Assembly (NCBI RefSeq): GCF_014645495.1
Contig: NZ_BMLV01000001.1
Coordinates: 1 to 64,000, forward strand
DNA length: 64,000 nucleotides
Source: Cloacibacterium rupense
GTDB lineage: Bacteria > Bacteroidota > Bacteroidia > Flavobacteriales > Weeksellaceae
Direction: 5' to 3'
In this document: one piece after another, positions 1 through 64,000 of the stretch
How the letters are laid out: every line of letters starts with the position of its first letter
How positions within the stretch are numbered: the first letter of the stretch is position 1
Notes under the pieces: model-generated
Databases searched by the model: none
What the model was told of the DNA's origin: nothing
The model's input: the letters and a program-made list of their open reading frames with translations, nothing else
Translations under genes and position numbers: made by a program

Positions 1-490
1 AGTAATATTTTTTTTATTTTCAGTAAATATTTATTATTATAAACCAATTTTTGAAAAAGACATTGTTTATATTAAGGATGTTTTGGATGAAAATGTAAAG
101 TTAATAAAGGGAAGTAAAGGTTCGAATTCAATGGAAATAAATTTGAAAAATTTTCCAATATTTACTTTCAAAGATAGTGGTTATAATGAATATTTGATGA
201 ATAATTATGGAAAAGGTGATACAATAAATATTGGAATTACTTCAGAAGATTATAAGAAAAAAATAACTCATATTTTACCATTAAGCTTTAAAGATAAATA
301 TTTGAATTATTCAACTATTTATATTGCTCAATTTAAAACAAAAGAGGGAAATGATTATTACAATTTAGAGATTGAGAATGATAGAATGGAGGATAATAGT
401 TTTACTGGTTTTATCATTTTTTCTGTTTTTGGTTTCATATTTTTAGTTCTTTCAGTTTTTATTTTATTTAAAACAAAATCTTTTTTGTAA
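1..490 (+). CDS. Hypothetical two-helix membrane protein, 5' end outside window
   Basis: The frame is open from the first base of the window, so this gene is truncated at its start; the TTG at 83 is only an internal in-frame codon. The visible part begins with a hydrophobic stretch (about residues 1-12, rich in Ile, Phe and Leu), continues with a soluble segment of about 120 residues rich in Lys, Asn and Tyr, and ends in a strong transmembrane helix followed by a short basic tail. This helix-loop-helix plan resembles DUF3592-type membrane proteins, but no diagnostic motif supports that. Function unknown; only the reading frame and topology are secure. Confidence 0.6.
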   Translation, partial: VIFFLFSVNIYYYKPIFEKDIVYIKDVLDENVKLIKGSKGSNSMEINLKNFPIFTFKDSGYNEYLMNNYGKGDTINIGITSEDYKKKITHILPLSFKDKYLNYSTIYIAQFKTKEGNDYYNLEIENDRMEDNSFTGFIIFSVFGFIFLVLSVFILFKTKSFL

Positions 491-533
491 CTTTATTAAA
501 AATTAATCCACTAACCAATAAAATATAAAAACT

Positions 534-1466
534 ATGGGATATTTAGGAATTATAGTCTTTTTAGGACTAGTAACATTATTCGCTTCTTTTTTTACCGTGA
601 AGCAAGCTACAGCAGCTATTATAGAACGTTTGGGTAAATTTCATTCAGTGAGACACGCTGGTTTACATCTCAAAATCCCATTCTTAGACCAAGTCGCTAA
701 AAGGATGAATCTTAGAATTCAACAATTAGATGTGATGATTGATACCAAAACTTTGGATAATGTTTTCATTAGAATGAAAGTTTCGGTGCAATATCAAGTG
801 ATTAAAGAACAGGTGGCAGATTCTTTTTATAAATTAGAAAATCCTGAAAATCAAATTACTTCATACGTTTTTGATGTAGTAAGAGCAGAGGTTCCGAAAC
901 TGAAATTAGATGATGTTTTTGTAAGAAAAGATGATATCGCAATTGCGGTAAAAGGTGAGTTACAAGAAGCGATGCAAAGTTATGGTTATGACATTGTAAA
1001 AGCTTTGGTGACTGATATAGACCCAGATGAACAAGTAAAACATGCCATGAACCGTATCAACGCTGCAGAACGTGAAAAAACGGCAGCTGAATACGAATCT
1101 GAAGCACAAAGAATAAGAATAGTAGCTGTAGCAAAAGCTGAAGCCGAATCTAAAAAATTACAAGGCCAAGGGATTGCAGACCAACGTAGAGAAATAGCCA
1201 AAGGTCTAGAAGAATCTGTAAGAATGCTCAACAATGTGAATATTGGTTCGCAAGAAGCTTCATCGCTGATTGTGGTTACCCAGCATTACGATACCCTGCA
1301 TTCTATCGGGGCTAACAACAGAAGTAATTTGGTCCTTTTACCAAATTCGCCAACTGCGGCTAGCAACATGCTGAATGATATGATGGCAGCCATGGTGTCA
1401 GCTTCGAAATTAGAAGAAGCAGATAAAACTAATTATCCCAAACCACCGAAAGACCATACGCATTAA
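534..1466 (+). CDS. SPFH/Band 7 domain (stomatin-like) membrane protein
   Basis: A 310-residue protein with one N-terminal membrane anchor (residues 3-20) followed directly by a Band 7 domain that opens with QATAAIIERLGKF. A long Ala/Glu/Lys-rich coiled-coil (about 160-225, with repeated AEAE and RIxxVAKAEAE-type segments) follows, as in stomatins, prohibitins and HflC/K. Such proteins oligomerise into membrane microdomain scaffolds and often associate with proteases. No NfeD-type partner gene lies alongside, so a specific role cannot be inferred. A strong terminator follows the stop codon, so it is probably monocistronic or the last gene of its unit. Confidence 0.9.
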   Translation: MGYLGIIVFLGLVTLFASFFTVKQATAAIIERLGKFHSVRHAGLHLKIPFLDQVAKRMNLRIQQLDVMIDTKTLDNVFIRMKVSVQYQVIKEQVADSFYKLENPENQITSYVFDVVRAEVPKLKLDDVFVRKDDIAIAVKGELQEAMQSYGYDIVKALVTDIDPDEQVKHAMNRINAAEREKTAAEYESEAQRIRIVAVAKAEAESKKLQGQGIADQRREIAKGLEESVRMLNNVNIGSQEASSLIVVTQHYDTLHSIGANNRSNLVLLPNSPTAASNMLNDMMAAMVSASKLEEADKTNYPKPPKDHTH

Positions 1467-1475
1467 AATAATATG

Positions 1476-1503
1476 AATCCTGTTTTTAGACAGGATTTTT
1501 TTT
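1476..1503 (+). terminator. Rho-independent terminator after the SPFH gene
   Basis: Perfect 8-bp stem (AATCCTGT / ACAGGATT) with a 6-nt loop, followed by an uninterrupted T run. It lies 10 bases after the stop codon. Confidence 0.85.
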
Positions 1504-1532
1504 GCGTTTAGCAAAAGTTTTTTTTATCTTTG
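1501..1532 (+). promoter_or_regulatory. Bacteroidota-type promoter for the lipoprotein pair
   Basis: TTTG at 1501-1504, a 20-bp spacer and TATCTTTG at 1525-1532 match the Bacteroidota -33/-7 consensus (TTTG, TAnnTTTG). The site lies 16 bp before the ATG at 1548 and argues against a start at the TTG at 1530, which falls inside the -7 box. Confidence 0.6.
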
Positions 1533-1547
1533 TTAAATCAATTAACC

Positions 1548-1931
1548 ATGAAACAATTTATTTATTCTACTATTTTATTCGTTTTATTTTCTTGTAATGC
1601 TGTTGTTAGAGAAAGTGTTACAAAGAGGTATGATTCTTTGCCTATTGATTCTCAAATAGCAATTCTAGATGTTCATCAACCTATTCCAGAAAAATCAGAA
1701 CTTTTGGGTACTATTAAATTTGCAGATAGTGGTTTCTCTACAGACTGCGATTTTTATTCTAATCTATCTAAGGCTAGAAAGAGAGCAAGAGAAATAGGTG
1801 CTAATATTGTGAAAATTATAGAATCCAAATCTCCAGACATTATAAGTACTTGTCAAAGGATGAAAATAGAGTTTTATAAATACAATGGTGATATTTCTAG
1901 TATAAGACAAATACAATTACAAAAAAACTAA
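1548..1931 (+). CDS. Small hypothetical lipoprotein
   Basis: About 127 residues. ATG at 1548 is preferred because it gives a classical lipoprotein signal (MKQFIYSTILFVLFSC, lipidated Cys at residue 16), whereas the TTG 18 bp upstream overlaps the promoter. The mature part has a compact alpha/beta look, with DSQIAILDVHQPIPEKSEL and then an AREIGANIVKI helix, reminiscent of small outer-membrane stress lipoproteins. No family could be named. The next lipoprotein gene starts 24 bp downstream, so the two are probably co-transcribed. Membrane location is well supported; function is unknown. Confidence 0.65.
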   Translation: MKQFIYSTILFVLFSCNAVVRESVTKRYDSLPIDSQIAILDVHQPIPEKSELLGTIKFADSGFSTDCDFYSNLSKARKRAREIGANIVKIIESKSPDIISTCQRMKIEFYKYNGDISSIRQIQLQKN

Positions 1932-1955
1932 TTATTATAATATAAATTAAAATCA

Positions 1956-2423
1956 ATGAAAAAAATTATCTTTTCTTTAGGAGTACTAAGTACTTTGATG
2001 TTATCTAGTTGTGCTACAATTGTTTGTGGAAGTAAACAAAATGTTAGCTTTAATTCTACACCTACTAATGCTAGTATTTATATTAATGAAGTAGAAGTAG
2101 GAAAAACCCCATTTCAGACTAAATTAGAAAGAAAAAAAGAACATTCTGTAGTTATTAAATTAGACGGATACAAACCTTATGAGACTAAGTTGACTAAGAA
2201 ATTTAATGCTTGGTATTTAGGAAATCTTATTTTTGGAGGGCTAATCGGTATAGTAATTGACCCAATTACCGGAGCTATTTATGAGTTGTCTCCAGATCAA
2301 GTTAATGCTCAATTGCAAGAAGGTACCTTAACTAATAAATCTAATAAAAAGGATATATTTATCGCCGTTTCTCTTGAAAAAGACCCAAATTGGAAAAAAA
2401 TAGGTCAACTAGAAAAATTATAA
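1956..2423 (+). CDS. PEGA-domain lipoprotein
   Basis: A 155-residue protein with signal MKKIIFSLGVLSTLMLSSC (lipidated Cys 19). Residues about 30-70 fit a PEGA domain: a strand pattern with STPTNASIYINEVEVGKTP and later LDGYKPYETKL, a fold common in surface lipoproteins that bind cell-wall or surface structures. A Gly/Ile-rich hydrophobic segment (NLIFGGLIGIVIDPITGAIY) follows and may insert in or lie on the membrane; this arrangement recurs in Bacteroidota. It forms the second gene of a short operon that ends at a strong bidirectional terminator. Confidence 0.75.
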   Translation: MKKIIFSLGVLSTLMLSSCATIVCGSKQNVSFNSTPTNASIYINEVEVGKTPFQTKLERKKEHSVVIKLDGYKPYETKLTKKFNAWYLGNLIFGGLIGIVIDPITGAIYELSPDQVNAQLQEGTLTNKSNKKDIFIAVSLEKDPNWKKIGQLEKL

Positions 2424-2433
2424 CAACTTCAAT

Positions 2434-2466
2434 AAAAAAATCCCGAGAAACTTCTCGGGATTTTTT
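2434..2466. terminator. Bidirectional terminator between the lipoprotein operon and tRNA-Arg
   Basis: Perfect 9-bp GC-rich stem (TCCCGAGAA / TTCTCGGGA) with a 2-nt loop, extended by an A run on the left and a T run on the right. It can therefore end both the plus-strand lipoprotein operon and the minus-strand tRNA, whose 3' end is only 2 bp away. Confidence 0.9.
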
Positions 2467-2467
2467 G

Positions 2468-2541
2468 TGAACGCAGAAGGAGTCGAACCCTCAACCTTCA
2501 GAGCCGTAATCTGACGCTCTATCCAATTGAGCTATGCGTCC
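2468..2541 (-). tRNA. tRNA-Arg (anticodon ACG)
   Basis: Read on the minus strand this folds as a complete cloverleaf: acceptor GGACGCA with TGCGTTC (one G-U pair), D arm GCTC/GAGC, anticodon stem TCAGA/TCTGA around loop TTACGGC, and T arm GAGGG TTCGACT CCTTC. The anticodon is ACG, with A34 normally converted to inosine to read CGU, CGC and CGA. CCA is not encoded at the 3' end. It is a single gene between a plus-strand lipoprotein operon and a plus-strand binding-protein gene. Confidence 0.95.
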
Positions 2542-2591
2542 ATTACAAATTTCGGTTTGCAAATATAATGCTTTTTTGCTTTCTTTACAGT

Positions 2592-3638
2592 ATGAAAAAG
2601 CTTTTTTTTATTATTCTCTGTTTCTTTTTTGTTTTTTCTTGTAAGAAAGAAACTTACCAATTAAAAACTGATGAGGTTTTGATTTCGAAAAACGTTCGTT
2701 TTCAAGAAAATGCAGATTTTTTAACTTTAAAATCAGGGAAATTCACCTATAAAATTCCTCATTCTAAATTGCCTTTCAAGAAAATAATGTTGCTCAATGC
2801 CAGTTTAGTGGGCTACATCATAGGATTAGGTGCAGAAGAAAAAGTCATAGGGGTTACTAGCCCAGAATATATTTTTTCAGACAAAATTCATCAACTTATT
2901 AAAGAAAATAAAATTCAAAATATAGGAAATGAACAAAAATATGATGTGGAAAAAATTATTGCTTTTCGCCCAGACGCTATTTTTACCAATTATGTGGCTA
3001 GTTTTGAAAATACCTATGAAGTTTTGAAAAAAAATGGCATTGAAATCATATTTTTAGATGAATATTTAGAAGAAAAACCCTTAGAAAAATCAGCTTATCT
3101 CAAGGTTTTTGGTCAACTTTTAGGAAAGAAAAAAGAAGGGGAAGAATTGTACAAAAGTATTGAAAAAAACTATTATCATTACCAAAAATTAGCGCAGAAA
3201 TCAGAGATCAAACCAAAAGTTTTAACCAATGAAATGTATGGCAGTCAATGGTTTGTAGCGGGCGGAAAAACGCAAATTGCTCATTTTATAAAAGATGCTG
3301 GTGCAAAGTATATTTTCGGAGATAATACAGAATCAAAATCTACCCCAAAAAGCTTCGAAGAAGTCTTTGCTAAAGCAAAAAATGCTCAATTTTGGGTAAA
3401 TGTAGGCAATCATAAAAATAAGAGAGAATTGCTTACTATAAATCCTAATTACGAAAAAATGAAAGTCTATCAATCTGGTGAGATTTATACCATTGGTGGA
3501 AGCGAAAAAGGAAGTGCCAACGATTATTTTGAAAGCGGAGTAGTGCATGCAGATTGGGTTTTGAAGGATTATATTAGCATTTTTCATCCAGAAATTTTCC
3601 CAAAAGATGGCTTAAAGTATATGAAAAGATTAAAATAA
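2592..3638 (+). CDS. ABC transporter periplasmic substrate-binding lipoprotein (Fe3+-siderophore/cobalamin type)
   Basis: About 348 residues of the class III periplasmic binding protein family (Peripla_BP_2, BtuF/FecB-like). ATG at 2592 gives a lipoprotein signal ending in VFSC; an ATG 24 bp upstream is possible but adds a non-typical leader. Family marks include the opening LLNASLVGYIIGLGAEEKVIGV, here followed by KYDVEKIIAFRPDAIFTN, and the C-lobe WFVAGGKTQIAHFIKDAGA. The ligand cannot be told from sequence. No permease or ATPase gene is adjacent, so it works with a transporter encoded elsewhere. Confidence 0.8.
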   Translation: MKKLFFIILCFFFVFSCKKETYQLKTDEVLISKNVRFQENADFLTLKSGKFTYKIPHSKLPFKKIMLLNASLVGYIIGLGAEEKVIGVTSPEYIFSDKIHQLIKENKIQNIGNEQKYDVEKIIAFRPDAIFTNYVASFENTYEVLKKNGIEIIFLDEYLEEKPLEKSAYLKVFGQLLGKKKEGEELYKSIEKNYYHYQKLAQKSEIKPKVLTNEMYGSQWFVAGGKTQIAHFIKDAGAKYIFGDNTESKSTPKSFEEVFAKAKNAQFWVNVGNHKNKRELLTINPNYEKMKVYQSGEIYTIGGSEKGSANDYFESGVVHADWVLKDYISIFHPEIFPKDGLKYMKRLK

Positions 3639-3702
3639 TTCTATTTTTGTACTAGAAATCTAAAAATCAATAAATATTTATCAATCATAATTTATAAAAT
3701 TT

Positions 3703-4350
3703 ATGTGGAAATTCATCAAACGTGTATTTTATATTTTAGTCATAATCAATGTACTTTCTTTAATTTGGGGGCGATTTTTTAATCCCATAATCACCATTAT
3801 CCAGATAGAAGGATTGGTAAAATACCAAAAATTAGACAGAGATTACATCAGCTATAATGAAATGGGTGACCATATAAAAAGAGCGGTAATTGCTAGTGAA
3901 GACCAAAATTTTTATAAACACAATGGTTTTGATTTTACAGCCATCCAACAAGCGTACGAAGACAATCAAAAAAAGAAGAAAATAAGAGGCGGTAGTACCA
4001 TTTCTCAGCAAACTGCTAAAAATCTGTTTCTATGGAATGGTGGTGGGTATTTCAGAAAAGGTCTAGAAGCGGTTTTTACGTTTACCATAGAAAAAGCCTG
4101 GAATAAAAAAATTATTCTTGAACGTTATCTAAACTCAATAGAAATGGGACAAGGTGTTTTCGGAATAGAAGCAGCATCGCAATATTATTACGGTAAAAGT
4201 GCCAAAAACTTGACCAAATCTGAAGCCGCTTGGATTGCAGTGGTTTTGCCAAGTCCTAAAAAATATGACCCCAAAAATCCTACCAGAGCAATGATTAGAA
4301 AACATTCTAGGGTTTTGAAACAAATGAATTACATGACTTTAGAAGATTAA
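3703..4350 (+). CDS. mtgA: Monofunctional peptidoglycan glycosyltransferase
   Basis: A 215-residue GT51 enzyme that polymerises lipid II into glycan strands on the outer face of the inner membrane. One N-terminal transmembrane anchor (about 7-24) precedes the catalytic domain. The signature motifs are present: ASEDQNFYKHNGFD with catalytic Glu at about residue 66, GGSTISQQTAKNLFLW, and RYLNSIEMGQGVFGIEAAS. The length matches stand-alone MtgA; there is no transpeptidase domain. A TATTTTTG box at 3642-3649 could be its -7 element. The next gene starts 3 bp after the stop codon. Confidence 0.92.
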   Translation: MWKFIKRVFYILVIINVLSLIWGRFFNPIITIIQIEGLVKYQKLDRDYISYNEMGDHIKRAVIASEDQNFYKHNGFDFTAIQQAYEDNQKKKKIRGGSTISQQTAKNLFLWNGGGYFRKGLEAVFTFTIEKAWNKKIILERYLNSIEMGQGVFGIEAASQYYYGKSAKNLTKSEAAWIAVVLPSPKKYDPKNPTRAMIRKHSRVLKQMNYMTLED

Positions 4351-4353
4351 TAA

Positions 4354-6387
4354 GTGAACTTTAGAAAATTTTTTGAGAAAGAAAGCAGCAAAGAACTTCT
4401 TGAGAGATATTTTTCTTTCAAGAACGAAACGCGTGACTTACAACCATTCGCTCAGATTTTTAAAGCTTTGCAAGATGAAGATGTAAATGAGTTAATCGAT
4501 TTTTTGAAGTCAAATTCGGAGATTAAAGAGAATTTAATTTACTATATTAAGAATATTTTTGAAAATAGAGCCTTCAATCTATCTTTGACAGAGGCAAATA
4601 TTCTCTCTGAAAATGCATTTTTTCCAGAACTGAGAAAAAGAATTTTAGATAAGTTTTTACCTCCAGTAGAGGAAGCAAATACAGTTTCTGAAGTTATTTC
4701 TGAAGTTTTTTTTCGGGATAAAGCAGATTTTAAATACATTAAAAAAATATACAGACAACAATCTGATGAACTTTTTAAACTCCTAAGGTTAGATACACTA
4801 ATCATGCTGCCGAGAGTGAAAAAAGAACTAATTTTTTCGATGAATATTTTAGGATGGAGAGTTGTAGGAAATGCCTTGGAAGTTGATGTACTAAAAATGG
4901 CACCAGAATATAAAGATTTTGACAATCCATTTTTGGCTTTACAAAAAGAACTAGAATGGTATTTTAAAGATTTTGAAAAAGATAATAGTATTGTTTTAGA
5001 TTCTAAAAATGTACATTATAAACAAATTAAAATCTATTTAAAACAAGGTTTTGCTTTTGTGAATACTGCTTTTAAAAATGCATCTACTTATGGTATTTCT
5101 AGTAAAATAAACCTTGCATTGCTGAAGATTAGACAACAATTGCAAAGGATTTCTGAAATTTTAGAATTGTTGGTAATTAACAAAGAATCAGATGTTTCTG
5201 TAAATTCTAAAGCTTTAGTAACAAGTATTTTAGAGTATAAATCTCACCGAAATAATATCAGAGATTTGGTGTATGACAGCACTACGCTCATGTCTCACCT
5301 TATCACGTCTCATACCGCTGAAACGGGCACCAATTATATTACAACTTCTAAAAAAGAGTATTGGCTAATGCTGAAAAAAGCGAGTGGTGGAGGAATTATT
5401 GTAGGTGCATTGTGTGTAATGAAGATGCTCTACGCTTATTTCCCCGGCAGTGATTTTTACCATGCTTTTTTATACTCTTTCAATTATTCTATGGGGTTCA
5501 TTATGATTTATTTAATGAATTTCACATTGGCAACCAAACAACCAGCAATGACGGCTGCTACCATGGCAAAAGTGCTTTCGGATTCTAAAAATACCAGAAA
5601 AAACTACACAGAATTTGCACATTTGGTTTCTAAATTATTCAGAAGTCAGTTTATCGCATTTATTGGAAACGTATTATGGAGTTTTCCTGTAGCATTAGCT
5701 ATTATTTACGGTTTAGATGTTCTTTTTGGGTATAATTTTGCAGCGGGCGAAAAAGCCTCTAAACTCATTCACGACCTAGATCCATTCAAATCAAAAGCTC
5801 TTTTACATGCTTCTTTAGCGGGTGTTTATTTGTTTATTTCTGGTGTAATTGCGGGTAATGTAGGCAATAGGTCAGTTTTTTATAAAATACCAGAACGAAT
5901 AGAAAATAATCCGTACATCAAAAATATTTTTGGGAAAAATTTTGCTGAAGGTTTGTCCAGATATTATTCTAATAATTGGGCGGGTATAATGTCTAATTTT
6001 TGGTTGGGGATTTTCTTAGGTTCTACCGCTACCGTTGCCCATTTTTTTAATTTAGATATAGACATCAGACACATTACTTTTGCAGGAGGTAATTTTGCTA
6101 TAGGTCTTTATGGCAAAGAGTTTTCGGTAGATTTATATACTTTTTGGATTTCTTTTGTAACCGTTTTTTTAATTGGTTTTTGTAATTTTATTGTGAGTTT
6201 TGGTTTATCGATGTTTTTAGCATTCAGGTCTAGAAAAGTGAGATTTGGCGAGGTTAAGATTATTAATAAACACATTATTAGATACTTTTTAAGACATCCT
6301 TTAATTTTCTTTTTGCCAATACGTTCTAGTTTAGATGAAAGTTCAAAAAAATTAATGGAAGAATTTACAAAACGTACAAATCATTAA
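4354..6387 (+). CDS. Gcr-family (SpecificRecomb, PF10136-like) membrane protein
   Basis: A 677-residue protein with a GTG start three bases after mtgA, so translation is probably coupled. The N-terminal half (to about 330) is soluble and helical. The C-terminal half holds several transmembrane segments, for example around GGGIIVGALCVMKML, the SMGFIMIYLMNFTLA region that runs into TKQPAMTAATMAKVL, and FWISFVTVFLIGFCNFIVSF. This fits the family historically named site-specific recombinase Gcr. There are no tyrosine- or serine-recombinase catalytic motifs and the protein is clearly integral to the membrane, so recombination is unlikely. Real function is unknown; linkage to mtgA may point to the envelope. 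Confidence 0.7.
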   Translation: MNFRKFFEKESSKELLERYFSFKNETRDLQPFAQIFKALQDEDVNELIDFLKSNSEIKENLIYYIKNIFENRAFNLSLTEANILSENAFFPELRKRILDKFLPPVEEANTVSEVISEVFFRDKADFKYIKKIYRQQSDELFKLLRLDTLIMLPRVKKELIFSMNILGWRVVGNALEVDVLKMAPEYKDFDNPFLALQKELEWYFKDFEKDNSIVLDSKNVHYKQIKIYLKQGFAFVNTAFKNASTYGISSKINLALLKIRQQLQRISEILELLVINKESDVSVNSKALVTSILEYKSHRNNIRDLVYDSTTLMSHLITSHTAETGTNYITTSKKEYWLMLKKASGGGIIVGALCVMKMLYAYFPGSDFYHAFLYSFNYSMGFIMIYLMNFTLATKQPAMTAATMAKVLSDSKNTRKNYTEFAHLVSKLFRSQFIAFIGNVLWSFPVALAIIYGLDVLFGYNFAAGEKASKLIHDLDPFKSKALLHASLAGVYLFISGVIAGNVGNRSVFYKIPERIENNPYIKNIFGKNFAEGLSRYYSNNWAGIMSNFWLGIFLGSTATVAHFFNLDIDIRHITFAGGNFAIGLYGKEFSVDLYTFWISFVTVFLIGFCNFIVSFGLSMFLAFRSRKVRFGEVKIINKHIIRYFLRHPLIFFLPIRSSLDESSKKLMEEFTKRTNH

Positions 6388-6655
6388 ATTTTTCTGAGCC
6401 AAATTCTTCTTTGAATTTCTTCAAGAAAAACGATTTCCTCATTCTGAAATCATTCCTCAGAAGAGCAGATTTTATTTTTATTTCTAAAATATTTTCTTTT
6501 AAGTTCACACTTTCTATTTCTTTAAAAAGAGCTTGGTCTAGATAATCTTCCAAAAAATCTTTTACTTGTAAAGCCAGAAGTTTATCTTCAAAACCATAGA
6601 TTTTGGCAAAACTTTTCACCAATTCTGAACTTTGATATTCTCTTTTCTTTTTCAT
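6365..6655 (-). CDS. DUF721/DciA-like protein
   Basis: A 96-residue DUF721 protein; its N-terminus KKREYQSSELVKSF and the middle IESVNLKENILEIKIKSA match the family pattern. DUF721 includes DciA, the ancestral loader of the replicative helicase DnaB, and commonly lies near recF or gyrase genes. Here recF is about 500 bp upstream on the same strand. The 3' end overlaps the convergent Gcr-like gene by 23 bp. A role in replication or repair is inferred from family and context. Confidence 0.75.
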   Translation of the reverse strand: MKKKREYQSSELVKSFAKIYGFEDKLLALQVKDFLEDYLDQALFKEIESVNLKENILEIKIKSALLRNDFRMRKSFFLKKFKEEFGSEKFNDLYVL

Positions 6656-6688
6656 GTCTTGCGAAGCCTAGCGTAGAAATCTGTAGTT

Positions 6689-7123
6689 TTATAATTGTAT
6701 TGCGTGTACAAAAAGAGTTTTTGTTTTTGAATTCCAAAAAAACTCTGAACTACCTTTTATGAAAATTTCAGAAGATTTTTCGGGATTAAACCAATTCGGT
6801 TGTTTTATAATCTCTTCATTTTTATTTTTATAAAATTTTTCTTGAATTTCATTATTGAATAAAGATTTAAAATCACTTAATTGGTTGTTTATTTTAAAAT
6901 CGTTCCACCAAGTTTCGGTAGATTTTATTTCAGCATATATTTCGTATTCTTTTGTCCAGTGTGCAGATTGCCAGTATTTTCCATTTACTAATGTTATTTC
7001 CTTTGGTTGTTGATGACCTGTCCATAATTCAAAAATTTCTTTTGGGTTTTCAGAATTAATTTCCATACAACTTGTTAACAAAGCTGTGAAAAATAATAAA
7101 AATATGTATTTAAAATATTTCAT
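6689..7123 (-). CDS. Hypothetical lipoprotein
   Basis: A 144-residue protein with lipoprotein signal MKYFKYIFLLFFTALLTSC. The mature part is aromatic-rich with conserved-looking segments YWQSAHWTKEYEIYAEI and NWFNPEKSSEIFIKGSS and a final strand KTLFVHAIQL. No family recognised. It lies between recF and the DUF721 gene on the same strand with short gaps, so the three may form one unit. Confidence 0.6.
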   Translation of the reverse strand: MKYFKYIFLLFFTALLTSCMEINSENPKEIFELWTGHQQPKEITLVNGKYWQSAHWTKEYEIYAEIKSTETWWNDFKINNQLSDFKSLFNNEIQEKFYKNKNEEIIKQPNWFNPEKSSEIFIKGSSEFFWNSKTKTLFVHAIQL

Positions 7124-7157
7124 ATAATTCTATTTATTATAATTCGTTCATTCGTGG

Positions 7158-8240
7158 CTAATTTATCTCAAAAATCCTACTTTCCTCATTTATCCTTTTT
7201 ACCACAGATTCTGTACGTTCTTTGTGTGTGTCTGTGATAAAAATTTGTCCGAAATTTTGTTCGTTTACCAATTCTATCAATTGCGAAACTCTATGGTCAT
7301 CTAATTTATCAAAAATATCATCGAGTAGAAGTATCGGATTTTTATTGGTAATGTCTTTAATTCTCTTGATTTGAGCCAATTTCAAGGCGATAAGAAACGA
7401 TTTTTGTTGACCTTGACTTCCGAATTTTTTAATCAAATTTCCATTCATTTCGAAACGCAAATCATCTTTGTGAATTCCTTTGGAAGTGTAAGTAAGCAAT
7501 CTATCTTTTTCGAGGTTTTCTTTTAAAATTTCTTCAAAATTTTGTTCATTCAAATGACTTTCATAAGTCACCGTTACCTTTTCGTTTCCTTTTGAAATAA
7601 TTTCATAAAAATGCTGAATGGTAGGCAAAATAGCCTCTACAAAAAGCTTTCTTTTTTCAAAAATTTGTGTCCCAAATTTGGTAATGGGTTCATTATAAAT
7701 TTCTAAAGAATCTGCATCGAAAGTTCTATTTTTCTGGAAATATTTTAATAGAGCATTTCTTTGTTGAAGTGTTTTTTGGTATTGAATAAGATGGAAAAGA
7801 TAATCAGAATCGGTCTGAGAAATCATCGCGTCTAGAAATTTTCTGCGGCTTTCTCCACCATCAGAAATTAAGTTGGCATCATACGGAGAAATCATTACAC
7901 TGGGCAAAAAACCGATGTGATCTGCCATTCTTTCGTAGGTTTTATCGTTTTTTTTGATGATTTTTTTCGCCTCCTTTTGTAGAAGAATTTTAATGATGTC
8001 GTTTTTTTCTTCACCTTCAATTTCTGCTTCAACTGAAAAGAATTCTTCTTGTTCTTTGATGTTTTGAAAATCAGAATTTCCCAAAAAACTTTTCCCCATC
8101 GAAATGTAATGAAGAGCATCTAGAATATTGGTTTTGCCAGCGCCATTGTTCCCTACAAAACAATTAATATCCGCAGAAAAATCGAAAATTTTCTCTGGAT
8201 GATTTTTAAAATTGATAATTTTTAAATTTTTAACGAACAT
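7158..8240 (-). CDS. recF: DNA replication and repair protein RecF
   Basis: A 360-residue ABC-type ATPase of the SMC-like family that helps load RecA at gapped DNA with RecO and RecR. Walker A is GNNGAGKTN (about 29-37), preceded by the family opening LKIINFKNHP. The signature GSQGQQKSFLIALKLAQ lies near 280, and Walker B PILLLDDIFDKLDDHR near 310. Its start codon directly abuts the stop of the upstream UbiA-like gene with no gap, so the two are translationally linked. Confidence 0.95.
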   Translation of the reverse strand: MFVKNLKIINFKNHPEKIFDFSADINCFVGNNGAGKTNILDALHYISMGKSFLGNSDFQNIKEQEEFFSVEAEIEGEEKNDIIKILLQKEAKKIIKKNDKTYERMADHIGFLPSVMISPYDANLISDGGESRRKFLDAMISQTDSDYLFHLIQYQKTLQQRNALLKYFQKNRTFDADSLEIYNEPITKFGTQIFEKRKLFVEAILPTIQHFYEIISKGNEKVTVTYESHLNEQNFEEILKENLEKDRLLTYTSKGIHKDDLRFEMNGNLIKKFGSQGQQKSFLIALKLAQIKRIKDITNKNPILLLDDIFDKLDDHRVSQLIELVNEQNFGQIFITDTHKERTESVVKRINEESRIFEIN

Positions 8241-9059
8241 TTAGCAAAAATACTTCAATAAAATGAGAATCAAAAACGGCAATAAACTCAAACTTTCCAT
8301 CAAAAAAGAATAATACCAATCTTCTCTTTTTCTATCAGAAAAATAAATCAAAATAGAAGCAAAAATTGAGGTAAAGAAAAAAGAAATAGCAAATTCAAAT
8401 TTCAATGAAAAGGCTGCCAAAACCGAACTTAAAAATAGAAAAAAGTAGCTTAAATATTTAGTGTTTTCAATGCCGATTTTCTTCGGTAAAGTAATGAAAT
8501 CATCTCTTTCTAAATCCCGAATTTCAAACGGAAAAGTAATGGCAGAAATAAACAAAAAGATAATGAAAAACCAATGAATTGGGAAGTCACGAAGTGACGA
8601 CATAATAAAGCTTTGGATAAAGTCCGATGAAAAATCATTATTGCAAAAATAATCATTATTAAAAGGCAACCAAACCAAAGTCATTGCCCAAACAAATCCT
8701 ACATAAAATGTCTTGACCAATGAAAATTCTCTGAGGTTGATTTTAAAAAAATCTGCATTGTATAAAATTCCTAATAATAAGATAATGAGCCATTTGAAGT
8801 AAAATAAAAAATTAAAATATTTAAAAATTAAAAAACTAATGATGGCAAATCCAACCAAATTCCAAAATATTGCATCTTTCTTTTTATGAAACACTGTAAA
8901 GATATATCCGTTCCAAAAAGTCATGAAAAGTACCACGGCCAAAGAGTTTTGGTAAGATTCTTGTTCTTTCAGAACGAAAATCCCCAATAAGGTGGCGCAA
9001 AAAGAAACATAAAACTGCGACTTTATGACCAATTTTTTTAGTACATTTATATAATTCAT
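8241..9059 (-). CDS. UbiA-like polytopic membrane protein
   Basis: A 272-residue protein with about eight hydrophobic segments. The region FEIRDLERDDFITLPKKIG resembles the second Asp-rich motif (DxxxD) plus downstream TLP...G of UbiA-type prenyltransferases. The first motif, NDxxDxxxD, is not recognisable in the loop after the second helix, so enzymatic activity is uncertain. Family assignment is tentative. Its probable promoter sits inside the beginning of the divergent macroglobulin gene, and recF follows with zero spacing. Confidence 0.55.
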   Translation of the reverse strand: MNYINVLKKLVIKSQFYVSFCATLLGIFVLKEQESYQNSLAVVLFMTFWNGYIFTVFHKKKDAIFWNLVGFAIISFLIFKYFNFLFYFKWLIILLLGILYNADFFKINLREFSLVKTFYVGFVWAMTLVWLPFNNDYFCNNDFSSDFIQSFIMSSLRDFPIHWFFIIFLFISAITFPFEIRDLERDDFITLPKKIGIENTKYLSYFFLFLSSVLAAFSLKFEFAISFFFTSIFASILIYFSDRKREDWYYSFLMESLSLLPFLILILLKYFC

Positions 9060-9063
9060 TTTT

Positions 9064-9095
9064 CAAAAATAAAGTTTATGAAAAATCTGACCAAA
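9064..9095 (-). promoter_or_regulatory. Promoter of the UbiA-like/recF unit
   Basis: On the minus strand TTTG (9092-9095), exactly 20 bp, then TATTTTTG (9064-9071) match the Bacteroidota consensus. The -7 box ends 5 bp before the start codon, so the transcript would be leaderless or nearly so. The -33 box lies inside the divergent macroglobulin coding sequence. Confidence 0.6.
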
Positions 9096-12000
9096 ATCTT
9101 ATTCCTTTTTACTCTAATTTGTTTTTTTTCACAGATGAAAGCACAAAATTATTACGATACCCAGTGGAAAAAAATTGCTGATAATTATTCTAAAGGTACT
9201 TATAAAAGCAATTTGCCTTTAATTTTAGACCTTCAAAATCGAGCGATTAAAGAAGAAAATGCAATTCAATTGATTAAATCTTTGAAAGCAGAATTTAGCA
9301 TCGTGAATCTTACTCATGATGACTCGCAAAACGATGCGGCTTCTCAGTTTTTTAAAAAATTACAAACATTTGACCAAAAATTGGTTGGAGAAAGTAAACT
9401 GGTTTTCAATGTTTTGTTGGGTGATTTTTTCAAAGATTATTATAATGAAAATCAGTGGAAAATTAACCAAAGAACCAATGTCAACAATCAAGATTTTGCA
9501 CAAATAGAAACGTGGAGTAAACTCGATTTCAAAAATTTCTTTACCCAACATTTTGCCAAACTAGAAAAACAAAGTGAAGCACTTCAAAACATCAAAACTG
9601 CAAAATACGCTGAGATATTTAATCAAACCGAAAATATAGACTATTTCCCTAGTTTTTATGATTATAATGCCTTGAAAAACATAGATTTTCTCAAAAATTA
9701 TAATTATTTTACCAAAAATGAACTCAAAGAAAATCAATCTAAAGTTTCAGATATTTATCAATACGTCATCGCTAAAAATACAGGAAATTCGAAGCTTTAT
9801 TTCGAACACCAAAAACTGAATACAGATTGCGCTTCTAGTCGTTGCAAGAATAAACAAGAGCAACTTTTGGCGCTTTATAATTCTGCTACAGAAGGAGATT
9901 ATAAGGTGGAGATTTCAAAAGAAATTATAGAAGATTTAATCAATAATCAAAAATTTGAAGAAGCCCTTTCTTGGATTGCAAAAGTAAAAAAAGCGTATCC
10001 TAAATCTCCTTTTTTAGAGAATATCAAAAATCTAGAAAATACCGTTTTGCAACCTACTCTTGGCTTAAGTTTAGAGCAATATACTCTTCCAAATAAACCC
10101 ATTCATTTGGTGGCCAATTATAAAAATGCAAATGAATTTTCACTCAATATTTACGAAGTAAAAGAAGATTATCAAGGTTTTCTGTTATATGTCAGAAACA
10201 ATTGGCAAAAGGAAAATTTCACCAATATCAAGAAATCCTTAGTAAGAAAAGAAGTCTATCATTTGCCAGTAACTAAAGATTATAAAACGCACAAAACTTC
10301 ATTAGAGCTCAAGCCGCTTCCTTCAGGAATTTATGTGGGAGAATATTTGGTAGACGGAAAAGTGCAAGGAAATTTCTTTTTGGTTGCCAGTCAGTCGATT
10401 ATTATTTATCAAAAGAAAAATGACCTTTCGTCTATAAAAGATGAACTGAAATTGGTCAACAGAGAAAATGGTAAAATTCTACCAAAAGAAAATCTAGAAC
10501 TCTATGAATTTGTTAATAATAAACTCTCGCCAAAAGTTTCGATGATTAACAATGAAGCTGGGGTTTTTAAAATTCCTGAAAATTTGCAGAAAGAATATTA
10601 CCGTTTGTTCTTGGTTCGACAGCCAAAAACGAATGATTTCAATTTTATCAATGTTTATGGAAATCAATATGGTGATAGAACTAATAAAATTCATAACGAA
10701 GAAAGAGCTCAGATTTTCTTAGATAGAGCCATTTATAGACCTGGGCAAACTGTTTATTTTAAAGCAATTGCTACGTCTTTTGATGGAGATGAAAATAAGG
10801 AAAAGGCGATACAAAAAGTAAAATTGAATGTCATTTTAAAAGATGTAAATGATGAAGAAGTAAGCAAACAAACTTTAACAACCAATGAATTTGGTTCTGT
10901 GAATGGTAGTTTTACGCTTCCTAATGGGAAATTAAACGGACAATTTACCATTGAGGTTGATAATGATGATGACGAAATTACAGATTATTCGATTGAAGGT
11001 ATAAAATATTTCCAAGTAGAAGAATACAAACGTCCGAAATTTGAAGTAGAATTTGAACCTTTGAAAGAAGAATACAAATACGGACAAACCATTGAAATCA
11101 AAGGAAAAGCAATGATGTTTTCGGGTGTTCCTTTGAGTAATTCTACAGTAAATTACGAAATTAAAAAACAAAACATCAGATGGAGATATTTCTGGTGGTA
11201 TCCTCGTGGAAATGATAATGAAAATTCTATTTTGGGCGAAACCAAAACCAATGAAAAAGGGGAGTTTACCATAAAACTAGACCTTAAAAAAGATGAAAAT
11301 TTAGAAGGAATTCAGGTAGATAATTATCAGGTCAATGCTTCGGTAACAGACATCAACGGAGAAACGCAATCTGCCGAAACCAACATAAAAGTAGCTTCGG
11401 TTTCGCATTATATCGAAGTTGCTGATGCCAAGGAACATTATTTTTCTGATGAAAATCTGAAATTGACGGTGGCAACCAAAAATTATGACGGACAAAATCT
11501 GAAAAAATCGTACACCGCAAAATTATCTTCCTTACAACCAGAGGAAAGAATTTTCAGAAACAATTTTGAAAGCCAAATTCAAGACTTTCCTGTTTTGAAT
11601 AAAGAAACTTTTGTACAAAAATTCCCGAATGATTATTTTGATAAATCTGAAAAGGAAAATAAAGTTGAAAAAGTTGTTTTTGAAAAAACTCCAGATTCTA
11701 AAATTATTAGAATGACAAGTTTTAATTCTGAACTAATTAGTCAGCAAGGAAGTTCAAGCAACTTAGAAATTGGCAAGCTTCCTGCAGGAAAATACAAACT
11801 CGAACTCTTCAACATCGAAGAAAAAGACACGATTAAAACCGAGAAAATTTTTGAAGTTTTTGATAAAACCCAACTTTCTGAAAACCAAAAACCTTTCTTA
11901 AAAGTTCTTCAGGAAAAAACAGAATTGAAAAGAACCGAAAAAGCGAAATTCTATGTTTATTCTGCTATTCCGAATGCTTTGGTTAATATTTATGTTCAAA

Positions 12001-15000
12001 ACGGAAACGGTGAAACGATTTATGAACAAAAAAGTATTAAAAATGGTGTTTTGGTGTATGAAACTGCGCTTCCAAAAGATGAAAGCATCAATCAGTTGAA
12101 TGTTCAGTTTCAGTTGGTAGCGTATAATGATGTACAAACAATTTCTAAAAACTTAACGATTTTATCAGACAAAAAGCCGTTGAAAATAGAGTTGGTTACG
12201 TTCAGAGATAAATTGCAACCGAATTCTAAAGAAAAATGGACGGTAAAAATTTCTGGTGAAGACAAAGAGCAAGTAACAGCCGAAGTTTTAGCCAATATGT
12301 ACGATAAATCTTTAGACCAATTTGCAATAAACACCTATTCTTGGCAAAAGATTTATGACAGACCTTTTTATGTTTCTCAATATGCGATGAATGATGGTTT
12401 ACAACAATTGAGCTACAATAAAAGATTAAAATATTTCGGTTATAAGCAAGTGGAAATCCCAGATTTTAACTGGTTTGATGGTGGAATTACTTATCGATTA
12501 AAAGGAAAAGTATATGGTATTGTTTCTGAAGGTATGATATCTGCTACAAATGCTCCACCAGCTCCTGTTGCAATGGCAAATGCAGAAAGAATGGATTCAG
12601 CAAAATCTAAAGAAGTAGATGAAGTTGTAATGGTAGGTTATCAAACTCAAAAGAAAACGTCAATGACGGGATCTAGTGTAATTGATAAAGAAAATTTAGA
12701 CAAAATCCCAGTCCGCCAAAATCTCAACGAAACCGCATTTTTCTATCCAAATTTAATGACAGACAAAGACGGAAATGTTTCTTTTGAATTTACTTCTCCA
12801 GAAGTTTTGACTCAATGGAAACTGATGTTTCTTGCGCATACTAAAGATGCACAATCTGCCACTTTAGAAAAAAACATTGTTACGCAAAAAGAATTTTCGG
12901 TAACGCCGAATTATCCTAGATTTTTACGTGAAGGCGATGAATTGATTTTCAAATCGAAACTGAGCAATTTAACCACTCAACAACTCAACGGTTTTGCGGT
13001 TTTACAAATTTTAGATGCGTTTACTAACGAAGATATTTCTTTAAAATTTAATTTGAATGACATTCAAAAAACATTTACATTAAATGCCAACGGAAGTACA
13101 ACCGTTCAATGGAATGTAAAAGTTCCGAATGGAGTTTCTTCTATCATCATTAAAAATGTAGCAAAAGCAGGCGAATTTTCTGATGGTGAACAAAAAGCAA
13201 TCGCAGTTCTTCCGAATAGAATGCTGGTTACTGATGCTGTTCCTATTTTTGTGAAAGAAGGACAAACCAAAACTTTTGTTTTAGAAAATTTGAAAAATAA
13301 TTCTTCTAAAACAGCAACCAATGTTTCCAATACTTTAGAACTCACAACCAATCCAATTTGGGAAGTGATTTTTGCATTGCCAAGTCTTAAAAATGACAAC
13401 AATCTTTCGGCTGATGTGGTTTTCAATAAATGGTTTGCTGATGTTTTGGCGTCTGAGATTTTCAAAGCCAATCCGAAAATGAAAACCGTTTTTGATGAAT
13501 ATCAAAGTAAAGGTTTACTCAATTCTAATCTCGAGAAAAACCAAGAATTGAAACAATTATTGTTAGAAGAAACACCTTGGGTTTTAGATTCTAAAAACGA
13601 AACCGAACAAATGCAGAAATTGGCAAGATTGTTTGATGCAAATACGATGCGAAATTCCATCAATGATGATTGGAGCGAACTGAAAAAATTGCAAAATCCT
13701 GATGGCGGTTTTTCTTGGTACTCAGGTTACCCAAGTTCTTACTACAATTCATTGTATATTTTGAAAAATTTAGGCAGAATTAATGAATGGTTGAAAGGAA
13801 ATTTGGCAGATTATCAGTCTTCCGAACAAAAAGAAATGGTTTCTCAATTGGTGAAATATTTAGATAATGAAGTTGGGCGTTATTTCGAGGTGAAAAAAGA
13901 AAATGTTTGGAGCAATTATGTGTTAGACTATTTGGATACTCGTCATTATTGGGAAAAAGAATTTCCATTGAAAGGTGATGGTAAAAAAATGAAAGATTTA
14001 GTGATTTCAAAAGCGAAAACAGCAAAGATTACTGATTTTTCCTTTTTTGGTTTGCATAGAGCAGCGTTGCTTTTTGATGCTTATCAATTAAAAGATATTT
14101 CTAAAAAATTGATGACTTATCTGAAAGAAACTTCTGTACAAAGTGAATCACAAGGTGTATATTGGAAACAAAATCTCAATGATTGGGGTTGGTATTCTTC
14201 TAAAACCGTCAATCACGCAGGTGCTTTGGAAGCCTTCAATAAATTAACATCCGACCAAAATTTTGTGGAAGAAATGAAAATTTGGCTCATTACCCAAAAA
14301 GAAGTTTCTAATTGGGATACTTCTAGAAGTACTGCCGAAGTAATTTATACCATTTTAAATTCAGGAAAATCTTGGACTTCTGCGGAAAGCGATAAAGCCA
14401 CGATTATTTGGGGAGGAAAAGAACTTACCAATCCTGATACAAAAGCGACGGGTTATGTGAAATCTGCGGTAAATTCAGATAAATTGGATAAAAATTTGGC
14501 AACTGTAACCATAACAAAGCCAGGTGCTGGAATTGTGCAAGGCGGTTTATTCTGGCAATATTACGAGGATTTAGACAAAATAAAATCTTCGGAAAGTTAC
14601 ATTTCTATCACCAAAGAATTGTACAAAAAAGTGAAAACGGTAAATGGTGAAGAATTGCAAAAAATTACAGAAAATTCGCCGTTAAAAATCGGTGATAAAG
14701 TGACCGTTCGAATGATTCTGAACACCGATAGAAATATGGAATTTATCCACCTGAAAGATATGAGAGCTGCAGGTTTTGAGCCACTTGATGTGCTTTCTGG
14801 CTATCAATGGAAAAATAATTTGGGCTATTATCAAGTCACCAAAGATGCTTCTACCAATTTCTACATAGAATATATGCCAAAAGGAAAATACGTTTTCGAG
14901 TACGATTATATTTGTAATGCTGCAGGAACGTTCAGCAATGGAATTACTACTTTGCAAAATTATTACGCACCTCAAATGAATGCGCATACACAAGGAACTA

Positions 15001-15020
15001 AGGTTTCGATTTCGGAATAA
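9078..15020 (+). CDS. Alpha-2-macroglobulin family protein with an embedded SusC/TonB-plug-like segment
   Basis: A 1,980-residue exported protein with a cleavable signal peptide ending near MKAQ (residue 23). An MG2-type domain starts near residue 543 (AQIFLDRAIYRPGQTVYFKA). The A2M core starts near 1215 (NETAFFYPNLMTDKDGNVSF, then EVLTQWKLMFLAHT) and the C-terminal thioester-domain-like helical region is near 1500-1750. No CxEQ thioester motif was found, so trapping would be non-covalent. At about 1178-1210, just before the A2M core, lies DEVVMVGYQTQKKTSMTGSS followed by IDKENLDKIPV, strongly reminiscent of the start of a SusC-type TonB plug. Bacterial homologues inhibit proteases or act in envelope defence. 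No penicillin-binding protein gene (pbpC) is adjacent. Confidence 0.88.
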   Translation: MKNLTKILFLFTLICFFSQMKAQNYYDTQWKKIADNYSKGTYKSNLPLILDLQNRAIKEENAIQLIKSLKAEFSIVNLTHDDSQNDAASQFFKKLQTFDQKLVGESKLVFNVLLGDFFKDYYNENQWKINQRTNVNNQDFAQIETWSKLDFKNFFTQHFAKLEKQSEALQNIKTAKYAEIFNQTENIDYFPSFYDYNALKNIDFLKNYNYFTKNELKENQSKVSDIYQYVIAKNTGNSKLYFEHQKLNTDCASSRCKNKQEQLLALYNSATEGDYKVEISKEIIEDLINNQKFEEALSWIAKVKKAYPKSPFLENIKNLENTVLQPTLGLSLEQYTLPNKPIHLVANYKNANEFSLNIYEVKEDYQGFLLYVRNNWQKENFTNIKKSLVRKEVYHLPVTKDYKTHKTSLELKPLPSGIYVGEYLVDGKVQGNFFLVASQSIIIYQKKNDLSSIKDELKLVNRENGKILPKENLELYEFVNNKLSPKVSMINNEAGVFKIPENLQKEYYRLFLVRQPKTNDFNFINVYGNQYGDRTNKIHNEERAQIFLDRAIYRPGQTVYFKAIATSFDGDENKEKAIQKVKLNVILKDVNDEEVSKQTLTTNEFGSVNGSFTLPNGKLNGQFTIEVDNDDDEITDYSIEGIKYFQVEEYKRPKFEVEFEPLKEEYKYGQTIEIKGKAMMFSGVPLSNSTVNYEIKKQNIRWRYFWWYPRGNDNENSILGETKTNEKGEFTIKLDLKKDENLEGIQVDNYQVNASVTDINGETQSAETNIKVASVSHYIEVADAKEHYFSDENLKLTVATKNYDGQNLKKSYTAKLSSLQPEERIFRNNFESQIQDFPVLNKETFVQKFPNDYFDKSEKENKVEKVVFEKTPDSKIIRMTSFNSELISQQGSSSNLEIGKLPAGKYKLELFNIEEKDTIKTEKIFEVFDKTQLSENQKPFLKVLQEKTELKRTEKAKFYVYSAIPNALVNIYVQNGNGETIYEQKSIKNGVLVYETALPKDESINQLNVQFQLVAYNDVQTISKNLTILSDKKPLKIELVTFRDKLQPNSKEKWTVKISGEDKEQVTAEVLANMYDKSLDQFAINTYSWQKIYDRPFYVSQYAMNDGLQQLSYNKRLKYFGYKQVEIPDFNWFDGGITYRLKGKVYGIVSEGMISATNAPPAPVAMANAERMDSAKSKEVDEVVMVGYQTQKKTSMTGSSVIDKENLDKIPVRQNLNETAFFYPNLMTDKDGNVSFEFTSPEVLTQWKLMFLAHTKDAQSATLEKNIVTQKEFSVTPNYPRFLREGDELIFKSKLSNLTTQQLNGFAVLQILDAFTNEDISLKFNLNDIQKTFTLNANGSTTVQWNVKVPNGVSSIIIKNVAKAGEFSDGEQKAIAVLPNRMLVTDAVPIFVKEGQTKTFVLENLKNNSSKTATNVSNTLELTTNPIWEVIFALPSLKNDNNLSADVVFNKWFADVLASEIFKANPKMKTVFDEYQSKGLLNSNLEKNQELKQLLLEETPWVLDSKNETEQMQKLARLFDANTMRNSINDDWSELKKLQNPDGGFSWYSGYPSSYYNSLYILKNLGRINEWLKGNLADYQSSEQKEMVSQLVKYLDNEVGRYFEVKKENVWSNYVLDYLDTRHYWEKEFPLKGDGKKMKDLVISKAKTAKITDFSFFGLHRAALLFDAYQLKDISKKLMTYLKETSVQSESQGVYWKQNLNDWGWYSSKTVNHAGALEAFNKLTSDQNFVEEMKIWLITQKEVSNWDTSRSTAEVIYTILNSGKSWTSAESDKATIIWGGKELTNPDTKATGYVKSAVNSDKLDKNLATVTITKPGAGIVQGGLFWQYYEDLDKIKSSESYISITKELYKKVKTVNGEELQKITENSPLKIGDKVTVRMILNTDRNMEFIHLKDMRAAGFEPLDVLSGYQWKNNLGYYQVTKDASTNFYIEYMPKGKYVFEYDYICNAAGTFSNGITTLQNYYAPQMNAHTQGTKVSISE

Positions 15021-15043
15021 TTAATTATTAAAATCAATATGAG

Positions 15044-15069
15044 AGTCGGGCTTTTAGCTCGACTTTTTT
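15044..15069 (+). terminator. Terminator after the macroglobulin gene
   Basis: Stem AGTCGGGC / GCTCGACT (one G-U pair) with a 5-nt loop, followed by five Ts. Confidence 0.8.
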
Positions 15070-15400
15070 ATGCTATGATTTTAGTTTTTGACAAATTCTA
15101 TGATTTTTATTTAAAAAAAAAGAATGAATTAAATTTTACAATGTTTTTAACCCTTTACAAGAAATTTTAAAAGTTCTTTGTTGTGCTTAAAGTAGTAACT
15201 TCATAATGAAAACACCTATACATTAGTTTTATGAAACAATATTTTTTTGATAAATATCAAATAAACGTAACATAATTTTCCTCAAATTTGTATCAACAAA
15301 ACAAAACATCAATTCAAAGCAGTAATTTGTAGATTAATCTACTATTGAATAAAGATAATTAATACAATTTCTGATTTTGTTTAATGAAAATTAAAAATAG
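15070..15400. other. Long AT-rich gap upstream of the efflux operon
   Basis: About 330 bp without any credible gene on either strand. It is very AT-rich and contains one perfect 14-bp palindrome (15329-15342). A near-consensus -7 box TGATTTTG lies at 15372-15379, with one mismatch to TAnnTTTG. The length and palindrome suggest a regulated promoter region; no RNA structure was evident. Confidence 0.5.
15329..15342. promoter_or_regulatory. Perfect palindrome, candidate operator of the efflux operon
   Basis: GTAGATTAATCTAC is perfectly self-complementary over 14 bp and sits 59 bp before the TolC start codon, just upstream of the likely promoter. It suits a dimeric regulator. The Crp-family gene at the far end of this cluster is one candidate binder, but the site does not resemble the Crp consensus. 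Confidence 0.4.
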
Positions 15401-16807
15401 ATGAAAACACTGAAAAAAATTATAATTACCATCATTATGGGATTTTCTATTTTTTCTATGGCACAATCTGCCCCTTCGTTGAAAGAGCTCATAGATGCTG
15501 CAATGACAAAAGATGCAACCATAGAACAACAAAATTTACAATCAAAATTTAATGAATTGGATCAAGAAATGCTGAAAGATGTTTTTCTTCCTAAGGTAGA
15601 AATTTCTGGGAAGGGAGAATATCTAAATGCGACAGCAAGATTTATTTCCCCTGAAATAGCATTACCAGCTTTACAGCCAATTTTCCCAGGTGCTATTTTT
15701 CCAAAAGGTACTTTTAATAATAATTTTAATTTATCTGGTTTTGATGCTGCTGCAAAAGCAGAAGCTAAAATGGTAATTTATTCTGGAGGTAAGGTAAAGT
15801 ATCTAAAACAAGCTCTGGAGGAAAAAAATAATGCTAATCTGGCTATGCAAGCCAAAAATCAAGATGAAGTAATTACTGAAATTTCTAAAGCATATGACCA
15901 ATTTGCACTCATTATTGAAAGTAAAAATGTTTTAGACGAAAGTAAAAAAAGGTTAGATGCCAATAAAAAAACTGCCGAAAAAGCTCTTGGTTACGGATTA
16001 ATTACGCCTTACGATTATAAAAAAATAGAATTAGCACAAGCCACGCTAAATTCTAAAATGGTAGAATACGAAGGTAAAAAAGAATTACTAATCACCCAAT
16101 TGCATTTATTGACTGGGATAGATAAAGAGAGAATTGCGCTTATAAAACCAGTTTTAGAAAAAATAGAATATTTAGTTGCTGACCAATCTATACAAAAAAG
16201 AGCTGAATTGTCTGCTCTAGATTACGGAATGAAAGCTATAGACGCCAAAATAAAAGCAGAAAAAACATGGTGGATTCCTAAAGTTCAAGCCATGACTTCT
16301 TTATCTTATTTAGGGTTTTATAATACCAATATTTCCTCTTCAAAAAGCATTTTACCGGGAACAGGCACAAAGTTAGATTTAGACCTTACCAATTTAAATT
16401 TATTTCCTGTTTTTCAGGCTGGGATAGGTTTTAAATGGGATGTTTTTGATGGTAACGAAGGAAAACATGAAATAGAAAAAGCAAAAATAGAAAAAGAAAT
16501 TTTGATAAGTAAAAAATCTGATGCAGAGAAAAAACTACAACTTAATCTAGCAAACAATCAAACCAACTATGATATTGCCTCTTCACAGATTGAAATGAAA
16601 GCCAAAGCGAAACAAATAGCTAAAAATGCTTTAAAACAAGCAGAAAAAGAATTCAGATATGGTTTGATAAAATCTACTCAATTAATAGAAGCTGAAAACG
16701 ATGTAGAAAATGCAGAATTAGAGTATCAAACGGCGATATTTAATCAAAGGAGAGCTGCGGTAGAACTGATGAAATCTACTCAGAATTTATCCATCGAAAA
16801 ACTTTAA
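15401..16807 (+). CDS. TolC-family outer membrane efflux protein
   Basis: A 468-residue outer-membrane factor with a signal peptide ending near MAQS. It shows the duplicated helical plan of TolC: a first long Gln/Lys/Glu-rich helix pair (about 35-75 and 125-215) and a second (about 270-300 and 355-460), with YGLITPYDYKKIELAQA in repeat one and FRYGLIKSTQLIEAENDVEN in repeat two. It forms the outer channel of the tripartite exporter encoded by the next two genes. Its TAA overlaps an ATG in the next frame, indicating an operon. Confidence 0.9.
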   Translation: MKTLKKIIITIIMGFSIFSMAQSAPSLKELIDAAMTKDATIEQQNLQSKFNELDQEMLKDVFLPKVEISGKGEYLNATARFISPEIALPALQPIFPGAIFPKGTFNNNFNLSGFDAAAKAEAKMVIYSGGKVKYLKQALEEKNNANLAMQAKNQDEVITEISKAYDQFALIIESKNVLDESKKRLDANKKTAEKALGYGLITPYDYKKIELAQATLNSKMVEYEGKKELLITQLHLLTGIDKERIALIKPVLEKIEYLVADQSIQKRAELSALDYGMKAIDAKIKAEKTWWIPKVQAMTSLSYLGFYNTNISSSKSILPGTGTKLDLDLTNLNLFPVFQAGIGFKWDVFDGNEGKHEIEKAKIEKEILISKKSDAEKKLQLNLANNQTNYDIASSQIEMKAKAKQIAKNALKQAEKEFRYGLIKSTQLIEAENDVENAELEYQTAIFNQRRAAVELMKSTQNLSIEKL

Positions 16808-16833
16808 TGTTAACAAACAAACCTCAATATAAA

Positions 16834-17793
16834 ATGAAAAATTATACTTTAAAAATTGTTGCTGTTGCAAGTGTTCTCTCTTTAGTCGCTTGTAAAAAAG
16901 AAACTCCCGAGAAATTAACCGAAGGAAAAACAAAGAAAGAAATTGTTTCTTTCGCACCGAAAGTTACGGGTAGAATTCTAAAAATCTATGTAAAAGAAGG
17001 ACAAACTGTGAAAGCTGGAGATACCCTAGCCATGTTAGACGTACCTGAAGTTTCTGCAAAAATAGCACAAGCAAAAGGAGCAACTGAAGCAGCAACAGCA
17101 CAAGCACAAATGGCAAAAAATGGCGCTACTGCAGACCAACTTCGCCAGTTAAAAGCCAAATATAAAGGTTTAAAAGAACAATATGAATATGCTCAAAAAT
17201 CTTTTAATAGAGCACAAAATATGTACAGAGATAGTTTATTATCTCCTCAAAGCTATGATGAAATATACGCTAAATTGCAAGGCGCAAAAGCTCAATTTGA
17301 TGCCGTAAATGCAGAATTGCATGATGTAGAAATTGGCACCAGAATTGAAAAAATAGAAATGGCTCTTGGACAAGAAAATCAAGCGAGAGGTGCACTTCAG
17401 GAAGCCAATGTTGCTTATTCTGAAAGATACATTATTGCCACCAATGACATGGAAATTGAAACTATTTCTTTAAATGTAGGAGAGTTGGCTACAGCAGGTT
17501 ATGCCCTTTTTAATGGTTATATTCCTAATTCTACTTATTTTAGATTTACCATTCCCGAAAGTAAGATTGCTAAATATCAAAAAGGGATGATTGTAAATAT
17601 GAAATCTACTTATGGAAATTTACAGTTTTCAGGTAAAATAGTTTCTATTAAACAGTTAACTAGATATGCTGATATAACGACCGCGTTTCCAGATTATCAG
17701 CCTGAGGATGCCGTCTATGAAATTAAAGTGGTGCCTAATGATAATGCTAAAGTAAATAGCCTTTTGGTAAATTCTAGCGTGATTTTGGAGTAA
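16834..17793 (+). CDS. HlyD-family periplasmic adaptor lipoprotein
   Basis: A membrane fusion protein linking the inner-membrane exporter to the TolC-like channel. ATG at 16834 gives a clean lipoprotein signal ending in LVAC (Cys 20). An ATG at 16807, overlapping the upstream stop, would add nine residues and cannot be excluded. The lipoyl half-motif VTGRILKIYVKEGQTVKAGD lies near residue 45-65, followed by a helical hairpin (Ala/Gln-rich, about 75-190) and a beta-barrel region. It resembles the YbhG/YhiI-type adaptors that pair with ABC-2 exporters. Confidence 0.85.
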   Translation: MKNYTLKIVAVASVLSLVACKKETPEKLTEGKTKKEIVSFAPKVTGRILKIYVKEGQTVKAGDTLAMLDVPEVSAKIAQAKGATEAATAQAQMAKNGATADQLRQLKAKYKGLKEQYEYAQKSFNRAQNMYRDSLLSPQSYDEIYAKLQGAKAQFDAVNAELHDVEIGTRIEKIEMALGQENQARGALQEANVAYSERYIIATNDMEIETISLNVGELATAGYALFNGYIPNSTYFRFTIPESKIAKYQKGMIVNMKSTYGNLQFSGKIVSIKQLTRYADITTAFPDYQPEDAVYEIKVVPNDNAKVNSLLVNSSVILE

Positions 17794-17819
17794 TCTTAGC
17801 TTTTTTAAAATAATTGATT

Positions 17820-19019
17820 ATGAAACAGTTAAGATACCTTCTGAGAAGAGAGTTTAGGTTATTCTTTACCAATAAAACCATGCTTTCCGTTTTTTTTGTA
17901 GCACCTATTTTTTATGCTTTATTAATGGGGTTTACTTACAAAAGTGGAAAGGTGACAGATATTCCTGTAATTGTAGTTAATCATGATAAAACGCCTACTT
18001 CTCAGCAAGTAGTAGACATGCTAAGTGATAATAGTTCGTTGAAAATTCTGAATTATGTAGACGAACCTGCAATAGTGAAAGATGAAGTGATTAAAACAGA
18101 AGCAGGAGCGCTGGTGGTGATACCAGAAAGATTTGAAGCCAATTTGCTACAAAAAAAATACCCTGAGGTAAATGTTTATATCAACACTTCTAATGTACTG
18201 ACGGCTAATTTTGCCTCTAAAGCAATTCAATTAACTTTAGGTACATTCTCTGCAGGTGCAGAAATGAAAGCTTTGCAAAAAAGAGGCATGAATGCAGACC
18301 AAGCCAAAGCCAGCATAGAACCTTTCAAAACCAATTATATTACCCTTTTTAATACCACAAGTAATTATCTTATTTTTATGTGGCCAGCATTAATGGCAGT
18401 GGTGTTACAACAAGTAATTCTATTGGCAATGGCGGTTACTTTTTCAGAAGAATTTAAAAGAGATTCTTTTGTAAAAGATTTCGCTGGGAAGCATAAATTT
18501 GCCGTTTTGGTAATGGCCATCAAGTGTTTACCTGTTTGGATTTTTTCTAATTTCAATATTCTTATTTTTTATCTGTGTAGTATTTATTTTAAAATACCAG
18601 CTCCAGAAAATGTATGGAATTTCTTTTTAATTACTGCCGTTTTTGTTGTGGCAGCTACTAATTTAGGTGTTTTTGTAAGTATTATAATACCAGATGCTCT
18701 AAAGGCGACTCAAATTTTGATGGTTATAGCATCACCTGCATTTATTATCAGTGGTTTTACATGGCCTACTTATGCTATGCCTGATTTTATAAGCAGTTTC
18801 ACTAAAATTATACCTCTTACGCCTTACTTAGAAGCTTTGAAAATCATGGTCGTAGAAAAAGGGTCAGATTACCTTACATACAAGTATTTTTGGCATTTAT
18901 TTATTCTCGCTTGGGTATTTTTTGTATTAGGATGGATTGCCTTGAAGATAAAAATTCATTATTTATTCAAAGAGTACCATATAAGTGAGGATTATGATGA
19001 CCAATCAGATGATAGTTAA
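17820..19019 (+). CDS. ABC-2 type exporter permease
   Basis: About 399 residues. ATG at 17820 is preferred over an in-frame TTG six bases upstream. The plan is one N-terminal helix (about 22-40), a large extracytoplasmic domain (about 45-180) and then five helices in the C-terminal half, as in YhiD/YbhR/YhhJ-type permeases. The segment FIISGFTWPTYAMPDFI matches the family motif before the last helices. No ATP-binding subunit is encoded in this operon, so the ATPase must come from elsewhere. Substrate unknown. Confidence 0.88.
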   Translation: MKQLRYLLRREFRLFFTNKTMLSVFFVAPIFYALLMGFTYKSGKVTDIPVIVVNHDKTPTSQQVVDMLSDNSSLKILNYVDEPAIVKDEVIKTEAGALVVIPERFEANLLQKKYPEVNVYINTSNVLTANFASKAIQLTLGTFSAGAEMKALQKRGMNADQAKASIEPFKTNYITLFNTTSNYLIFMWPALMAVVLQQVILLAMAVTFSEEFKRDSFVKDFAGKHKFAVLVMAIKCLPVWIFSNFNILIFYLCSIYFKIPAPENVWNFFLITAVFVVAATNLGVFVSIIIPDALKATQILMVIASPAFIISGFTWPTYAMPDFISSFTKIIPLTPYLEALKIMVVEKGSDYLTYKYFWHLFILAWVFFVLGWIALKIKIHYLFKEYHISEDYDDQSDDS

Positions 19020-19053
19020 ATCATTAAGTTTTCAATATTTTGATGTTTGTTAT

Positions 19054-19090
19054 GAGCGTTTCAAATACAATTTTGATGCGCTCTTTTTTT
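19054..19090 (+). terminator. Imperfect hairpin terminator after the efflux operon
   Basis: GAGCG pairs with CGCTC, with further pairing of TCAAA and TTTTGA inside, followed by seven Ts. The next promoter box begins directly after it. Confidence 0.55.
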
Positions 19091-19091
19091 G

Positions 19092-19099
19092 TATTTTTG
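19092..19099 (+). promoter_or_regulatory. -7 box for the Crp-family gene
   Basis: TATTTTTG matches TAnnTTTG and lies 15 bp before the ATG. A TTTG at 19072-19075 gives a short 16-bp spacer. Confidence 0.4.
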
Positions 19100-19114
19100 C
19101 AGAAATTATGAGGC

Positions 19115-19675
19115 ATGAGGATTCTTCAAGAAATTGAAAAACACATAAAAATAGATGCAGAGATAGAAAAATTCTTTTACGAGGAATGTGAAACTAATGT
19201 TTTTGAAAAAGGTCAAATACTAAGTAAGCACAACAAATATAATAGAAGTATCTATTTTGTAGACGAAGGACTATTGAGAAGTTTTTATCAAGAAAATGAT
19301 AAAGATATTACCGCTAATTTTTATTCTGAAGGTAAAATTTCTGCCAATATTGACACACTTTTTAAAAATCAACCCTCTAGATACAGTATAGAAGCCATAG
19401 AAAAATCTGTGATAACCAGCTGTAATTATGAGCAACTAGAAAAATTATGCGCTGTATCTCTTACTGCTGCCAATTTTAGTAGATATATTTTAGGAAATTT
19501 AATGCTTCAAATGGCAAATAGAATTACATATCTACAGCATATGTCTGCTAAAGAAAAGTATAAAAATTTATTAGAGGAAAACCCCGATATTATACTTCGT
19601 GCTCCACTAGGGATGATAGCATCATATTTAGGAATTTCACAAGAAACACTAAGCAGAATCAGAAGCGAAATTTAG
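19115..19675 (+). CDS. Crp/Fnr-family transcriptional regulator
   Basis: A 186-residue one-component regulator. The cyclic-nucleotide-binding-like beta-roll spans about 20-110 (SIYFVDEGLLRSFYQ, then TANFYSEGKISANIDTL). The C-terminal winged helix ends with LGMIASYLGISQETLSRIRS, the recognition helix pattern of the family. The usual cAMP phosphate-binding motif RxS is not evident, as in most Bacteroidota members, whose ligands are unknown. It lies directly after the efflux operon with its own promoter, so regulation of that operon is possible but unproven. Confidence 0.85.
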   Translation: MRILQEIEKHIKIDAEIEKFFYEECETNVFEKGQILSKHNKYNRSIYFVDEGLLRSFYQENDKDITANFYSEGKISANIDTLFKNQPSRYSIEAIEKSVITSCNYEQLEKLCAVSLTAANFSRYILGNLMLQMANRITYLQHMSAKEKYKNLLEENPDIILRAPLGMIASYLGISQETLSRIRSEI

Positions 19676-19777
19676 CATCTTCTACCAAGAATATTTTTAA
19701 CTAAGTTTTATGAATTAAAAAATGCAGAATATAAAAAAATAGATTTAACTTTATATTCTGTTAAAAAATTATGAATA

Positions 19778-20233
19778 ATGCAAAATGTTTTTGATGCTAA
19801 AGATGCACAGCAGTACATTGATAGAATTAATCTGCTAACACCAGAAACTCAAAGAAAATGGGGGAAAATGACTGTCGATCAAGTTCTAGCCCATCTAAAT
19901 GTAGCTTATGATTTAACTTTCTACCCCGAAAAATTCCCCAAACCAAGTTTTATTGCAAAATTTTTACTTTCAAGATTTGTAAAACCAAAAATCACCAATG
20001 AAATTCCGTATAAACAAAGCTTACCTACAAGTCCAGCTTTTATTATAGCTAATGAAAGAAATTTTGATGAAGAAAAAGCAAAATTAATCGGAAACATTCA
20101 AAGAGTGCAACAACTAGGTAGAGACGCTTTCGAAGGCAAAGAAAATATTAATTTTGGGAAAATGACAGCTCAAGATTGGAACAATATGTACGCCAAACAC
20201 CTTAATCATCATTTATCTCAATTTGGAGTTTAA
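19778..20233 (+). CDS. DUF1569 (DinB-like) protein
   Basis: A 151-residue cytoplasmic protein matching DUF1569: KWGKMTVDQVLAHLNVAYDL near residue 30 and NNMYAKHLNHHLSQFGV at the end. The His residues in these two segments sit where DinB/YfiT-superfamily proteins bind a metal. Members are probably metal-dependent transferases of thiols or other small molecules; none has a firmly known substrate. It stands alone with about 100 bp upstream and 50 bp downstream. Confidence 0.75.
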   Translation: MQNVFDAKDAQQYIDRINLLTPETQRKWGKMTVDQVLAHLNVAYDLTFYPEKFPKPSFIAKFLLSRFVKPKITNEIPYKQSLPTSPAFIIANERNFDEEKAKLIGNIQRVQQLGRDAFEGKENINFGKMTAQDWNNMYAKHLNHHLSQFGV

Positions 20234-20281
20234 ATTTTAGGCGAAAAAATAACTAATCCTAATTTTGCAATTTTTAATGTT

Positions 20282-20734
20282 ATGAAAAAATTGAATTTAT
20301 TTCTTCTGTTAATTTCTAGTTTTGTGTTTTCGCAAGGTATTGACGATAAGAAAGATATGAATCTAGATTTAGGAGCGTTTTCTATAAGCCTTAAAGTAAA
20401 TGATATCAAAAAATCTTTTGAATTTTACAAGAAATTAGGCTTTACTTTCAAAGGTGGAAATATAGACGAAAACTGGGTGATTCTTAATAATGGAAATACT
20501 GTAATTGGTTTGTTTCAGGGACATATTGATGGGAATACACTTACCTTTAATCCAGGTTGGGATCAATCTGCTCAAAATGTCAATCCTTTCATGGATGTAA
20601 GAGAAATTCAGAAAAAATTAAAAACTAAAGATATTAAAATTGAAAAAGAAGCCAATGAAATGTCTAAAGGACCAGAATATATCATTCTAAAAGATCCAGA
20701 TGGAAATACCATCTTAATTGACCAACATAGATAA
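20282..20734 (+). CDS. Exported VOC (glyoxalase-like) protein
   Basis: A 150-residue vicinal-oxygen-chelate protein with an N-terminal signal peptide ending at VFSQG, which is unusual for this fold and places it in the periplasm or outside. The core has the two beta-alpha-beta repeats: SISLKVNDIKKSFEFYKKLG and, at the end, GPEYIILKDPDGNTILIDQH. The final metal Glu of glyoxalases is not obvious. Possible -7 box TAATTTTG at 20260-20267. Substrate unknown; a lyase, dioxygenase or resistance role is possible. Confidence 0.75.
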   Translation: MKKLNLFLLLISSFVFSQGIDDKKDMNLDLGAFSISLKVNDIKKSFEFYKKLGFTFKGGNIDENWVILNNGNTVIGLFQGHIDGNTLTFNPGWDQSAQNVNPFMDVREIQKKLKTKDIKIEKEANEMSKGPEYIILKDPDGNTILIDQHR

Positions 20735-20759
20735 AATTTACAAAACCTATTCAAAAATT

Positions 20760-21203
20760 ATGGCAACAGTCAACATATATTTAGTATTCAACGGTAATTG
20801 TGAAGAAGCATTCCAATTTTATAAAAATGCTTTTGGCGGAGATTTTGAAATGCTTTCGAAATTCGGAGAAATGCCTCCTCAAGAAGGTCAAGAACTTACG
20901 GATGAAGACAAACAAAAAATTATGCACGTGAAATTTCCGATAAGTGCAGAAACCGTTTTGTATGGGAGTGATTCTTTAACACCAGAACAGCAAGTTACCT
21001 TCGGTAATAATTTCTCCATTTCTATCAACGCAAATTCAAAAGAGGAAGCCAATTCTTTGTTCAATAAACTTTCTTATGGAGGAAGCATAACCATGCCTTT
21101 GCAAGATACATTTTGGGGAGCTTATTTCGGAATGTGGACCGATCAATTCGGAATTAATTGGATGGTGAACTATGATGACCCTGATAAAACTCAGCAACAT
21201 TAG
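20760..21203 (+). CDS. VOC-family protein (PhnB/3-demethylubiquinone-9 methyltransferase-like)
   Basis: About 147 residues. ATG at 20760 is chosen because the upstream TTG would overlap the preceding gene and adds a non-homologous leader. It starts with the PhnB-like pattern VNIYLVFNGNCEEAFQFYKN and ends with WGAYFGMWTDQFGINWMVN, the standard family close. Function is undefined; members are common single-copy cytoplasmic proteins. It lies 25 bp downstream of the exported VOC gene, so the two may be co-transcribed. Confidence 0.82.
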   Translation: MATVNIYLVFNGNCEEAFQFYKNAFGGDFEMLSKFGEMPPQEGQELTDEDKQKIMHVKFPISAETVLYGSDSLTPEQQVTFGNNFSISINANSKEEANSLFNKLSYGGSITMPLQDTFWGAYFGMWTDQFGINWMVNYDDPDKTQQH

Positions 21204-21218
21204 TATATTAATTTTTTG

Positions 21219-21226
21219 TAAATTTG
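21219..21226 (+). promoter_or_regulatory. -7 box upstream of the SRPBCC gene
   Basis: TAAATTTG matches TAnnTTTG, 38 bp before the start codon. No clear -33 element. Confidence 0.35.
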
Positions 21227-21264
21227 ATATGAATTAATTGTTAAATCTCTAAAAATATAACGCC

Positions 21265-21690
21265 ATGCACGAGAATGTTAAAATCAGCGTAAAAGTGAAT
21301 GCACCAGTAGACAAAGTTTGGAATGCATTAACTAACAAAGAGCAAATGAAAAATTGGTATTTTGATATACCAGATTTCGAACTAAAAGAAGGTAATGCAT
21401 TCAATTTTTTTGAGCCAGGTGAAGAGAGAAAATTTCATCATCATTGTGAAATAGCAGAAGTAGTTCCGCATGAAAAATTTAAACATTCTTGGACTTATCC
21501 AGATGTTACCAAAGAAAAAACCATTGTAAAATGGGAGCTGAAGCCAGAGCATGAAGGTACTATAGTAACCCTTACCCACAAAGGTTTAGAAAACTTTCAT
21601 CATCTAGGAGAAGATTTTTATCCAGAAAGTTTCAGAAAAGGCTGGGAAGATATCGTAGGAAAATCTCTGAAAGAATTCGTAGAAAATTAA
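21265..21690 (+). CDS. SRPBCC (AHSA1-type) protein
   Basis: A 141-residue START-like protein. It opens with VKISVKVNAPVDKVWNALTN, and has FEPGEERKFHHHCEIAEVVP in the middle and GWEDIVGKSLKEFVEN at the end, the usual AHSA1 plan of a hydrophobic cavity covered by a C-terminal helix. Function is unknown; relatives bind hydrophobic ligands or assist Hsp90. It has its own promoter box and terminator, so it is probably monocistronic. Confidence 0.82.
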   Translation: MHENVKISVKVNAPVDKVWNALTNKEQMKNWYFDIPDFELKEGNAFNFFEPGEERKFHHHCEIAEVVPHEKFKHSWTYPDVTKEKTIVKWELKPEHEGTIVTLTHKGLENFHHLGEDFYPESFRKGWEDIVGKSLKEFVEN

Positions 21691-21714
21691 TTTTTTATAA
21701 AATTTTCAAAAATA

Positions 21715-21747
21715 AAAGCATCATTTTTAGTAAATGGTGCTTTTTTT
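21715..21747 (+). terminator. Terminator after the SRPBCC gene
   Basis: Stem AAAGCATCATTT / AAATGGTGCTTT (one U-G pair) followed by a T run. Confidence 0.85.
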
Positions 21748-21748
21748 G

Positions 21749-21756
21749 TAGTTTTG
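21749..21756 (+). promoter_or_regulatory. -7 box for the glutaminyl cyclase gene
   Basis: TAGTTTTG matches TAnnTTTG, 19 bp before the ATG, directly after the previous terminator. Confidence 0.35.
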
Positions 21757-21775
21757 ACGTAAATTTTTAAAATAA

Positions 21776-22798
21776 ATGAAAAAATCATTTTTTATAGGCT
21801 TTTTTGCACTGCTTATTTTGGCTTCTTGTAACAAAGATGAAAAAGTTTTGAATTCTCTGAATGAATACAACACTGCAATGGAAACCAAAGGGTATCATTT
21901 CGGTGACAAAATAGATTTCCCGAAAGAAGTAACTGAAAATGCAGAAAGCATCAGCATTAGTTTTGGAGACAAAGAAACCAGTGATTTGGTAATAGACCCA
22001 AAATTTTTCACTTTAGGAGATAATGCAGTAACCATTAATATTACAAGAGATGGCAAAATTCTTTCTCAGGATGCTACCATTAATGTATTTGCTAAAAATC
22101 CTGAAAAAAATTATTCTTACGAAATAGTAGCAGAATACCCGCATGATTCTAAAAATTTTGTTCAAGGATTTCAATTAGAAGGAAATACAATTTATGAAAG
22201 TGATGGGCAAAACGGAGAGTCTAAAATTTTAAAATATACATTAGGTTCTACTGATGCTATTACATCTACTCAACAGCCTGCGGATGTTTTTTCTGAAGGT
22301 AGTACAATCGTAGGAGATAAAATATATCAATTAACTTGGCAAAACAAAAAAGGATTTGTCTACAATAAATCTGATTTGAAATTATTAAGTGAATTTCCAT
22401 ATCCTAATGTAATGGGAGAGGGTTGGGGGTTAACTTATGACGGTAAAAACCTAATTGCTTCTGATGGAACTAAAAATTTATACTTTTTAAATTCTTCAGC
22501 GCCTTCGAAATTAGTAAAGTATATTTCTGTGGCAGGAAATAATGAGGTTTACGACCAATTAAATGAACTAGAATATTACAAAGGATATATCTATGCAAAT
22601 GTTTGGCATAAACCAATCATTCTAAAAATTGACCCTAAAACAGGCGAAGTGGTAGGGAAATTTGATTTTTCTGCAATCGCTAAAAAATATACAGACATAG
22701 ATTCTGAAGCTGTCTTAAACGGAATTGCTTTCAAAGGAGAAAATATGCTGATTACTGGTAAAAATTGGGACAAAATCTACGAAGTAAAGATTAAATAG
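21776..22798 (+). CDS. Glutaminyl-peptide cyclotransferase (plant/bacterial type), lipoprotein
   Basis: A 340-residue beta-propeller cyclase that converts N-terminal Gln to pyroglutamate on exported proteins. Lipoprotein signal ends LASC (Cys 17). An immunoglobulin-like N-terminal part (to about 110) precedes the propeller. Family motifs: FVQGFQLEGNTIYESDGQNG, GEGWGLTYDGKNLIASDGT, and LNELEYYKGYIYANVW with LNGIAFKGENMLITGKNW near the end. The acidic residues of these motifs match the family active site. Envelope location is expected, as many Bacteroidota secreted proteins have N-terminal pyroglutamate. Confidence 0.88.
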   Translation: MKKSFFIGFFALLILASCNKDEKVLNSLNEYNTAMETKGYHFGDKIDFPKEVTENAESISISFGDKETSDLVIDPKFFTLGDNAVTINITRDGKILSQDATINVFAKNPEKNYSYEIVAEYPHDSKNFVQGFQLEGNTIYESDGQNGESKILKYTLGSTDAITSTQQPADVFSEGSTIVGDKIYQLTWQNKKGFVYNKSDLKLLSEFPYPNVMGEGWGLTYDGKNLIASDGTKNLYFLNSSAPSKLVKYISVAGNNEVYDQLNELEYYKGYIYANVWHKPIILKIDPKTGEVVGKFDFSAIAKKYTDIDSEAVLNGIAFKGENMLITGKNWDKIYEVKIK

Positions 22799-22819
22799 TT
22801 TTTCAACTTCTTTTAAATA

Positions 22820-22848
22820 CAAAGCATCATTTTATGGTGCTTTTTTTG
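22820..22848 (+). terminator. Terminator after the glutaminyl cyclase gene
   Basis: AAGCATCA / TGGTGCTT stem with a short T-rich loop and seven Ts. The stem is nearly the same as that of the terminator at 21715. Confidence 0.85.
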
Positions 22849-22899
22849 TTTAATATTTTTCAAAATTATTGACTACTTTTACTAAAATTATATTTCGAA

Positions 22900-23652
22900 A
22901 TGTATAAAATATCCTTGTTGTTTTTTGTTTTAATTTTCACTCAATTTTTTGGTCAGAAAAATTTAGAATTAAAAGGTGTAAAAGATTTTTTAACAGACGA
23001 TTATGGTAATATTTATGCTTTTAAAAACAAAGATTTTGGCTTTGTGAAATATGATTCTCTGGGTAATCAAATCGGGAAGATGATGCTGGTGAATCCCTTC
23101 AAAATTCAGAGTGCACAAAATCCTTTGAATATTGTACTTTTTTCTGAAAATGTACAAGAAATAAAGTTAATCGACCAAAACCTAAACGAGATACAAACCA
23201 TCGATTTAAAACAAAAATTCGGGTCTATCAGTCAGGCTTATGTTGAAGATTTACAAAAAGTTTGGCTCATAGATGAATCCCAAAATCTACTTTTGTATTA
23301 CAATTTTAGAGATGATATTTTAATGAATTCTTTCCCTATTCGTTTTAATTTAGACGGTATAAAAGATATTCTGATATATAATGGGAAATTATTTGTTTTG
23401 AGGGAAAATAGCTTTGAAGTGTATGATTTTAATTCAGAAAAATTGTCGGAATTTACTATTGAAAATGGAAAAAGATTGAGCCGAGAAAATGACGATATTT
23501 ATATTGTTTCTTCACAAAAAATATATCAATTTTTTCCATCGCAAGAATTTAAAATGGTGTTTAGCAGCAGTGAAGCAAAAATTGTGGATAAAAACCATCT
23601 CCATTTTTTGGCTTTGATAGCTGACAAATTTTATCTTTACAAAATTAAATAA
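22900..23652 (+). CDS. Hypothetical exported propeller-like protein
   Basis: A 250-residue protein with a signal peptide ending near FFGQ. The mature part has repeated short strand motifs of the type NIYAFKNKDFGFVKYDSLG, KVWLIDESQNLLLYYNF and DDIYIVSSQKIYQFF at about 40-50 residue intervals, suggesting a beta-propeller. No specific family recognised. It is followed 63 bp later by the deoxynucleoside kinase gene, but no functional link is evident. Confidence 0.6.
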   Translation: MYKISLLFFVLIFTQFFGQKNLELKGVKDFLTDDYGNIYAFKNKDFGFVKYDSLGNQIGKMMLVNPFKIQSAQNPLNIVLFSENVQEIKLIDQNLNEIQTIDLKQKFGSISQAYVEDLQKVWLIDESQNLLLYYNFRDDILMNSFPIRFNLDGIKDILIYNGKLFVLRENSFEVYDFNSEKLSEFTIENGKRLSRENDDIYIVSSQKIYQFFPSQEFKMVFSSSEAKIVDKNHLHFLALIADKFYLYKIK

Positions 23653-23715
23653 GAAAAGTAACTTTTGTTGGTTGCTTTTACATCTTAAATTGTGAATTTT
23701 AAATCATAAAATTAT

Positions 23716-24330
23716 ATGCACATTGCAGTAACTGGAAATATAGGCGCAGGAAAAACAACTTTAACTACGATGCTTGCTAAGCATTATAATTGGGATGCTC
23801 AGTTCGAAGATGTAGACCACAATCCTTACTTAGAAGATTTCTATGCAGACATGAATAAATGGAGTTTTGCACTCCAAATTTATTTTTTGGGTAGTAGATT
23901 TCGTCAGGTAAAGGAAATTAGAGAAAGCGGAAAAAACATTATCCAAGATAGAACCATCTATGAAGATGCCTATATTTTTGCAGAAAATTTATATGACATG
24001 AATTTACTGACAGAGAGAGATTTTAATAATTATACCTCTGTTTTTCATTTGATGAAATCTTTTGTTTCAGCACCAGATTTATTAATTTATCTAAAGTCTG
24101 ATGTGCCTAATTTGGTTAAAAAAATCTATAAAAGAGGGAGAGAGTACGAAGCAAGCATCAGTATAGAATATCTTTCTAAGCTTAATGAAAAGTACGAAAA
24201 ATGGATTTCTAATTACAACGAAGGTAAACTTTTGGTAATAGAAGTAGATGATTTAGATTTTGTAGATAGACCAGAAGATTTCGGCTATATTTTGGAAAAA
24301 ATTGAAGCAGAATTGCACGGACTTTTTTAA
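23716..24330 (+). CDS. Deoxynucleoside kinase
   Basis: A 204-residue dNK/dGK-family kinase for nucleoside salvage. The P-loop is GNIGAGKTT (about 7-15). The substrate region NPYLEDFYADMNKWSFALQI with Trp and Gln matches the deoxyadenosine/deoxyguanosine kinase type, and QDRTIYEDAYIFAENLY carries the DR(S/T) motif with the catalytic acidic residue nearby. The LID-like KRGREYEASIS near 140 holds phosphate-binding Arg residues. Base specificity cannot be told from sequence alone. The ArsC-like gene follows after 36 bp. Confidence 0.9.
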   Translation: MHIAVTGNIGAGKTTLTTMLAKHYNWDAQFEDVDHNPYLEDFYADMNKWSFALQIYFLGSRFRQVKEIRESGKNIIQDRTIYEDAYIFAENLYDMNLLTERDFNNYTSVFHLMKSFVSAPDLLIYLKSDVPNLVKKIYKRGREYEASISIEYLSKLNEKYEKWISNYNEGKLLVIEVDDLDFVDRPEDFGYILEKIEAELHGLF

Positions 24331-24366
24331 AAAAACTGAAAAATAAATCCTAAAATCTGTATTAAA

Positions 24367-24711
24367 ATGATTACAATTTTACATAACAACAGATGTGGTA
24401 AATCTAGAGCTGCTCTACAGCTTTTAGAAAGTAAAGGTATAGATTTTGAAACGAGACTTTATTTAGAAAATCCTTTGTCTGAAGTAGAAATTGAAGATTT
24501 ATTAGAAAAGTTAGAACTTTCTGCTGATGACTTGATTAGAAAGAATGAAGAACTCTGGAAAGAAAAATTTTCTTCGGTGAGTTATTCACAACAAGGGTTA
24601 ATTTCCATTTTAGCAAATTATCCAAAGCTATTACAAAGACCAATTGTAATTATAGGAAATAAAGCAATTATAGCCCGAGATTTAGAAAGATTAGAACAAT
24701 TTTTATCTTGA
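24367..24711 (+). CDS. ArsC-family thioredoxin-fold reductase
   Basis: A 114-residue glutaredoxin-dependent arsenate-reductase-like protein. The N-terminal ILHNNRCGKSRAALQLLESK holds the active-site Cys (residue 10) in the family CxxSR context. The C-terminal LQRPIVIIGNKAIIARDLER matches the conserved cis-Pro strand and following Arg. Many members of this Spx/ArsC family do not reduce arsenate, and no ars operon is present, so a general redox role is equally likely. Confidence 0.85.
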   Translation: MITILHNNRCGKSRAALQLLESKGIDFETRLYLENPLSEVEIEDLLEKLELSADDLIRKNEELWKEKFSSVSYSQQGLISILANYPKLLQRPIVIIGNKAIIARDLERLEQFLS

Positions 24712-24712
24712 T

Positions 24713-24748
24713 AAAAAAGCGGAATTTAATCAATTCCGCTTTATTTTT
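24713..24748. terminator. Bidirectional terminator between convergent genes
   Basis: Stem AAAGCGGAATT / AATTCCGCTTT with a 5-nt loop, an A run on the left and a T-rich run on the right. It overlaps the stop codon of the convergent epimerase gene. Confidence 0.85.
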
Positions 24749-25640
24749 GTAAAAGGTTCTCAAAAGTCTCTCCTAAAAATGGATGTTTAAACTCGAAACC
24801 TAAAGATTTTATTTTTTGATTGCTCACCCTACTTCCTTCTAAAATGATGGTTGACATTTCGCCAAGCATTAATTTAATTAAAAATCTAGGAACCGGAATT
24901 GGGATGAAAAATTTTTTAGATTTTCTAGACAATTCTTTCATAAAGTTTCTATTGCTAGGGATTTCTTCTGCTGCAGCATTGTAACAGCCATTCATTTCTT
25001 GGTTTTCTACCGCCATAACATACAATTCTACCAAATCATCTATGTGAATCCAATTCATCCATTGGTCTCCGCTTCCTATGGGTGAAGCTAGGTTGAGGTC
25101 TGTTATTTTTTTTAAAGGCTCAAAAGTACCTCCTTTTTTTGCTAAAACAGGCGATGTTCTTAGGCATATGATTCGTTCGGAAATATCATTAAAATCAAAG
25201 GCAGCTTCTTCCCAATTTTTACATAATTCTGCTAAAAAATCTAGTTTTTTGATGGGGGTATCTTCGGTTAAAATTTCGTTGCTGGTAAACGTTCCGTAGT
25301 AATTAACACCAGAAGCAGAAATAAAACTTTTGAGTTGTAAATGATGTTTTAATGCATATTTTTTTAGAAGTTTAGCGGTATCTATTCTAGAGGTGTACAG
25401 TTCTTTTTTGTAATCAGTAGTCCATCTTTTTGCAATGGTAGCTCCAGCTAAATGGATGATGCTTTCTACCCCTAAAAAAGCTTCGTCTTCGATGAAATTT
25501 TCTTGCAAATTCCACAAAAATTCATTAGGTTCATTTGTTTCTTTTCTGACAAGAATGTTCACAGAATGTCCTCTTTCGATGAGTTTTTTAACCAAAGATT
25601 TCCCGATTAAACCACTTGCTCCAGTTATTAAAATTTTCAT
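24741..25640 (-). CDS. TIGR01777-family NAD(P)-dependent epimerase-like protein (YfcH type)
   Basis: A 299-residue extended SDR with a C-terminal DUF1731 domain. Rossmann motif MKILITGASGLIGKSLVKKL, then SIIHLAGATIAKRWT near 60, SASGVNYYGTFTSNE near 110 (the YYG replaces the usual YxxxK position), and the closing segment VSNQKIKSLGFEFKHPFLGE typical of DUF1731. The family is widespread and linked to cell division inhibitor SulA only by old annotation; the substrate is unknown. It overlaps the terminator on its 3' side. Confidence 0.87.
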   Translation of the reverse strand: MKILITGASGLIGKSLVKKLIERGHSVNILVRKETNEPNEFLWNLQENFIEDEAFLGVESIIHLAGATIAKRWTTDYKKELYTSRIDTAKLLKKYALKHHLQLKSFISASGVNYYGTFTSNEILTEDTPIKKLDFLAELCKNWEEAAFDFNDISERIICLRTSPVLAKKGGTFEPLKKITDLNLASPIGSGDQWMNWIHIDDLVELYVMAVENQEMNGCYNAAAEEIPSNRNFMKELSRKSKKFFIPIPVPRFLIKLMLGEMSTIILEGSRVSNQKIKSLGFEFKHPFLGETFENLLQK

Positions 25641-25670
25641 TTTACTACAATTTTTAAATTTGAAACCAAT

Positions 25671-25719
25671 GAACTATCATCCATCATTTATCATCCATCA
25701 TCCATCAACCATCATTTAT
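25671..25719. repeat. Heptamer tandem repeat (CATCCAT type)
   Basis: Six degenerate 7-bp units in a row (CATCCAT, CATTTAT, CATCCAT, CATCCAT, CAACCAT, CATTTAT), preceded by GAACTAT in phase. It runs over the stop codon of the DUF493 gene and fills the gap behind the epimerase gene. Confidence 0.8.
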
Positions 25720-26024
25720 AGCATAATCACACCTTCTATTTTGGCTACTTCTTGGTAAAGTCTAATGACTTGGTCTGCGTCTAAAACAAAGCATAGAATA
25801 GAGCAACTGATGTATTTTCCGTTGCTGCTTTCTCTGGTGGTGAAAGTGTTTTTGGTTCCGTCAAATACTTTATAAATTTCCGTCAGTTTTTCCTTATCAT
25901 TTAAGATAATAAATTTATAGAGGTAATCTTCTGGGAAATTATGATTTTTCTCTAAATTTACCTTTAGCGAAGCATAAAATTCTGCTTGCTCGTCAAATGG
26001 TTCGTTTCCTGTTACTTCTATCAT
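25716..26024 (-). CDS. DUF493 (YbeD-like) protein
   Basis: A 102-residue small alpha/beta ACT-like protein. The C-terminal YISCSILCFVLDADQVIRLY followed by QEVAKIEGVIML is the standard family ending, which gives regulatory ACT-like dimers. In Proteobacteria ybeD sits next to lipB; here lipB is on the same strand about 6 kb away. Function is unknown. The last codons fall in a heptamer repeat. Confidence 0.8.
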   Translation of the reverse strand: MIEVTGNEPFDEQAEFYASLKVNLEKNHNFPEDYLYKFIILNDKEKLTEIYKVFDGTKNTFTTRESSNGKYISCSILCFVLDADQVIRLYQEVAKIEGVIML

Positions 26025-26041
26025 TTTGAATTGTTTTGAGA

Positions 26042-26066
26042 TAAAAAATCGTCTAATCTATTAGAC
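26042..26066 (-). terminator. Terminator after the DUF4197 gene
   Basis: Minus-strand hairpin GTCTAAT / ATTAGAC (perfect, 2-nt loop) followed by GATTTTTTATC. Confidence 0.65.
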
Positions 26067-26094
26067 AAGACGAATTTATAATATTTAATTTAAA

Positions 26095-26766
26095 CTATTT
26101 TACAAAATTCATTGGATTTTGTGGACTTGTCTTTTCGTAATTTTCTATAATGTTGAAAAGCCCGTTGACCAATTGCTCTGAAGCTAGCGAGCTAAGTCCG
26201 CTAGAAGCAGTAGTGTTTGGGTTACCCGTAAGTGCGCCTAATAAGCTGTTTCCTTTGAGAGCGGTATTGATGGTTTTTACAATGCCATATTCGTTTAATT
26301 TGGCATCAACTTTTGGTGCAATAGCAGCCATCAATTGTGAACCTGCTTTTTCTCTAAGGTAGTTTGTAGCAGCTCCTTTTCCGCCGTTTGCAATTCTTTG
26401 TGCGTCTTCAGAAGTCATATTTTGAACGGTATTTACCAAAATAGGTTCTGCAATGGGAGCAATAAATGCAGCAGCATCTGCTATATATGATTTTTCTTTA
26501 GATACTAAATTGCTTAATCCGAGTTTTTCTAAAGTAGAGTTAATGCTCTTTAATTGTTCTGGCAACGCTTTGTCAATTAAACCATTTGCTAAAAAGCTAT
26601 CTTTATCTTTGAAAATTCCTAAACCTTTAGTAATTCCACCAATAAGTATTTGTTTTATAACTGATAAACCAACGGTTGTAGCAACAGCTACACAAGATTG
26701 GGTAGTGGTAGCTATGGTTCCTGTAGCACCTAGAGCTAAACCAGCCATTAGAAGATATTTTTTCAT
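26095..26766 (-). CDS. DUF4197 exported protein
   Basis: A 223-residue helical protein of the DUF4197 family, with signal MKKYLLMAGLALGATGTIAT and a possible lipobox at TTQSC (Cys 25). The mature region contains GITKGLGIFKDKDSFLANGL, then ALPEQLKSINSTLEKLGLSN and DEKLNEYGIVKTIN-like helices, the usual family pattern. Function unknown; relatives are periplasmic or outer-membrane proteins in many Gram-negatives. It has its own terminator. Confidence 0.8.
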   Translation of the reverse strand: MKKYLLMAGLALGATGTIATTTQSCVAVATTVGLSVIKQILIGGITKGLGIFKDKDSFLANGLIDKALPEQLKSINSTLEKLGLSNLVSKEKSYIADAAAFIAPIAEPILVNTVQNMTSEDAQRIANGGKGAATNYLREKAGSQLMAAIAPKVDAKLNEYGIVKTINTALKGNSLLGALTGNPNTTASSGLSSLASEQLVNGLFNIIENYEKTSPQNPMNFVK

Positions 26767-26853
26767 AGAGTTTTTTATTGTTATAGTATCTTTTCCAAAT
26801 ATTGAGCCAAAGTTATTAAATTAATATAAATGAATTAGACATTAAGGTAATTA

Positions 26854-26886
26854 AAAACCGCTCATCAAATTTTGATGAGCGGTTTT
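26854..26886. terminator. Strong terminator of the rpsF-rpsR-rplI operon
   Basis: Long near-perfect stem AAAACCGCTCATCAAA / TTTGATGAGCGGTTTT. The minus-strand T run makes it the operon terminator; the sequence is symmetrical and could also act on the plus strand. Confidence 0.9.
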
Positions 26887-26905
26887 AGTAATATGTTTAA
26901 TTTTA

Positions 26906-27388
26906 TTAAGCCTCTTCTGTTTTAGCTGCTTCAGCTACAGGAGCGTCAGAAACTACTTCGAATTCATATTCGTATTCTACGTTTCTGTGTGGTCTTACCT
27001 TAGCTGAGAATTTACCAGTTCTCTTAATAGTATTACCAGGAATTTTGATGTATTTTTTATCAACTTCTACACCAGCTTTAGCAAGAGCTTCTGCTAAGTT
27101 AGCATTATTGATAGAACCGAAAAGTTTATCACCTGTACCAGCTTTAGCTGTAATAGTAACAGGAGTAGCTTTAAGTTTTTCAATTATTGCAGTAGCTGCA
27201 GCTACTAATTTAGCTTCTTCTTCTTTTCTAGCTTCTAAAGTAGCTTCTAGAGCTGCTTTGTTTTTAGGGGTAGCAAGAAGGGCAAAACCTTGAGGAATTA
27301 AGAAATTTCTTGCATAACCAGGTTTTACGTTTACAGTATCAAACTCAAGTCCTAAGTTTTCTACATCTTTTTTTAGGATAATTTCCAT
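26906..27388 (-). CDS. rplI: 50S ribosomal protein L9
   Basis: A 160-residue L9. The N-domain MEIILKKDVENLGLEFDTVN and GYARNFLIPQGFALLATPKN is diagnostic, followed by the long connecting helix and a C-domain with RTGKFSAKVRPHRNVEYEYE. About ten extra residues (Ala/Glu-rich) extend beyond the usual C-terminus. It binds 23S rRNA at the base of the L1 stalk. It is the last gene of the S6-S18-L9 operon, in the order common to most bacteria. Confidence 0.97.
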   Translation of the reverse strand: MEIILKKDVENLGLEFDTVNVKPGYARNFLIPQGFALLATPKNKAALEATLEARKEEEAKLVAAATAIIEKLKATPVTITAKAGTGDKLFGSINNANLAEALAKAGVEVDKKYIKIPGNTIKRTGKFSAKVRPHRNVEYEYEFEVVSDAPVAEAAKTEEA

Positions 27389-27461
27389 TTTGTTGTCCTT
27401 TTTTAATTAAAAAGTTAGGTTTAGAATAAACTAAAACCAACAATTTATTTTTGTTAAATAA

Positions 27462-27764
27462 TTATTTTAATAAATCTGCTACGTAAGGCATTAAAGCTAA
27501 GTGTCTAGCTCTTTTGATAGCTGCAGAAACTTTTCTTTGATATTTAAGAGAAGTACCTGTATATCTTCTTGGTAAGATTTTACCTTGTTCGTTTACGAAC
27601 TGTAATAAGAAGTCAGCATCTTTATAATCTACGTGCTTAATTCCGAATTTTTTGAATCTACAATATTTCTTTTCAGATTTTGTAGTAATATCTAGTGGAG
27701 TAAGAAATTTTACTTCAGATTCGCCACCTGCTGCGGCTTGTTGTGCCATTTCGTCGATTGCCAT
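27462..27764 (-). CDS. rpsR: 30S ribosomal protein S18
   Basis: A 100-residue S18 with core [20 protein letters not shown] and the conserved [20 protein letters not shown], then [12 protein letters not shown]. The N-terminus is about 25 residues longer than in E. coli, as in other Bacteroidota. In flavobacterial ribosomes S18, S6 and S21 have been described as sequestering the anti-Shine-Dalgarno tail of 16S rRNA, which agrees with the lack of Shine-Dalgarno sites in this window. It lies between rpsF (26 bp) and rplI (73 bp). Confidence 0.97.
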
Positions 27765-27790
27765 TTTTTTAAATTTTTAAGGGTTAGAAA

Positions 27791-28132
27791 TTAAGCTTTA
27801 GAAGATTTTAACTTCGCTCTTCTAGTTACAGCATATTCTACTGCATGTTTGTCAAGCTTAGTTGTTAAGTAACGGATAACTCTCTCGTCACGTTTGAAAG
27901 CAGTTTCAAGACCTGCTACTACAGTACCTTCACCTTTGAATTCGATCAAAGTGTAGAATCCATTCTTTTTTAATTGAATAGGATAAGCTAATTTTTTAAG
28001 ACCCCAGTTTTCTCTGGTAACGATTTCGCAATTGTGCTCTTTCAAAAAGTCTTCGAATTTTTTTACTGCTTCCTCCACCTGTGCGTCAGATAGAACGGGA
28101 GTTAAAATGAAAACAGTTTCGTAATTGTTCAT
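27791..28132 (-). CDS. rpsF: 30S ribosomal protein S6
   Basis: A 113-residue S6 starting [20 protein letters not shown] and containing [20 protein letters not shown], the family core that packs with S18 on the platform of the small subunit. The C-terminus is Lys-rich without the Glu tail seen in enterobacteria. First gene of the S6-S18-L9 operon; a good promoter lies 35 bp upstream of the start codon. Confidence 0.97.
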
Positions 28133-28166
28133 AGTGTTAAAAATATTTGTTAATTATTTCGAGGTG

Positions 28167-28197
28167 CAAAAGTAATGAATCTTTTTAAAATACACAA
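28167..28197 (-). promoter_or_regulatory. Promoter of the rpsF operon
   Basis: Minus strand: TTG (28195-28197), 20-bp spacer, TACTTTTG (28167-28174), matching the Bacteroidota consensus. A short leader of about 30 nt follows. A 10-bp-period repeat lies directly upstream. Confidence 0.6.
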
Positions 28198-28214
28198 TAT
28201 TAATGCAGTAATTT

Positions 28215-28261
28215 GTTTGATGTGGTTTGAAATAGTTTGAAAATGGTTTAATATAGTTTGA
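28215..28261. repeat. Decamer-phased GTTTGA repeat upstream of rpsF
   Basis: GTTTGA or GTTTAA starts at 28215, 28225, 28235, 28246 and 28256, a spacing of 10-11 bp, close to one helical turn. It sits just upstream of the rpsF -33 element. A second array of the same word occurs at 39307. Confidence 0.7.
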
Positions 28262-28278
28262 TTATTAGTTGCAATTTT

Positions 28279-28323
28279 GAACTTTCAATTTTTAACCTCC
28301 AACTTTTTACTTCGTACTTCTAG
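28279..28323. repeat. Heptamer tandem repeat (CAACTTT type)
   Basis: Degenerate in-phase 7-bp units GAACTTT, CAATTTT, TAACCTC, CAACTTT, TTACTTC, GTACTTC. It ends one base before the stop codon of the GNAT gene. Confidence 0.75.
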
Positions 28324-28324
28324 T

Positions 28325-28801
28325 TTATTTTGCTAGATTATCTATTCCTTCTTTGTCTAAGCGAAATACTGTCCATTCATCCATAGGTTTTGCCCCGAGA
28401 GATTTGTAAAACTCTATAGAAGGCGTATTCCAATCTAGAACCGCCCATTCTAATCTGCCACAATTTCTTTCTTTGGCAATTTTGGCCAGTTCTACCAAAA
28501 GTGCTTTTCCATAACCTTTTCCTCGCATTTCTGGTTCTACAAAAAGGTCTTCTAGATAAATACCAGGTTTACCAACAAACGTAGAAAAATTATGAAAATA
28601 AAGTGCAAAACCTATTGGTTTTTGGTCTTCTTCAGCAATGAGAACTTCTGCGAATTTTTTCTCAAAAATATTGGTGCGGAGTTCTTCTACAGTGGTAATA
28701 ACATCGTTTTCTAATTTTTCGTAAACAGCGAGTTTGTAAATTAAATTGAAGATGGTTGGTGTATCTTCTGGTGTTGCTTTTCGGATGTGGAAGTTGGGCA
28801 T
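28325..28801 (-). CDS. GNAT-family N-acetyltransferase
   Basis: A 158-residue acetyltransferase. The acetyl-CoA loop is VEPEMRGKGYGKALLVELAK (Q/RxxGxG/A), followed by CGRLEWAVLDWNTPSIEFYK and the closing SLGAKPMDEWTVFRLD. This places it near the diamine/spermidine acetyltransferase-like (SSAT/thialysine) group, where WAVLDWN-type motifs are typical, but the acceptor is unproven. The next upstream gene ends only 3 bp before its start, suggesting co-transcription. Confidence 0.87.
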   Translation of the reverse strand: MPNFHIRKATPEDTPTIFNLIYKLAVYEKLENDVITTVEELRTNIFEKKFAEVLIAEEDQKPIGFALYFHNFSTFVGKPGIYLEDLFVEPEMRGKGYGKALLVELAKIAKERNCGRLEWAVLDWNTPSIEFYKSLGAKPMDEWTVFRLDKEGIDNLAK

Positions 28802-28804
28802 GAT

Positions 28805-29413
28805 TTAAAAATTGTTTTTTAGAAAATGAATTATTTGATTGAAATTGAATGGATTAAGATTTTTTTTATTTCTAATGATTAATTGATTATTTAATATTTC
28901 TATAGTGAAATTTTCTTTTTTGGGAATTGAATTGAAGTAATGTCTAACTTCTGGATTCAAAAAACTTCTTGCTTTGTTTTCGTTATCTGCTACAACAAAA
29001 AATCTATTACTAAATTCTTTGTCATCTCTGAAATCTATTTCTGTTTTATTGAATATTTCTAGCATTTTATCAAAAACGTTTTCTTCACGAATGAGTATTC
29101 TACCATAATTTTGTTCTAATTTTTTAATTCCTAAAATCTGATTTTCGTTATGATGAGAGTCTCCATGTCTTCCACCAATAAAATGATGTTCAATATTGAT
29201 AATTAGAATTTTAAATTGAGAGTTAAAATTAATTGAGAAAAGTATTTTAATATCTGAATAATGCTGAAATGTTTCAAATTTTTTGAAATCAAAAGTAGAT
29301 TCATTATCAAAAGAGATTTCATACTCATCTGAGCGTTCTGAGACAATTTCTTGCAAAATCTGTTCTTCTTGTTTGGAGATGAGATAATGATATGGCTTTT
29401 GATGTATGTGCAT
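28805..29413 (-). CDS. Hypothetical protein
   Basis: A 202-residue soluble protein without signal or membrane segments. Features are a His-rich start (MHIHQKPYHYLISKQEEQIL), a central HHFIGGRHGDSHHNENQIL with clustered His that could bind a metal, and FFVVADNENKARSFLNPEVR in the C-terminal third. No family recognised. A -7 box (TATTTTTG on the minus strand, 29428-29435) lies 14 bp upstream. It appears to lead a two-gene unit with the GNAT gene. Confidence 0.6.
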   Translation of the reverse strand: MHIHQKPYHYLISKQEEQILQEIVSERSDEYEISFDNESTFDFKKFETFQHYSDIKILFSINFNSQFKILIINIEHHFIGGRHGDSHHNENQILGIKKLEQNYGRILIREENVFDKMLEIFNKTEIDFRDDKEFSNRFFVVADNENKARSFLNPEVRHYFNSIPKKENFTIEILNNQLIIRNKKNLNPFNFNQIIHFLKNNF

Positions 29414-29454
29414 AGTTAATTTTTAATCAAAAATACTGATTTTTAACGAAAGCG

Positions 29455-29544
29455 TAACTAGCCCCGATTGCAGCGGCATCCTTTTTCTTGAAAGGGAATA
29501 AGCGAGGGCAAGAAAAAGATATAGCGAAAAGCGGGAAATAGCTA
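29455..29544. ncRNA. Structured intergenic element resembling flavo-1 RNA
   Basis: About 90 bp with a perfect 10-bp stem (CTTTTTCTTG / CAAGAAAAAG) capped by a GC-richer loop, and outer complementary blocks CCCCG and CGGG. Flanking words (TAGCCCCGATTGCAGCGGCA on the left, GATATAGCGAAAAGCGGG on the right) match a recurrent element known from many flavobacterial genomes and, from memory, the flavo-1 RNA family. Strand of transcription is uncertain: the plus-strand reading fits the remembered consensus. A minus-strand frame through it looks like a peptide rich in Phe, Leu and Ser but is not a gene. Confidence 0.5.
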
Positions 29545-29545
29545 C

Positions 29546-29574
29546 AAAAAAACCTCCGAAAAATTTCGAAGGTT
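29546..29574 (-). terminator. Terminator downstream of the E2 acyltransferase gene
   Basis: Minus-strand stem AACCTTCGAAA / TTTCGGAGGTT (one G-U pair) followed by seven Ts. Confidence 0.8.
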
Positions 29575-29593
29575 GTTGTATTATAAATTTCAA

Positions 29594-29628
29594 AACTTCT
29601 GACTTCTGTCTTCCGTCTTTCGATTTTT
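29594..29628. repeat. Heptamer tandem repeat (ACTTCTG type)
   Basis: In-phase 7-bp units AACTTCT, GACTTCT, GTCTTCC, GTCTTTC, GATTTTT, ending at the stop codon of the E2 gene. Confidence 0.7.
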
Positions 29629-30951
29629 TTAAATTTCCGTATTCATATCCCAATTTTGGAGATAATCATGTACGTGTTTTAGGAACATTCCGCCTAAACT
29701 TCCATCTACAACTCGATGGTCGTAAGAATGACTCATAAACATCAGTTGACGAATTGCAATTACGTCTCCGTCTTTGGTTTCTAAAACTGCTGGTTTTTTT
29801 ACAATGGCGCCAATTGCCAAAATCGCAACTTGCGGCTGCGGAATGATAGGTGTTCCCATTAAATTTCCGAAACTTCCGATATTAGAAATGGTGTACGTAG
29901 CACCTTGCGTATCTTCTGGTTTTAGCTTTTTGTTTCTTGCTCTGTAAGCTAAATCGTTAATTGCTTTTGCTAAACCTGAAAGTGAAAGTTGGTCTGCATT
30001 TTTAATCACAGGAACAATGAGGTTTCCGTCTGGTAAAGCTGTTGCCATACCGATATTGATGTTTTTCTTTTTGATGATTTTATCACCATCTACAGAAATA
30101 TTAATCATTGGAAAATCTTGAATCGCTTTTACCACTGCTTTCACGAAAATTGGCATGAAAGTGAGTTTCTGTCCTTCGCGTTTTTCGAAAGCATCTTTGT
30201 GTTTTGCTCTCCATTTTACCACATTGGTTACATCTGATTCTATGAAAGAGGTAACGTGTGGAGAAGTTTTTTTAGAATTTACCATTGCTTCTGCAATAAT
30301 TTTTCTAACTCTATCCATCGGGATGATTTCGTCACCGCCTGAAACTGAAATGGTCTGTGGAGTACTAGGAGCAGAAATAACTTCGGAAATAGTATTTTTG
30401 ATTGGTTCTGTCTTTGCTTCAATCTTAATCTCTTGATTTCCTCTATTATTAACAAATGCTAGAATGTCTTCTTTGGTAATTCTGCCATCTAAACCAGTTC
30501 CGTTGATGGATTTCAGTTCATCTTCTGAGATGTTTTCTTGTTCAACAATAGATTTTACTAAAGGAGAAAGATAGATTTCACCTGAAAATTCTTGTGGACT
30601 AGACGTTACAACTTGAAGTGGTTTTTCTAATGCTGCTACAACTTCAACTTCAATTTCTGGAGTTGGAGTTTCTTCTAAAATTGGAGTTTCTAAATTATTT
30701 TCTCCCTCACCTTCAATTTCTAAAATAGCGATAGGTTCTCCTACTTTTGCAATTTCATCTTTTTGAACTAAAATTTTAATAATTTTTCCCGAAACCGGGG
30801 TAGGAACATCAGAGTCTACCTTGTCTGTAGCAATTTCTACTACAGAATCATCTTCATTTACGGTGTCTCCCTCATTGTATAACCACGTGATTACAGTAGC
30901 CTCCATCACGCCTTCTCCCATAGATGGAAGTAATAATTTATATTCTGCCAT
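29629..30951 (-). CDS. 2-oxo acid dehydrogenase E2 component (lipoyl acyltransferase)
   Basis: A 440-residue dihydrolipoamide acyltransferase. The N-terminal lipoyl domain carries EIATDKVDSDVPTP with the lipoylated Lys at residue 44. A peripheral subunit-binding domain (SPLVKSIVEQENISEDELKS, then GLDGRITKEDILAF) lies near 130-170, and the catalytic domain ends with SYDHRVVDGSLGGMFLKHV. Linker segments are Pro/Glu rich. The sequence looks closest to branched-chain or broad-specificity E2 proteins, not to OdhB; this is not certain. E1 and E3 are not adjacent. LipB, which supplies octanoyl groups, lies 0.5 kb away. Confidence 0.9.
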   Translation of the reverse strand: MAEYKLLLPSMGEGVMEATVITWLYNEGDTVNEDDSVVEIATDKVDSDVPTPVSGKIIKILVQKDEIAKVGEPIAILEIEGEGENNLETPILEETPTPEIEVEVVAALEKPLQVVTSSPQEFSGEIYLSPLVKSIVEQENISEDELKSINGTGLDGRITKEDILAFVNNRGNQEIKIEAKTEPIKNTISEVISAPSTPQTISVSGGDEIIPMDRVRKIIAEAMVNSKKTSPHVTSFIESDVTNVVKWRAKHKDAFEKREGQKLTFMPIFVKAVVKAIQDFPMINISVDGDKIIKKKNINIGMATALPDGNLIVPVIKNADQLSLSGLAKAINDLAYRARNKKLKPEDTQGATYTISNIGSFGNLMGTPIIPQPQVAILAIGAIVKKPAVLETKDGDVIAIRQLMFMSHSYDHRVVDGSLGGMFLKHVHDYLQNWDMNTEI

Positions 30952-31051
30952 TTTACTTTTTTAGAGTTTTTACAAATATAAAAAAAAATTGTAATTGAAG
31001 ATTAATAAAAAATAGATACTTTTTTTGTGAAATTTCTAATGCTAATTTTAC

Positions 31052-31059
31052 TATTTTTG
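31052..31059 (+). promoter_or_regulatory. -7 box for the ABM monooxygenase gene
   Basis: TATTTTTG matches TAnnTTTG, 21 bp before the ATG; a TTTG at 31024-31027 gives a 24-bp spacer. Confidence 0.35.
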
Positions 31060-31080
31060 TTGTAGAAAATTATAAAAATA

Positions 31081-31371
31081 ATGAATATACACGTAGTTGC
31101 ACTGATGAAGTTTAAAGAAAATCATCTTTTTGATGCGATAGAATTGTTAAAAAAATTAGTTTCTGAAACCAGAAAAGAAGAGGGTTGTTTACAATATGAC
31201 TTGATAGAAGATAAGGAAAACAAAGGCCACTTTTTTATGGTAGAACTTTGGGAAACCGAAGAACACTTGCATAAGCATAGTGTACAAGACCATATTTTAG
31301 AATTCAGAAAAAATGCAATGCCAATGATGGAATCTCAAAATCTAGTCTATAAAGGAATGATAATCTTTTAA
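31081..31371 (+). CDS. Antibiotic biosynthesis monooxygenase (ABM) domain protein
   Basis: A 96-residue dimeric alpha+beta barrel of the ABM/YgiN type. The pattern KEEGCLQYDLIEDKENKGHF, then FMVELWETEEHLHKHSVQDH is characteristic, with the HxxH-like cluster near residues 62-67. Members include quinol monooxygenases, but most single-domain copies have no known substrate. It is a plus-strand gene between two minus-strand units, with its own promoter box and a strong terminator. Confidence 0.87.
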   Translation: MNIHVVALMKFKENHLFDAIELLKKLVSETRKEEGCLQYDLIEDKENKGHFFMVELWETEEHLHKHSVQDHILEFRKNAMPMMESQNLVYKGMIIF

Positions 31372-31375
31372 ATAT

Positions 31376-31409
31376 GAAAAGCGAAACTTTTATAGGTTTC
31401 GCTTTTTTA
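31376..31409 (+). terminator. Terminator after the ABM gene
   Basis: Stem AAAAGCGAAAC / GTTTCGCTTTT with a short AT loop and a T run; it can also serve the convergent lipB on the other strand. Confidence 0.85.
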
Positions 31410-31436
31410 TTTTTCGGGGAATTTTTTTAAATAAAC

Positions 31437-32150
31437 CTAAGAAAGTTCTGCTTCAAAAACATCTTGAAAATGTTTTTTAATCTTTTCTTTTACTTCTTCT
31501 ACATTCACCTCACGCTCTAGTTCACGTTTAAGAGAAGTGACTGCCTTATCTTTAATACCGCAAGGGATAATGTATTCGAAATATCTTAAATCGGTATTCG
31601 CATTTAAAGCAAAACCATGCATGGTAACCCATTTTGAAGTTTTTACGCCTAAAGCGCAGATTTTTCTTGCATAAGGTTTTCCTACATCTAGCCAAACACC
31701 CGTTTCGCCAGCACTTCTTTCTCCCTTTAAACCATATTCTGCAATCACTCTTATGATAACTTCTTCCAGATTTCTCATATAAAGATGAATGTCACTTTTG
31801 AAATTATCTAAATCCAAAATAGGATAACCTACAATTTGCCCAAAACCGTGATAAGTAATGTCTCCACCTCGGTTGGTTTTTACAAAAGTGGCATTTATTT
31901 CCTTTAATTTATCTTCATTGGCAAGCATATTATGCTCGTCACCAGATTTTCCTAAGGTATAAACGTGAGGATGCTCTACAAAAAGTAAATAATTTGGAGT
32001 GACTTCGTGGTCTTTTTCTTCGGGTAAATCTCTGTTTAGGGTTTTTATTTTGATGATTTCGTCCATCAAACTCTGTTGATATTCAAAAGCTTCTAAATAA
32101 TTCTTTAAGCCTAATTCTTCGAATTTTACCTTTTTATTTTTTAAAGACAT
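31437..32150 (-). CDS. lipB: Octanoyl-[ACP]:protein octanoyltransferase
   Basis: A 237-residue LipB that moves octanoate from acyl carrier protein to lipoyl domains. Motifs: YLLFVEHPHVYTLGKSG, RGGDITYHGFGQIVGYPILD, KICALGVKTSKWVTMHGFAL with the catalytic Lys, and FEYIIPCGIKDKAVTSL with the catalytic Cys. Length is in the normal range. A -7 box (minus strand TATTTTTG, 32171-32178) lies 20 bp upstream. Likely acceptor proteins include the E2 acyltransferase encoded just downstream. Confidence 0.95.
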   Translation of the reverse strand: MSLKNKKVKFEELGLKNYLEAFEYQQSLMDEIIKIKTLNRDLPEEKDHEVTPNYLLFVEHPHVYTLGKSGDEHNMLANEDKLKEINATFVKTNRGGDITYHGFGQIVGYPILDLDNFKSDIHLYMRNLEEVIIRVIAEYGLKGERSAGETGVWLDVGKPYARKICALGVKTSKWVTMHGFALNANTDLRYFEYIIPCGIKDKAVTSLKRELEREVNVEEVKEKIKKHFQDVFEAELS

Positions 32151-32361
32151 TTATTTTAAATTTAAGACAGCAAAAATATGAATTTTAAAAGAACTATGTA
32201 ATGGATAATTTTTAAAATATTTTTAATGACATTTGGCAGGTTCAAAAATCAAAAGATTATATTAATTATATTTGTTATGAAAATATTTTTTCTTTGAAAT
32301 TTTCACGGCCTTCAAATGCAATTACAAGGTTGATTTAACAACAAAAAAATAATTATCTAGT

Positions 32362-32751
32362 ATGAAAAATATATTAACTTCTGCGATTTTTGGAACTCTG
32401 TTTTTAGTTTCTTGTTCTAAAACTGAAGCTCCAAAAAGTGAAACAAATACCATGCTTAAAGAACCTACAGAACAAGAAGTAACTGCAGCGAAAACTCCTG
32501 AAGAAGAAGGGAAAGATTTAATAGAAAAAGCGAATTGCTTAACTTGCCACAAAGAAGAAGGTAAATTGGTTGGACCTTCTTATGCAGAAGTTGCTGCAAA
32601 ATATTCTGAAGCTGATATTGATATGTTAGCAGATAAGATTATCAACGGAGGCAGTGGAGTATGGGGAGATGTAATGATGACGCCGCACCCAGGTATGGAT
32701 AAAGAAAATGCTAAAAAAATGGTAAAATACATTTTGACACTTAAAAAATAA
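32362..32751 (+). CDS. Monohaem cytochrome c lipoprotein
   Basis: A 129-residue class I cytochrome c with lipoprotein signal ending VSC (Cys 15). A Glu/Lys/Thr-rich linker (about 16-50) leads to the single haem site NCLTCHKEEG (CxxCH near residue 60) and the region MMTPHPGMDKENAKKMVKYI, where a Met is the probable sixth ligand. The size and pattern match c551-type electron carriers, here anchored to the membrane. A terminator follows, so the gene is probably monocistronic. Partners unknown. Confidence 0.9.
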   Translation: MKNILTSAIFGTLFLVSCSKTEAPKSETNTMLKEPTEQEVTAAKTPEEEGKDLIEKANCLTCHKEEGKLVGPSYAEVAAKYSEADIDMLADKIINGGSGVWGDVMMTPHPGMDKENAKKMVKYILTLKK

Positions 32752-32775
32752 ACAGTTTTTTATAATTTTAACAGA

Positions 32776-32804
32776 AGGCAATCTCTACAGAGGTTGCTTT
32801 TTTT
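32776..32804 (+). terminator. Terminator after the cytochrome c gene
   Basis: GCAATCTC / GAGGTTGC stem (one U-G pair), 4-nt loop, then seven Ts. Confidence 0.8.
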
Positions 32805-32850
32805 GTGTTTGAAATTGAATTTATTACAAAAAAAGTTCATAAAAATTCCT

Positions 32851-32858
32851 TATTTTTG
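32851..32858 (+). promoter_or_regulatory. -7 box of lysS
   Basis: TATTTTTG, 24 bp before the ATG at 32883. It shows that the in-frame GTG at 32805 is not the start. Confidence 0.5.
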
Positions 32859-32882
32859 CATTTCCAAAAAATAGAAAAAACA

Positions 32883-34580
32883 ATGTCTTTAACAGAACAA
32901 GAAATCATCCGAAGAGAAAAATTACAGAAATTGACAGAAATGGGAATCAACGCATTCCCAGCAGATGAATATAAAGTAACACATACTACCCAATCTATAA
33001 AACAAAACTTCGAAGAAGGGAAGAAGGTAAATCTTGCCGGTAGATTAATGTCAAGAAGAATTCAAGGGAAAGCTTCTTTTGCAGAATTACAAGATTCTGA
33101 TGGTAGAATTCAGGTGTATTTTAACCGTGATGAAATCTGTACTGGCGAAGATAAAACATTGTATAATGAAGTTTACAAACATCTTTTAGATATTGGTGAT
33201 ATCATCGGTATTGAAGGTGAATTGTTCAAAACGCAAGTGGGAGAAATGACGGTAATGGTTAAAAATTTTACATTATTAACCAAAGCTCTTCGTCCGCTTC
33301 CTTTAGCTAAAACTGATGAAAATGGAGTGGTGCACGATGCTTTCAACGACCCTGAATTGCGTTACAGACAACGTTATGTTGACTTAACTGTAAATCCTCA
33401 CGTAAAAGAAATTTTTGTGAAAAGAACAAAATTGTTCAACGCCATGAGAACTTTCTTTAATGATGCAGGTTATTTCGAGGTAGAAACGCCTATTTTGCAA
33501 GCAATTCCTGGTGGTGCTGCTGCTAGGCCTTTCATTACACATCATAATGCTTTAGACATTCCTTTATATATGAGAATTGCTAACGAATTGTATCTGAAAA
33601 GATTGATTGTTGGTGGTTTTGATGGCGTTTACGAATTTTCTAAAAATTTCCGTAACGAAGGAATGGACAGAACCCATAATCCAGAATTTACCGCAATGGA
33701 AATTTATGTAGCTTACAAAGACTACAATTGGATGATGGATTTCACCGAAAAATTACTAGAATTCTGTGCGCTTCAAGTAAACGGAACTACCAAAGCTACT
33801 TTTGGGGAACACGAAATTGATTTCAAAGCTCCATATCCAAGAGTCTCTATGACGGAGGCCATTCAGAAATTTACTGGTTTTGATATTACGGGAAAATCTG
33901 AACAAGAATTGGCTGACTTTGCAAAATCTATCGGAATTGAAGTGAATGAAACCATGGGTAAAGGAAAGTTAATTGATGAAATTTTTGGAGAAAAATGTGA
34001 AGGAAACTTTATTCAGCCAACTTTCATTACTGATTATCCTATCGAAATGTCTCCACTTACCAAAAAACACAGAAGCAAAGAAGGGCTTACAGAACGTTTT
34101 GAATTAATGGTTTGTGGTAAAGAAATTGCCAATGCATATTCAGAATTAAACGACCCAATCGACCAAAGAGAACGTTTCGAATCTCAAATGGCACTTTCTG
34201 AGCGAGGTGACGATGAAGCAATGTTTATAGACCAAGATTTCTTGAGAGCTTTAGAATATGGTATGCCGCCAACTTCTGGTTTAGGAATTGGGATGGATAG
34301 ATTAATTATGTTCTTGACCAACAATGCGTCTATTCAAGAAGTGTTGTTCTTTCCGCAAATGAGACCAGAGAAAAAAATGCCTACTGTAGAGCTAGGTGAA
34401 GACGAAAAAGTCATAATGGAAATATTGAATTCGCAATCAGAAGCGATGGAATTGTCAATAGTTAAAGAAAAATCTCAATTGTCTGGAAAAAAATGGGATA
34501 AAGCCACAAAAAATTTAACAAAAAATAATTTAATCAAAGTCGAAAGAATTAACGAAAATTTGATGATGATATTAATTTAA
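32883..34580 (+). CDS. lysS: Lysyl-tRNA synthetase (class II)
   Basis: A 565-residue class II enzyme. ATG at 32883 begins with MSLTEQEIIRREKLQKLTEM, the usual family start. The OB-fold anticodon domain is near 50-150. Motif 2 is FRNEGMDRTHNPEFTAMEIY and motif 3 GLGIGMDRLIMFLTN. It is about 60 residues longer than E. coli LysS: beyond the normal end (FPQMRPEKK) a Lys-rich C-terminal extension follows (SKLSGKKWDK-like, then LTKNNLIKVERINENLM), a form I recall from other Bacteroidota. Confidence 0.96.
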   Translation: MSLTEQEIIRREKLQKLTEMGINAFPADEYKVTHTTQSIKQNFEEGKKVNLAGRLMSRRIQGKASFAELQDSDGRIQVYFNRDEICTGEDKTLYNEVYKHLLDIGDIIGIEGELFKTQVGEMTVMVKNFTLLTKALRPLPLAKTDENGVVHDAFNDPELRYRQRYVDLTVNPHVKEIFVKRTKLFNAMRTFFNDAGYFEVETPILQAIPGGAAARPFITHHNALDIPLYMRIANELYLKRLIVGGFDGVYEFSKNFRNEGMDRTHNPEFTAMEIYVAYKDYNWMMDFTEKLLEFCALQVNGTTKATFGEHEIDFKAPYPRVSMTEAIQKFTGFDITGKSEQELADFAKSIGIEVNETMGKGKLIDEIFGEKCEGNFIQPTFITDYPIEMSPLTKKHRSKEGLTERFELMVCGKEIANAYSELNDPIDQRERFESQMALSERGDDEAMFIDQDFLRALEYGMPPTSGLGIGMDRLIMFLTNNASIQEVLFFPQMRPEKKMPTVELGEDEKVIMEILNSQSEAMELSIVKEKSQLSGKKWDKATKNLTKNNLIKVERINENLMMILI

Positions 34581-34604
34581 TGTTAAATCAATAAAAAAAA
34601 TCTA

Positions 34605-34633
34605 AAAGCATTCCGAATCGGAGTGCTTTTTTT
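34605..34633 (+). terminator. Terminator after lysS
   Basis: AAAGCATTCCG / CGGAGTGCTTT stem (one U-G pair) with a 3-nt loop and a T run. Confidence 0.88.
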
Positions 34634-34645
34634 GTTTAAACCTTG

Positions 34646-34653
34646 TATATTTG
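34646..34653 (+). promoter_or_regulatory. Possible -7 box for gltB, with a long leader
   Basis: TATATTTG matches TAnnTTTG. If used, the gltB leader would be about 145 nt, AT-rich, and without an obvious terminator hairpin. Confidence 0.3.
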
Positions 34654-34802
34654 TAGATAAATTATTTTTATCAAGTTAAAAATATTAACTGCTATAAAGT
34701 TTATATTTTTAATTATAATAAAATTAATAATTAAAATATTTCGCAAATTAAAATAATTGCTATGAATTATAATATGTATTTCGTAGCATTGCCTAAAATT
34801 TA

Positions 34803-37800
34803 ATGGGGATGAAAAACGGATTATATTTACCACAGTTTGATTTTGATTCATGTGGAGTTGGTTTTGTGGCCAATTTAAAAGGAGTGAAAAGCCATAAGAT
34901 TGTTTCGGATGCTATTACCATGTTAGAAAACATGGAACACAGAGGAGCAACAGGCTATGAGAAGAGTACTGGTGATGGTGCAGGAATACAGATTCAGATT
35001 CCGCACGAGTTTCTTTATGAAAAAGCACTAGAGAATGGCTTTTATTTGCCAGATGTAGGTGATTATGGACTAGGGATGTTATTTTTTCCTAAAGATGACG
35101 CGCTGAGAGATGAATGCAAAAGAGTTATTTATAATTCTGCAGAAAAACTCAATTATAAGATTTTAGGGTTTCGTTCTGTACCTGTTAATAACTTCGAAAT
35201 TGGCGAAACAGCGAGATCTGTAGAACCCGTAATGGAAATGATTTTCATCGAAAAACCGTTTGATGTAACTTCAGACGATGATTTCGAGAGAAAATTGTTT
35301 GTTTTTAGAAATTATATTTCTCACCAAATTGCCAATATTACCCAAAATGACCCAATTGGTTTCTATGTAGCTTCTATGTCTTGTAGAAAATTAATCTATA
35401 AAGGGCAGTTGCGAAGCGTGCAAATTAGAAATTATTTCAAAGATTTAACAGACCCTAAACTCACTTCCGCTTTCGGAATGATACACTCTAGGTTTGCTAC
35501 CAATACCAACCCGAATTGGAATCTTGCACAACCATTCCGCTTTTTAGCACATAACGGCGAAATTAATACGGTTCAAGGAAATTTAAACTGGCTTCGTTCT
35601 GGCGAAAAAAATCTAGAAAGTCCATATTTTACTCAACAAGAAATGGATATGCTTTTGCCTTTAACCAAACCAAATCAATCAGATTCATCATACTTAGATA
35701 ATATGGTAGAATTGTTGGTGCATTCTGGCAGAAGTTTACCACACGTAATGATGATGCTCATTCCTGAAGCTTGGGACGGAGACAAGCATATGGAAGATTA
35801 CAAAAAATATTTCTATGCTTTCCACGCTTGTGTGATGGAACCTTGGGACGGACCAGCTTCTATCTCTTTCACAGATGGAAAAGTAATTGGGGCAACTCTT
35901 GATAGAAACGGACTTCGTCCTTCTAGATATTGCGTAACAAGTGATGATACCATTGTAATGGCGTCAGAATCTGGTGCGCTTCCTGTAGATCCTGCAAAAG
36001 TGATAAGAAGAGGTAGATTGCAACCAGGGAAAATGTTTTTGGTAGATTTAAAGAAAGGAAGAATCATTAATGATGATGAGTTGAAAAAAGAAATTTGTAC
36101 TTCTCAACCGTATCAGCAATGGCTAGAAGAAAAGCAAATTAAACTAGACGAACTTCCTGAACCAAGAATGAGATTTACAAGGATTCAGGGGCAAGATGTT
36201 CTTAAATTCCAAAAAGCTTTCGGATATTCTAGAGAAGATATAGAAAAAGTGATTAAAGTAATGGCAGAATCTGGCAAAGAACCCATTGGTTCTATGGGAT
36301 TTGATTCTCCAATTGCGGTTTTAAGCGAAAAACCACAGCATTTAAGTTCTTATTTCAAACAATTATTTGCACAAGTTACCAATCCGCCAATCGACCCAAT
36401 TCGTGAAAGATTAGTAATGTCTCTTACTACAATTATCGGTGGAAACGGAAATTTATTAACAGGTGACAAAAAATTTGCACATAGTGTAACCTTAGATAAT
36501 CCAATTTTGGATAATCTTCAATTAGAAAAATTAAGAAGTATTGATACAGGAGATTTCCAAGCGAAAACTTTACAAACCTATTTCAAAGCAGACGGAAAAT
36601 CAGGTAGTTTGAAAAAAGGAATCGACAGACTTTGCCGTTATGCGATGGATGCGGTGCAAGATGGTTTTGATGTAATTATCCTTTCAGATAGAGCTATAGA
36701 TTCTAATCACGCTGCAATCCCAAGTTTATTGGCTTGTTCTGCGGTTCATCATCATTTAATAAGAATGGGAGTTCGTAGAAAAGTTGGCTTGGTGGTAGAA
36801 GTGGGCGATGCTTGGGAAGTTCATCATTTTGCAACTTTACTCGGTTTTGGTGCAACTGCAATTAATCCATATTTGGCGTTGGCAACCATCAGAGAAATGG
36901 TGAATTCTGGCGAAATTAAAGGCGAAGATTATCCTAAAGCAAAGAAAAATTATATTAAATCTGTTGGTGATGGTTTGCTGAAAATTTTCTCAAAAATGGG
37001 AATTTCAACGTTGATGTCTTATCAAGGAGCGCAGATTTTTGAAATTATAGGCTTAAATAAATTAGTAGTAAATACTTGTTTTACTGGCGCAATTTCTAGA
37101 ATTGAAGGACTTGGTTTCGATGATTTGGCAGAAGAAGCATTAGCGAAACATTTTGATGCTTATGCTCCTAAATTTGAACAACCTGTCTTAAATGAAGGCG
37201 GTGTTTATCAATGGAAAAGAAAAGGAGAGTACCATATGTACAACCCTCAAACCGTTGATTTATTACAAAAAGCTACAAGAAATAACGATTACGAAACTTT
37301 CAAAAAATATTCTAGAGCTGCCAATAATTTAACCAATAATGCAGCAACTCTCAGAAGTTTATTAGAATTTAAAAACGATAGACCAGCCATCCCGATTGAG
37401 GAAGTAGAACCTGTAGAAAATATTCTGAAACGTTTTGCGAGTGGTGCAATGTCTTTTGGTTCCATTTCTTACGAAGCGCATTCTACTTTAGCAATTGCAA
37501 TGAACAGAATTGGTGCAAAAAGTAACACTGGAGAAGGTGGAGAAGACGAAATCCGTTATCAACTCAACGAAAAAGGAGAAAATCTTCGTTCGGCGATTAA
37601 ACAAGTGGCTTCGGGAAGATTTGGTGTTACAGCAAGATATTTAGCAGAAGCTGATGAAATTCAAATTAAAATGGCGCAAGGTGCAAAACCTGGTGAAGGC
37701 GGACAATTACCTGGCGATAAAGTAGATGCTTGGATTGGGAAAACCCGTCACTCAACGCCTGGAGTTGGTTTAATTTCTCCGCCGCCACATCACGATATTT

Positions 37801-39296
37801 ACTCTATTGAAGATTTAGCACAGTTGATTTTCGACCTTAAAAATGCGAATAGACACGCCAGAATTTCTGTAAAATTGGTGTCAAAAGCAGGAGTGGGAAC
37901 CATTGCAGCTGGTGTTGCAAAAGCAAAAGCAGATCATATTTTGATTTCTGGTTACGATGGCGGAACTGGTGCATCGCCTTTAAGTTCGGTGCGTCACGCT
38001 GGTTTACCTTGGGAATTAGGTTTGGTAGAAACGCATCAAACTTTAATTAAACATAAATTAAGACAAAGAGTTACCGTACAAACAGACGGACAAATAAAAA
38101 CAGGTAGAGATATTGTAATGGCAACTTTAATGGGCGCTGAAGAATGGGGAATTGCCACTTCTGCACTCATCGTTCAAGGTTGTATTTTGATGAGAAAATG
38201 CCACGAAAATACTTGTCCAGTTGGTATTGCAACTCAAAACGGTGAATTGAGAAAAAAATTCACAGGAAATGCCGATCATTTGGTGAATTACTTCACGTTC
38301 TTGGCAACAGAAACCAGAGAAATTATGGCTTCTTTAGGTTTTAGAACAATTGATGAAATGGTAGGGCAATACCAATGTTTAACCAAAAGAGAAGATTTAA
38401 AATTCTGGAAAGCTAAAACCGTTGACTTAAGTGCGTTTTTACAAAAAATGGACACTGAATTGCCTCTAACAAAAGCTGAACCTCAAGAAGATGAGTTGAT
38501 AGATTCATTGTCTTGGAAATTGATTGAAGCGGCTCAAAACGCCATCGAAAATAACGGAAAATGTGAAGCAGAATTCAATATCATCAATACAGATAGAACG
38601 GTTGGGACGATTCTTTCTCACGAATTAACCAAAATTTACAAATCCGAAGGAATGCCAGAAGATGCTTTGAGGTTTAATTTCAAAGGAACTGCTGGACAAA
38701 GTTTCGGGGCGTTCTGCAACAAAGGAATTACGATGAAATTGGAAGGCGACGGAAACGATTATTTCGGAAAAGGACTTTCTGGTGGTAAATTGGTAGTTCA
38801 TCCTGATAGAAGTTCTACTTTCAAAGCCAATGAAAACAGTATTATTGGAAACGTAGCTTTATACGGTGCAACCAGCGGAAAAGTTTTCATCAACGGAATG
38901 GCGGGAGAACGTTTCTGCGTAAGAAATTCTGGTGCAACTGCTGTTGTAGAAGGAGTAGGAGCTCACGGTTGCGAATATATGACTGGTGGAACTGTAGTGG
39001 TTTTAGGTGGAGTTGGTAAAAATTTCGGAGCAGGAATGAGTGGCGGAATCGCTTATATTTGGGATGTGAACGAAACTTTGAAACAAAATTTCAATCCTGA
39101 TATGGCAGATTTAGAAGGTTTGACGGAAAAAGATAAAAACACCATCAAAAATTTAGTGGAAGAACACGTGAAGGAAACCGATAGTGATTTAGGGAAATAT
39201 TTGTTGCAAGATTTTGAAGAAAATTTAAAATATTTCGTGAAAGTTTTCCCGAGAGATTACAAAAAAGTATTGGAAAAACAAGGCGTGGAATTTTAG
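34803..39296 (+). CDS. gltB: Glutamate synthase, large (alpha) subunit
   Basis: A 1,497-residue amidotransferase making glutamate from glutamine and 2-oxoglutarate. The short propeptide ends before Cys 17 (DFDSCGVGFVANLKG), the N-terminal nucleophile of the class II glutaminase domain. The central and FMN-binding domains follow; ARISVKLVSKAGVGTIAAGV and the 3Fe-4S region CILMRKCHENTCPVG are present. The C-terminal GXGXG helix domain includes GAHGCEYMTGGTVVVLGGVG. The ATG at 34809 is an equally possible start. It is followed by gltD after a repeat-bearing gap, so both subunits of the NADPH enzyme are encoded here. Confidence 0.97.
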   Translation: MGMKNGLYLPQFDFDSCGVGFVANLKGVKSHKIVSDAITMLENMEHRGATGYEKSTGDGAGIQIQIPHEFLYEKALENGFYLPDVGDYGLGMLFFPKDDALRDECKRVIYNSAEKLNYKILGFRSVPVNNFEIGETARSVEPVMEMIFIEKPFDVTSDDDFERKLFVFRNYISHQIANITQNDPIGFYVASMSCRKLIYKGQLRSVQIRNYFKDLTDPKLTSAFGMIHSRFATNTNPNWNLAQPFRFLAHNGEINTVQGNLNWLRSGEKNLESPYFTQQEMDMLLPLTKPNQSDSSYLDNMVELLVHSGRSLPHVMMMLIPEAWDGDKHMEDYKKYFYAFHACVMEPWDGPASISFTDGKVIGATLDRNGLRPSRYCVTSDDTIVMASESGALPVDPAKVIRRGRLQPGKMFLVDLKKGRIINDDELKKEICTSQPYQQWLEEKQIKLDELPEPRMRFTRIQGQDVLKFQKAFGYSREDIEKVIKVMAESGKEPIGSMGFDSPIAVLSEKPQHLSSYFKQLFAQVTNPPIDPIRERLVMSLTTIIGGNGNLLTGDKKFAHSVTLDNPILDNLQLEKLRSIDTGDFQAKTLQTYFKADGKSGSLKKGIDRLCRYAMDAVQDGFDVIILSDRAIDSNHAAIPSLLACSAVHHHLIRMGVRRKVGLVVEVGDAWEVHHFATLLGFGATAINPYLALATIREMVNSGEIKGEDYPKAKKNYIKSVGDGLLKIFSKMGISTLMSYQGAQIFEIIGLNKLVVNTCFTGAISRIEGLGFDDLAEEALAKHFDAYAPKFEQPVLNEGGVYQWKRKGEYHMYNPQTVDLLQKATRNNDYETFKKYSRAANNLTNNAATLRSLLEFKNDRPAIPIEEVEPVENILKRFASGAMSFGSISYEAHSTLAIAMNRIGAKSNTGEGGEDEIRYQLNEKGENLRSAIKQVASGRFGVTARYLAEADEIQIKMAQGAKPGEGGQLPGDKVDAWIGKTRHSTPGVGLISPPPHHDIYSIEDLAQLIFDLKNANRHARISVKLVSKAGVGTIAAGVAKAKADHILISGYDGGTGASPLSSVRHAGLPWELGLVETHQTLIKHKLRQRVTVQTDGQIKTGRDIVMATLMGAEEWGIATSALIVQGCILMRKCHENTCPVGIATQNGELRKKFTGNADHLVNYFTFLATETREIMASLGFRTIDEMVGQYQCLTKREDLKFWKAKTVDLSAFLQKMDTELPLTKAEPQEDELIDSLSWKLIEAAQNAIENNGKCEAEFNIINTDRTVGTILSHELTKIYKSEGMPEDALRFNFKGTAGQSFGAFCNKGITMKLEGDGNDYFGKGLSGGKLVVHPDRSSTFKANENSIIGNVALYGATSGKVFINGMAGERFCVRNSGATAVVEGVGAHGCEYMTGGTVVVLGGVGKNFGAGMSGGIAYIWDVNETLKQNFNPDMADLEGLTEKDKNTIKNLVEEHVKETDSDLGKYLLQDFEENLKYFVKVFPRDYKKVLEKQGVEF

Positions 39297-39306
39297 AATT
39301 AATAAA

Positions 39307-39346
39307 GTTTGAATGGGTTTAAAATCGTTTGAAATTGTTCGATGAG
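39307..39346. repeat. Decamer-phased GTTTGA repeat
   Basis: GTTTGA, GTTTAA, GTTTGA and GTTCGA start at 39307, 39317, 39327 and 39337, exactly 10 bp apart, just after the gltB stop codon. Confidence 0.7.
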
Positions 39347-39432
39347 TTCCGTAGGAACGAACGATTTCATAGCATTGGAATTCATTCCAATGAATAATAG
39401 GAACGAACGATATCAATTTATTCCAATGAATA
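39346..39432. repeat. Direct and inverted repeats in the gltB-gltD gap
   Basis: AGGAACGAACGATWTCA occurs at 39353-39369 and 39399-39415 (46-bp period). ATTCCAATGAATA occurs at 39384-39396 and 39420-39432. CATTGGAAT-TC-ATTCCAATG (39373-39392) and GTTCC-GTA-GGAAC (39346-39358) are perfect inverted repeats. The structure looks like one and a half copies of a mobile or hairpin-forming intergenic element. Confidence 0.75.
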
Positions 39433-39466
39433 AAAAAAATCATCAGAATTACAAAAATTTAAAAAA

Positions 39467-40894
39467 ATGGGAAAAACAGACGGTTTTTTATTATATAAAA
39501 GAGAATTACCAACTAAAGATGCAGTAGCAGATAGAGTTCAGCATTACAAAGAATTTCAACATTTGCCATCAGCAGAATTATTAAACAAGCAATCTGCAAG
39601 ATGTATGAATTGCGGAATTCCTTTCTGTATGAGTGGTTGTCCGCTCGGAAATGTAATTCCAGAATTTAATGATGCGGTATATAAAGAAGAGTGGAAAAAA
39701 GCCTACGATATTTTAAGCACTACCAATCCTTTTCCAGAATTTACGGGAAGAATTTGTCCTGCTCCTTGCGAAGGTTCTTGCGTTTTAGGAATTAACGAAT
39801 TGCCAGTAACAATAGAAGAAGTAGAGAAAAATATTATCGAAATTGCCTATCAAAACGGTTATGTAAAACCTAGGCTTCCTTTAAAAAGAACGGGCAAAAA
39901 AGTAGCTGTAATTGGTTCTGGACCTTCTGGTTTAGCAGCAGCCGAAAAATTGAATCAATTGGGACATTCGGTAACTGTTTTTGAAAGAGAATCTGAAGTG
40001 GGTGGTTTGTTGAGATTCGGAATTCCAGATTTTAAATTAGATAAATCTGTGGTAAAACGAAGAGCCGACTTAATGAAAGCAGAAGGGATTGAATTCAAAA
40101 CCAATACTTTGGTGGGCAAAGATTATTCTGCAGAACAACTCAATAGAGAATTTCACGCAATTGTTTTAGCGATGGGTTCTACCGTCCCTAGAAATTTACC
40201 TATCCCAAATCGCGATGCAAAAGGCGTTTATTTTGCGATGGAATATCTCCGTCAAAACAACAAGAAAGTAAGTAATATTGCTTTTACGGAAGATAATATA
40301 GATGCTAAAGGTAAAAAAGTGTTGGTAATTGGTGGTGGAGATACGGGTTCAGATTGCATCGGAACAGCGAATAGACAAGGTGCAACAGAAGTTCATCAAA
40401 TTGAAATTATGCCAACTCCGCCTTCACAACGTGATGAAACCATGCCTTGGCCAATGTATCCTATGATTCTGAAAACCACCACTTCTCACGAAGAAGGTTG
40501 CACTAGAAAATGGGCGATTAATGCCAAAGAATTTATAAAAGACGAAGCAGGAAATCTAAAAGGTTTAAAAGCCGTAGAAATAGAGTGGAGCAAAGATCCT
40601 GTTACAAAAAGATACACCACATTTGTAGAAAAACCAGACACAGAATTTACCATAGAATGTGATTTGGCTTTCTTGGCAATGGGTTTCTTACACGTAGAAC
40701 AAAAAGGAATAGTAGAAGATTTAGAAATCAATCTTGACCCAAGAGGAAATTTAATCGGTAAAGAAGGAGAATATAGCACCAATCAAGAGAAAGTTTTCAG
40801 TTGTGGAGACGCCAGAAGAGGGCAATCTTTGGTAGTTTGGGCAATAAGCGAAGGTTTGCAGTGCGCCGAAAAAGTAGATGCATTTTTGATATAA
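39467..40894 (+). CDS. gltD: Glutamate synthase, small (beta) subunit
   Basis: A 475-residue NADPH-dependent FAD/iron-sulphur oxidoreductase feeding electrons to GltB. The N-terminal Cys clusters are CMNCGIPFCMSGCPLGNVIP and CPAPCEGSCVLG, binding the 4Fe-4S centres. The FAD motif VIGSGPSGLAAAEKLNQLG lies near 145, the NADPH motif VIGGGDTGSDC near 285, and the closing ATG-like GDARRGQSLVVWAI is present. It follows gltB by 170 bp, a gap filled with repeats, but co-transcription is likely because no terminator intervenes. Confidence 0.97.
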   Translation: MGKTDGFLLYKRELPTKDAVADRVQHYKEFQHLPSAELLNKQSARCMNCGIPFCMSGCPLGNVIPEFNDAVYKEEWKKAYDILSTTNPFPEFTGRICPAPCEGSCVLGINELPVTIEEVEKNIIEIAYQNGYVKPRLPLKRTGKKVAVIGSGPSGLAAAEKLNQLGHSVTVFERESEVGGLLRFGIPDFKLDKSVVKRRADLMKAEGIEFKTNTLVGKDYSAEQLNREFHAIVLAMGSTVPRNLPIPNRDAKGVYFAMEYLRQNNKKVSNIAFTEDNIDAKGKKVLVIGGGDTGSDCIGTANRQGATEVHQIEIMPTPPSQRDETMPWPMYPMILKTTTSHEEGCTRKWAINAKEFIKDEAGNLKGLKAVEIEWSKDPVTKRYTTFVEKPDTEFTIECDLAFLAMGFLHVEQKGIVEDLEINLDPRGNLIGKEGEYSTNQEKVFSCGDARRGQSLVVWAISEGLQCAEKVDAFLI

Positions 40895-40921
40895 TCCTAA
40901 ATCAAATTATATTTTTTGAGG

Positions 40922-40957
40922 GGAGGTTTTCTACGGAGAGCTTCCTCTTTTGTTTTT
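40922..40957 (+). terminator. Terminator after gltD
   Basis: Nine contiguous pairs GGAGGTTTT / AGAGCTTCC (with G-U pairs), 6-nt loop, then a T-rich tail. Confidence 0.7.
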
Positions 40958-41035
40958 AATTAAATTTTGAGTTGATTTTTCTCCTAGTTTTTGGTATAAT
41001 TATTGAATGTTTTTATAAACTAAAACTATTTCCCA

Positions 41036-41779
41036 ATGAAAAAATACAACAATTTTCTAGCTGTTATACTACTGAGTGTAATAGCAATTTCTTGTGCAGT
41101 AAATTATACAACGCCTGGTGGTGATGTTAAAATTTCAAATTTAGCCGATGAAGATATTTCTAAAATTCTTCAAAATAAACCTTCAGCAGAATTTCCTGTA
41201 AATATTGCTGTTGCAAGAATTCAAGCTCCTAATTATACCAATTATGTGTACCAAAATAGGTATGCTAGAACCGAAAATTCGGGACAAAATTTCAGTATGA
41301 TTCTTACACGTGATGCAGATGAAGAGGTTTCGTTTGCAGAATTGGGCAAACTAAAAGGGATTAAGCAGATTTCGCCATTCAATAAATTGCTTTTACCCTA
41401 TAATTACAAAACAATTAAAGATTTGAGATTAGCTGCAGCAAAAATGAAAGCGAGTATGCTTTTGGTTTATACTTTTGACAGTCAATTTAGTATAGATAAT
41501 AAAAATTATGGACCTCAAAATATATTTTCATTGGGTTACCTCAAAAATAAAAATGTAAAAGTAAGAACCACAGCATCTGCTGCTTTGTTTGATGTTCAAA
41601 CGGAATATTTATACGGTTTGGCAGAAGCTACAGCAGAGCAAAATAAAACATCTAATGCATGGAAAAAACAAGATGAAGTAGATAACTTAAGGATTGAAAC
41701 TGAAAAAGAATCTTTTAAAAAACTCAGCTCTCAGATTAAAGAAATGTGGAATGGAGTAGTGGATGAGTACAAAAAATAG
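41036..41779 (+). CDS. Hypothetical lipoprotein
   Basis: A 247-residue lipoprotein; signal ends in AISC (Cys 20). The mature protein has EFPVNIAVARIQAPNYTNY near 50, LRLAAAKMKASMLLVYTFDS near 130 and VRTTASAALFDVQTEYLYGL near 180, a pattern like the GNA1162/CsgG-type lipoproteins that build on a nucleotide-binding-like fold. That relation is only suggestive. It stands between two strong terminators and so is monocistronic. Confidence 0.65.
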   Translation: MKKYNNFLAVILLSVIAISCAVNYTTPGGDVKISNLADEDISKILQNKPSAEFPVNIAVARIQAPNYTNYVYQNRYARTENSGQNFSMILTRDADEEVSFAELGKLKGIKQISPFNKLLLPYNYKTIKDLRLAAAKMKASMLLVYTFDSQFSIDNKNYGPQNIFSLGYLKNKNVKVRTTASAALFDVQTEYLYGLAEATAEQNKTSNAWKKQDEVDNLRIETEKESFKKLSSQIKEMWNGVVDEYKK

Positions 41780-41814
41780 TTTGTTTATCAGTCAGTTTTG
41801 GTAGATATTGATAT

Positions 41815-41846
41815 GGAAGTTTTCTGTGGAAAACTTCCTCTTTTTT
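41815..41846 (+). terminator. Terminator after the lipoprotein gene
   Basis: Perfect 10-bp stem GGAAGTTTTC / GAAAACTTCC, 4-nt loop, T-rich tail. Confidence 0.9.
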
Positions 41847-41914
41847 GCTTTCGTATCTCGTTAAATTTTCCGATATTTGTAAGTCTTTGAAAAAAGCAAA
41901 AATTTAATCAATAA

Positions 41915-43903
<1,989 letters not shown>

Positions 43904-43916
43904 AATAATATAAATT

Positions 43917-43943
43917 AAACCGACTTTTTAGTCGGTTTTTTTT
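43917..43943 (+). terminator. Terminator after gyrB
   Basis: AACCGACT / AGTCGGTT stem around TTTT, followed by a T run. Confidence 0.9.
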
Positions 43944-43958
43944 AAAATTAAAATAACC

Positions 43959-45851
43959 ATGAAAAATTTCTTATTTATTGTATTAACACTTTTTACTCAA
44001 TTTTTTTTTTCTCAGTTTAATTCTTTTGATTCCAAAATTATGGTAAAAGAAGCCTCACTAATAGACAAAGAGGCTCCTGCTGAAATAGTTTATAATTCTG
44101 TAACTTATAAAATAGATATTGATGATAGAGTTGTGTATCAAAAATATTTTAGAAGAATTAAAATTTATGATAAAAATCGTTCCGAGAAATGGCTTAATAT
44201 GAGCATTCCTTTGTATAATCAAAATAATATTAAGGAAAAAATTCTGTCTTTTGAAGCAAAAATATATAATTTAAACCAAGGTAAATTAGATGTAATGCCC
44301 ATAGATGATACGTCTAAATTTGTACAAAAAGAAGGTAAGAATGTAGCTTTAACAAAAATAGCTTTCCCTAATATTAAAAATGGTTCTGTAATAGAATACA
44401 GTTATGAAATTAAATCTCCATTCATAAGGAGTCTTCCCATCTTTTACGTAGAATCTGAAATTCCAATAGAAAAATCTGAGTTTCTTTTATACAATACAGA
44501 TTTGCTTAATTATATAGTAAATTACTCAGGAGAAATAGCCCCAACAAAAAAGACAAAAGAGAAAACAAAGTTTGGAAGTGTTGAAAAATATACTTTTGAA
44601 AATATAAAGCCTATTAAATTTGAAAATTTTGTAAATAATATAGATAATTACAAAACTCAAATAAAATCAATTCTAAGTTCTGTAAATATTTATGACTTCG
44701 AACTTTTTAATTATAATGTTACTTGGGATTATGTAAAAAATGAATTATATAAAAATGAAAACTTCGGTCAACTTCTCAACAAATCTTATGTTGCAAGAAA
44801 AGTTATAGATGATGATATTAAGAAAGAAAAAAATCCATTGATAAAAGCAAATAAAATTTTTAAAAAAATTAAGAATGAATATGTTTGGAATAATAATAAC
44901 GGAATTTTCGCTGAGAATGGTTTTAAGACATTAATTAGTGATAAAGTAGGTAATGTAGCAGATATAAACTTATTTCTAGTGGCAGCAATGCGTGAAGCAA
45001 AATTAAAAGCCAATCCTGCTATTACAGCAACTGTTGATTATGGTCTACCTAATATTAAGACTCCTAATTTATACAGTTTTAATTATATTATTGCATGTCT
45101 AGAGTTAGATGGAAAAATATATTTATATGATGCAACAAGTAAAAATTCTTACGAAAACTTATTGCCAACTAGAGCTTGGAACTCGTTTGGATATGTATTG
45201 AGAGAAGATAAAGGATTTCCTATTCATATTTATAACGAAACATTGAGTGATGATTTTACAACTTATGATTTAACACTTGATAATCAGAATGATATTTTAG
45301 CAAACCTTACAAATCATAAAAGTGCTAGTTTAGCATTACAAGCCAAAGAAATGTTTGATAATAAGACTGATGAGCTAAATGAATATTATAATCAAAATCT
45401 TGAAAATATTAATATTAAAGAATTTATTGATGATAAGTTTGAGTTTTCAGCAAAATTAAAATCATTAAAAATTATAGATAAATTTAATGAAAAATTAGTT
45501 TTGAATCCAATATTACTTCTCAATTCTAATTCATATAATTTTAATCAAACTAATGAAAGAAAATACCCTATAGAATTTTTATCACCCATAAATAAAGTAA
45601 CTAAAATTATTTTTAGAATTCCAGATGATTATGATGTCTTAGAAATACCAAAGCCAAAAAAAATAAAAACAGATGACGGCGAATTAGTTTATGAGTATGA
45701 TGTACAATTAAATCAAAGAACTTTGGTAATTGTTTCTAAAATGAAGATCTTAAGTTCTAGTTATCCCAAAGAATATTACCCGATATTTAAACAATTTTTT
45801 GAAGTAAAGAATAATTCAGAAAACCAAAGTATTATCCTAAATAAGAATTAG
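43959..45851 (+). CDS. DUF3857 / transglutaminase-like / DUF3858 exported protein
   Basis: A 630-residue exported protein with a signal peptide ending near FFFSQ. The N-terminal DUF3857 part carries AFPNIKNGSVIEYSYEIKSP near 140. The transglutaminase-like part follows (VWNNNNGIFAENGFKTLI, VADINLFLVAAMREAKLKAN, and KIYLYDATSKNSYENLLPTR). The position of the catalytic Cys before the helix is taken by Val-Ala-Asp-Ile, so the enzyme is probably inactive. The C-terminal strand-rich region fits DUF3858. The gene is noticeably richer in A and T than gyrB. Function unknown; homologues are surface or periplasmic. Confidence 0.8.
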   Translation: MKNFLFIVLTLFTQFFFSQFNSFDSKIMVKEASLIDKEAPAEIVYNSVTYKIDIDDRVVYQKYFRRIKIYDKNRSEKWLNMSIPLYNQNNIKEKILSFEAKIYNLNQGKLDVMPIDDTSKFVQKEGKNVALTKIAFPNIKNGSVIEYSYEIKSPFIRSLPIFYVESEIPIEKSEFLLYNTDLLNYIVNYSGEIAPTKKTKEKTKFGSVEKYTFENIKPIKFENFVNNIDNYKTQIKSILSSVNIYDFELFNYNVTWDYVKNELYKNENFGQLLNKSYVARKVIDDDIKKEKNPLIKANKIFKKIKNEYVWNNNNGIFAENGFKTLISDKVGNVADINLFLVAAMREAKLKANPAITATVDYGLPNIKTPNLYSFNYIIACLELDGKIYLYDATSKNSYENLLPTRAWNSFGYVLREDKGFPIHIYNETLSDDFTTYDLTLDNQNDILANLTNHKSASLALQAKEMFDNKTDELNEYYNQNLENINIKEFIDDKFEFSAKLKSLKIIDKFNEKLVLNPILLLNSNSYNFNQTNERKYPIEFLSPINKVTKIIFRIPDDYDVLEIPKPKKIKTDDGELVYEYDVQLNQRTLVIVSKMKILSSSYPKEYYPIFKQFFEVKNNSENQSIILNKN

Positions 45852-45870
45852 ATTAAAAATAATGTTGAAA

Positions 45871-45899
45871 AAAAGAAGCATTGAAAAATGCTTCTTTTT
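45871..45899. terminator. Bidirectional terminator
   Basis: AGAAGCATT / AATGCTTCT stem with a GAAA loop, A run on one side and T run on the other, between convergent genes. Confidence 0.88.
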
Positions 45900-45904
45900 G
45901 TTTT

Positions 45905-46141
45905 TTAGAACCAACCCTTCTTACCGACTTGGTAAGTATTATAAAAGTCTTCGTCTGATTTTGTAAGGTAAATAATTCCTTCAATCAATCCTATCAAAGC
46001 GCCAACTCCGCATGCTAGTCCTAAAATAAGTTGAATAATACCTTCTTTTGTGTAACCTAGTATGAATTTGTGTACACCAAAGCCTCCTAATAATATAGCC
46101 AATACACCAGCCAATACCTTCTTGTTTTCTTGATTTTCCAT
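45905..46141 (-). CDS. TM2-domain membrane protein
   Basis: A 78-residue protein made of two transmembrane helices. The first, LAGVLAILLGGFGVHKFILG, is the classic TM2 start with its GxxxxHKFYLG-type motif. The second is LILGLACGVGALIGLIEGII, ending in YLTKSDEDFYNTY. Such proteins are ubiquitous in bacteria; their role is not settled. The gene lies alone between a convergent and a divergent neighbour. Confidence 0.88.
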   Translation of the reverse strand: MENQENKKVLAGVLAILLGGFGVHKFILGYTKEGIIQLILGLACGVGALIGLIEGIIYLTKSDEDFYNTYQVGKKGWF

Positions 46142-46242
46142 TTTCTCAATTTTGTTTTTTCAAAAATAATTAATTTTAATTCATATTCCATAAAATAATG
46201 GTAATTTTTATTGAATCTTTAAAACTATGGTAAGGTTTTTGC

Positions 46243-46250
46243 TAAATTTG
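46243..46250 (+). promoter_or_regulatory. -7 box for the DUF3298 lipoprotein gene
   Basis: TAAATTTG, 18 bp before the ATG at 46269. Its position rules out the longer in-frame start at 46227. Confidence 0.45.
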
Positions 46251-46268
46251 ATTCATAAAATCAACACA

Positions 46269-47069
46269 ATGAAAAAAATATTTTACTTCTTCTCATTACT
46301 ACTTATTGCAAGTTCTTGTAATAAAATGAATCAAACCAAACCCATCACTATTATTCCTGAAAATAAAGTAGCCCTACCCAAAGAATTATCGGCAGTAGAT
46401 TCTATTAAAATTGATGATTCTACCAGAATAAACGAAGTTTTGACAGCTAAGTTTTCTTCAAAAATTTTAATATTCTCAAATTTGAACAATAAAAAAATTG
46501 CGGATAGTATTTATCATTATGCAGAGATCAATCCACTAAAAGATTATAATTTTAGAAATTTGGATTTAGAATTGCAAGCCCAAAAAGAGGCTTATTTTGA
46601 TTCTGTTAAAAAAAATTCTAAAGACTTTAAACCTAGTTTTAAGCAAACTTGGGAAGAAAATTCATCTATGGATTTTCATTCTTTAAAAAATGATATTTTG
46701 ACTATAATGTATCAAAATGACGGTTACAGTGGTGGTGCGCACGGCTACTACAATATTCTGTACAAAAATTTTGATCTTAAAAAAAATTCGGTCATTCAAG
46801 TTTCTGATGTTTTTAAAGATGCTAAAAGCCAAGAGATAAGTGATTTGTTAATGAAATATTTTTCCAACAAAGAACAAAAAGAGATGCTTTTAGAACAAAA
46901 AATTACAGCCAATAATAATTTTTATTTTGATGATGAAAGCATCACTTTCGTATACAATCACTATGAAATTACGGCTTACGCAGCAGGTGTAGTAGAAATT
47001 ACAATTCCGTTTTCAGATTTAAAACCCTACTTAAAACCTGATTTTATTTCTAGAAATAACCTAAAATAA
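46269..47069 (+). CDS. DUF3298/RsiV-type lipoprotein
   Basis: About 266 residues. ATG at 46269 gives a lipoprotein signal ending in ASSC (Cys 16); an upstream in-frame start is excluded by the promoter box. The C-terminal half matches DUF4163-DUF3298: YQNDGYSGGAHGYYNILYKN near 155, then FYFDDESITFVYNHYEITAY and AAGVVEITIPFSDLKPYLKP. RsiV, the anti-sigma factor sensing lysozyme in Bacillus, has this domain pair, and stand-alone versions are common lipoproteins. No sigma factor gene is nearby, so lysozyme binding or envelope sensing is only a family-based idea. Confidence 0.8.
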   Translation: MKKIFYFFSLLLIASSCNKMNQTKPITIIPENKVALPKELSAVDSIKIDDSTRINEVLTAKFSSKILIFSNLNNKKIADSIYHYAEINPLKDYNFRNLDLELQAQKEAYFDSVKKNSKDFKPSFKQTWEENSSMDFHSLKNDILTIMYQNDGYSGGAHGYYNILYKNFDLKKNSVIQVSDVFKDAKSQEISDLLMKYFSNKEQKEMLLEQKITANNNFYFDDESITFVYNHYEITAYAAGVVEITIPFSDLKPYLKPDFISRNNLK

Positions 47070-47076
47070 TTTCCGT

Positions 47077-47084
47077 AATTTTGC
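47077..47084 (+). promoter_or_regulatory. -7 box just before the lipid kinase gene
   Basis: TAATTTTG ends only 4 bp before the ATG at 47089, implying a leaderless transcript if used. No good -33 element is seen. Confidence 0.3.
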
Positions 47085-47088
47085 ACCT

Positions 47089-47937
47089 ATGCAAAAAATA
47101 GCCTTCATTATCAATCCATTTTCCTCCAAAGGAAATTATCAACCACTTCTAGAACAACTAAAGAAGAAGATAGAAAATCCTTTGGTTTATATTTCAGATT
47201 CCATCAACGGAACTGATGATTTTATCAAAAAAAATTGGGGAAATGTTGAGGTTTTTGTAGCAATTGGTGGTGATGGTACAATCTCTACCGTGGCTAAAAG
47301 CATTATTAACAGTGATAAAATTTTAGGAATTATTCCTGCGGGCTCTGGTAACGGTTTTGCCAATGAAACTAAATTTAATATTGAATTAGACCAGTTTCTC
47401 CAAAAATTAGAAACTCAAGATTTTAAAGAAATTGATACCTTTACCGTGAATGGTAGATTTTCGATTAATGTTGCAGGAGTAGGCTTTGATGGGGCAGTAG
47501 TAGAGGCTTTCGAAAAGACTTCCAGAGGTTTTAAAAATTATATCAAAACGTCTATACAGACGTATTTTAAGTACCAACCTATCAAAATTACTTTTGAAGA
47601 AAAATACAAAAAATACAATGGCAAATATTTAATGATGAATATTGCCAATACACGCCAATTCGGGAATAATGCCTATATCGCTCCACAAGCTAGCAAAAGC
47701 GATGGTTTGCTAGAAATTGCTTTGGTCAAAAAATTTCCTTTTACACACGCTGCCACTTTTGCCTACAGAATGTTTACCAAAAAATTGGTAGAAAATCAGT
47801 ATTTAAAATACATTTCTGTCTCAGAAATTGAATTTTCGGTAAATTCTAATTTATGGCATTTAGACGGCGAGTTCAACAATATTGAGTCTCCTATCAAAGT
47901 AAAAGTTTTACCAAAAAGTTTGAGGATTTTAGTCTAA
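47089..47937 (+). CDS. Diacylglycerol/sphingosine kinase-family lipid kinase
   Basis: A 282-residue DAGK_cat-family kinase. It opens with IAFIINPFSSKGNY; the ATP-binding motif is VFVAIGGDGTISTVAKSI followed by GIIPAGSGNGFANE, and the acidic WHLDGEFNNIESPIKVKVLP near the end matches the C-terminal beta-sandwich. The family phosphorylates diacylglycerol or related lipids at the inner membrane. The gene converges with the phr gene, whose stop codon is only 2 bp away, so the two ends are tightly packed. Confidence 0.9.
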   Translation: MQKIAFIINPFSSKGNYQPLLEQLKKKIENPLVYISDSINGTDDFIKKNWGNVEVFVAIGGDGTISTVAKSIINSDKILGIIPAGSGNGFANETKFNIELDQFLQKLETQDFKEIDTFTVNGRFSINVAGVGFDGAVVEAFEKTSRGFKNYIKTSIQTYFKYQPIKITFEEKYKKYNGKYLMMNIANTRQFGNNAYIAPQASKSDGLLEIALVKKFPFTHAATFAYRMFTKKLVENQYLKYISVSEIEFSVNSNLWHLDGEFNNIESPIKVKVLPKSLRILV

Positions 47938-47939
47938 AA

Positions 47940-49241
47940 TTAATCTCCTAACCCTTTTTTATACCTTTCCAGAGCGCGTTCTCTTGCAAATTTATGTTCT
48001 ATAATAGGTTTGGGATAACGTGAAGTTCCAAATTCTTTTACCCATTTTTTGATGTAAATAAAATCTGGGTCAAATTTTTTCTGTTGTTCCTCCGGATTAA
48101 AAACCCTGAAATAAGGTGCTGCATCACAACCACTTCCTGCGCTCCATTGCCAGTTTCCATTGTTGGCACTCAGGTCGTAATCCATCAATTTTTCTGCAAA
48201 ATAGGCTTCACCCAAACGCCAATCGGCCAATAAATGTTTGGTCAAAAAACTAGCACAGACCATTCTCACTCTATTGTGCATCAATCCGGTTTCGTTTAGT
48301 TCACGCATTCCCGCATCTACAATAGGGTAGCCTGTTTTTCCTTCGCACCATTTTTGGAACATCACTTCATTATTTTCCCAGTCTATGTTATCATATTTTT
48401 CTTTAAATGAATGATGAACCACTTTCGGAAAATGCCACAAAATTTGCATAAAAAATTCCCTCCAAATCAATTCTTTTAAATACGTATTATCATGAAGTTC
48501 ACTCGCCAATTTCACTAATTTTCGAGTACTAATGGTCCCGAAACGCAGATGAACACTCATTTGAGAGGTTTCTTTGGTAGGTAAATTTCGGGTTTCGTGG
48601 TATTTTTCTAGAATTTCGAGATTAATTTTTGGCGGTTCAAACTGATAATTGGTTTTTTTGAAGCCTATACTTTCTAAAGTGAAGTTTTGCGCTTTGATTT
48701 CAAATAAATTCTCTATTTTTTTTTCAGAAGGAAAGATTTCCAAAGGTTTTTCTTGAAATTTTAAAAGCCATTGTCTAGAATAAGGGGTATATACGGTGTA
48801 TGGTTTACCATCTGCCTTTACAATTTCGTCTTTTTGGAAGATTACTTGGTCTTTGAATTGATGAAAATTTATATTTTTTGAAGCTAAAAAATCTTTTACT
48901 TCTTGGTCTCTTTTAATGGCATAAGGTTCATAATCCTCGTTGCAAAAAACACTTTCAATGTCATATTGTTGGCTCAGATTTTCATATATTTCTATAGGTT
49001 TTCCAAAGAAAATCTGAATAGATTTACCTTGTTTTTCTAGGTATTCATTGAGTTTTTCTAGAGCTTGAAAAATAAAATCTACCCGTTTGTCTTCTTTATT
49101 TTCAAGTTTTTCTAAAATATCGGTATCAAAAATAAATATTGGCAACACGGGAAGCCCAGATTGTAAAGCCTTATACAAACCGTTATTGTCGATTAACCGT
49201 AAATCTCTTCTGAACCAAAATAAATTGAGCCTTGTTTTCAT
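47940..49241 (-). CDS. phrB: Class I cyclobutane pyrimidine dimer photolyase
   Basis: About 433 residues of the cryptochrome/photolyase family that repairs UV-induced pyrimidine dimers with light. ATG at 49241 is chosen over the TTG one codon earlier. The N-terminal Rossmann domain opens LNLFWFRRDLRLIDNNGLYK. The FAD domain has SVHLRFGTISTRKL, WREFFMQILWHFP, GYPIVDAGMRELNETGLMHN, and the closing DYDLSANNGNWQWSAGSGCD with AAPYFRVFNPEEQ. These give a full set of CPD photolyase motifs. It is the last gene of a unit with an SDR and a MarR gene (gaps 8 and 18 bp). Confidence 0.94.
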   Translation of the reverse strand: MKTRLNLFWFRRDLRLIDNNGLYKALQSGLPVLPIFIFDTDILEKLENKEDKRVDFIFQALEKLNEYLEKQGKSIQIFFGKPIEIYENLSQQYDIESVFCNEDYEPYAIKRDQEVKDFLASKNINFHQFKDQVIFQKDEIVKADGKPYTVYTPYSRQWLLKFQEKPLEIFPSEKKIENLFEIKAQNFTLESIGFKKTNYQFEPPKINLEILEKYHETRNLPTKETSQMSVHLRFGTISTRKLVKLASELHDNTYLKELIWREFFMQILWHFPKVVHHSFKEKYDNIDWENNEVMFQKWCEGKTGYPIVDAGMRELNETGLMHNRVRMVCASFLTKHLLADWRLGEAYFAEKLMDYDLSANNGNWQWSAGSGCDAAPYFRVFNPEEQQKKFDPDFIYIKKWVKEFGTSRYPKPIIEHKFARERALERYKKGLGD

Positions 49242-49259
49242 CAAAATTTTAATAAAGAA

Positions 49260-49904
49260 TTAAATTAATGAGTTGATTTCATCAATTTCTGCGGTTTTAT
49301 ATTCTTGATAAATATGGAAATGAAACTCATTGAGTTTTCTTAGAAGCTTCAATAAATTTTCTTTTTCTTCTTCTTCTAATTTGGCAGATAAAACTCTAGA
49401 AGTTACCGTAACATCATTGATGGATTCTACAAACATTTTTTTTCCTAAATCGGTCAACTTTAATCGGGTAGTTCTCTTGTCATTTTCATCCGGGAATTCT
49501 TCTACCAGATTGTTTTTTACCATTCTTTTAATGATTTCTATGCCGGTTTGTTTTTCGTGGGCGTTTCGCTCTACCAATTGCATTTTGGTAAGAGTTTCTT
49601 CGTCCATCAATCGGTAGAGATAGGTGAATTCTTCGTTTGCCAATTGCGGAAAATCTTTCAAACCACGTCTTATCATTTGCTTGGTGAATCGGCCTAAAAG
49701 AATGACTTGTTTGGCAATTTCGTTTTCTAAATCAAAAACTTTTTGGTTTTCTTTTTTGAATAATTCAGTAGGGTTCACTGCATTATACGCTTTTTCGTTT
49801 AACCAAATTCTAAATTCTTCGATTGTGGCGTTGGTTTTGTTTTTTTCTTTTTGAAATTCATCAATTTCAAGAATTACATTAATTAAAAAGTTGGTATTCA
49901 TCAT
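49260..49904 (-). CDS. MarR-family winged-helix regulator
   Basis: A 214-residue regulator. An N-terminal helical extension of about 60 residues precedes the winged helix: TYLYRLMDEETLTKMQLVER, then TGIEIIKRMVKNNLVEEF and the wing DENDKRTTRLKLTDLGKKMF, followed by a C-terminal dimer helix. The gene is sandwiched between an SDR gene (8 bp) and the CPD photolyase (18 bp) and so probably controls its own operon in response to a small molecule or oxidant. No Cys is in the DNA-binding core. The ligand is unknown. Confidence 0.85.
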   Translation of the reverse strand: MMNTNFLINVILEIDEFQKEKNKTNATIEEFRIWLNEKAYNAVNPTELFKKENQKVFDLENEIAKQVILLGRFTKQMIRRGLKDFPQLANEEFTYLYRLMDEETLTKMQLVERNAHEKQTGIEIIKRMVKNNLVEEFPDENDKRTTRLKLTDLGKKMFVESINDVTVTSRVLSAKLEEEEKENLLKLLRKLNEFHFHIYQEYKTAEIDEINSLI

Positions 49905-49912
49905 TTTTCAAT

Positions 49913-50611
49913 TTAAATTTTTAGACTTCCTATTCCTCCATCTATCCCTATTACTTGTCCCGTTATCCAATTTCCAGATTCCGAGAGTAAAAATACAACC
50001 ATTTTTGCAATTTCTTCGGCATTTCCTATTTTCTGAAGCGGATGTCGTTTGGCAGAAGCTTCTCTGCGCTCTTCCGAAGAAAGTAATTGTGCAGCCAATT
50101 TGGTGTCTGTTAGTGAGGGAGCGATGGCATTTACTCTTATTTTTTGTGCAGCTAATTCTGCCGCCAAACTTTTGGTTAAACCTTCAATAGCCGCTTTAGA
50201 AGAAGCTATGGAAGCGTGAAAAGGCATTCCTGTTTTGGCAGCAACAGAACTAAAAAGTACCACACTTGCACTTTCTGATTTTTTCAGATTCGGCAATAAT
50301 TTTTGGATGATTTTTACCGCTCCTAAAACATTGATTTCAAAATCATCTCTGAAATCGTTTTCAGACAGTCTGTTGAAAGGCTTAAGATTGATGCTTCCAG
50401 GCGCATAAACCAAACCATCGATAACATCAGGAAACGGAATGTCTTCCAAAGAATCATTCAAAATATTTTTTTCAAAAAATTGAATATTCATTTGTTCCAT
50501 TTCAGGAGTTTTGGTCTTAGAAATTCCCAAAACGTGATGGGAATGTTGAAGTTCTTTTGCGGTTGCTAATCCAATGCCGCTTCCGCAACCGATGATGACA
50601 ATGTTTTTCAT
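49913..50611 (-). CDS. SDR-family oxidoreductase lacking the catalytic Tyr
   Basis: A 232-residue classical short-chain dehydrogenase fold. The dinucleotide motif GCGSGIGLATA (about 8-18) is present, as are the NVLGAVK region and VLFSSVAAKTGMPFHASIAS, where the Ser is retained. The expected YxxxK is IASSK: the Tyr is replaced by Ile while Lys remains. The C-terminal VNAIAPSLTDTKLAAQLLSS and ESGNWITGQVIGIDGGIG complete the fold. Loss of Tyr suggests a changed or absent redox chemistry. It begins a unit with the MarR and photolyase genes. Confidence 0.85.
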   Translation of the reverse strand: MKNIVIIGCGSGIGLATAKELQHSHHVLGISKTKTPEMEQMNIQFFEKNILNDSLEDIPFPDVIDGLVYAPGSINLKPFNRLSENDFRDDFEINVLGAVKIIQKLLPNLKKSESASVVLFSSVAAKTGMPFHASIASSKAAIEGLTKSLAAELAAQKIRVNAIAPSLTDTKLAAQLLSSEERREASAKRHPLQKIGNAEEIAKMVVFLLSESGNWITGQVIGIDGGIGSLKI

Positions 50612-50630
50612 ATTATTATTTGTTTTTTTT

Positions 50631-50694
50631 CACGGATTTTTCTTATTTCTCACGGATTATTTTATTTCTCACAGATTTCACAGATAACACAGAT
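50631..50694. repeat. CACRGAT repeat upstream of the SDR operon
   Basis: CACGGAT at 50631 and 50651, CACAGAT at 50670, 50679 and 50688; spacings 20, 19, 9 and 9. It merges into the heptamer repeat on its right. Confidence 0.65.
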
Positions 50695-50746
50695 CCCGAA
50701 TCTCGAATCTCAAATCTCAAATCTCGAATCCCGTATCTCGCTCATC
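50691..50746. repeat. Heptamer tandem repeat (AATCTCG type)
   Basis: Eight in-phase 7-bp units, mostly GAATCTC or AAATCTC, running to the stop codon of the TIGR03643 gene. Confidence 0.85.
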
Positions 50747-51020
50747 TTTTCGAAATTTTATTATGACTAATAGTTCTTTGTCTGCTGCATTTAAACCTTT
50801 CTATCTCTGGATTTCTTTTCATTAAATGTTTTTGACTGACCCCAGAATTTACCCGCTTTCGCCAAAGGTTGAAGGAACTTCTTTTGAGTTCGGTGCGCAT
50901 TAATTTGATGACTTCACTTTCGGGCAGCCCAAACTGAAATTCGATAGCTTCAAAAGGCGTTCGGTCTTCCCAAGCCATTTCTAAAATTCGGTCGATATCT
51001 TTGAGTTCTAATTCTTTCAT
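50742..51020 (-). CDS. TIGR03643/DUF2805 family protein
   Basis: A 92-residue protein with the family start ELELKDIDRILEMAWEDRTP, then FEAIEFQFGLPESEVIKLMR and SFNLWRKRVNSGVSQKHLMK. The pattern is a small helix-turn-helix-like domain. TIGR03643 members are recurrently encoded beside photolyase/cryptochrome genes, as here; their function is unknown. It overlaps the upstream photolyase-like gene by four bases (ATGA), indicating coupled translation. Confidence 0.88.
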   Translation of the reverse strand: MKELELKDIDRILEMAWEDRTPFEAIEFQFGLPESEVIKLMRTELKRSSFNLWRKRVNSGVSQKHLMKRNPEIERFKCSRQRTISHNKISKR

Positions 51021-52486
51021 TGTTGAAACGTTTTTTTTAGAAAATTTTCGGCTGTTTTTTTATGATTTTCTTTTTGTGTGTCGTTCATTTTGTTCCAATT
51101 GTTCAGCATCATTCCTAATCTTGGATTTTTCTTAAAAAAAATTTCGTTTTCATCAATAAAATTCCAAAAAAGAGCGTCCCAAGTTTTGGTCCATTCGCCG
51201 GAAGCATAATCGCTCATTTTCAATACATAATTGCTTCCGCTGATGTACGGTTTTGTACTCATCATTCCGCCATCAGCAAAAAGGCTCATTCCGTAAACAT
51301 TCGGAACCATCACCCAATCATACGCATCAATAAATAGTTCCATAAACCACCGATAAATTTGGTGAGGATGTATTTTGCACAGATTCATGAAATTGGCAAG
51401 CAACATCAGTCGTTCGATATGATGCGCATAACCCGTTTTTAGAATTTTTTTAATGGTTTTGTCTATCGGCGCAATTCCTGTTTCGCCAGTGTAGAACGAT
51501 TTCGGAAGCGGATTTTGGTGTTTCCAAAAATTTTGATTTCGTTGGAAAACTCCTTTATAAAGATAAATTCCACGGATAAATTCTCGCCAACCCAAAATTT
51601 GCCTTACGAAACCTTCCAAAGAATTCATCGGAATAGTATTTTCAGAAGCGAAACCGATGGCTTTCTGAATAATGTATTTTGGCGTTAAAAAACCAATGTT
51701 GATGAGGGGCGACAAGATACTGTGATGCAAAAAATGCTCGTCTTTTACGATGCTGTCTTCATACGTTCCGAATTCTAAAAAACGATTTTGTAGAAAATCA
51801 TCCAAACTATTTTCGGCTTCTTTAAAAGAAGTTGGGTATAGTGGTTGATCGCCAATTTTTCCGGGGTTTTCAGGAAAATAAGTTGCTACATATTTTTTTG
51901 CTTCTTCATAGTACTCATTATTTTCTGGGAAATGAATAAAAGGTGCGGTTTTATTTTTAGGATATTTTTTTCGGTTTTCGGTATCGAAAGTCCATTTTCC
52001 GCCAACTGGTTTCCCGTTTTCTACCAACAGTGTTCTGAAAATTCGTTGGTGTTTATAAAAATCGGTTTGGTGGTACTGTTCTTTACCTTCAAAATACATT
52101 TTTAGATCTTCTTTCGTATTGATAAAAGATTGATTTTCTATTGTTTCTATATTGAGAGTGGTTTTTGAAATTCTTTTTTCTAACCAATCATCGCAAACAT
52201 CTATTATTTTAATGGTATCAAAACCGTCGTTTTCTAGTTTTTTGATGAGTTTTCTACACTCCGAAAATTCGGTATGTGCATCAATATAATGAACATTGAA
52301 TCCTTTTTGGGTTAAAAAATCTTCATAAAATTTCATCGTTGCTCTGTGAAAAGCGAGTTTCTTCTGATGAAATTGATATTGCTTGAAAAACAAAAACTCT
52401 TCCACCAAAAACACAGGAATTTCCTTTTCAAGAGGAGAAATGTCTTGAAACAATTGATTTGGAAAGATGAGCTGTGCTTTTTTCAT
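51017..52486 (-). CDS. Cryptochrome/photolyase of the FeS-BCP (6-4) type, without the Cys loop
   Basis: A 489-residue DPRP/FeS-BCP-family protein (PF04244-like). It starts KKAQLIFPNQLFQDISPLEK, has GWREFIRGIYLYKGVFQRNQ, YAHHIERLMLLANFMNLCKI, and PNVYGMSLFADGGMMSTKPY then SGSNYVLKMSDYASGEW. In the well-studied family the segment after KMSDY is a Cys-rich loop that binds a 4Fe-4S cluster; here it is a short ASGEWTKTWDALFWNF without any Cys. The enzyme may repair (6-4) lesions without the cluster or act as a light sensor. Unit with the TIGR03643 gene. Confidence 0.9.
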   Translation of the reverse strand: MKKAQLIFPNQLFQDISPLEKEIPVFLVEEFLFFKQYQFHQKKLAFHRATMKFYEDFLTQKGFNVHYIDAHTEFSECRKLIKKLENDGFDTIKIIDVCDDWLEKRISKTTLNIETIENQSFINTKEDLKMYFEGKEQYHQTDFYKHQRIFRTLLVENGKPVGGKWTFDTENRKKYPKNKTAPFIHFPENNEYYEEAKKYVATYFPENPGKIGDQPLYPTSFKEAENSLDDFLQNRFLEFGTYEDSIVKDEHFLHHSILSPLINIGFLTPKYIIQKAIGFASENTIPMNSLEGFVRQILGWREFIRGIYLYKGVFQRNQNFWKHQNPLPKSFYTGETGIAPIDKTIKKILKTGYAHHIERLMLLANFMNLCKIHPHQIYRWFMELFIDAYDWVMVPNVYGMSLFADGGMMSTKPYISGSNYVLKMSDYASGEWTKTWDALFWNFIDENEIFFKKNPRLGMMLNNWNKMNDTQKENHKKTAENFLKKTFQQ

Positions 52487-52590
52487 TTTTTATTATTTAA
52501 ACCGCTTTATAATTTTACAGAGGTCACAAGATAATTTCATATATGCAAATTCTAAATTTAAAATGTTTTTTTTTACTATCGCAGATTGGG

Positions 52591-52642
52591 CTGATTCAGC
52601 AGATGAATAGATGCTGAATATCTGCAAAATCTGCTTAATCAG
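52591..52642. repeat. Imperfect inverted repeat in the cryptochrome-photolyase gap
   Basis: CTGATTCAGCAGAT pairs with ATCTGCTTAATCAG (13 of 14 bases) around a 24-nt loop that has smaller internal complementarities. It lies in a 231-bp gap between the two photolyase-like genes. No T run follows, so it looks more like a REP-like element than a terminator. Confidence 0.65.
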
Positions 52643-52717
52643 CGAGAGATTAAAGTTTTTTCGATATGTGCTTATCTTTTGACCTCTATAATTTTATTTT
52701 CCCGCAGATTTTTCATT

Positions 52718-54025
52718 TTATTTAGGATTCCATAATTTTCTAAAATTTCCTTCTTTATCATACATTTCGGCTTGTTTTTCCGGATTGAAAGTTCTATTTC
52801 TAGGGTCATTTCCTACACCGGAAACATACATCCAATTGCCGTAATTGCTGTGTACATCGTAATCAATGAGCATTTCTTCAAAATACGCTGCACCAATTCG
52901 CCAATCTTGTTTTAGGGTTTTACAGAAATACGAAGCCACGTTTTGCCTGCCTCTGTTGCTCATAAAACCAGTATTTTTCAGTTCTATCATATTGGCGTTC
53001 ACGAAATCCGAGTTTGTTTTTCCATTAATCCATGCATTGATGGCGTTTTTATTATTTTTCTGATGGTTTTCAAACTTATTGTTGATGCCGTTTTTCTTAA
53101 AAATTTCGTTGCCGTGTTTTAGTGAAATGTATTTGAAATAATCTCTCCAAAGCAATTCAAAAAACAGCCAATACGTAGATTCATTAGCTCCAAATTCGGT
53201 TTCAAATTTTTTGATTTGATGATAAATAGAAACTGCGGAAATACTTCCATTTGTGAGCCAAGCAGAGAATTTTGTGCTATAATCAGAACCAATCAATCCG
53301 TTTCTGGTTTCTTTATAATTTTTTAAAAATTTCTGCTCGAAAAAATAATCTTTTAATCTTTTCCAAGCTGTTGTTTCTCCACCATCAAAAGGAAATGCCG
53401 AATTTGAGTGACTTTTAAACGCTTCAAAGCCTAAAGACTTTAAACTAAGTACATCAGATTTTAGGTTTTCAAAGAGTTTTTTATGAAGAGTTGTGTTTTT
53501 AAACGTTTCAAATTCGGCTCTTATTTCCAATTGACTTTCTATTTTCTTCCTAAAATGGGTAAATATTTCTGGTATCTTGTCAAATTTTTCCTTTACCAAA
53601 GTTGGTTCTATTAAAAACTGCCCAAAAGAGTAATTCAATTGAGAAGTTGGGAGTAGTTTCGCTACTTTTTTTTCTGCTATTTCTTCTTCAGAGGTCCATT
53701 CTTTTTGTAGAAAAATCTTTTCAATATTAAATTTCTCTGCAATTTCTCTAAAAACAGTTTCCGTTTTATTGACTTTGATAAAAAATGGAATTCCGAGATT
53801 TTCTAAATTATATTTTAGGTTTTCAAGAGATTCTACTATAAACTTCGCTCGATATTTCCCTATTTTTTTGAAACCAAATTGCTCTTTTTTCAAAAAATCG
53901 ACATCCAAAACATATACCGCAAGAAAAGGCAATTCTTCTCTTGAAACTTTGTATAAACTCGGATTGTCTGTAGTTCTTAAGTCGTTTCTGAACCAGACGA
54001 TATTGATTTTTTGTTTTTCCTGCAT
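52718..54025 (-). CDS. DASH-type cryptochrome
   Basis: About 435 residues. ATG at 54025 is chosen over the TTG at 54037. The start INIVWFRNDLRTTDNPSLYK is followed by an antenna domain, and the FAD domain carries FDGGETTAWKRLKDYFF, LLWRDYFKYISLKHGN and the DASH marks FMSNRGRQNVASY, GAAYFEEMLIDYDVHSNYGN and WMYVSGVGNDPRNRTFNPEK. DASH cryptochromes repair dimers in single-stranded DNA or sense blue light. Its first 49 bases overlap the DUF2256 gene in another frame. Confidence 0.93.
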   Translation of the reverse strand: MQEKQKINIVWFRNDLRTTDNPSLYKVSREELPFLAVYVLDVDFLKKEQFGFKKIGKYRAKFIVESLENLKYNLENLGIPFFIKVNKTETVFREIAEKFNIEKIFLQKEWTSEEEIAEKKVAKLLPTSQLNYSFGQFLIEPTLVKEKFDKIPEIFTHFRKKIESQLEIRAEFETFKNTTLHKKLFENLKSDVLSLKSLGFEAFKSHSNSAFPFDGGETTAWKRLKDYFFEQKFLKNYKETRNGLIGSDYSTKFSAWLTNGSISAVSIYHQIKKFETEFGANESTYWLFFELLWRDYFKYISLKHGNEIFKKNGINNKFENHQKNNKNAINAWINGKTNSDFVNANMIELKNTGFMSNRGRQNVASYFCKTLKQDWRIGAAYFEEMLIDYDVHSNYGNWMYVSGVGNDPRNRTFNPEKQAEMYDKEGNFRKLWNPK

Positions 54026-54132
54026 TTTTCGCTGCAATATTTTACTTCATTCCAATTTTTTGCCCATTTTTTTCTCCAATTGAAGGGTAAACCACAAACC
54101 ATACATTTTTTGGAAGGCAAATTTTTGGGCAT
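53977..54132 (-). CDS. DUF2256 small zinc-ribbon protein
   Basis: A 51-residue protein, beginning MPKNLPSKKCMVCGLPFNWR and containing KYCSEKCRKNKK. The four Cys in C-x2-C and C-x3-C pairs suggest zinc binding. DUF2256 proteins are characteristically encoded beside photolyases and cryptochromes; their function is unknown. The 3' end overlaps the DASH cryptochrome gene by 49 bp in a different frame, and the ABC1 gene stops one base before its start, so the three are tightly coupled. Too short for common gene-calling cut-offs. Confidence 0.88.
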   Translation of the reverse strand: MPKNLPSKKCMVCGLPFNWRKKWAKNWNEVKYCSEKCRKNKKSISSGSETT

Positions 54133-54133
54133 T

Positions 54134-55450
54134 TTATTTTATGTAATTTTTAAATCGGTTGATTTCTATGTTTTTCGCTCGTAAATCGTGCATCATATTA
54201 TACAAACCAAAAAAAGTACGATTCAGATAAATAAAATGGCGCGAACCGCGATTGGTATTCATCGTTTTCAGTTCATTTAGTTTCGCGTATTTTTGTCCGA
54301 TATCTGCAATTTTTTGGAAGAAATGTTCATCAGAAAAATCAAAATATTCTGTATTAAAAGGTTGGGTAAATAATTCCAACATTTCGTGGAATAATGTACT
54401 GAAAAACTGTTTTTCTTCCGCTGAATCTTCGGTTCTGAGGATTTCTAATTCGTATAGTTTTTGATTGAAAAAATCGGGATTTTGAAGATTTTCTTTTTTT
54501 GCCAATTCGAAATAAGGCTCGTAAAAATCCATCGGAATTTCTTTGATGCAGCCAAAATCTATCACCATTAATTCTTTTGCTTTAGAAACTAAAAAATTTC
54601 CCGGATGCGGATCGGCATGAACTTGTTTCAGAATGTGCATTTGGTACATATAAAAATCCCAAAGTGTTTGTCCGATTTGGTTGAGATCAGATTGGGAATG
54701 TTTTTCTTTGATGAATTCTGAAAAATGTTTTCCGTGCATCCAATCCATCGTGATGATTTTTTCGCTGGAAAATTCAGGATAATAATGCGGAAACTTTAGG
54801 TTTGGAATATGCACACAATTATTGGCGATATTTTGGCTTCTTTCCAATTCCAAAATATAATTGGTTTCTTCGTACAATTTATCTTCCACTTCTTTGAAAT
54901 ACGCTTCAGAACCTTCTTTTCTGATGTTGAACATTTTCATCGCAATGGGTTTTACCAATTTCAAATCACTAGAAATACTTTCTTGTACACCTGGATATTG
55001 GATTTTTACGGCAAATTCTTTATCCGCAATTTTTGCTTTATGAACCTGACCAATACTAGCTGCATTCACCGATTCTGGGGAAAATTCCTCAAAAATGTCT
55101 TCAGGATTTTTTCCGAAATATTTTCTAAATGTTTTTCTTACCAAAGCACCCGAAAGCGGCGGAACAGAAAACTGCGAAAGCGAGAATTTTTCTACATATT
55201 GAGCAGGCATAATGTTTTTTTCCATACTCAACATTTGGGCAACTTTCAGGGCAGAACCTTTCAGTTCCTTTAGGCTGTCATAGATGTCAGATGCGTTGTC
55301 TTCGTGCAGGATTTTTTTAGCTTCGTCTTCATCTTTGGTGATTTTGTTTCCGTAATATTTCAGATAATTTACGCCCACTTTAGCGCCGGCTTTCAATAAA
55401 TTGGAAGCACGTTCTATTTTACCAGTTGGGATTTTGTCAAGCGTTTTCAT
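54134..55450 (-). CDS. ABC1/UbiB-family atypical kinase
   Basis: A 438-residue protein of the ABC1 (AarF/UbiB/ADCK) family. The KxGQ-region is represented by LKGSALKVAQMLSMEKNIMP, the Ala-rich loop by AASIGQVHKAK, then EFAVKIQYPGVQ, catalytic loop QVHADPHPGNFLV and metal-binding VIDFGCIKEIP. Such proteins affect quinone or lipid homeostasis and, in plastids, carotenoid and photo-oxidative responses. Start codon overlaps the TetR stop (TAATG), so it is translationally coupled to the regulator. Precise substrate is unknown. Confidence 0.92.
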   Translation of the reverse strand: MKTLDKIPTGKIERASNLLKAGAKVGVNYLKYYGNKITKDEDEAKKILHEDNASDIYDSLKELKGSALKVAQMLSMEKNIMPAQYVEKFSLSQFSVPPLSGALVRKTFRKYFGKNPEDIFEEFSPESVNAASIGQVHKAKIADKEFAVKIQYPGVQESISSDLKLVKPIAMKMFNIRKEGSEAYFKEVEDKLYEETNYILELERSQNIANNCVHIPNLKFPHYYPEFSSEKIITMDWMHGKHFSEFIKEKHSQSDLNQIGQTLWDFYMYQMHILKQVHADPHPGNFLVSKAKELMVIDFGCIKEIPMDFYEPYFELAKKENLQNPDFFNQKLYELEILRTEDSAEEKQFFSTLFHEMLELFTQPFNTEYFDFSDEHFFQKIADIGQKYAKLNELKTMNTNRGSRHFIYLNRTFFGLYNMMHDLRAKNIEINRFKNYIK

Positions 55451-56106
55451 TAGACTTTAAATTTTTCTTTCCAAAGGAATTTTCCTAAATCCATTACTTT
55501 TTTTAAGGGTTCGTTGTTGATGAATTCAAAACCTGTATCTATGGTCTTTTCGATGTACAAATCTGTTTTTTCGAAAGATGGTGATTGGTCTTTTTTCCAA
55601 AATTCAATAATAGAAATGAAATGCAACCAAAGGGCTTCTTCTCGCGTTTTTTCATTGAAATTTTTGATGGACTCTTTTGCTTTTTCTAAAATTTCTAAAT
55701 TTTCAAAAGTCAATTGTTTGGTAAATTCTAAGAAACTTTTTCTCAATTCTTGCAGAATAACCCATTCTTTTCTTTTGGTTTCCCCTAAAATCATCAGAAC
55801 TAATGAACGATTCATGGTGAGATTTTCAAAAAATGTGAAGTGTAAATTCAAAAGTTTTTCTTTAGAATTCATCTCGTTCCAATGTTCTGTTTGCTCACAT
55901 AATTCAAGAGATTTAATAAAGAAATGATTGAGTATTTCTTTTTCAATTTGTTCAAAACCAGTAAAATACTGATAAAAAATTTCTTCCTCAAAATTATTTT
56001 CCTTAGCAAAGAGATAAATGTTTTTGGGTCTTTCTCCATTACTTAATATATAATCACCGTAAAGCGACAATAGTTTTTCTTTGTTAATGTTCTTGTTTTT
56101 CATCAT
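55450..56106 (-). CDS. TetR-family regulator of the photoprotection island
   Basis: A 218-residue TetR-like repressor. The N-terminal helix-turn-helix is degenerate but recognisable: KEKLLSLYGDYILSNGERPK, then IYLFAKENNFEEEIFYQYFT. The C-terminal part is helical with Trp/Glu/Lys, consistent with the ligand-binding domain. It stands divergently from the ribA-crt operon and begins the ABC1-DUF2256-cryptochrome unit. Inverted repeats in the intervening gap are candidate operators, making it the likely regulator of both arms. Ligand unknown. Confidence 0.75.
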   Translation of the reverse strand: MMKNKNINKEKLLSLYGDYILSNGERPKNIYLFAKENNFEEEIFYQYFTGFEQIEKEILNHFFIKSLELCEQTEHWNEMNSKEKLLNLHFTFFENLTMNRSLVLMILGETKRKEWVILQELRKSFLEFTKQLTFENLEILEKAKESIKNFNEKTREEALWLHFISIIEFWKKDQSPSFEKTDLYIEKTIDTGFEFINNEPLKKVMDLGKFLWKEKFKV

Positions 56107-56121
56107 AGAATTTATTTATGA

Positions 56122-56170
56122 CAAAAATAGTAAAATAATTTACTTTGTAATAAAATAAAGTATAAATTTG
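56122..56170. promoter_or_regulatory. Divergent promoters with candidate operators
   Basis: Minus -7 box TATTTTTG (56122-56129) for the TetR gene and plus -7 box TAAATTTG (56163-56170) for ribA. Between them lie AGTAAA-N4-TTTACT (56129-56144) and TACTTT-N10-AAAGTA (56141-56162), two inverted repeats with perfect 6-bp arms that overlap each other and abut both -7 boxes. This is where a dimeric repressor would block both promoters. Confidence 0.5.
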
Positions 56171-56200
56171 TACTATCGTAACGATTTAAAATTTAATATA

Positions 56201-56797
56201 ATGTTGAAACTACAAGCACAAACCACATTGCCTACAGATTTTGGAAACTTCAAACTCTTGGCATTTTCTGAAAAAGAAGAAGATTGGATGCCACATCTGG
56301 CACTAATAGCAGAAGGTACAGAATTAGATACGGTTACCAATATTCGTATTCATTCTGAGTGTATCACAGGTGAGATTTTTCACTCTAGAAAATGTGAATG
56401 CGGACAGCAATTAGATGCTGCGATGAAATATATTAGCGAAAACGGTGGAATTATTTTGTATCTTCGTCAAGAAGGTAGAAATATTGGTATCATCAATAAG
56501 ATAAAAGCATACCAATTACAAGAAAAAGGGTTTGATACCGTAGAAGCTAATCTGAAGTTGGGTTTACCAGCAGATGACAGAGACTTCAGTCCAGCAGTAG
56601 AGATTTTAGATATTTTGGGCGTTGATAAGATTAATCTTTTGACCAATAATCCAGAGAAAATGAGTTCTATAGAGAATAGCCATATTCATTTGAACAGAAG
56701 AATTCCTCTGAATATTAAGGCCAATGAAACCAATTACTCTTATTTGGCTACTAAAAAATCCTACTTCGGACATCTTTTTGAAACATCATTGACATAA
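56201..56797 (+). CDS. ribA: GTP cyclohydrolase II
   Basis: A 198-residue enzyme making the first riboflavin intermediate. ATG at 56201 is preferred since the TTG at 56168 overlaps the promoter box. Zinc Cys residues occur in HSECITGEIFHSRKCECGQQ, with YLRQEGRNIGIINKIKAYQL and KINLLTNNPEKMSSIENS as further signatures; catalytic Tyr and Asp positions (ADDRDFSP) are kept. It is stand-alone, not fused to RibB. First gene of the carotenoid operon, it may supply flavin for the FAD-dependent desaturase CrtI and the photolyases. Confidence 0.93.
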   Translation: MLKLQAQTTLPTDFGNFKLLAFSEKEEDWMPHLALIAEGTELDTVTNIRIHSECITGEIFHSRKCECGQQLDAAMKYISENGGIILYLRQEGRNIGIINKIKAYQLQEKGFDTVEANLKLGLPADDRDFSPAVEILDILGVDKINLLTNNPEKMSSIENSHIHLNRRIPLNIKANETNYSYLATKKSYFGHLFETSLT

Positions 56798-56816
56798 TTT
56801 TTAAAAAAAGCAATAA

Positions 56817-58295
56817 GTGAAAAGTGTAATTATCATTGGTTCAGGATTTTCTTCATTGGCATCAGCTTGTTATATGGCAAAAGCTGGTTTTTCTGTAACA
56901 GTATTAGAAAAAAATGAACAAGTTGGCGGAAGAGCTTCTATGCTAGAAATGCAAGGTTTTAAATTTGATATGGGACCAAGTTGGTATTGGATGCCCGACA
57001 TTTTTGAGAGATTTTTTTCAGATTTTGGCAAAAATGTTTCAGATTATTATCAATTAGAAAAACTTTCTCCAGGTTACAGAGTTTATTTTGGCAAAGATGA
57101 TTACATTGATATCGCAGATGAACCCGAAAAAATTATTGAGACTTTCGAAAAGATAGAACCCGGAAGTGGTAAACATCTAAGGAAGTTTATGGAAGAATCT
57201 CGTAAAAATTATGAGATTGCCATGCAAGATTTGGTTTACAACCCAGGGAAATCTTTAATAGAACTCATGAGCTTAGAAACAGCCAAAAGACTCAATCTTT
57301 TTGTACAAAATATTTCTCAAACGGTTAGAAAAAACATCAAAAATCCAAAGTTGCAGAGTATTCTAGAATTTCCGGTTTTGTTTTTGGGCGCTAAACCTAA
57401 CAATACCCCTGCATTTTACAATTTTATGAACCATGCAGATTTTGGGCTAGGAACTTGGTATCCTAAAGGAGGTTTCAATGCAGTGGCACTTGGGATGGCA
57501 AAATTAGCAGAGGAATTAGGCGTTAAATTTTTAGTAAATGAAGAAGTCTTAAAAATAGAAAATAATGGTGATGAGGTAAGCAGTGTAATTACAAAAAATG
57601 GTATTTACACAGCAGATGTACTGATTTCTGGAGCTGATTATGCACATACAGAAAAACTGCTAAACCCTAACCTTAAAAATTATTCAGACGAATACTGGCA
57701 AAAAAAAGTTTTTGCGCCTTCTTCATTTTTATACTATGTTGCATTTGATCAAAAAGTAGAAAAATTATTACATCATAATTTGTTTTTTGATACTGATTTT
57801 GAGCAGCATGCAATAGAGATTTATGACGAGCCTCAATTACCCAAAAAGCCATTATTTTATGCTAACTTTTCATCGATTACAGACCCAGATTTAGCACCAG
57901 AAGGTAAAGAAGTTGGTTTCTTCTTGATACCAGTGGCAGTAGATTTAGAAGATAATCAAGATGTACATGATAGATATTTTGAATTAATAATGGATAGGAT
58001 ACAAAAAAATACTGATGTAGATTTGCGTAAACACGTATTGTTTAAAAAATCTTTCGGAGTAAGAGATTTCAAAGAAAGATACCATTCGTGCAGAGGAAAT
58101 GCTTACGGTTTAGCCAATACATTATTGCAAACATCGATTCTAAGACCACAAATTGATAATAAAAAGATAAAAAATTTATTTTATACAGGACAGTTAACCG
58201 TTCCCGGACCAGGAGTTCCTCCAGCATTGATTTCTGGGAAAGTGGTAACAGATTATATTTTGAAAAATCAACAGAAAATTTTGAAACAAAATTAA
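56817..58295 (+). CDS. crtI: Phytoene desaturase
   Basis: A 492-residue CrtI-type FAD-dependent desaturase converting phytoene to lycopene. GTG start, 19 bp after ribA. FAD motif VIIIGSGFSSLASACYMAKA (GxGxxS, where Ser replaces the third Gly), followed by VLEKNEQVGGRASMLEMQGF and FDMGPSWYWMPDIF. The C-terminal closing segment FYTGQLTVPGPGVPPALISG is diagnostic of the bacterial CrtI family. Membrane-associated. Product depends on the number of desaturations, but the adjacent cyclase implies lycopene. Confidence 0.94.
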   Translation: MKSVIIIGSGFSSLASACYMAKAGFSVTVLEKNEQVGGRASMLEMQGFKFDMGPSWYWMPDIFERFFSDFGKNVSDYYQLEKLSPGYRVYFGKDDYIDIADEPEKIIETFEKIEPGSGKHLRKFMEESRKNYEIAMQDLVYNPGKSLIELMSLETAKRLNLFVQNISQTVRKNIKNPKLQSILEFPVLFLGAKPNNTPAFYNFMNHADFGLGTWYPKGGFNAVALGMAKLAEELGVKFLVNEEVLKIENNGDEVSSVITKNGIYTADVLISGADYAHTEKLLNPNLKNYSDEYWQKKVFAPSSFLYYVAFDQKVEKLLHHNLFFDTDFEQHAIEIYDEPQLPKKPLFYANFSSITDPDLAPEGKEVGFFLIPVAVDLEDNQDVHDRYFELIMDRIQKNTDVDLRKHVLFKKSFGVRDFKERYHSCRGNAYGLANTLLQTSILRPQIDNKKIKNLFYTGQLTVPGPGVPPALISGKVVTDYILKNQQKILKQN

Positions 58296-58352
58296 AAATC
58301 TTGTGAAATTTTAAAAATTAATAACATTCAATTTAAGCTACACCAAAAAAAT

Positions 58353-59198
58353 ATGATACAGAATTTACATAATCAAGTAAGCAACGATTGCAGTAAGCTG
58401 GTAACCAAGTCTTACAGCTCGTCTTTTTCTAGAGCGATTTTGTTATTTCCTCCAGAAATTAGAGAAGCAATTTATAACATTTATGGTTTCGTGCGTTTTG
58501 CAGACGAAATTGTAGATACCTTTCATGATTATCCCAAAAAGGATTTATTAGACGATTTTATGCGTCAATACTTTGATGCCAAAGAAAAAGGAATTTCCTT
58601 AAATCCTATCTTGCATTCTTTCGTGCAAACCATCAAAAAATATGACATAGACCAAGAATTGGTAGATGCTTTCATCTCTTCTATGTACAAGGATTTGGGT
58701 GACATCAAATATGAAAACAAAGAAGATTATGATGCCTACATTTATGGCAGTGCAGAAGTAGTAGGACTAATGTGCCTAAAGGTTTTTGTAGATGGAAACC
58801 AAGAAGACTATCAAAAACTAGAACCTTATGCCAAAAGATTAGGCGCTGCTTTTCAAAAAATCAATTTTTTGAGAGATATCAGAGCAGATTTCTACGTCTT
58901 GAATAGAACCTATTTCCCGAAAGTTAATTTTTTACACTTCAGCGAAGAAGATAAAAAGGCCATAGAAGATGATATCGCAGAAGATTTCAGAGAAGCTTTA
59001 ATTGGAATCAAAATGTTACCTATGAAAAGCAGATTGGCCGTGTTTATGGCGTATAAATACTACACCAACTTGTTTAAGAAAATCAAAAAATGCAGAGCAG
59101 AAGTGCTAATGACCAAAAGAATCAGAGTTTCTAATGCCAGAAAAGTTTATCTTCTAATGGAAATGATTTTAAGTAAAAATCTTAACTTAGTGAGATAA
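58353..59198 (+). CDS. crtB: Phytoene synthase
   Basis: A 281-residue squalene/phytoene synthase that condenses two geranylgeranyl diphosphates. First Asp-rich motif FADEIVDTFHDYPKK (about 49-63), second LRDIRADFYVLNRTYFP (about 172-188), each binding the diphosphate through Mg. The N-terminal KLVTKSYSSSFSRAILLFPP is the usual family start. It lies 57 bp after crtI. Together with crtI, crtZ and the cyclase it provides the whole route from C20 precursor to hydroxylated beta-carotene. Confidence 0.95.
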   Translation: MIQNLHNQVSNDCSKLVTKSYSSSFSRAILLFPPEIREAIYNIYGFVRFADEIVDTFHDYPKKDLLDDFMRQYFDAKEKGISLNPILHSFVQTIKKYDIDQELVDAFISSMYKDLGDIKYENKEDYDAYIYGSAEVVGLMCLKVFVDGNQEDYQKLEPYAKRLGAAFQKINFLRDIRADFYVLNRTYFPKVNFLHFSEEDKKAIEDDIAEDFREALIGIKMLPMKSRLAVFMAYKYYTNLFKKIKKCRAEVLMTKRIRVSNARKVYLLMEMILSKNLNLVR

Positions 59199-59210
59199 AA
59201 TCTAAACCCA

Positions 59211-59669
59211 ATGAAAAAGTTTTTTTTATTTGTTTTTTTAATGACTTCTTTATTCAGTTTTTCTCAGAATTTGTCTGAGTTTCGAGCGATGATGCAAAAA
59301 GGAGAAAGTTCCGAAACTGTAGCAAAATCTCTTTTAGAAAAATCTAAAGCGGAATACGAGAAAACCAAACTTCCTATTTATGAAGCACTGGCAGCAGTTG
59401 GTCACTTTTTTATGGCAAAACATGGTGGTAATCCTATATCTAAGTATAGCCACTTCAACAAAGGAAAAAAACTGCTCTCTGAAGCGATAAAAAAAGAACC
59501 AAAAAATCTAGAAATTAGATTTATGCGCTACATTTGCCAAGAAAAAACACCGAGTTTTTTAGGCTATAAAGACCATCTAGAAGAAGACAAAAGGTTTATT
59601 CTAAGTGAATACAAAAACACGAAAGACGAAAACTTAAAAACTTATATTAAAAACTATTTTAAACTTTAA
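59211..59669 (+). CDS. Unknown exported helical protein in the carotenoid operon
   Basis: A 152-residue protein with a cleavable signal peptide (MKKFFLFVFLMTSLFSFSQ). The mature part is helical and repeat-like, for example SSETVAKSLLEKSKAEYEKT and HFNKGKKLLSEAIKKEPKNL, and reminds of TPR-type packing although no full TPR is visible. GGNPISKYSHFNKGKKLL and LEIRFMRYICQEKTPSFLGY look conserved. Gaps of 12 and 3 bp to crtB and crtZ show operon membership. A role in placing or exporting carotenoids is only an inference from context. Confidence 0.65.
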   Translation: MKKFFLFVFLMTSLFSFSQNLSEFRAMMQKGESSETVAKSLLEKSKAEYEKTKLPIYEALAAVGHFFMAKHGGNPISKYSHFNKGKKLLSEAIKKEPKNLEIRFMRYICQEKTPSFLGYKDHLEEDKRFILSEYKNTKDENLKTYIKNYFKL

Positions 59670-59672
59670 AAA

Positions 59673-60140
59673 ATGGAAATTTTACAATATATTGGCATTA
59701 CCTTAGCTGTTTTCGTTACCATGGAAGGCGTAACTTGGCTTACGCATAAGTATATTATGCATGGTTTGGGTTGGTATTTTCACGAAGACCATCATCAACC
59801 TGGTTATCCCCATGTTTTTGAAAAAAATGACTTTTTCTTTGTTATTTTTGCTATCCCTAGCATTCTTTTGTTTTATTTCGGAACGGTAAACGGACTCAAT
59901 TGGAAGTTTTTCATAGGCCTTGGAATTTTATTCTACGGCATAGCCTATTTTCTAGTACATGATGTTTTGATTCACCGAAGATTCAAATGGTTTGATAAAA
60001 CCAATAATTGGTATCTACGCGGACTGAGAAAAGCTCACAAAATGCACCACAAGCATTTAGGAAAAGAAGATGGAGAATGTTTTGGGATGTTGTTTGTTCC
60101 TCTTAAATACTTCAAAGAACAATTGAAAATTGAAAATTAA
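59673..60140 (+). CDS. crtZ: Beta-carotene hydroxylase
   Basis: A 155-residue non-haem di-iron hydroxylase of the fatty acid hydroxylase superfamily. Its His clusters are HKYIMHGLGWYFHEDHHQPG, HDVLIHRR and AHKMHHKHLG, holding the di-iron site; four hydrophobic segments place it in the membrane. It adds 3- and 3'-hydroxyls to beta-carotene, giving zeaxanthin. The C-terminal codons (LKIEN) run into 7-bp repeats. It starts 3 bp after the unknown gene. Confidence 0.95.
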   Translation: MEILQYIGITLAVFVTMEGVTWLTHKYIMHGLGWYFHEDHHQPGYPHVFEKNDFFFVIFAIPSILLFYFGTVNGLNWKFFIGLGILFYGIAYFLVHDVLIHRRFKWFDKTNNWYLRGLRKAHKMHHKHLGKEDGECFGMLFVPLKYFKEQLKIEN

Positions 60141-60163
60141 ATTTTTTAATCATCGTTTTGCAG

Positions 60164-60198
60164 TAACCAACAACTATCAACCAACAACCAATTGCAAC
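60164..60198. repeat. Heptamer tandem repeat (CAACCAA type) at the lycopene cyclase start
   Basis: TAACCAA, CAACTAT, CAACCAA, CAACCAA, TTGCAAC in phase; the TTG of the last unit is the probable start codon of the cyclase gene. ATTGAAA-type heptamers also occur at the end of crtZ (60121-60140). Confidence 0.7.
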
Positions 60199-60917
60199 AC
60201 TATTATTACATAGCACTTAATGTTTTCAGCTTTTTAATTCCATTTCTTTTCAGTTTTGAGAAAAAATGGATGAATTTTATCCGTTTTTGGAAGCCTTTCT
60301 TTCTAGCAATCATTATCGTAGGATTATTTTTTATCATTTGGGATATTTATTTTGCTTACCAAAACGTCTGGGGATTTAATGATGATTATCTCATCGGGAT
60401 CAGATGGTTTAAACTGCCTCTAGAAGAGTGGTTGTTTTTCCTCTTAATTCCCTATGCTAGCAATTTTATTCATTACTCTTTGGAATATTTTTTTCCAAAA
60501 TTAGAATTATCAAAAAGTGCAACTCAAGGTATTACCATTTTTCTTTTTGTAGTGAGTTTTGGCGTATTTGTTTGGAATTTAGATAAAATATATACCGCCT
60601 CTAGTTTTGGTTTGTTTGCTTTATTAATGCTTTTTCAACTGCTTTTTCAATGGAAGTACGCCAGAAGATTTTATATGAGTTTTATCGTGATTTATATTCC
60701 TTTCTTTTTTGTGAATTCTGCATTGACCGGCAGTTATTCTCAGGAACCAGTGGTGTTTTATGATGATGCAGAAAATTTAGGAATTAGAGTAGGAACTATG
60801 CCTTTAGAAGACAGCTTTTACTGTTTTTCAATGTTGTATAGTAGTGTTTTACTCTTCGAATATTTTAGAATAAAATGGAATTATTCTAAGAACATGTCTT
60901 TAAAATTAAATGACTAA
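60192..60917 (+). CDS. CrtYcd-type lycopene cyclase
   Basis: A 241-residue membrane protein with about seven hydrophobic segments, carrying both halves of the heterodimeric-type lycopene cyclase in one chain. Motif LPLEEWLFFLLIPYASNF in the first half and MPLEDSFYCFSMLYSSVLLF in the second, the (P)xE(E/D)xxFF/Y signatures of CrtYc and CrtYd. It cyclises lycopene to beta-carotene. The start is TTG (MQHYYYIALNVF), since no ATG precedes the first helix in frame; it lies within a heptamer repeat. The gap to crtZ is 51 bp. Confidence 0.88.
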   Translation: MQHYYYIALNVFSFLIPFLFSFEKKWMNFIRFWKPFFLAIIIVGLFFIIWDIYFAYQNVWGFNDDYLIGIRWFKLPLEEWLFFLLIPYASNFIHYSLEYFFPKLELSKSATQGITIFLFVVSFGVFVWNLDKIYTASSFGLFALLMLFQLLFQWKYARRFYMSFIVIYIPFFFVNSALTGSYSQEPVVFYDDAENLGIRVGTMPLEDSFYCFSMLYSSVLLFEYFRIKWNYSKNMSLKLND

Positions 60918-60920
60918 AAA

Positions 60921-61427
60921 ATGAAAATCAACATAACCAAGCAATCGGGAATTTATACCCTTACTTCTGAACAGATTTTACCTATTTCATTAGAAAAAGC
61001 GTGGGATTTTTTTAGTAAACCCACCAATTTAGACAAAATTACGCCTCGTGAAATGGATTTTAAAATTACTAATAATCCCCCTGATAATACGTATTTAGGT
61101 CAAATCATTACTTATAAAATCGGGGTTTTACCCATGATTAAAAGCAATTGGGTAACAGAAATTACTTATTTTGAAAGCCCTCTTAAAAATGAAAATAGAA
61201 AAGGTTTTTTCGTAGACGAACAACGCTTCGGACCATATGCCATGTGGCATCACGAACACCATTTCGAAGAAACAACAGATGGAAAGGTAAAAATGATAGA
61301 TATTGTCAATTTTAAATTACCAATGGGCATTTTGGGAGATTTTATGGCGGGTAAGTTTGTGAAAAATAAAGTGAAATTTATTTTCGAAAGCAGATACAAA
61401 ATATTAGAGCAAATATTAAAGACATGA
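60921..61427 (+). CDS. SRPBCC ligand-binding protein of the carotenoid operon
   Basis: A 168-residue START/Bet v1-like protein. ILPISLEKAWDFFSKPTNLD followed by KITPREMDFKITNNPP is the family start, and FGPYAMWHHEHHFEETTDGK with VNFKLPMGILGDFMAGKFVK completes the cavity and the C-terminal helix. Such proteins often sit next to carotenoid genes in Bacteroidota and may bind a hydrophobic pigment or lipid. It starts 3 bp after the cyclase and overlaps the next gene by four bases. Confidence 0.8.
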   Translation: MKINITKQSGIYTLTSEQILPISLEKAWDFFSKPTNLDKITPREMDFKITNNPPDNTYLGQIITYKIGVLPMIKSNWVTEITYFESPLKNENRKGFFVDEQRFGPYAMWHHEHHFEETTDGKVKMIDIVNFKLPMGILGDFMAGKFVKNKVKFIFESRYKILEQILKT

Positions 61428-62851
61428 AAATATTTCTTACAGGAGCTACTGGTTACATCGGAAAAAGACTTCTCATACAATTATTAGAAGAAGGTCATCA
61501 AGTGGTTTGTTCTGTAAGAGATAAAAAAAGATTAAGCCTAAAACTATACCATAATCATTTGGATAAAATAGAAATTATTGAGAATGATTTTTTAGACGAA
61601 AATACTTTGGCTAATATCCCAAAAGATATAGATTACGCTTATTATTTGGTGCATTCTATGTCTTCTAGTGATGGTGATTTTTTAGAAAAAGAAAAAATTT
61701 CTGCCCAAAATTTCAGAAAAGCACTAGAAAATACTTCAGTAAAACAAGTGGTTTTTCTCACGGGGATTATCAATGAAGAAAAATTGTCTAAACATCTGCA
61801 ATCTAGAAAAAATGTAGAACAAGCTCTAAAAAGCAATCACTATGCTTTAACTTGTCTCAGAGCAGGAATTATCGTGGGTTCTGGTAGTGCTTCTTTCGAA
61901 ATTATAAGAGATTTAGTAGAAAAATTACCCATAATGGTCGCTCCTAAATGGTTGAAAACCAAATGTCAACCCATTGCCATCCGAAACGTAATTCAGTTTT
62001 TGACAAAAGTTTTAGGCGTAGAAAAAACCTACCATCAAAATTATGATATTGCCAGTGATGACGTCTTGACTTACAAAGAAATGTTGCTGCAATATGCCGA
62101 AGTTAGAAGGCTAAAAAGATGGATCTTTACCGTTCCTGTAATGACCCCAAAACTGTCTTCTTACTGGTTGTATTTCATTACTTCTACTTCTTATTCTTTG
62201 GCGGTAAATTTAGTAGATAGTATGAAAATTGACGTGGTGGCTAAACCAAATTCTCTGGCTTCAGACTTGGGAATTCACTTATTTTCTTACAAGGAAGCCA
62301 TAAAAATGGCATTTGATAAAATCAAGCAAAATGATGTTTTGAGCAGTTGGTATGATTCTTTTACCAGTCAGTTTCACAGCAGAAATGTATGGCAATATTT
62401 GGAAGTTCCAGAGAAAGGTTGTTTCACAGATTTTAGAAAAATGAAGGTAGATGATGATGATTTGGCAATGGAAAGAGTTTTCAGTATTGGTGGTAAAACA
62501 GGTTGGTATTATGCCAATTTTCTTTGGAAAATTAGAGGGTTTTTAGACAAATTAATCGGTGGGGTAGGTTTAAGGCGTGGTCGCAGAAACCAAAACGAAC
62601 TAGAAGCAGGAGATTCTGTAGATTTTTGGCGCGTTTTATATGCCAATAAAGAAGAAAAAAGACTCTTGCTTTTTGCAGAAATGAAAGTTCCTGGAGAAGC
62701 TTGGTTAGAATTTTATATAAAAGATGGCGAGTTGCACCAAGAGGCTACTTTTAGACCATTGGGTTTATCAGGCAGATTGTATTGGTACTCTGTTTTGCCA
62801 TTCCACGGATTAATTTTTAACGGGATGCTCAGAAAATTAGCTGGTAAATAA
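61424..62851 (+). CDS. NAD(P)-binding SDR protein with C-terminal DUF2867
   Basis: A 475-residue protein. The N-terminal half is an extended-type Rossmann fold (MKIFLTGATGYIGKRLLIQL, then YAYYLVHSMSSSDGDFLEKE and LRAGIIVGSGSASFEIIRDL). The C-terminal half is a DUF2867 domain (SIGGKTGWYYANFLWKIRGF, then AEMKVPGEAWLEFYIKDGEL), related to START-like folds. The usual YxxxK is not evident. It overlaps the SRPBCC gene (ATGA) and is the last gene of the operon. A role in carotenoid modification or membrane lipid metabolism is inferred only from context. Confidence 0.85.
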   Translation: MKIFLTGATGYIGKRLLIQLLEEGHQVVCSVRDKKRLSLKLYHNHLDKIEIIENDFLDENTLANIPKDIDYAYYLVHSMSSSDGDFLEKEKISAQNFRKALENTSVKQVVFLTGIINEEKLSKHLQSRKNVEQALKSNHYALTCLRAGIIVGSGSASFEIIRDLVEKLPIMVAPKWLKTKCQPIAIRNVIQFLTKVLGVEKTYHQNYDIASDDVLTYKEMLLQYAEVRRLKRWIFTVPVMTPKLSSYWLYFITSTSYSLAVNLVDSMKIDVVAKPNSLASDLGIHLFSYKEAIKMAFDKIKQNDVLSSWYDSFTSQFHSRNVWQYLEVPEKGCFTDFRKMKVDDDDLAMERVFSIGGKTGWYYANFLWKIRGFLDKLIGGVGLRRGRRNQNELEAGDSVDFWRVLYANKEEKRLLLFAEMKVPGEAWLEFYIKDGELHQEATFRPLGLSGRLYWYSVLPFHGLIFNGMLRKLAGK

Positions 62852-62889
62852 ATTTAATTCTATAATTCGTCTTCCATCTTCCAACACAA

Positions 62890-64000
62890 TTATTCTACCG
62901 CTACAGAATCATCTCCACGCCCGTCTGCTACAGCAGTTGCATTGCCTTTTTCGTCTATGATAATCATTTCGGTTCTACCAATACCGCCACGTTTTTCGAA
63001 TTTATAATTTTTTTGTTCTAAAACTTTTAAAGTAGTCTGAGGAAAATTTTTCTCCACAAAAACCACTTCGGGCAACCATTGATGGTGGAATTTCGGAGCA
63101 TTAATTACAAAATTAGGACTAAGTTTAAAATCAATTGCATTGACAATGCTTTGATAAACAGAAGTAGGAATGGTAGTTCCGCCCGGAGTACCTACAACAA
63201 TAAAAGGTTTACCATTTTTTAAAACAATAGTCGGGGTCATAGAACTCAGCATTCTCTTGTTAGGGGCTATAGAATTAGCTTCTCCGCCTACCGCACCATA
63301 CATATTAGGAACACCAGGTTTTACAGAGAAATCATCCATTTCGTTATTTAGGAAATAACCACCTCCTTTTACCACGACTTTGCTGCCATAAAGTCCGTTG
63401 AGCGTGGTAGTTACAGAAACGGCATTGCCATATTTGTCAATGATGGATAAATGGGTAGTTTGTTCAGATTCTTTCGGTTGATTTACGATTTTACCAACTT
63501 CGGCACTTGGGGTAGCTTTTTCGAAACTGAAATTTTTCCAACGGTTTTTGAGGTATTCATCAGAAATCAGCATTTCGGTTTGGTTAGTAATGAAGTCAGG
63601 ATCGCCCATATATTCTGCACGGTCTGCATAGGCACGGCGCTCTGCTTCTACCATGATTTGCAATGCTTCTGGGGAATTGTGTTCGTATTTTTCTAAATTT
63701 TCATAGGAAGACATTTTCAGCATTTGCGCCAAAAGTGGTCCTCCACTAGAAGGAAGCGGCATAGAAATCACTTCGTGGTTTTTATAGTCGAAACTTAAAG
63801 CTTTTCTTTCTTTAGTTTTATAATTTTTAAGATCTTCTAGAGAGATAACGCCGTTTCCACGTTTCATTTCATCTACCAAAAGTTGAGCGTTTCTGCCTTC
63901 ATAGAAAGCTTTTTCACCATTTTTTTGAATTAGTTTTAAAGTATTTGCCAATTCTTTCTGAACTAAAATGTCTCCCTGTTTCCATGGAGTTTCTTTGGTA
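62890..64000 (-). CDS. ggt: Gamma-glutamyltransferase, N-terminus outside window
   Basis: The frame is open to the window edge, so the start is missing; the apparent TTG start at 63951 is internal. Visible is most of the enzyme. WKQGDILVQKELANTLKLIQ belongs to the large subunit. The autoprocessing site lies before the conserved Thr of EQTTHLSIIDKYGNAV, and VSVTTTLNGLYGSKV and SSMTPTIVLKNGKPF with GTPGGTTIPTSVYQSI follow. The enzyme cleaves glutathione and transfers the glutamyl group in the periplasm. It converges with the carotenoid operon. Confidence 0.95.
   Translation of the reverse strand, partial: TKETPWKQGDILVQKELANTLKLIQKNGEKAFYEGRNAQLLVDEMKRGNGVISLEDLKNYKTKERKALSFDYKNHEVISMPLPSSGGPLLAQMLKMSSYENLEKYEHNSPEALQIMVEAERRAYADRAEYMGDPDFITNQTEMLISDEYLKNRWKNFSFEKATPSAEVGKIVNQPKESEQTTHLSIIDKYGNAVSVTTTLNGLYGSKVVVKGGGYFLNNEMDDFSVKPGVPNMYGAVGGEANSIAPNKRMLSSMTPTIVLKNGKPFIVVGTPGGTTIPTSVYQSIVNAIDFKLSPNFVINAPKFHHQWLPEVVFVEKNFPQTTLKVLEQKNYKFEKRGGIGRTEMIIIDEKGNATAVADGRGDDSVAVE

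Follow-up and report, generated by a model that had tools for sequence, protein, structure and literature searches.

Bait regions of Bacteroidota alpha-2-macroglobulins may be patched from the cell's own envelope proteins

Introduction

Why would a predicted protease trap carry a piece of an outer membrane receptor? The question is raised by an alpha-2-macroglobulin (A2M) gene in the 64,000-nucleotide stretch of Cloacibacterium rupense DNA that we analyzed, hereafter called the window, in which a short peptide resembling the plug start of a SusC-type receptor lies within an A2M. The original prediction offered three readings of this peptide: a fragment captured to serve as a bait loop, a docking signal to outer-membrane machinery, or a remnant of fusion. 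In animal A2Ms the bait is a fast-changing part of the molecule, and we know of no animal bait that originated from recognizable pieces of the organism's other proteins.

A SusC-like segment at the bait position of a thioester-less A2M

The window protein has an apparent Sec signal peptide and no lipobox, as judged by eye, and belongs to the A2M superfamily, since its MG2, A2M and C-terminal MG domains all score above the curated cut-offs (Table 1). The CxEQ thioester motif that marks type I bacterial A2Ms is absent, and the protein is accordingly of type II (A2Ms without a thioester); the motif is present in only 12 of the 72 family sequences examined. The nearest named relative among the matches listed is that of Cloacibacterium normanense (92% over 768 residues after the bait).

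Table 1. Features of the window A2M, its bait region and the related locus elsewhere in the genome
Feature	Position	Strand	Residues	Remarks
A2M gene	9078..15020	+		1980 aa
MG2 domain (PF01835)	10713..10979	+	546-634	68.2 bits, cut-off 32.8
Bait region	12480..12713	+	1135-1212	hypervariable among homologues
Ala/Pro-rich stretch	12552..12596	+		APPAPVAMANAERMD
SusC-derived segment	12573..12710	+	1166-1211	leader, Ton box, plug start; own-genome SusC model
Ton-box-like core	12618..12638	+	1181-1187	DEVVMVG
Flagged peptide	12618-12713	+	1181-1212	DEVVMVGYQTQKKTSMTGSSVIDKENLDKIPV
Conserved flank RQNLNETAFF	starts 12714	+		before A2M domain
A2M domain (PF00207)	12732..12989	+	1219-1304	55.6 bits, cut-off 21
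Thioester-equivalent place	13377..13430	+		LPSLKNDNNLSADVVFNK; by-eye alignment with other A2Ms
bMG10 domain (PF17973)	14601..14975	+	1842-1966	109.5 bits, cut-off 26.2
Paralogue locus (second A2M and SusC-like barrel gene)	L098:1128-8553			own genome G000:C1, ~300.6-308.1 kb

Two bacterial A2Ms described previously provide points of comparison. The type I protein of Escherichia coli has a largely disordered bait inside an MG domain, ahead of the A2M domain, as in the window protein; once cut, this bait is reported to outcompete domain contacts. Unlike the window A2M, the E. coli protein has a thioester (CLEQ) (PMC4498604). The type II protein MagD of Pseudomonas aeruginosa shares with the window A2M the A2M domains, a bait region and the lack of CxEQ, and is reported to trap proteases non-covalently after bait cleavage; the accessible part of this account mentions no self-derived bait. 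MagD is encoded in the six-gene mag operon (PMC5764988). Four of the six genes around the window A2M match the Pfam families RecF/SMC, efflux outer membrane protein, HlyD and ABC-2, and the other two have no match in this Pfam-only search.

The flagged peptide lies in the 3' half of the interval originally highlighted and, as first noted, just before the A2M core, the PF00207 match beginning at residue 1219. This is the bait position. Among 832 pairs of family sequences (67 in all) that are at least 75% identical downstream of the bait, and with gaps counted as mismatches, mean identity is 0.142 across residues 1135-1204, 0.494 across residues 1100-1134 and 0.834 across residues 1205-1240. The structure prediction proposed as a check places residues 1141-1197 below a pLDDT of 50, between strands of better confidence, although the model (residues 1040-1330) is of low confidence overall (mean pLDDT 55.9). 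The variable bait ahead of the A2M domain that characterizes the superfamily is thus present, its disorder being read from this low-confidence model. Human A2M can be aligned at the bait end, but with an E value of 10 for this part we do not count the alignment as evidence by itself.

The SusC-type signature inside the A2M is real. Positions 74-112 of the SusC/RagA model TIGR04056 match residues 1176-1213, from the Ton box to the start of the plug, with an E value of 3.4e-6 when a 69-residue stretch is the query and 2.6e-5 when the query is 158 residues. Positions 2-48 of a 157-position model that we built from 12 SusC N-termini encoded in this genome match with a single-sequence E value of 2e-11. 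A profile search for a plug, also proposed at the outset, succeeded only in part: TIGR04056 matches, but Pfam Plug (PF07715) finds nothing in the window A2M. An NCBIfam search with the whole protein as query likewise reported nothing, and the TIGR04056 score of 25.7 bits is far from the 368.25 required of a whole receptor. Because Pfam Plug is silent and this cut-off is not reached, we regard the segment as a fragment. It has in common with SusC/RagA TonB-linked outer membrane proteins the leader, the Ton box and the first part of the plug, and, unlike them, it has neither a plug fold nor a barrel. Its core, DEVVMVG, conforms to the DEVVVxG type and resembles the Ton box of Bt1763 (82-DEVVVTG-88), whose deletion or replacement by alanine caused growth defects like those of SusD loss (PMC7782687).

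When the whole A2M was searched against its own genome, the sole matches were the protein itself and a stretch within a SusC gene (residues 1164-1201, 47%, E 3.4e-4). At the DNA level no donor for the window bait was found in its own genome, the best non-self matches having an E value of 0.05. Recent capture inside this genome was considered and rejected on the basis of that negative search; one of the matches at 0.05 overlaps the paralogous A2M described below, at its Ton box.

Baits of homologues contain pieces of several envelope proteins

The remaining check suggested originally was a survey of homologues for the same insert. A2M matches at an E value of 0.001 or better occur in 136 of 148 family genomes, four of them at only ~1e-5, which may be SusC. 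From 72 A2M frames, 68 were retained past the anchor (L015, L037, L043 and L052 were dropped). A scan of a genome collection contributed at least 79 named loci, 74 of which gave 75 frames (L129, L140, L149, L153 and L162 were dropped). Removal of nine frames (eight named loci) judged to come from the same genomes as others in the set left 134 baits, each compared as the 125 residues preceding RxNLxETAFF. Pieces were called at a single-sequence E value of 1e-4, with 1340 shuffles and 1783 other stretches of the same proteins as controls.

Pieces of the SusC N-terminus are present in 63 of the 134 baits, as opposed to one shuffle and one control stretch, and they recur at the same place in homologues. 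The TonB linker is represented in 10 baits and the OmpA thrombospondin-3 linker in four, neither with any control match, and GldN in five (no shuffle, one control stretch). Counts for these three probes, which are single proteins found via some of the baits they later matched, include those baits. Overall, 76 of the 134 baits hold at least one of the four kinds of piece, compared with 1/1340 shuffles and 2/1783 control stretches for the four probes summed, and six have two donors each; the other 58 have no SusC, TonB, OmpA or GldN piece at 1e-4.

Unguided family scans (E up to 0.1) agree with the probes in part, namely for SusC, other TonB-dependent receptors and TSP_3. The NCBIfam leaders by members are SusC (44 and 19 of the 134 baits) and other TonB-dependent receptors, and Pfam returns Plug in 21 baits, CarbopepD_reg_2 in nine, CarboxypepD_reg in eight and TSP_3 in four. 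Pfam also returns CooC_C in five baits, with a best E value of 0.002. A fold search on a bait model of low confidence (mean pLDDT 49.1) gives support to nothing beyond a SusC NTE domain, in the bait of a Flavobacterium.

The SusC pieces come from one end of the receptor. With a full-length SusC model at 1e-3, the midpoints of all 82 bait domains fall within the first 200 of the model's 959 positions and none lies in the barrel, whereas such a midpoint is seen in one of 17 shuffle domains and none of 12 domains from control stretches. Of the 134 baits, 52 have a detectable Ton box. Where two separate SusC pieces are present (E up to 0.02), the plug piece precedes the Ton box in 19 of 25 baits, which is out of SusC order.

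GldJ was also tried as a donor and is unproven: a GldJ probe from the window genome matched none of the 134 baits at 1e-4, compared with nine of the 1783 control stretches, and another GldJ comparison was about as weak. One bait matches the GldJ family at 5.6e-7, and two Psychroserpens baits contain a peptide like the GldJ sequence RNFRDGD (L127, ADDRNFRDGDSRSQKE; L161, GNFRDGDSRSDK).

Records from a plasmid collection include four A2M homologues, all from Bacteroidales. The SusC model matches their baits at 0.0012 (Bacteroides finegoldii), 0.021 (Parabacteroides distasonis) and 0.03 (Prevotella), and not below 0.4 in P. massiliensis. The SusC-like B. finegoldii bait (L212) reads MIRGGGVQKKAAMTGSVAS. 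In L212 and in the P. distasonis record (L211), DUF1573 genes follow the A2M gene.

Donors can be named within the same genome

Genomes for donor searches were chosen for informative-looking baits rather than at random, and TonB was already expected for one of them (G139). In genome G030, one SusC gene aligns with the bait DNA over 278 bp at 72% (E 4.5e-36, the runner-up being at 3.9e-4), and the bait protein is 70% identical to that SusC over 104 columns. Against a set consisting of the 133 other baits, the 12 SusCs of the window genome and the paralogue, the same bait never exceeds 48% in alignments of 90 or more columns, or 54% in shorter ones. Same-genome donors were likewise found for baits of G129 (GldN, E 4.5e-8), G075 (an OmpA-family protein, E 2.9e-17), G063 (TonB linker, E 2.4e-6) and G139 (TonB linker, E 3.0e-7). 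Family scans confirmed the donor identities, reporting GldN (with GldM adjoining), TonB, ExbD, OmpA with TSP_3, and SusC. We take the donated pieces, from the known topology of these proteins, to be periplasm-side linkers or N-termini. Genome-wide searches found no donor in G136 or G128; the G136 bait looks by eye like a scrambled TonB, an impression with no score behind it.

Evidence that baits are replaced in blocks and exchanged between species

Two homologues, L008 and L009, agree at 98% over 250 residues after the bait and 95% over 170 residues before it, but their baits agree at only 17%. Their DNA matches up to the codons for FNWFDGG, is wholly different in the bait, and matches again from the codons for RQNLNET. 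The opposite pattern is seen when L009 is compared with L020: identity is 94% in the bait, 83% after it and 74% before it. At the DNA level this pair is 0.95 identical in the bait plus the first 60 bases that follow, 0.88-0.90 in the 350 bases before the bait, and 0.70-0.82 in the other parts of the gene that were compared.

Changes in bait content counted on a tree of the after-bait region suggest some inheritance and much turnover of the pieces. The counts, with shuffled means in parentheses, are 34 (41.6) for the Ton box, 12 (18.0) for the plug, 31 (32.8) for the GRVAGV piece, 15 (23.3) for the IRG piece, 11 (12.6) for the TonB linker, 5 (5.9) for OmpA and 6 (5.95) for GldN. Neighboring A2M genes can also have different baits, with an OmpA-type beside a GldN-type (L061, in G129) or beside a SusC-type (L062, in G095).

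Five donor-bait pairs share 56-77% of their amino acids, and identical residues use identical codons in 78 of 164 cases, where 46% is expected at saturation. Because synonymous sites between donors and baits are saturated, either capture happened long ago or the cassettes have another source, and no capture has been caught in the act. Among 14 bait pairs, which were selected because they could be aligned and are not a random sample, dN/dS is defined in 13; it ranges from 0.04 to 0.60, is below 1 in all 13, and exceeds the after-bait value in 11. For pairs chosen in this way, baits seemingly are held under constraint and then replaced whole.

A paralogue with a complete plug

The genome that contains the window encodes a second A2M (Table 1), of 1553 residues. 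This protein has a CFEQ thioester, and its bait position is occupied by an entire Ton box and plug, matching TIGR04056 positions 76-219. The gene just upstream encodes a SusC-like barrel that TIGR04056 matches at positions 278-981 only and that has no Pfam plug. This locus looks as if one SusC had been split, with the plug incorporated into the trap. Might the bait of this A2M plug a plug-less pore? The gene before the barrel (L098:105-1091) encodes a 328-residue protein with a weak match to the SusC signature TIGR04057 (E 0.012) in its C-terminal part, and the second half of the plug seems to recur there. A scan of viral contigs with the paralogue found no relative. Single-record annotation under the paralogue's matches already names A2M-family and plug-domain proteins, so the co-occurrence of A2M and plug is visible to annotators. 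No description of self-derived A2M baits was found among the best matches of a literature search whose coverage leaves out most subscription journals.

Discussion

The explanation that we favor, with a probability of roughly 0.6, is that the bait is patched in blocks from linkers of the cell's own envelope proteins and works as a protease bait. As read from the sequences, the segment is at the bait position and the whole bait is an exchanged mosaic, replaced in blocks and constrained between replacements, and an origin of its pieces in self proteins is well supported. The original prediction did not notice this mosaic. Its idea of a captured fragment serving as bait loop stands for origin and position, on the evidence of the hypervariable loop, the donors and the SusC model, and its use as bait we infer from other A2Ms. 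Several results weigh against the favored explanation: the 58 baits with no donor at 1e-4, the two genomes searched in vain, the saturated synonymous sites, the low confidence of the structure model, the lack of a thioester, and a dN/dS that is higher in the bait than in the core in 11 of 13 pairs.

According to this explanation, the window segment would be an in-frame piece of a SusC receptor, taken from its periplasmic N-terminus (leader, Ton box and plug start), within the bait region of a predicted periplasmic, thioester-less A2M. Cassettes appear to be swapped in blocks between the conserved strands ..FNWFDG and ..RxNLNETAFF, to hold the cell's own periplasm-exposed envelope pieces (SusC N-terminus, TonB linker, OmpA thrombospondin-3 linker and GldN) and, judging from the alignments, to move between species as well. 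A foreign protease entering the periplasm would cut the exposed, flexible loop, and the cage would then spring around it, as in other A2Ms; with the thioester absent, no covalent capture of the protease is expected. Self linkers may be favored because they are flexible, already withstand the proteases resident in the periplasm and are cleaved by envelope attackers, which is the least certain step of the scheme.

Docking is another way to account for a Ton box in this place. The C-terminal domain of TonB would bind the Ton box of the bait and tether or spring the A2M, with other pieces binding other envelope partners. Ton-box pieces are the commonest kind, the bait sequences are under constraint, and the window core resembles the Ton box of Bt1763, the loss of which gave growth defects (PMC7782687). 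Most baits nonetheless have no detectable Ton box, and others carry OmpA, TonB-linker or GldN pieces. No partner shared by those three kinds of piece is known to us. Docking keeps some probability for the window A2M because its piece is a Ton box, but we consider it rather unlikely. We think it unlikely, too, that the pieces are neutral debris, that is, that the bait accepts whatever soluble sequence is in frame and that pieces of envelope proteins were retained by accident. High turnover, the age of the captures and the 58 baits with no recognized donor speak for debris. Debris does not readily explain why SusC pieces come solely from the periplasmic N-terminus, why dN/dS is below 1 in every defined pair, or why the donors in five genomes (SusC, GldN, OmpA and, twice, TonB) are all envelope proteins, although these genomes were not a random choice.

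A single ancient fusion, in which a SusC N-terminus (NTE, Ton box and plug) entered the bait and was then eroded and rearranged by duplication and deletion, is quite improbable. Complete plugs or NTE domains do occur in baits of several families and in the paralogue, and the presence of the plug has phylogenetic signal on the after-bait tree. As a whole story, however, one fusion is insufficient: non-SusC donors exist, plug pieces mostly precede Ton boxes, the G030 bait is closer to one SusC from its own genome than to the other sequences compared, and two Ton-box subtypes can be distinguished by eye. The fusion remnant proposed originally, if understood as one such event, thus loses most of its appeal. 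Chance resemblance can be given almost no weight. It is true that the match in the window is short and that Pfam Plug is silent, but the profile scores, the shuffles and other-stretch controls, and the recurrence of SusC pieces at the same place in homologues contradict it.

More broadly, and only as a tentative proposal that we consider somewhat doubtful, A2Ms of Bacteroidota might draw on circulating cassettes that mimic self (SusC, TonB, OmpA and GldN linkers), captured, selected for their sequence and passed between species. Envelope-attacking proteases would be trapped by imitations of their own targets, an innate-immune-like decoy that copies self.

Where new bait sequences come from and how they are shaped matters for the whole A2M/complement superfamily. 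Here the sources of baits can be named, and the sequences themselves show breakpoints as well as swaps between species. If the self-mimic reading is true, then bacteria possess an evolving decoy against proteases.
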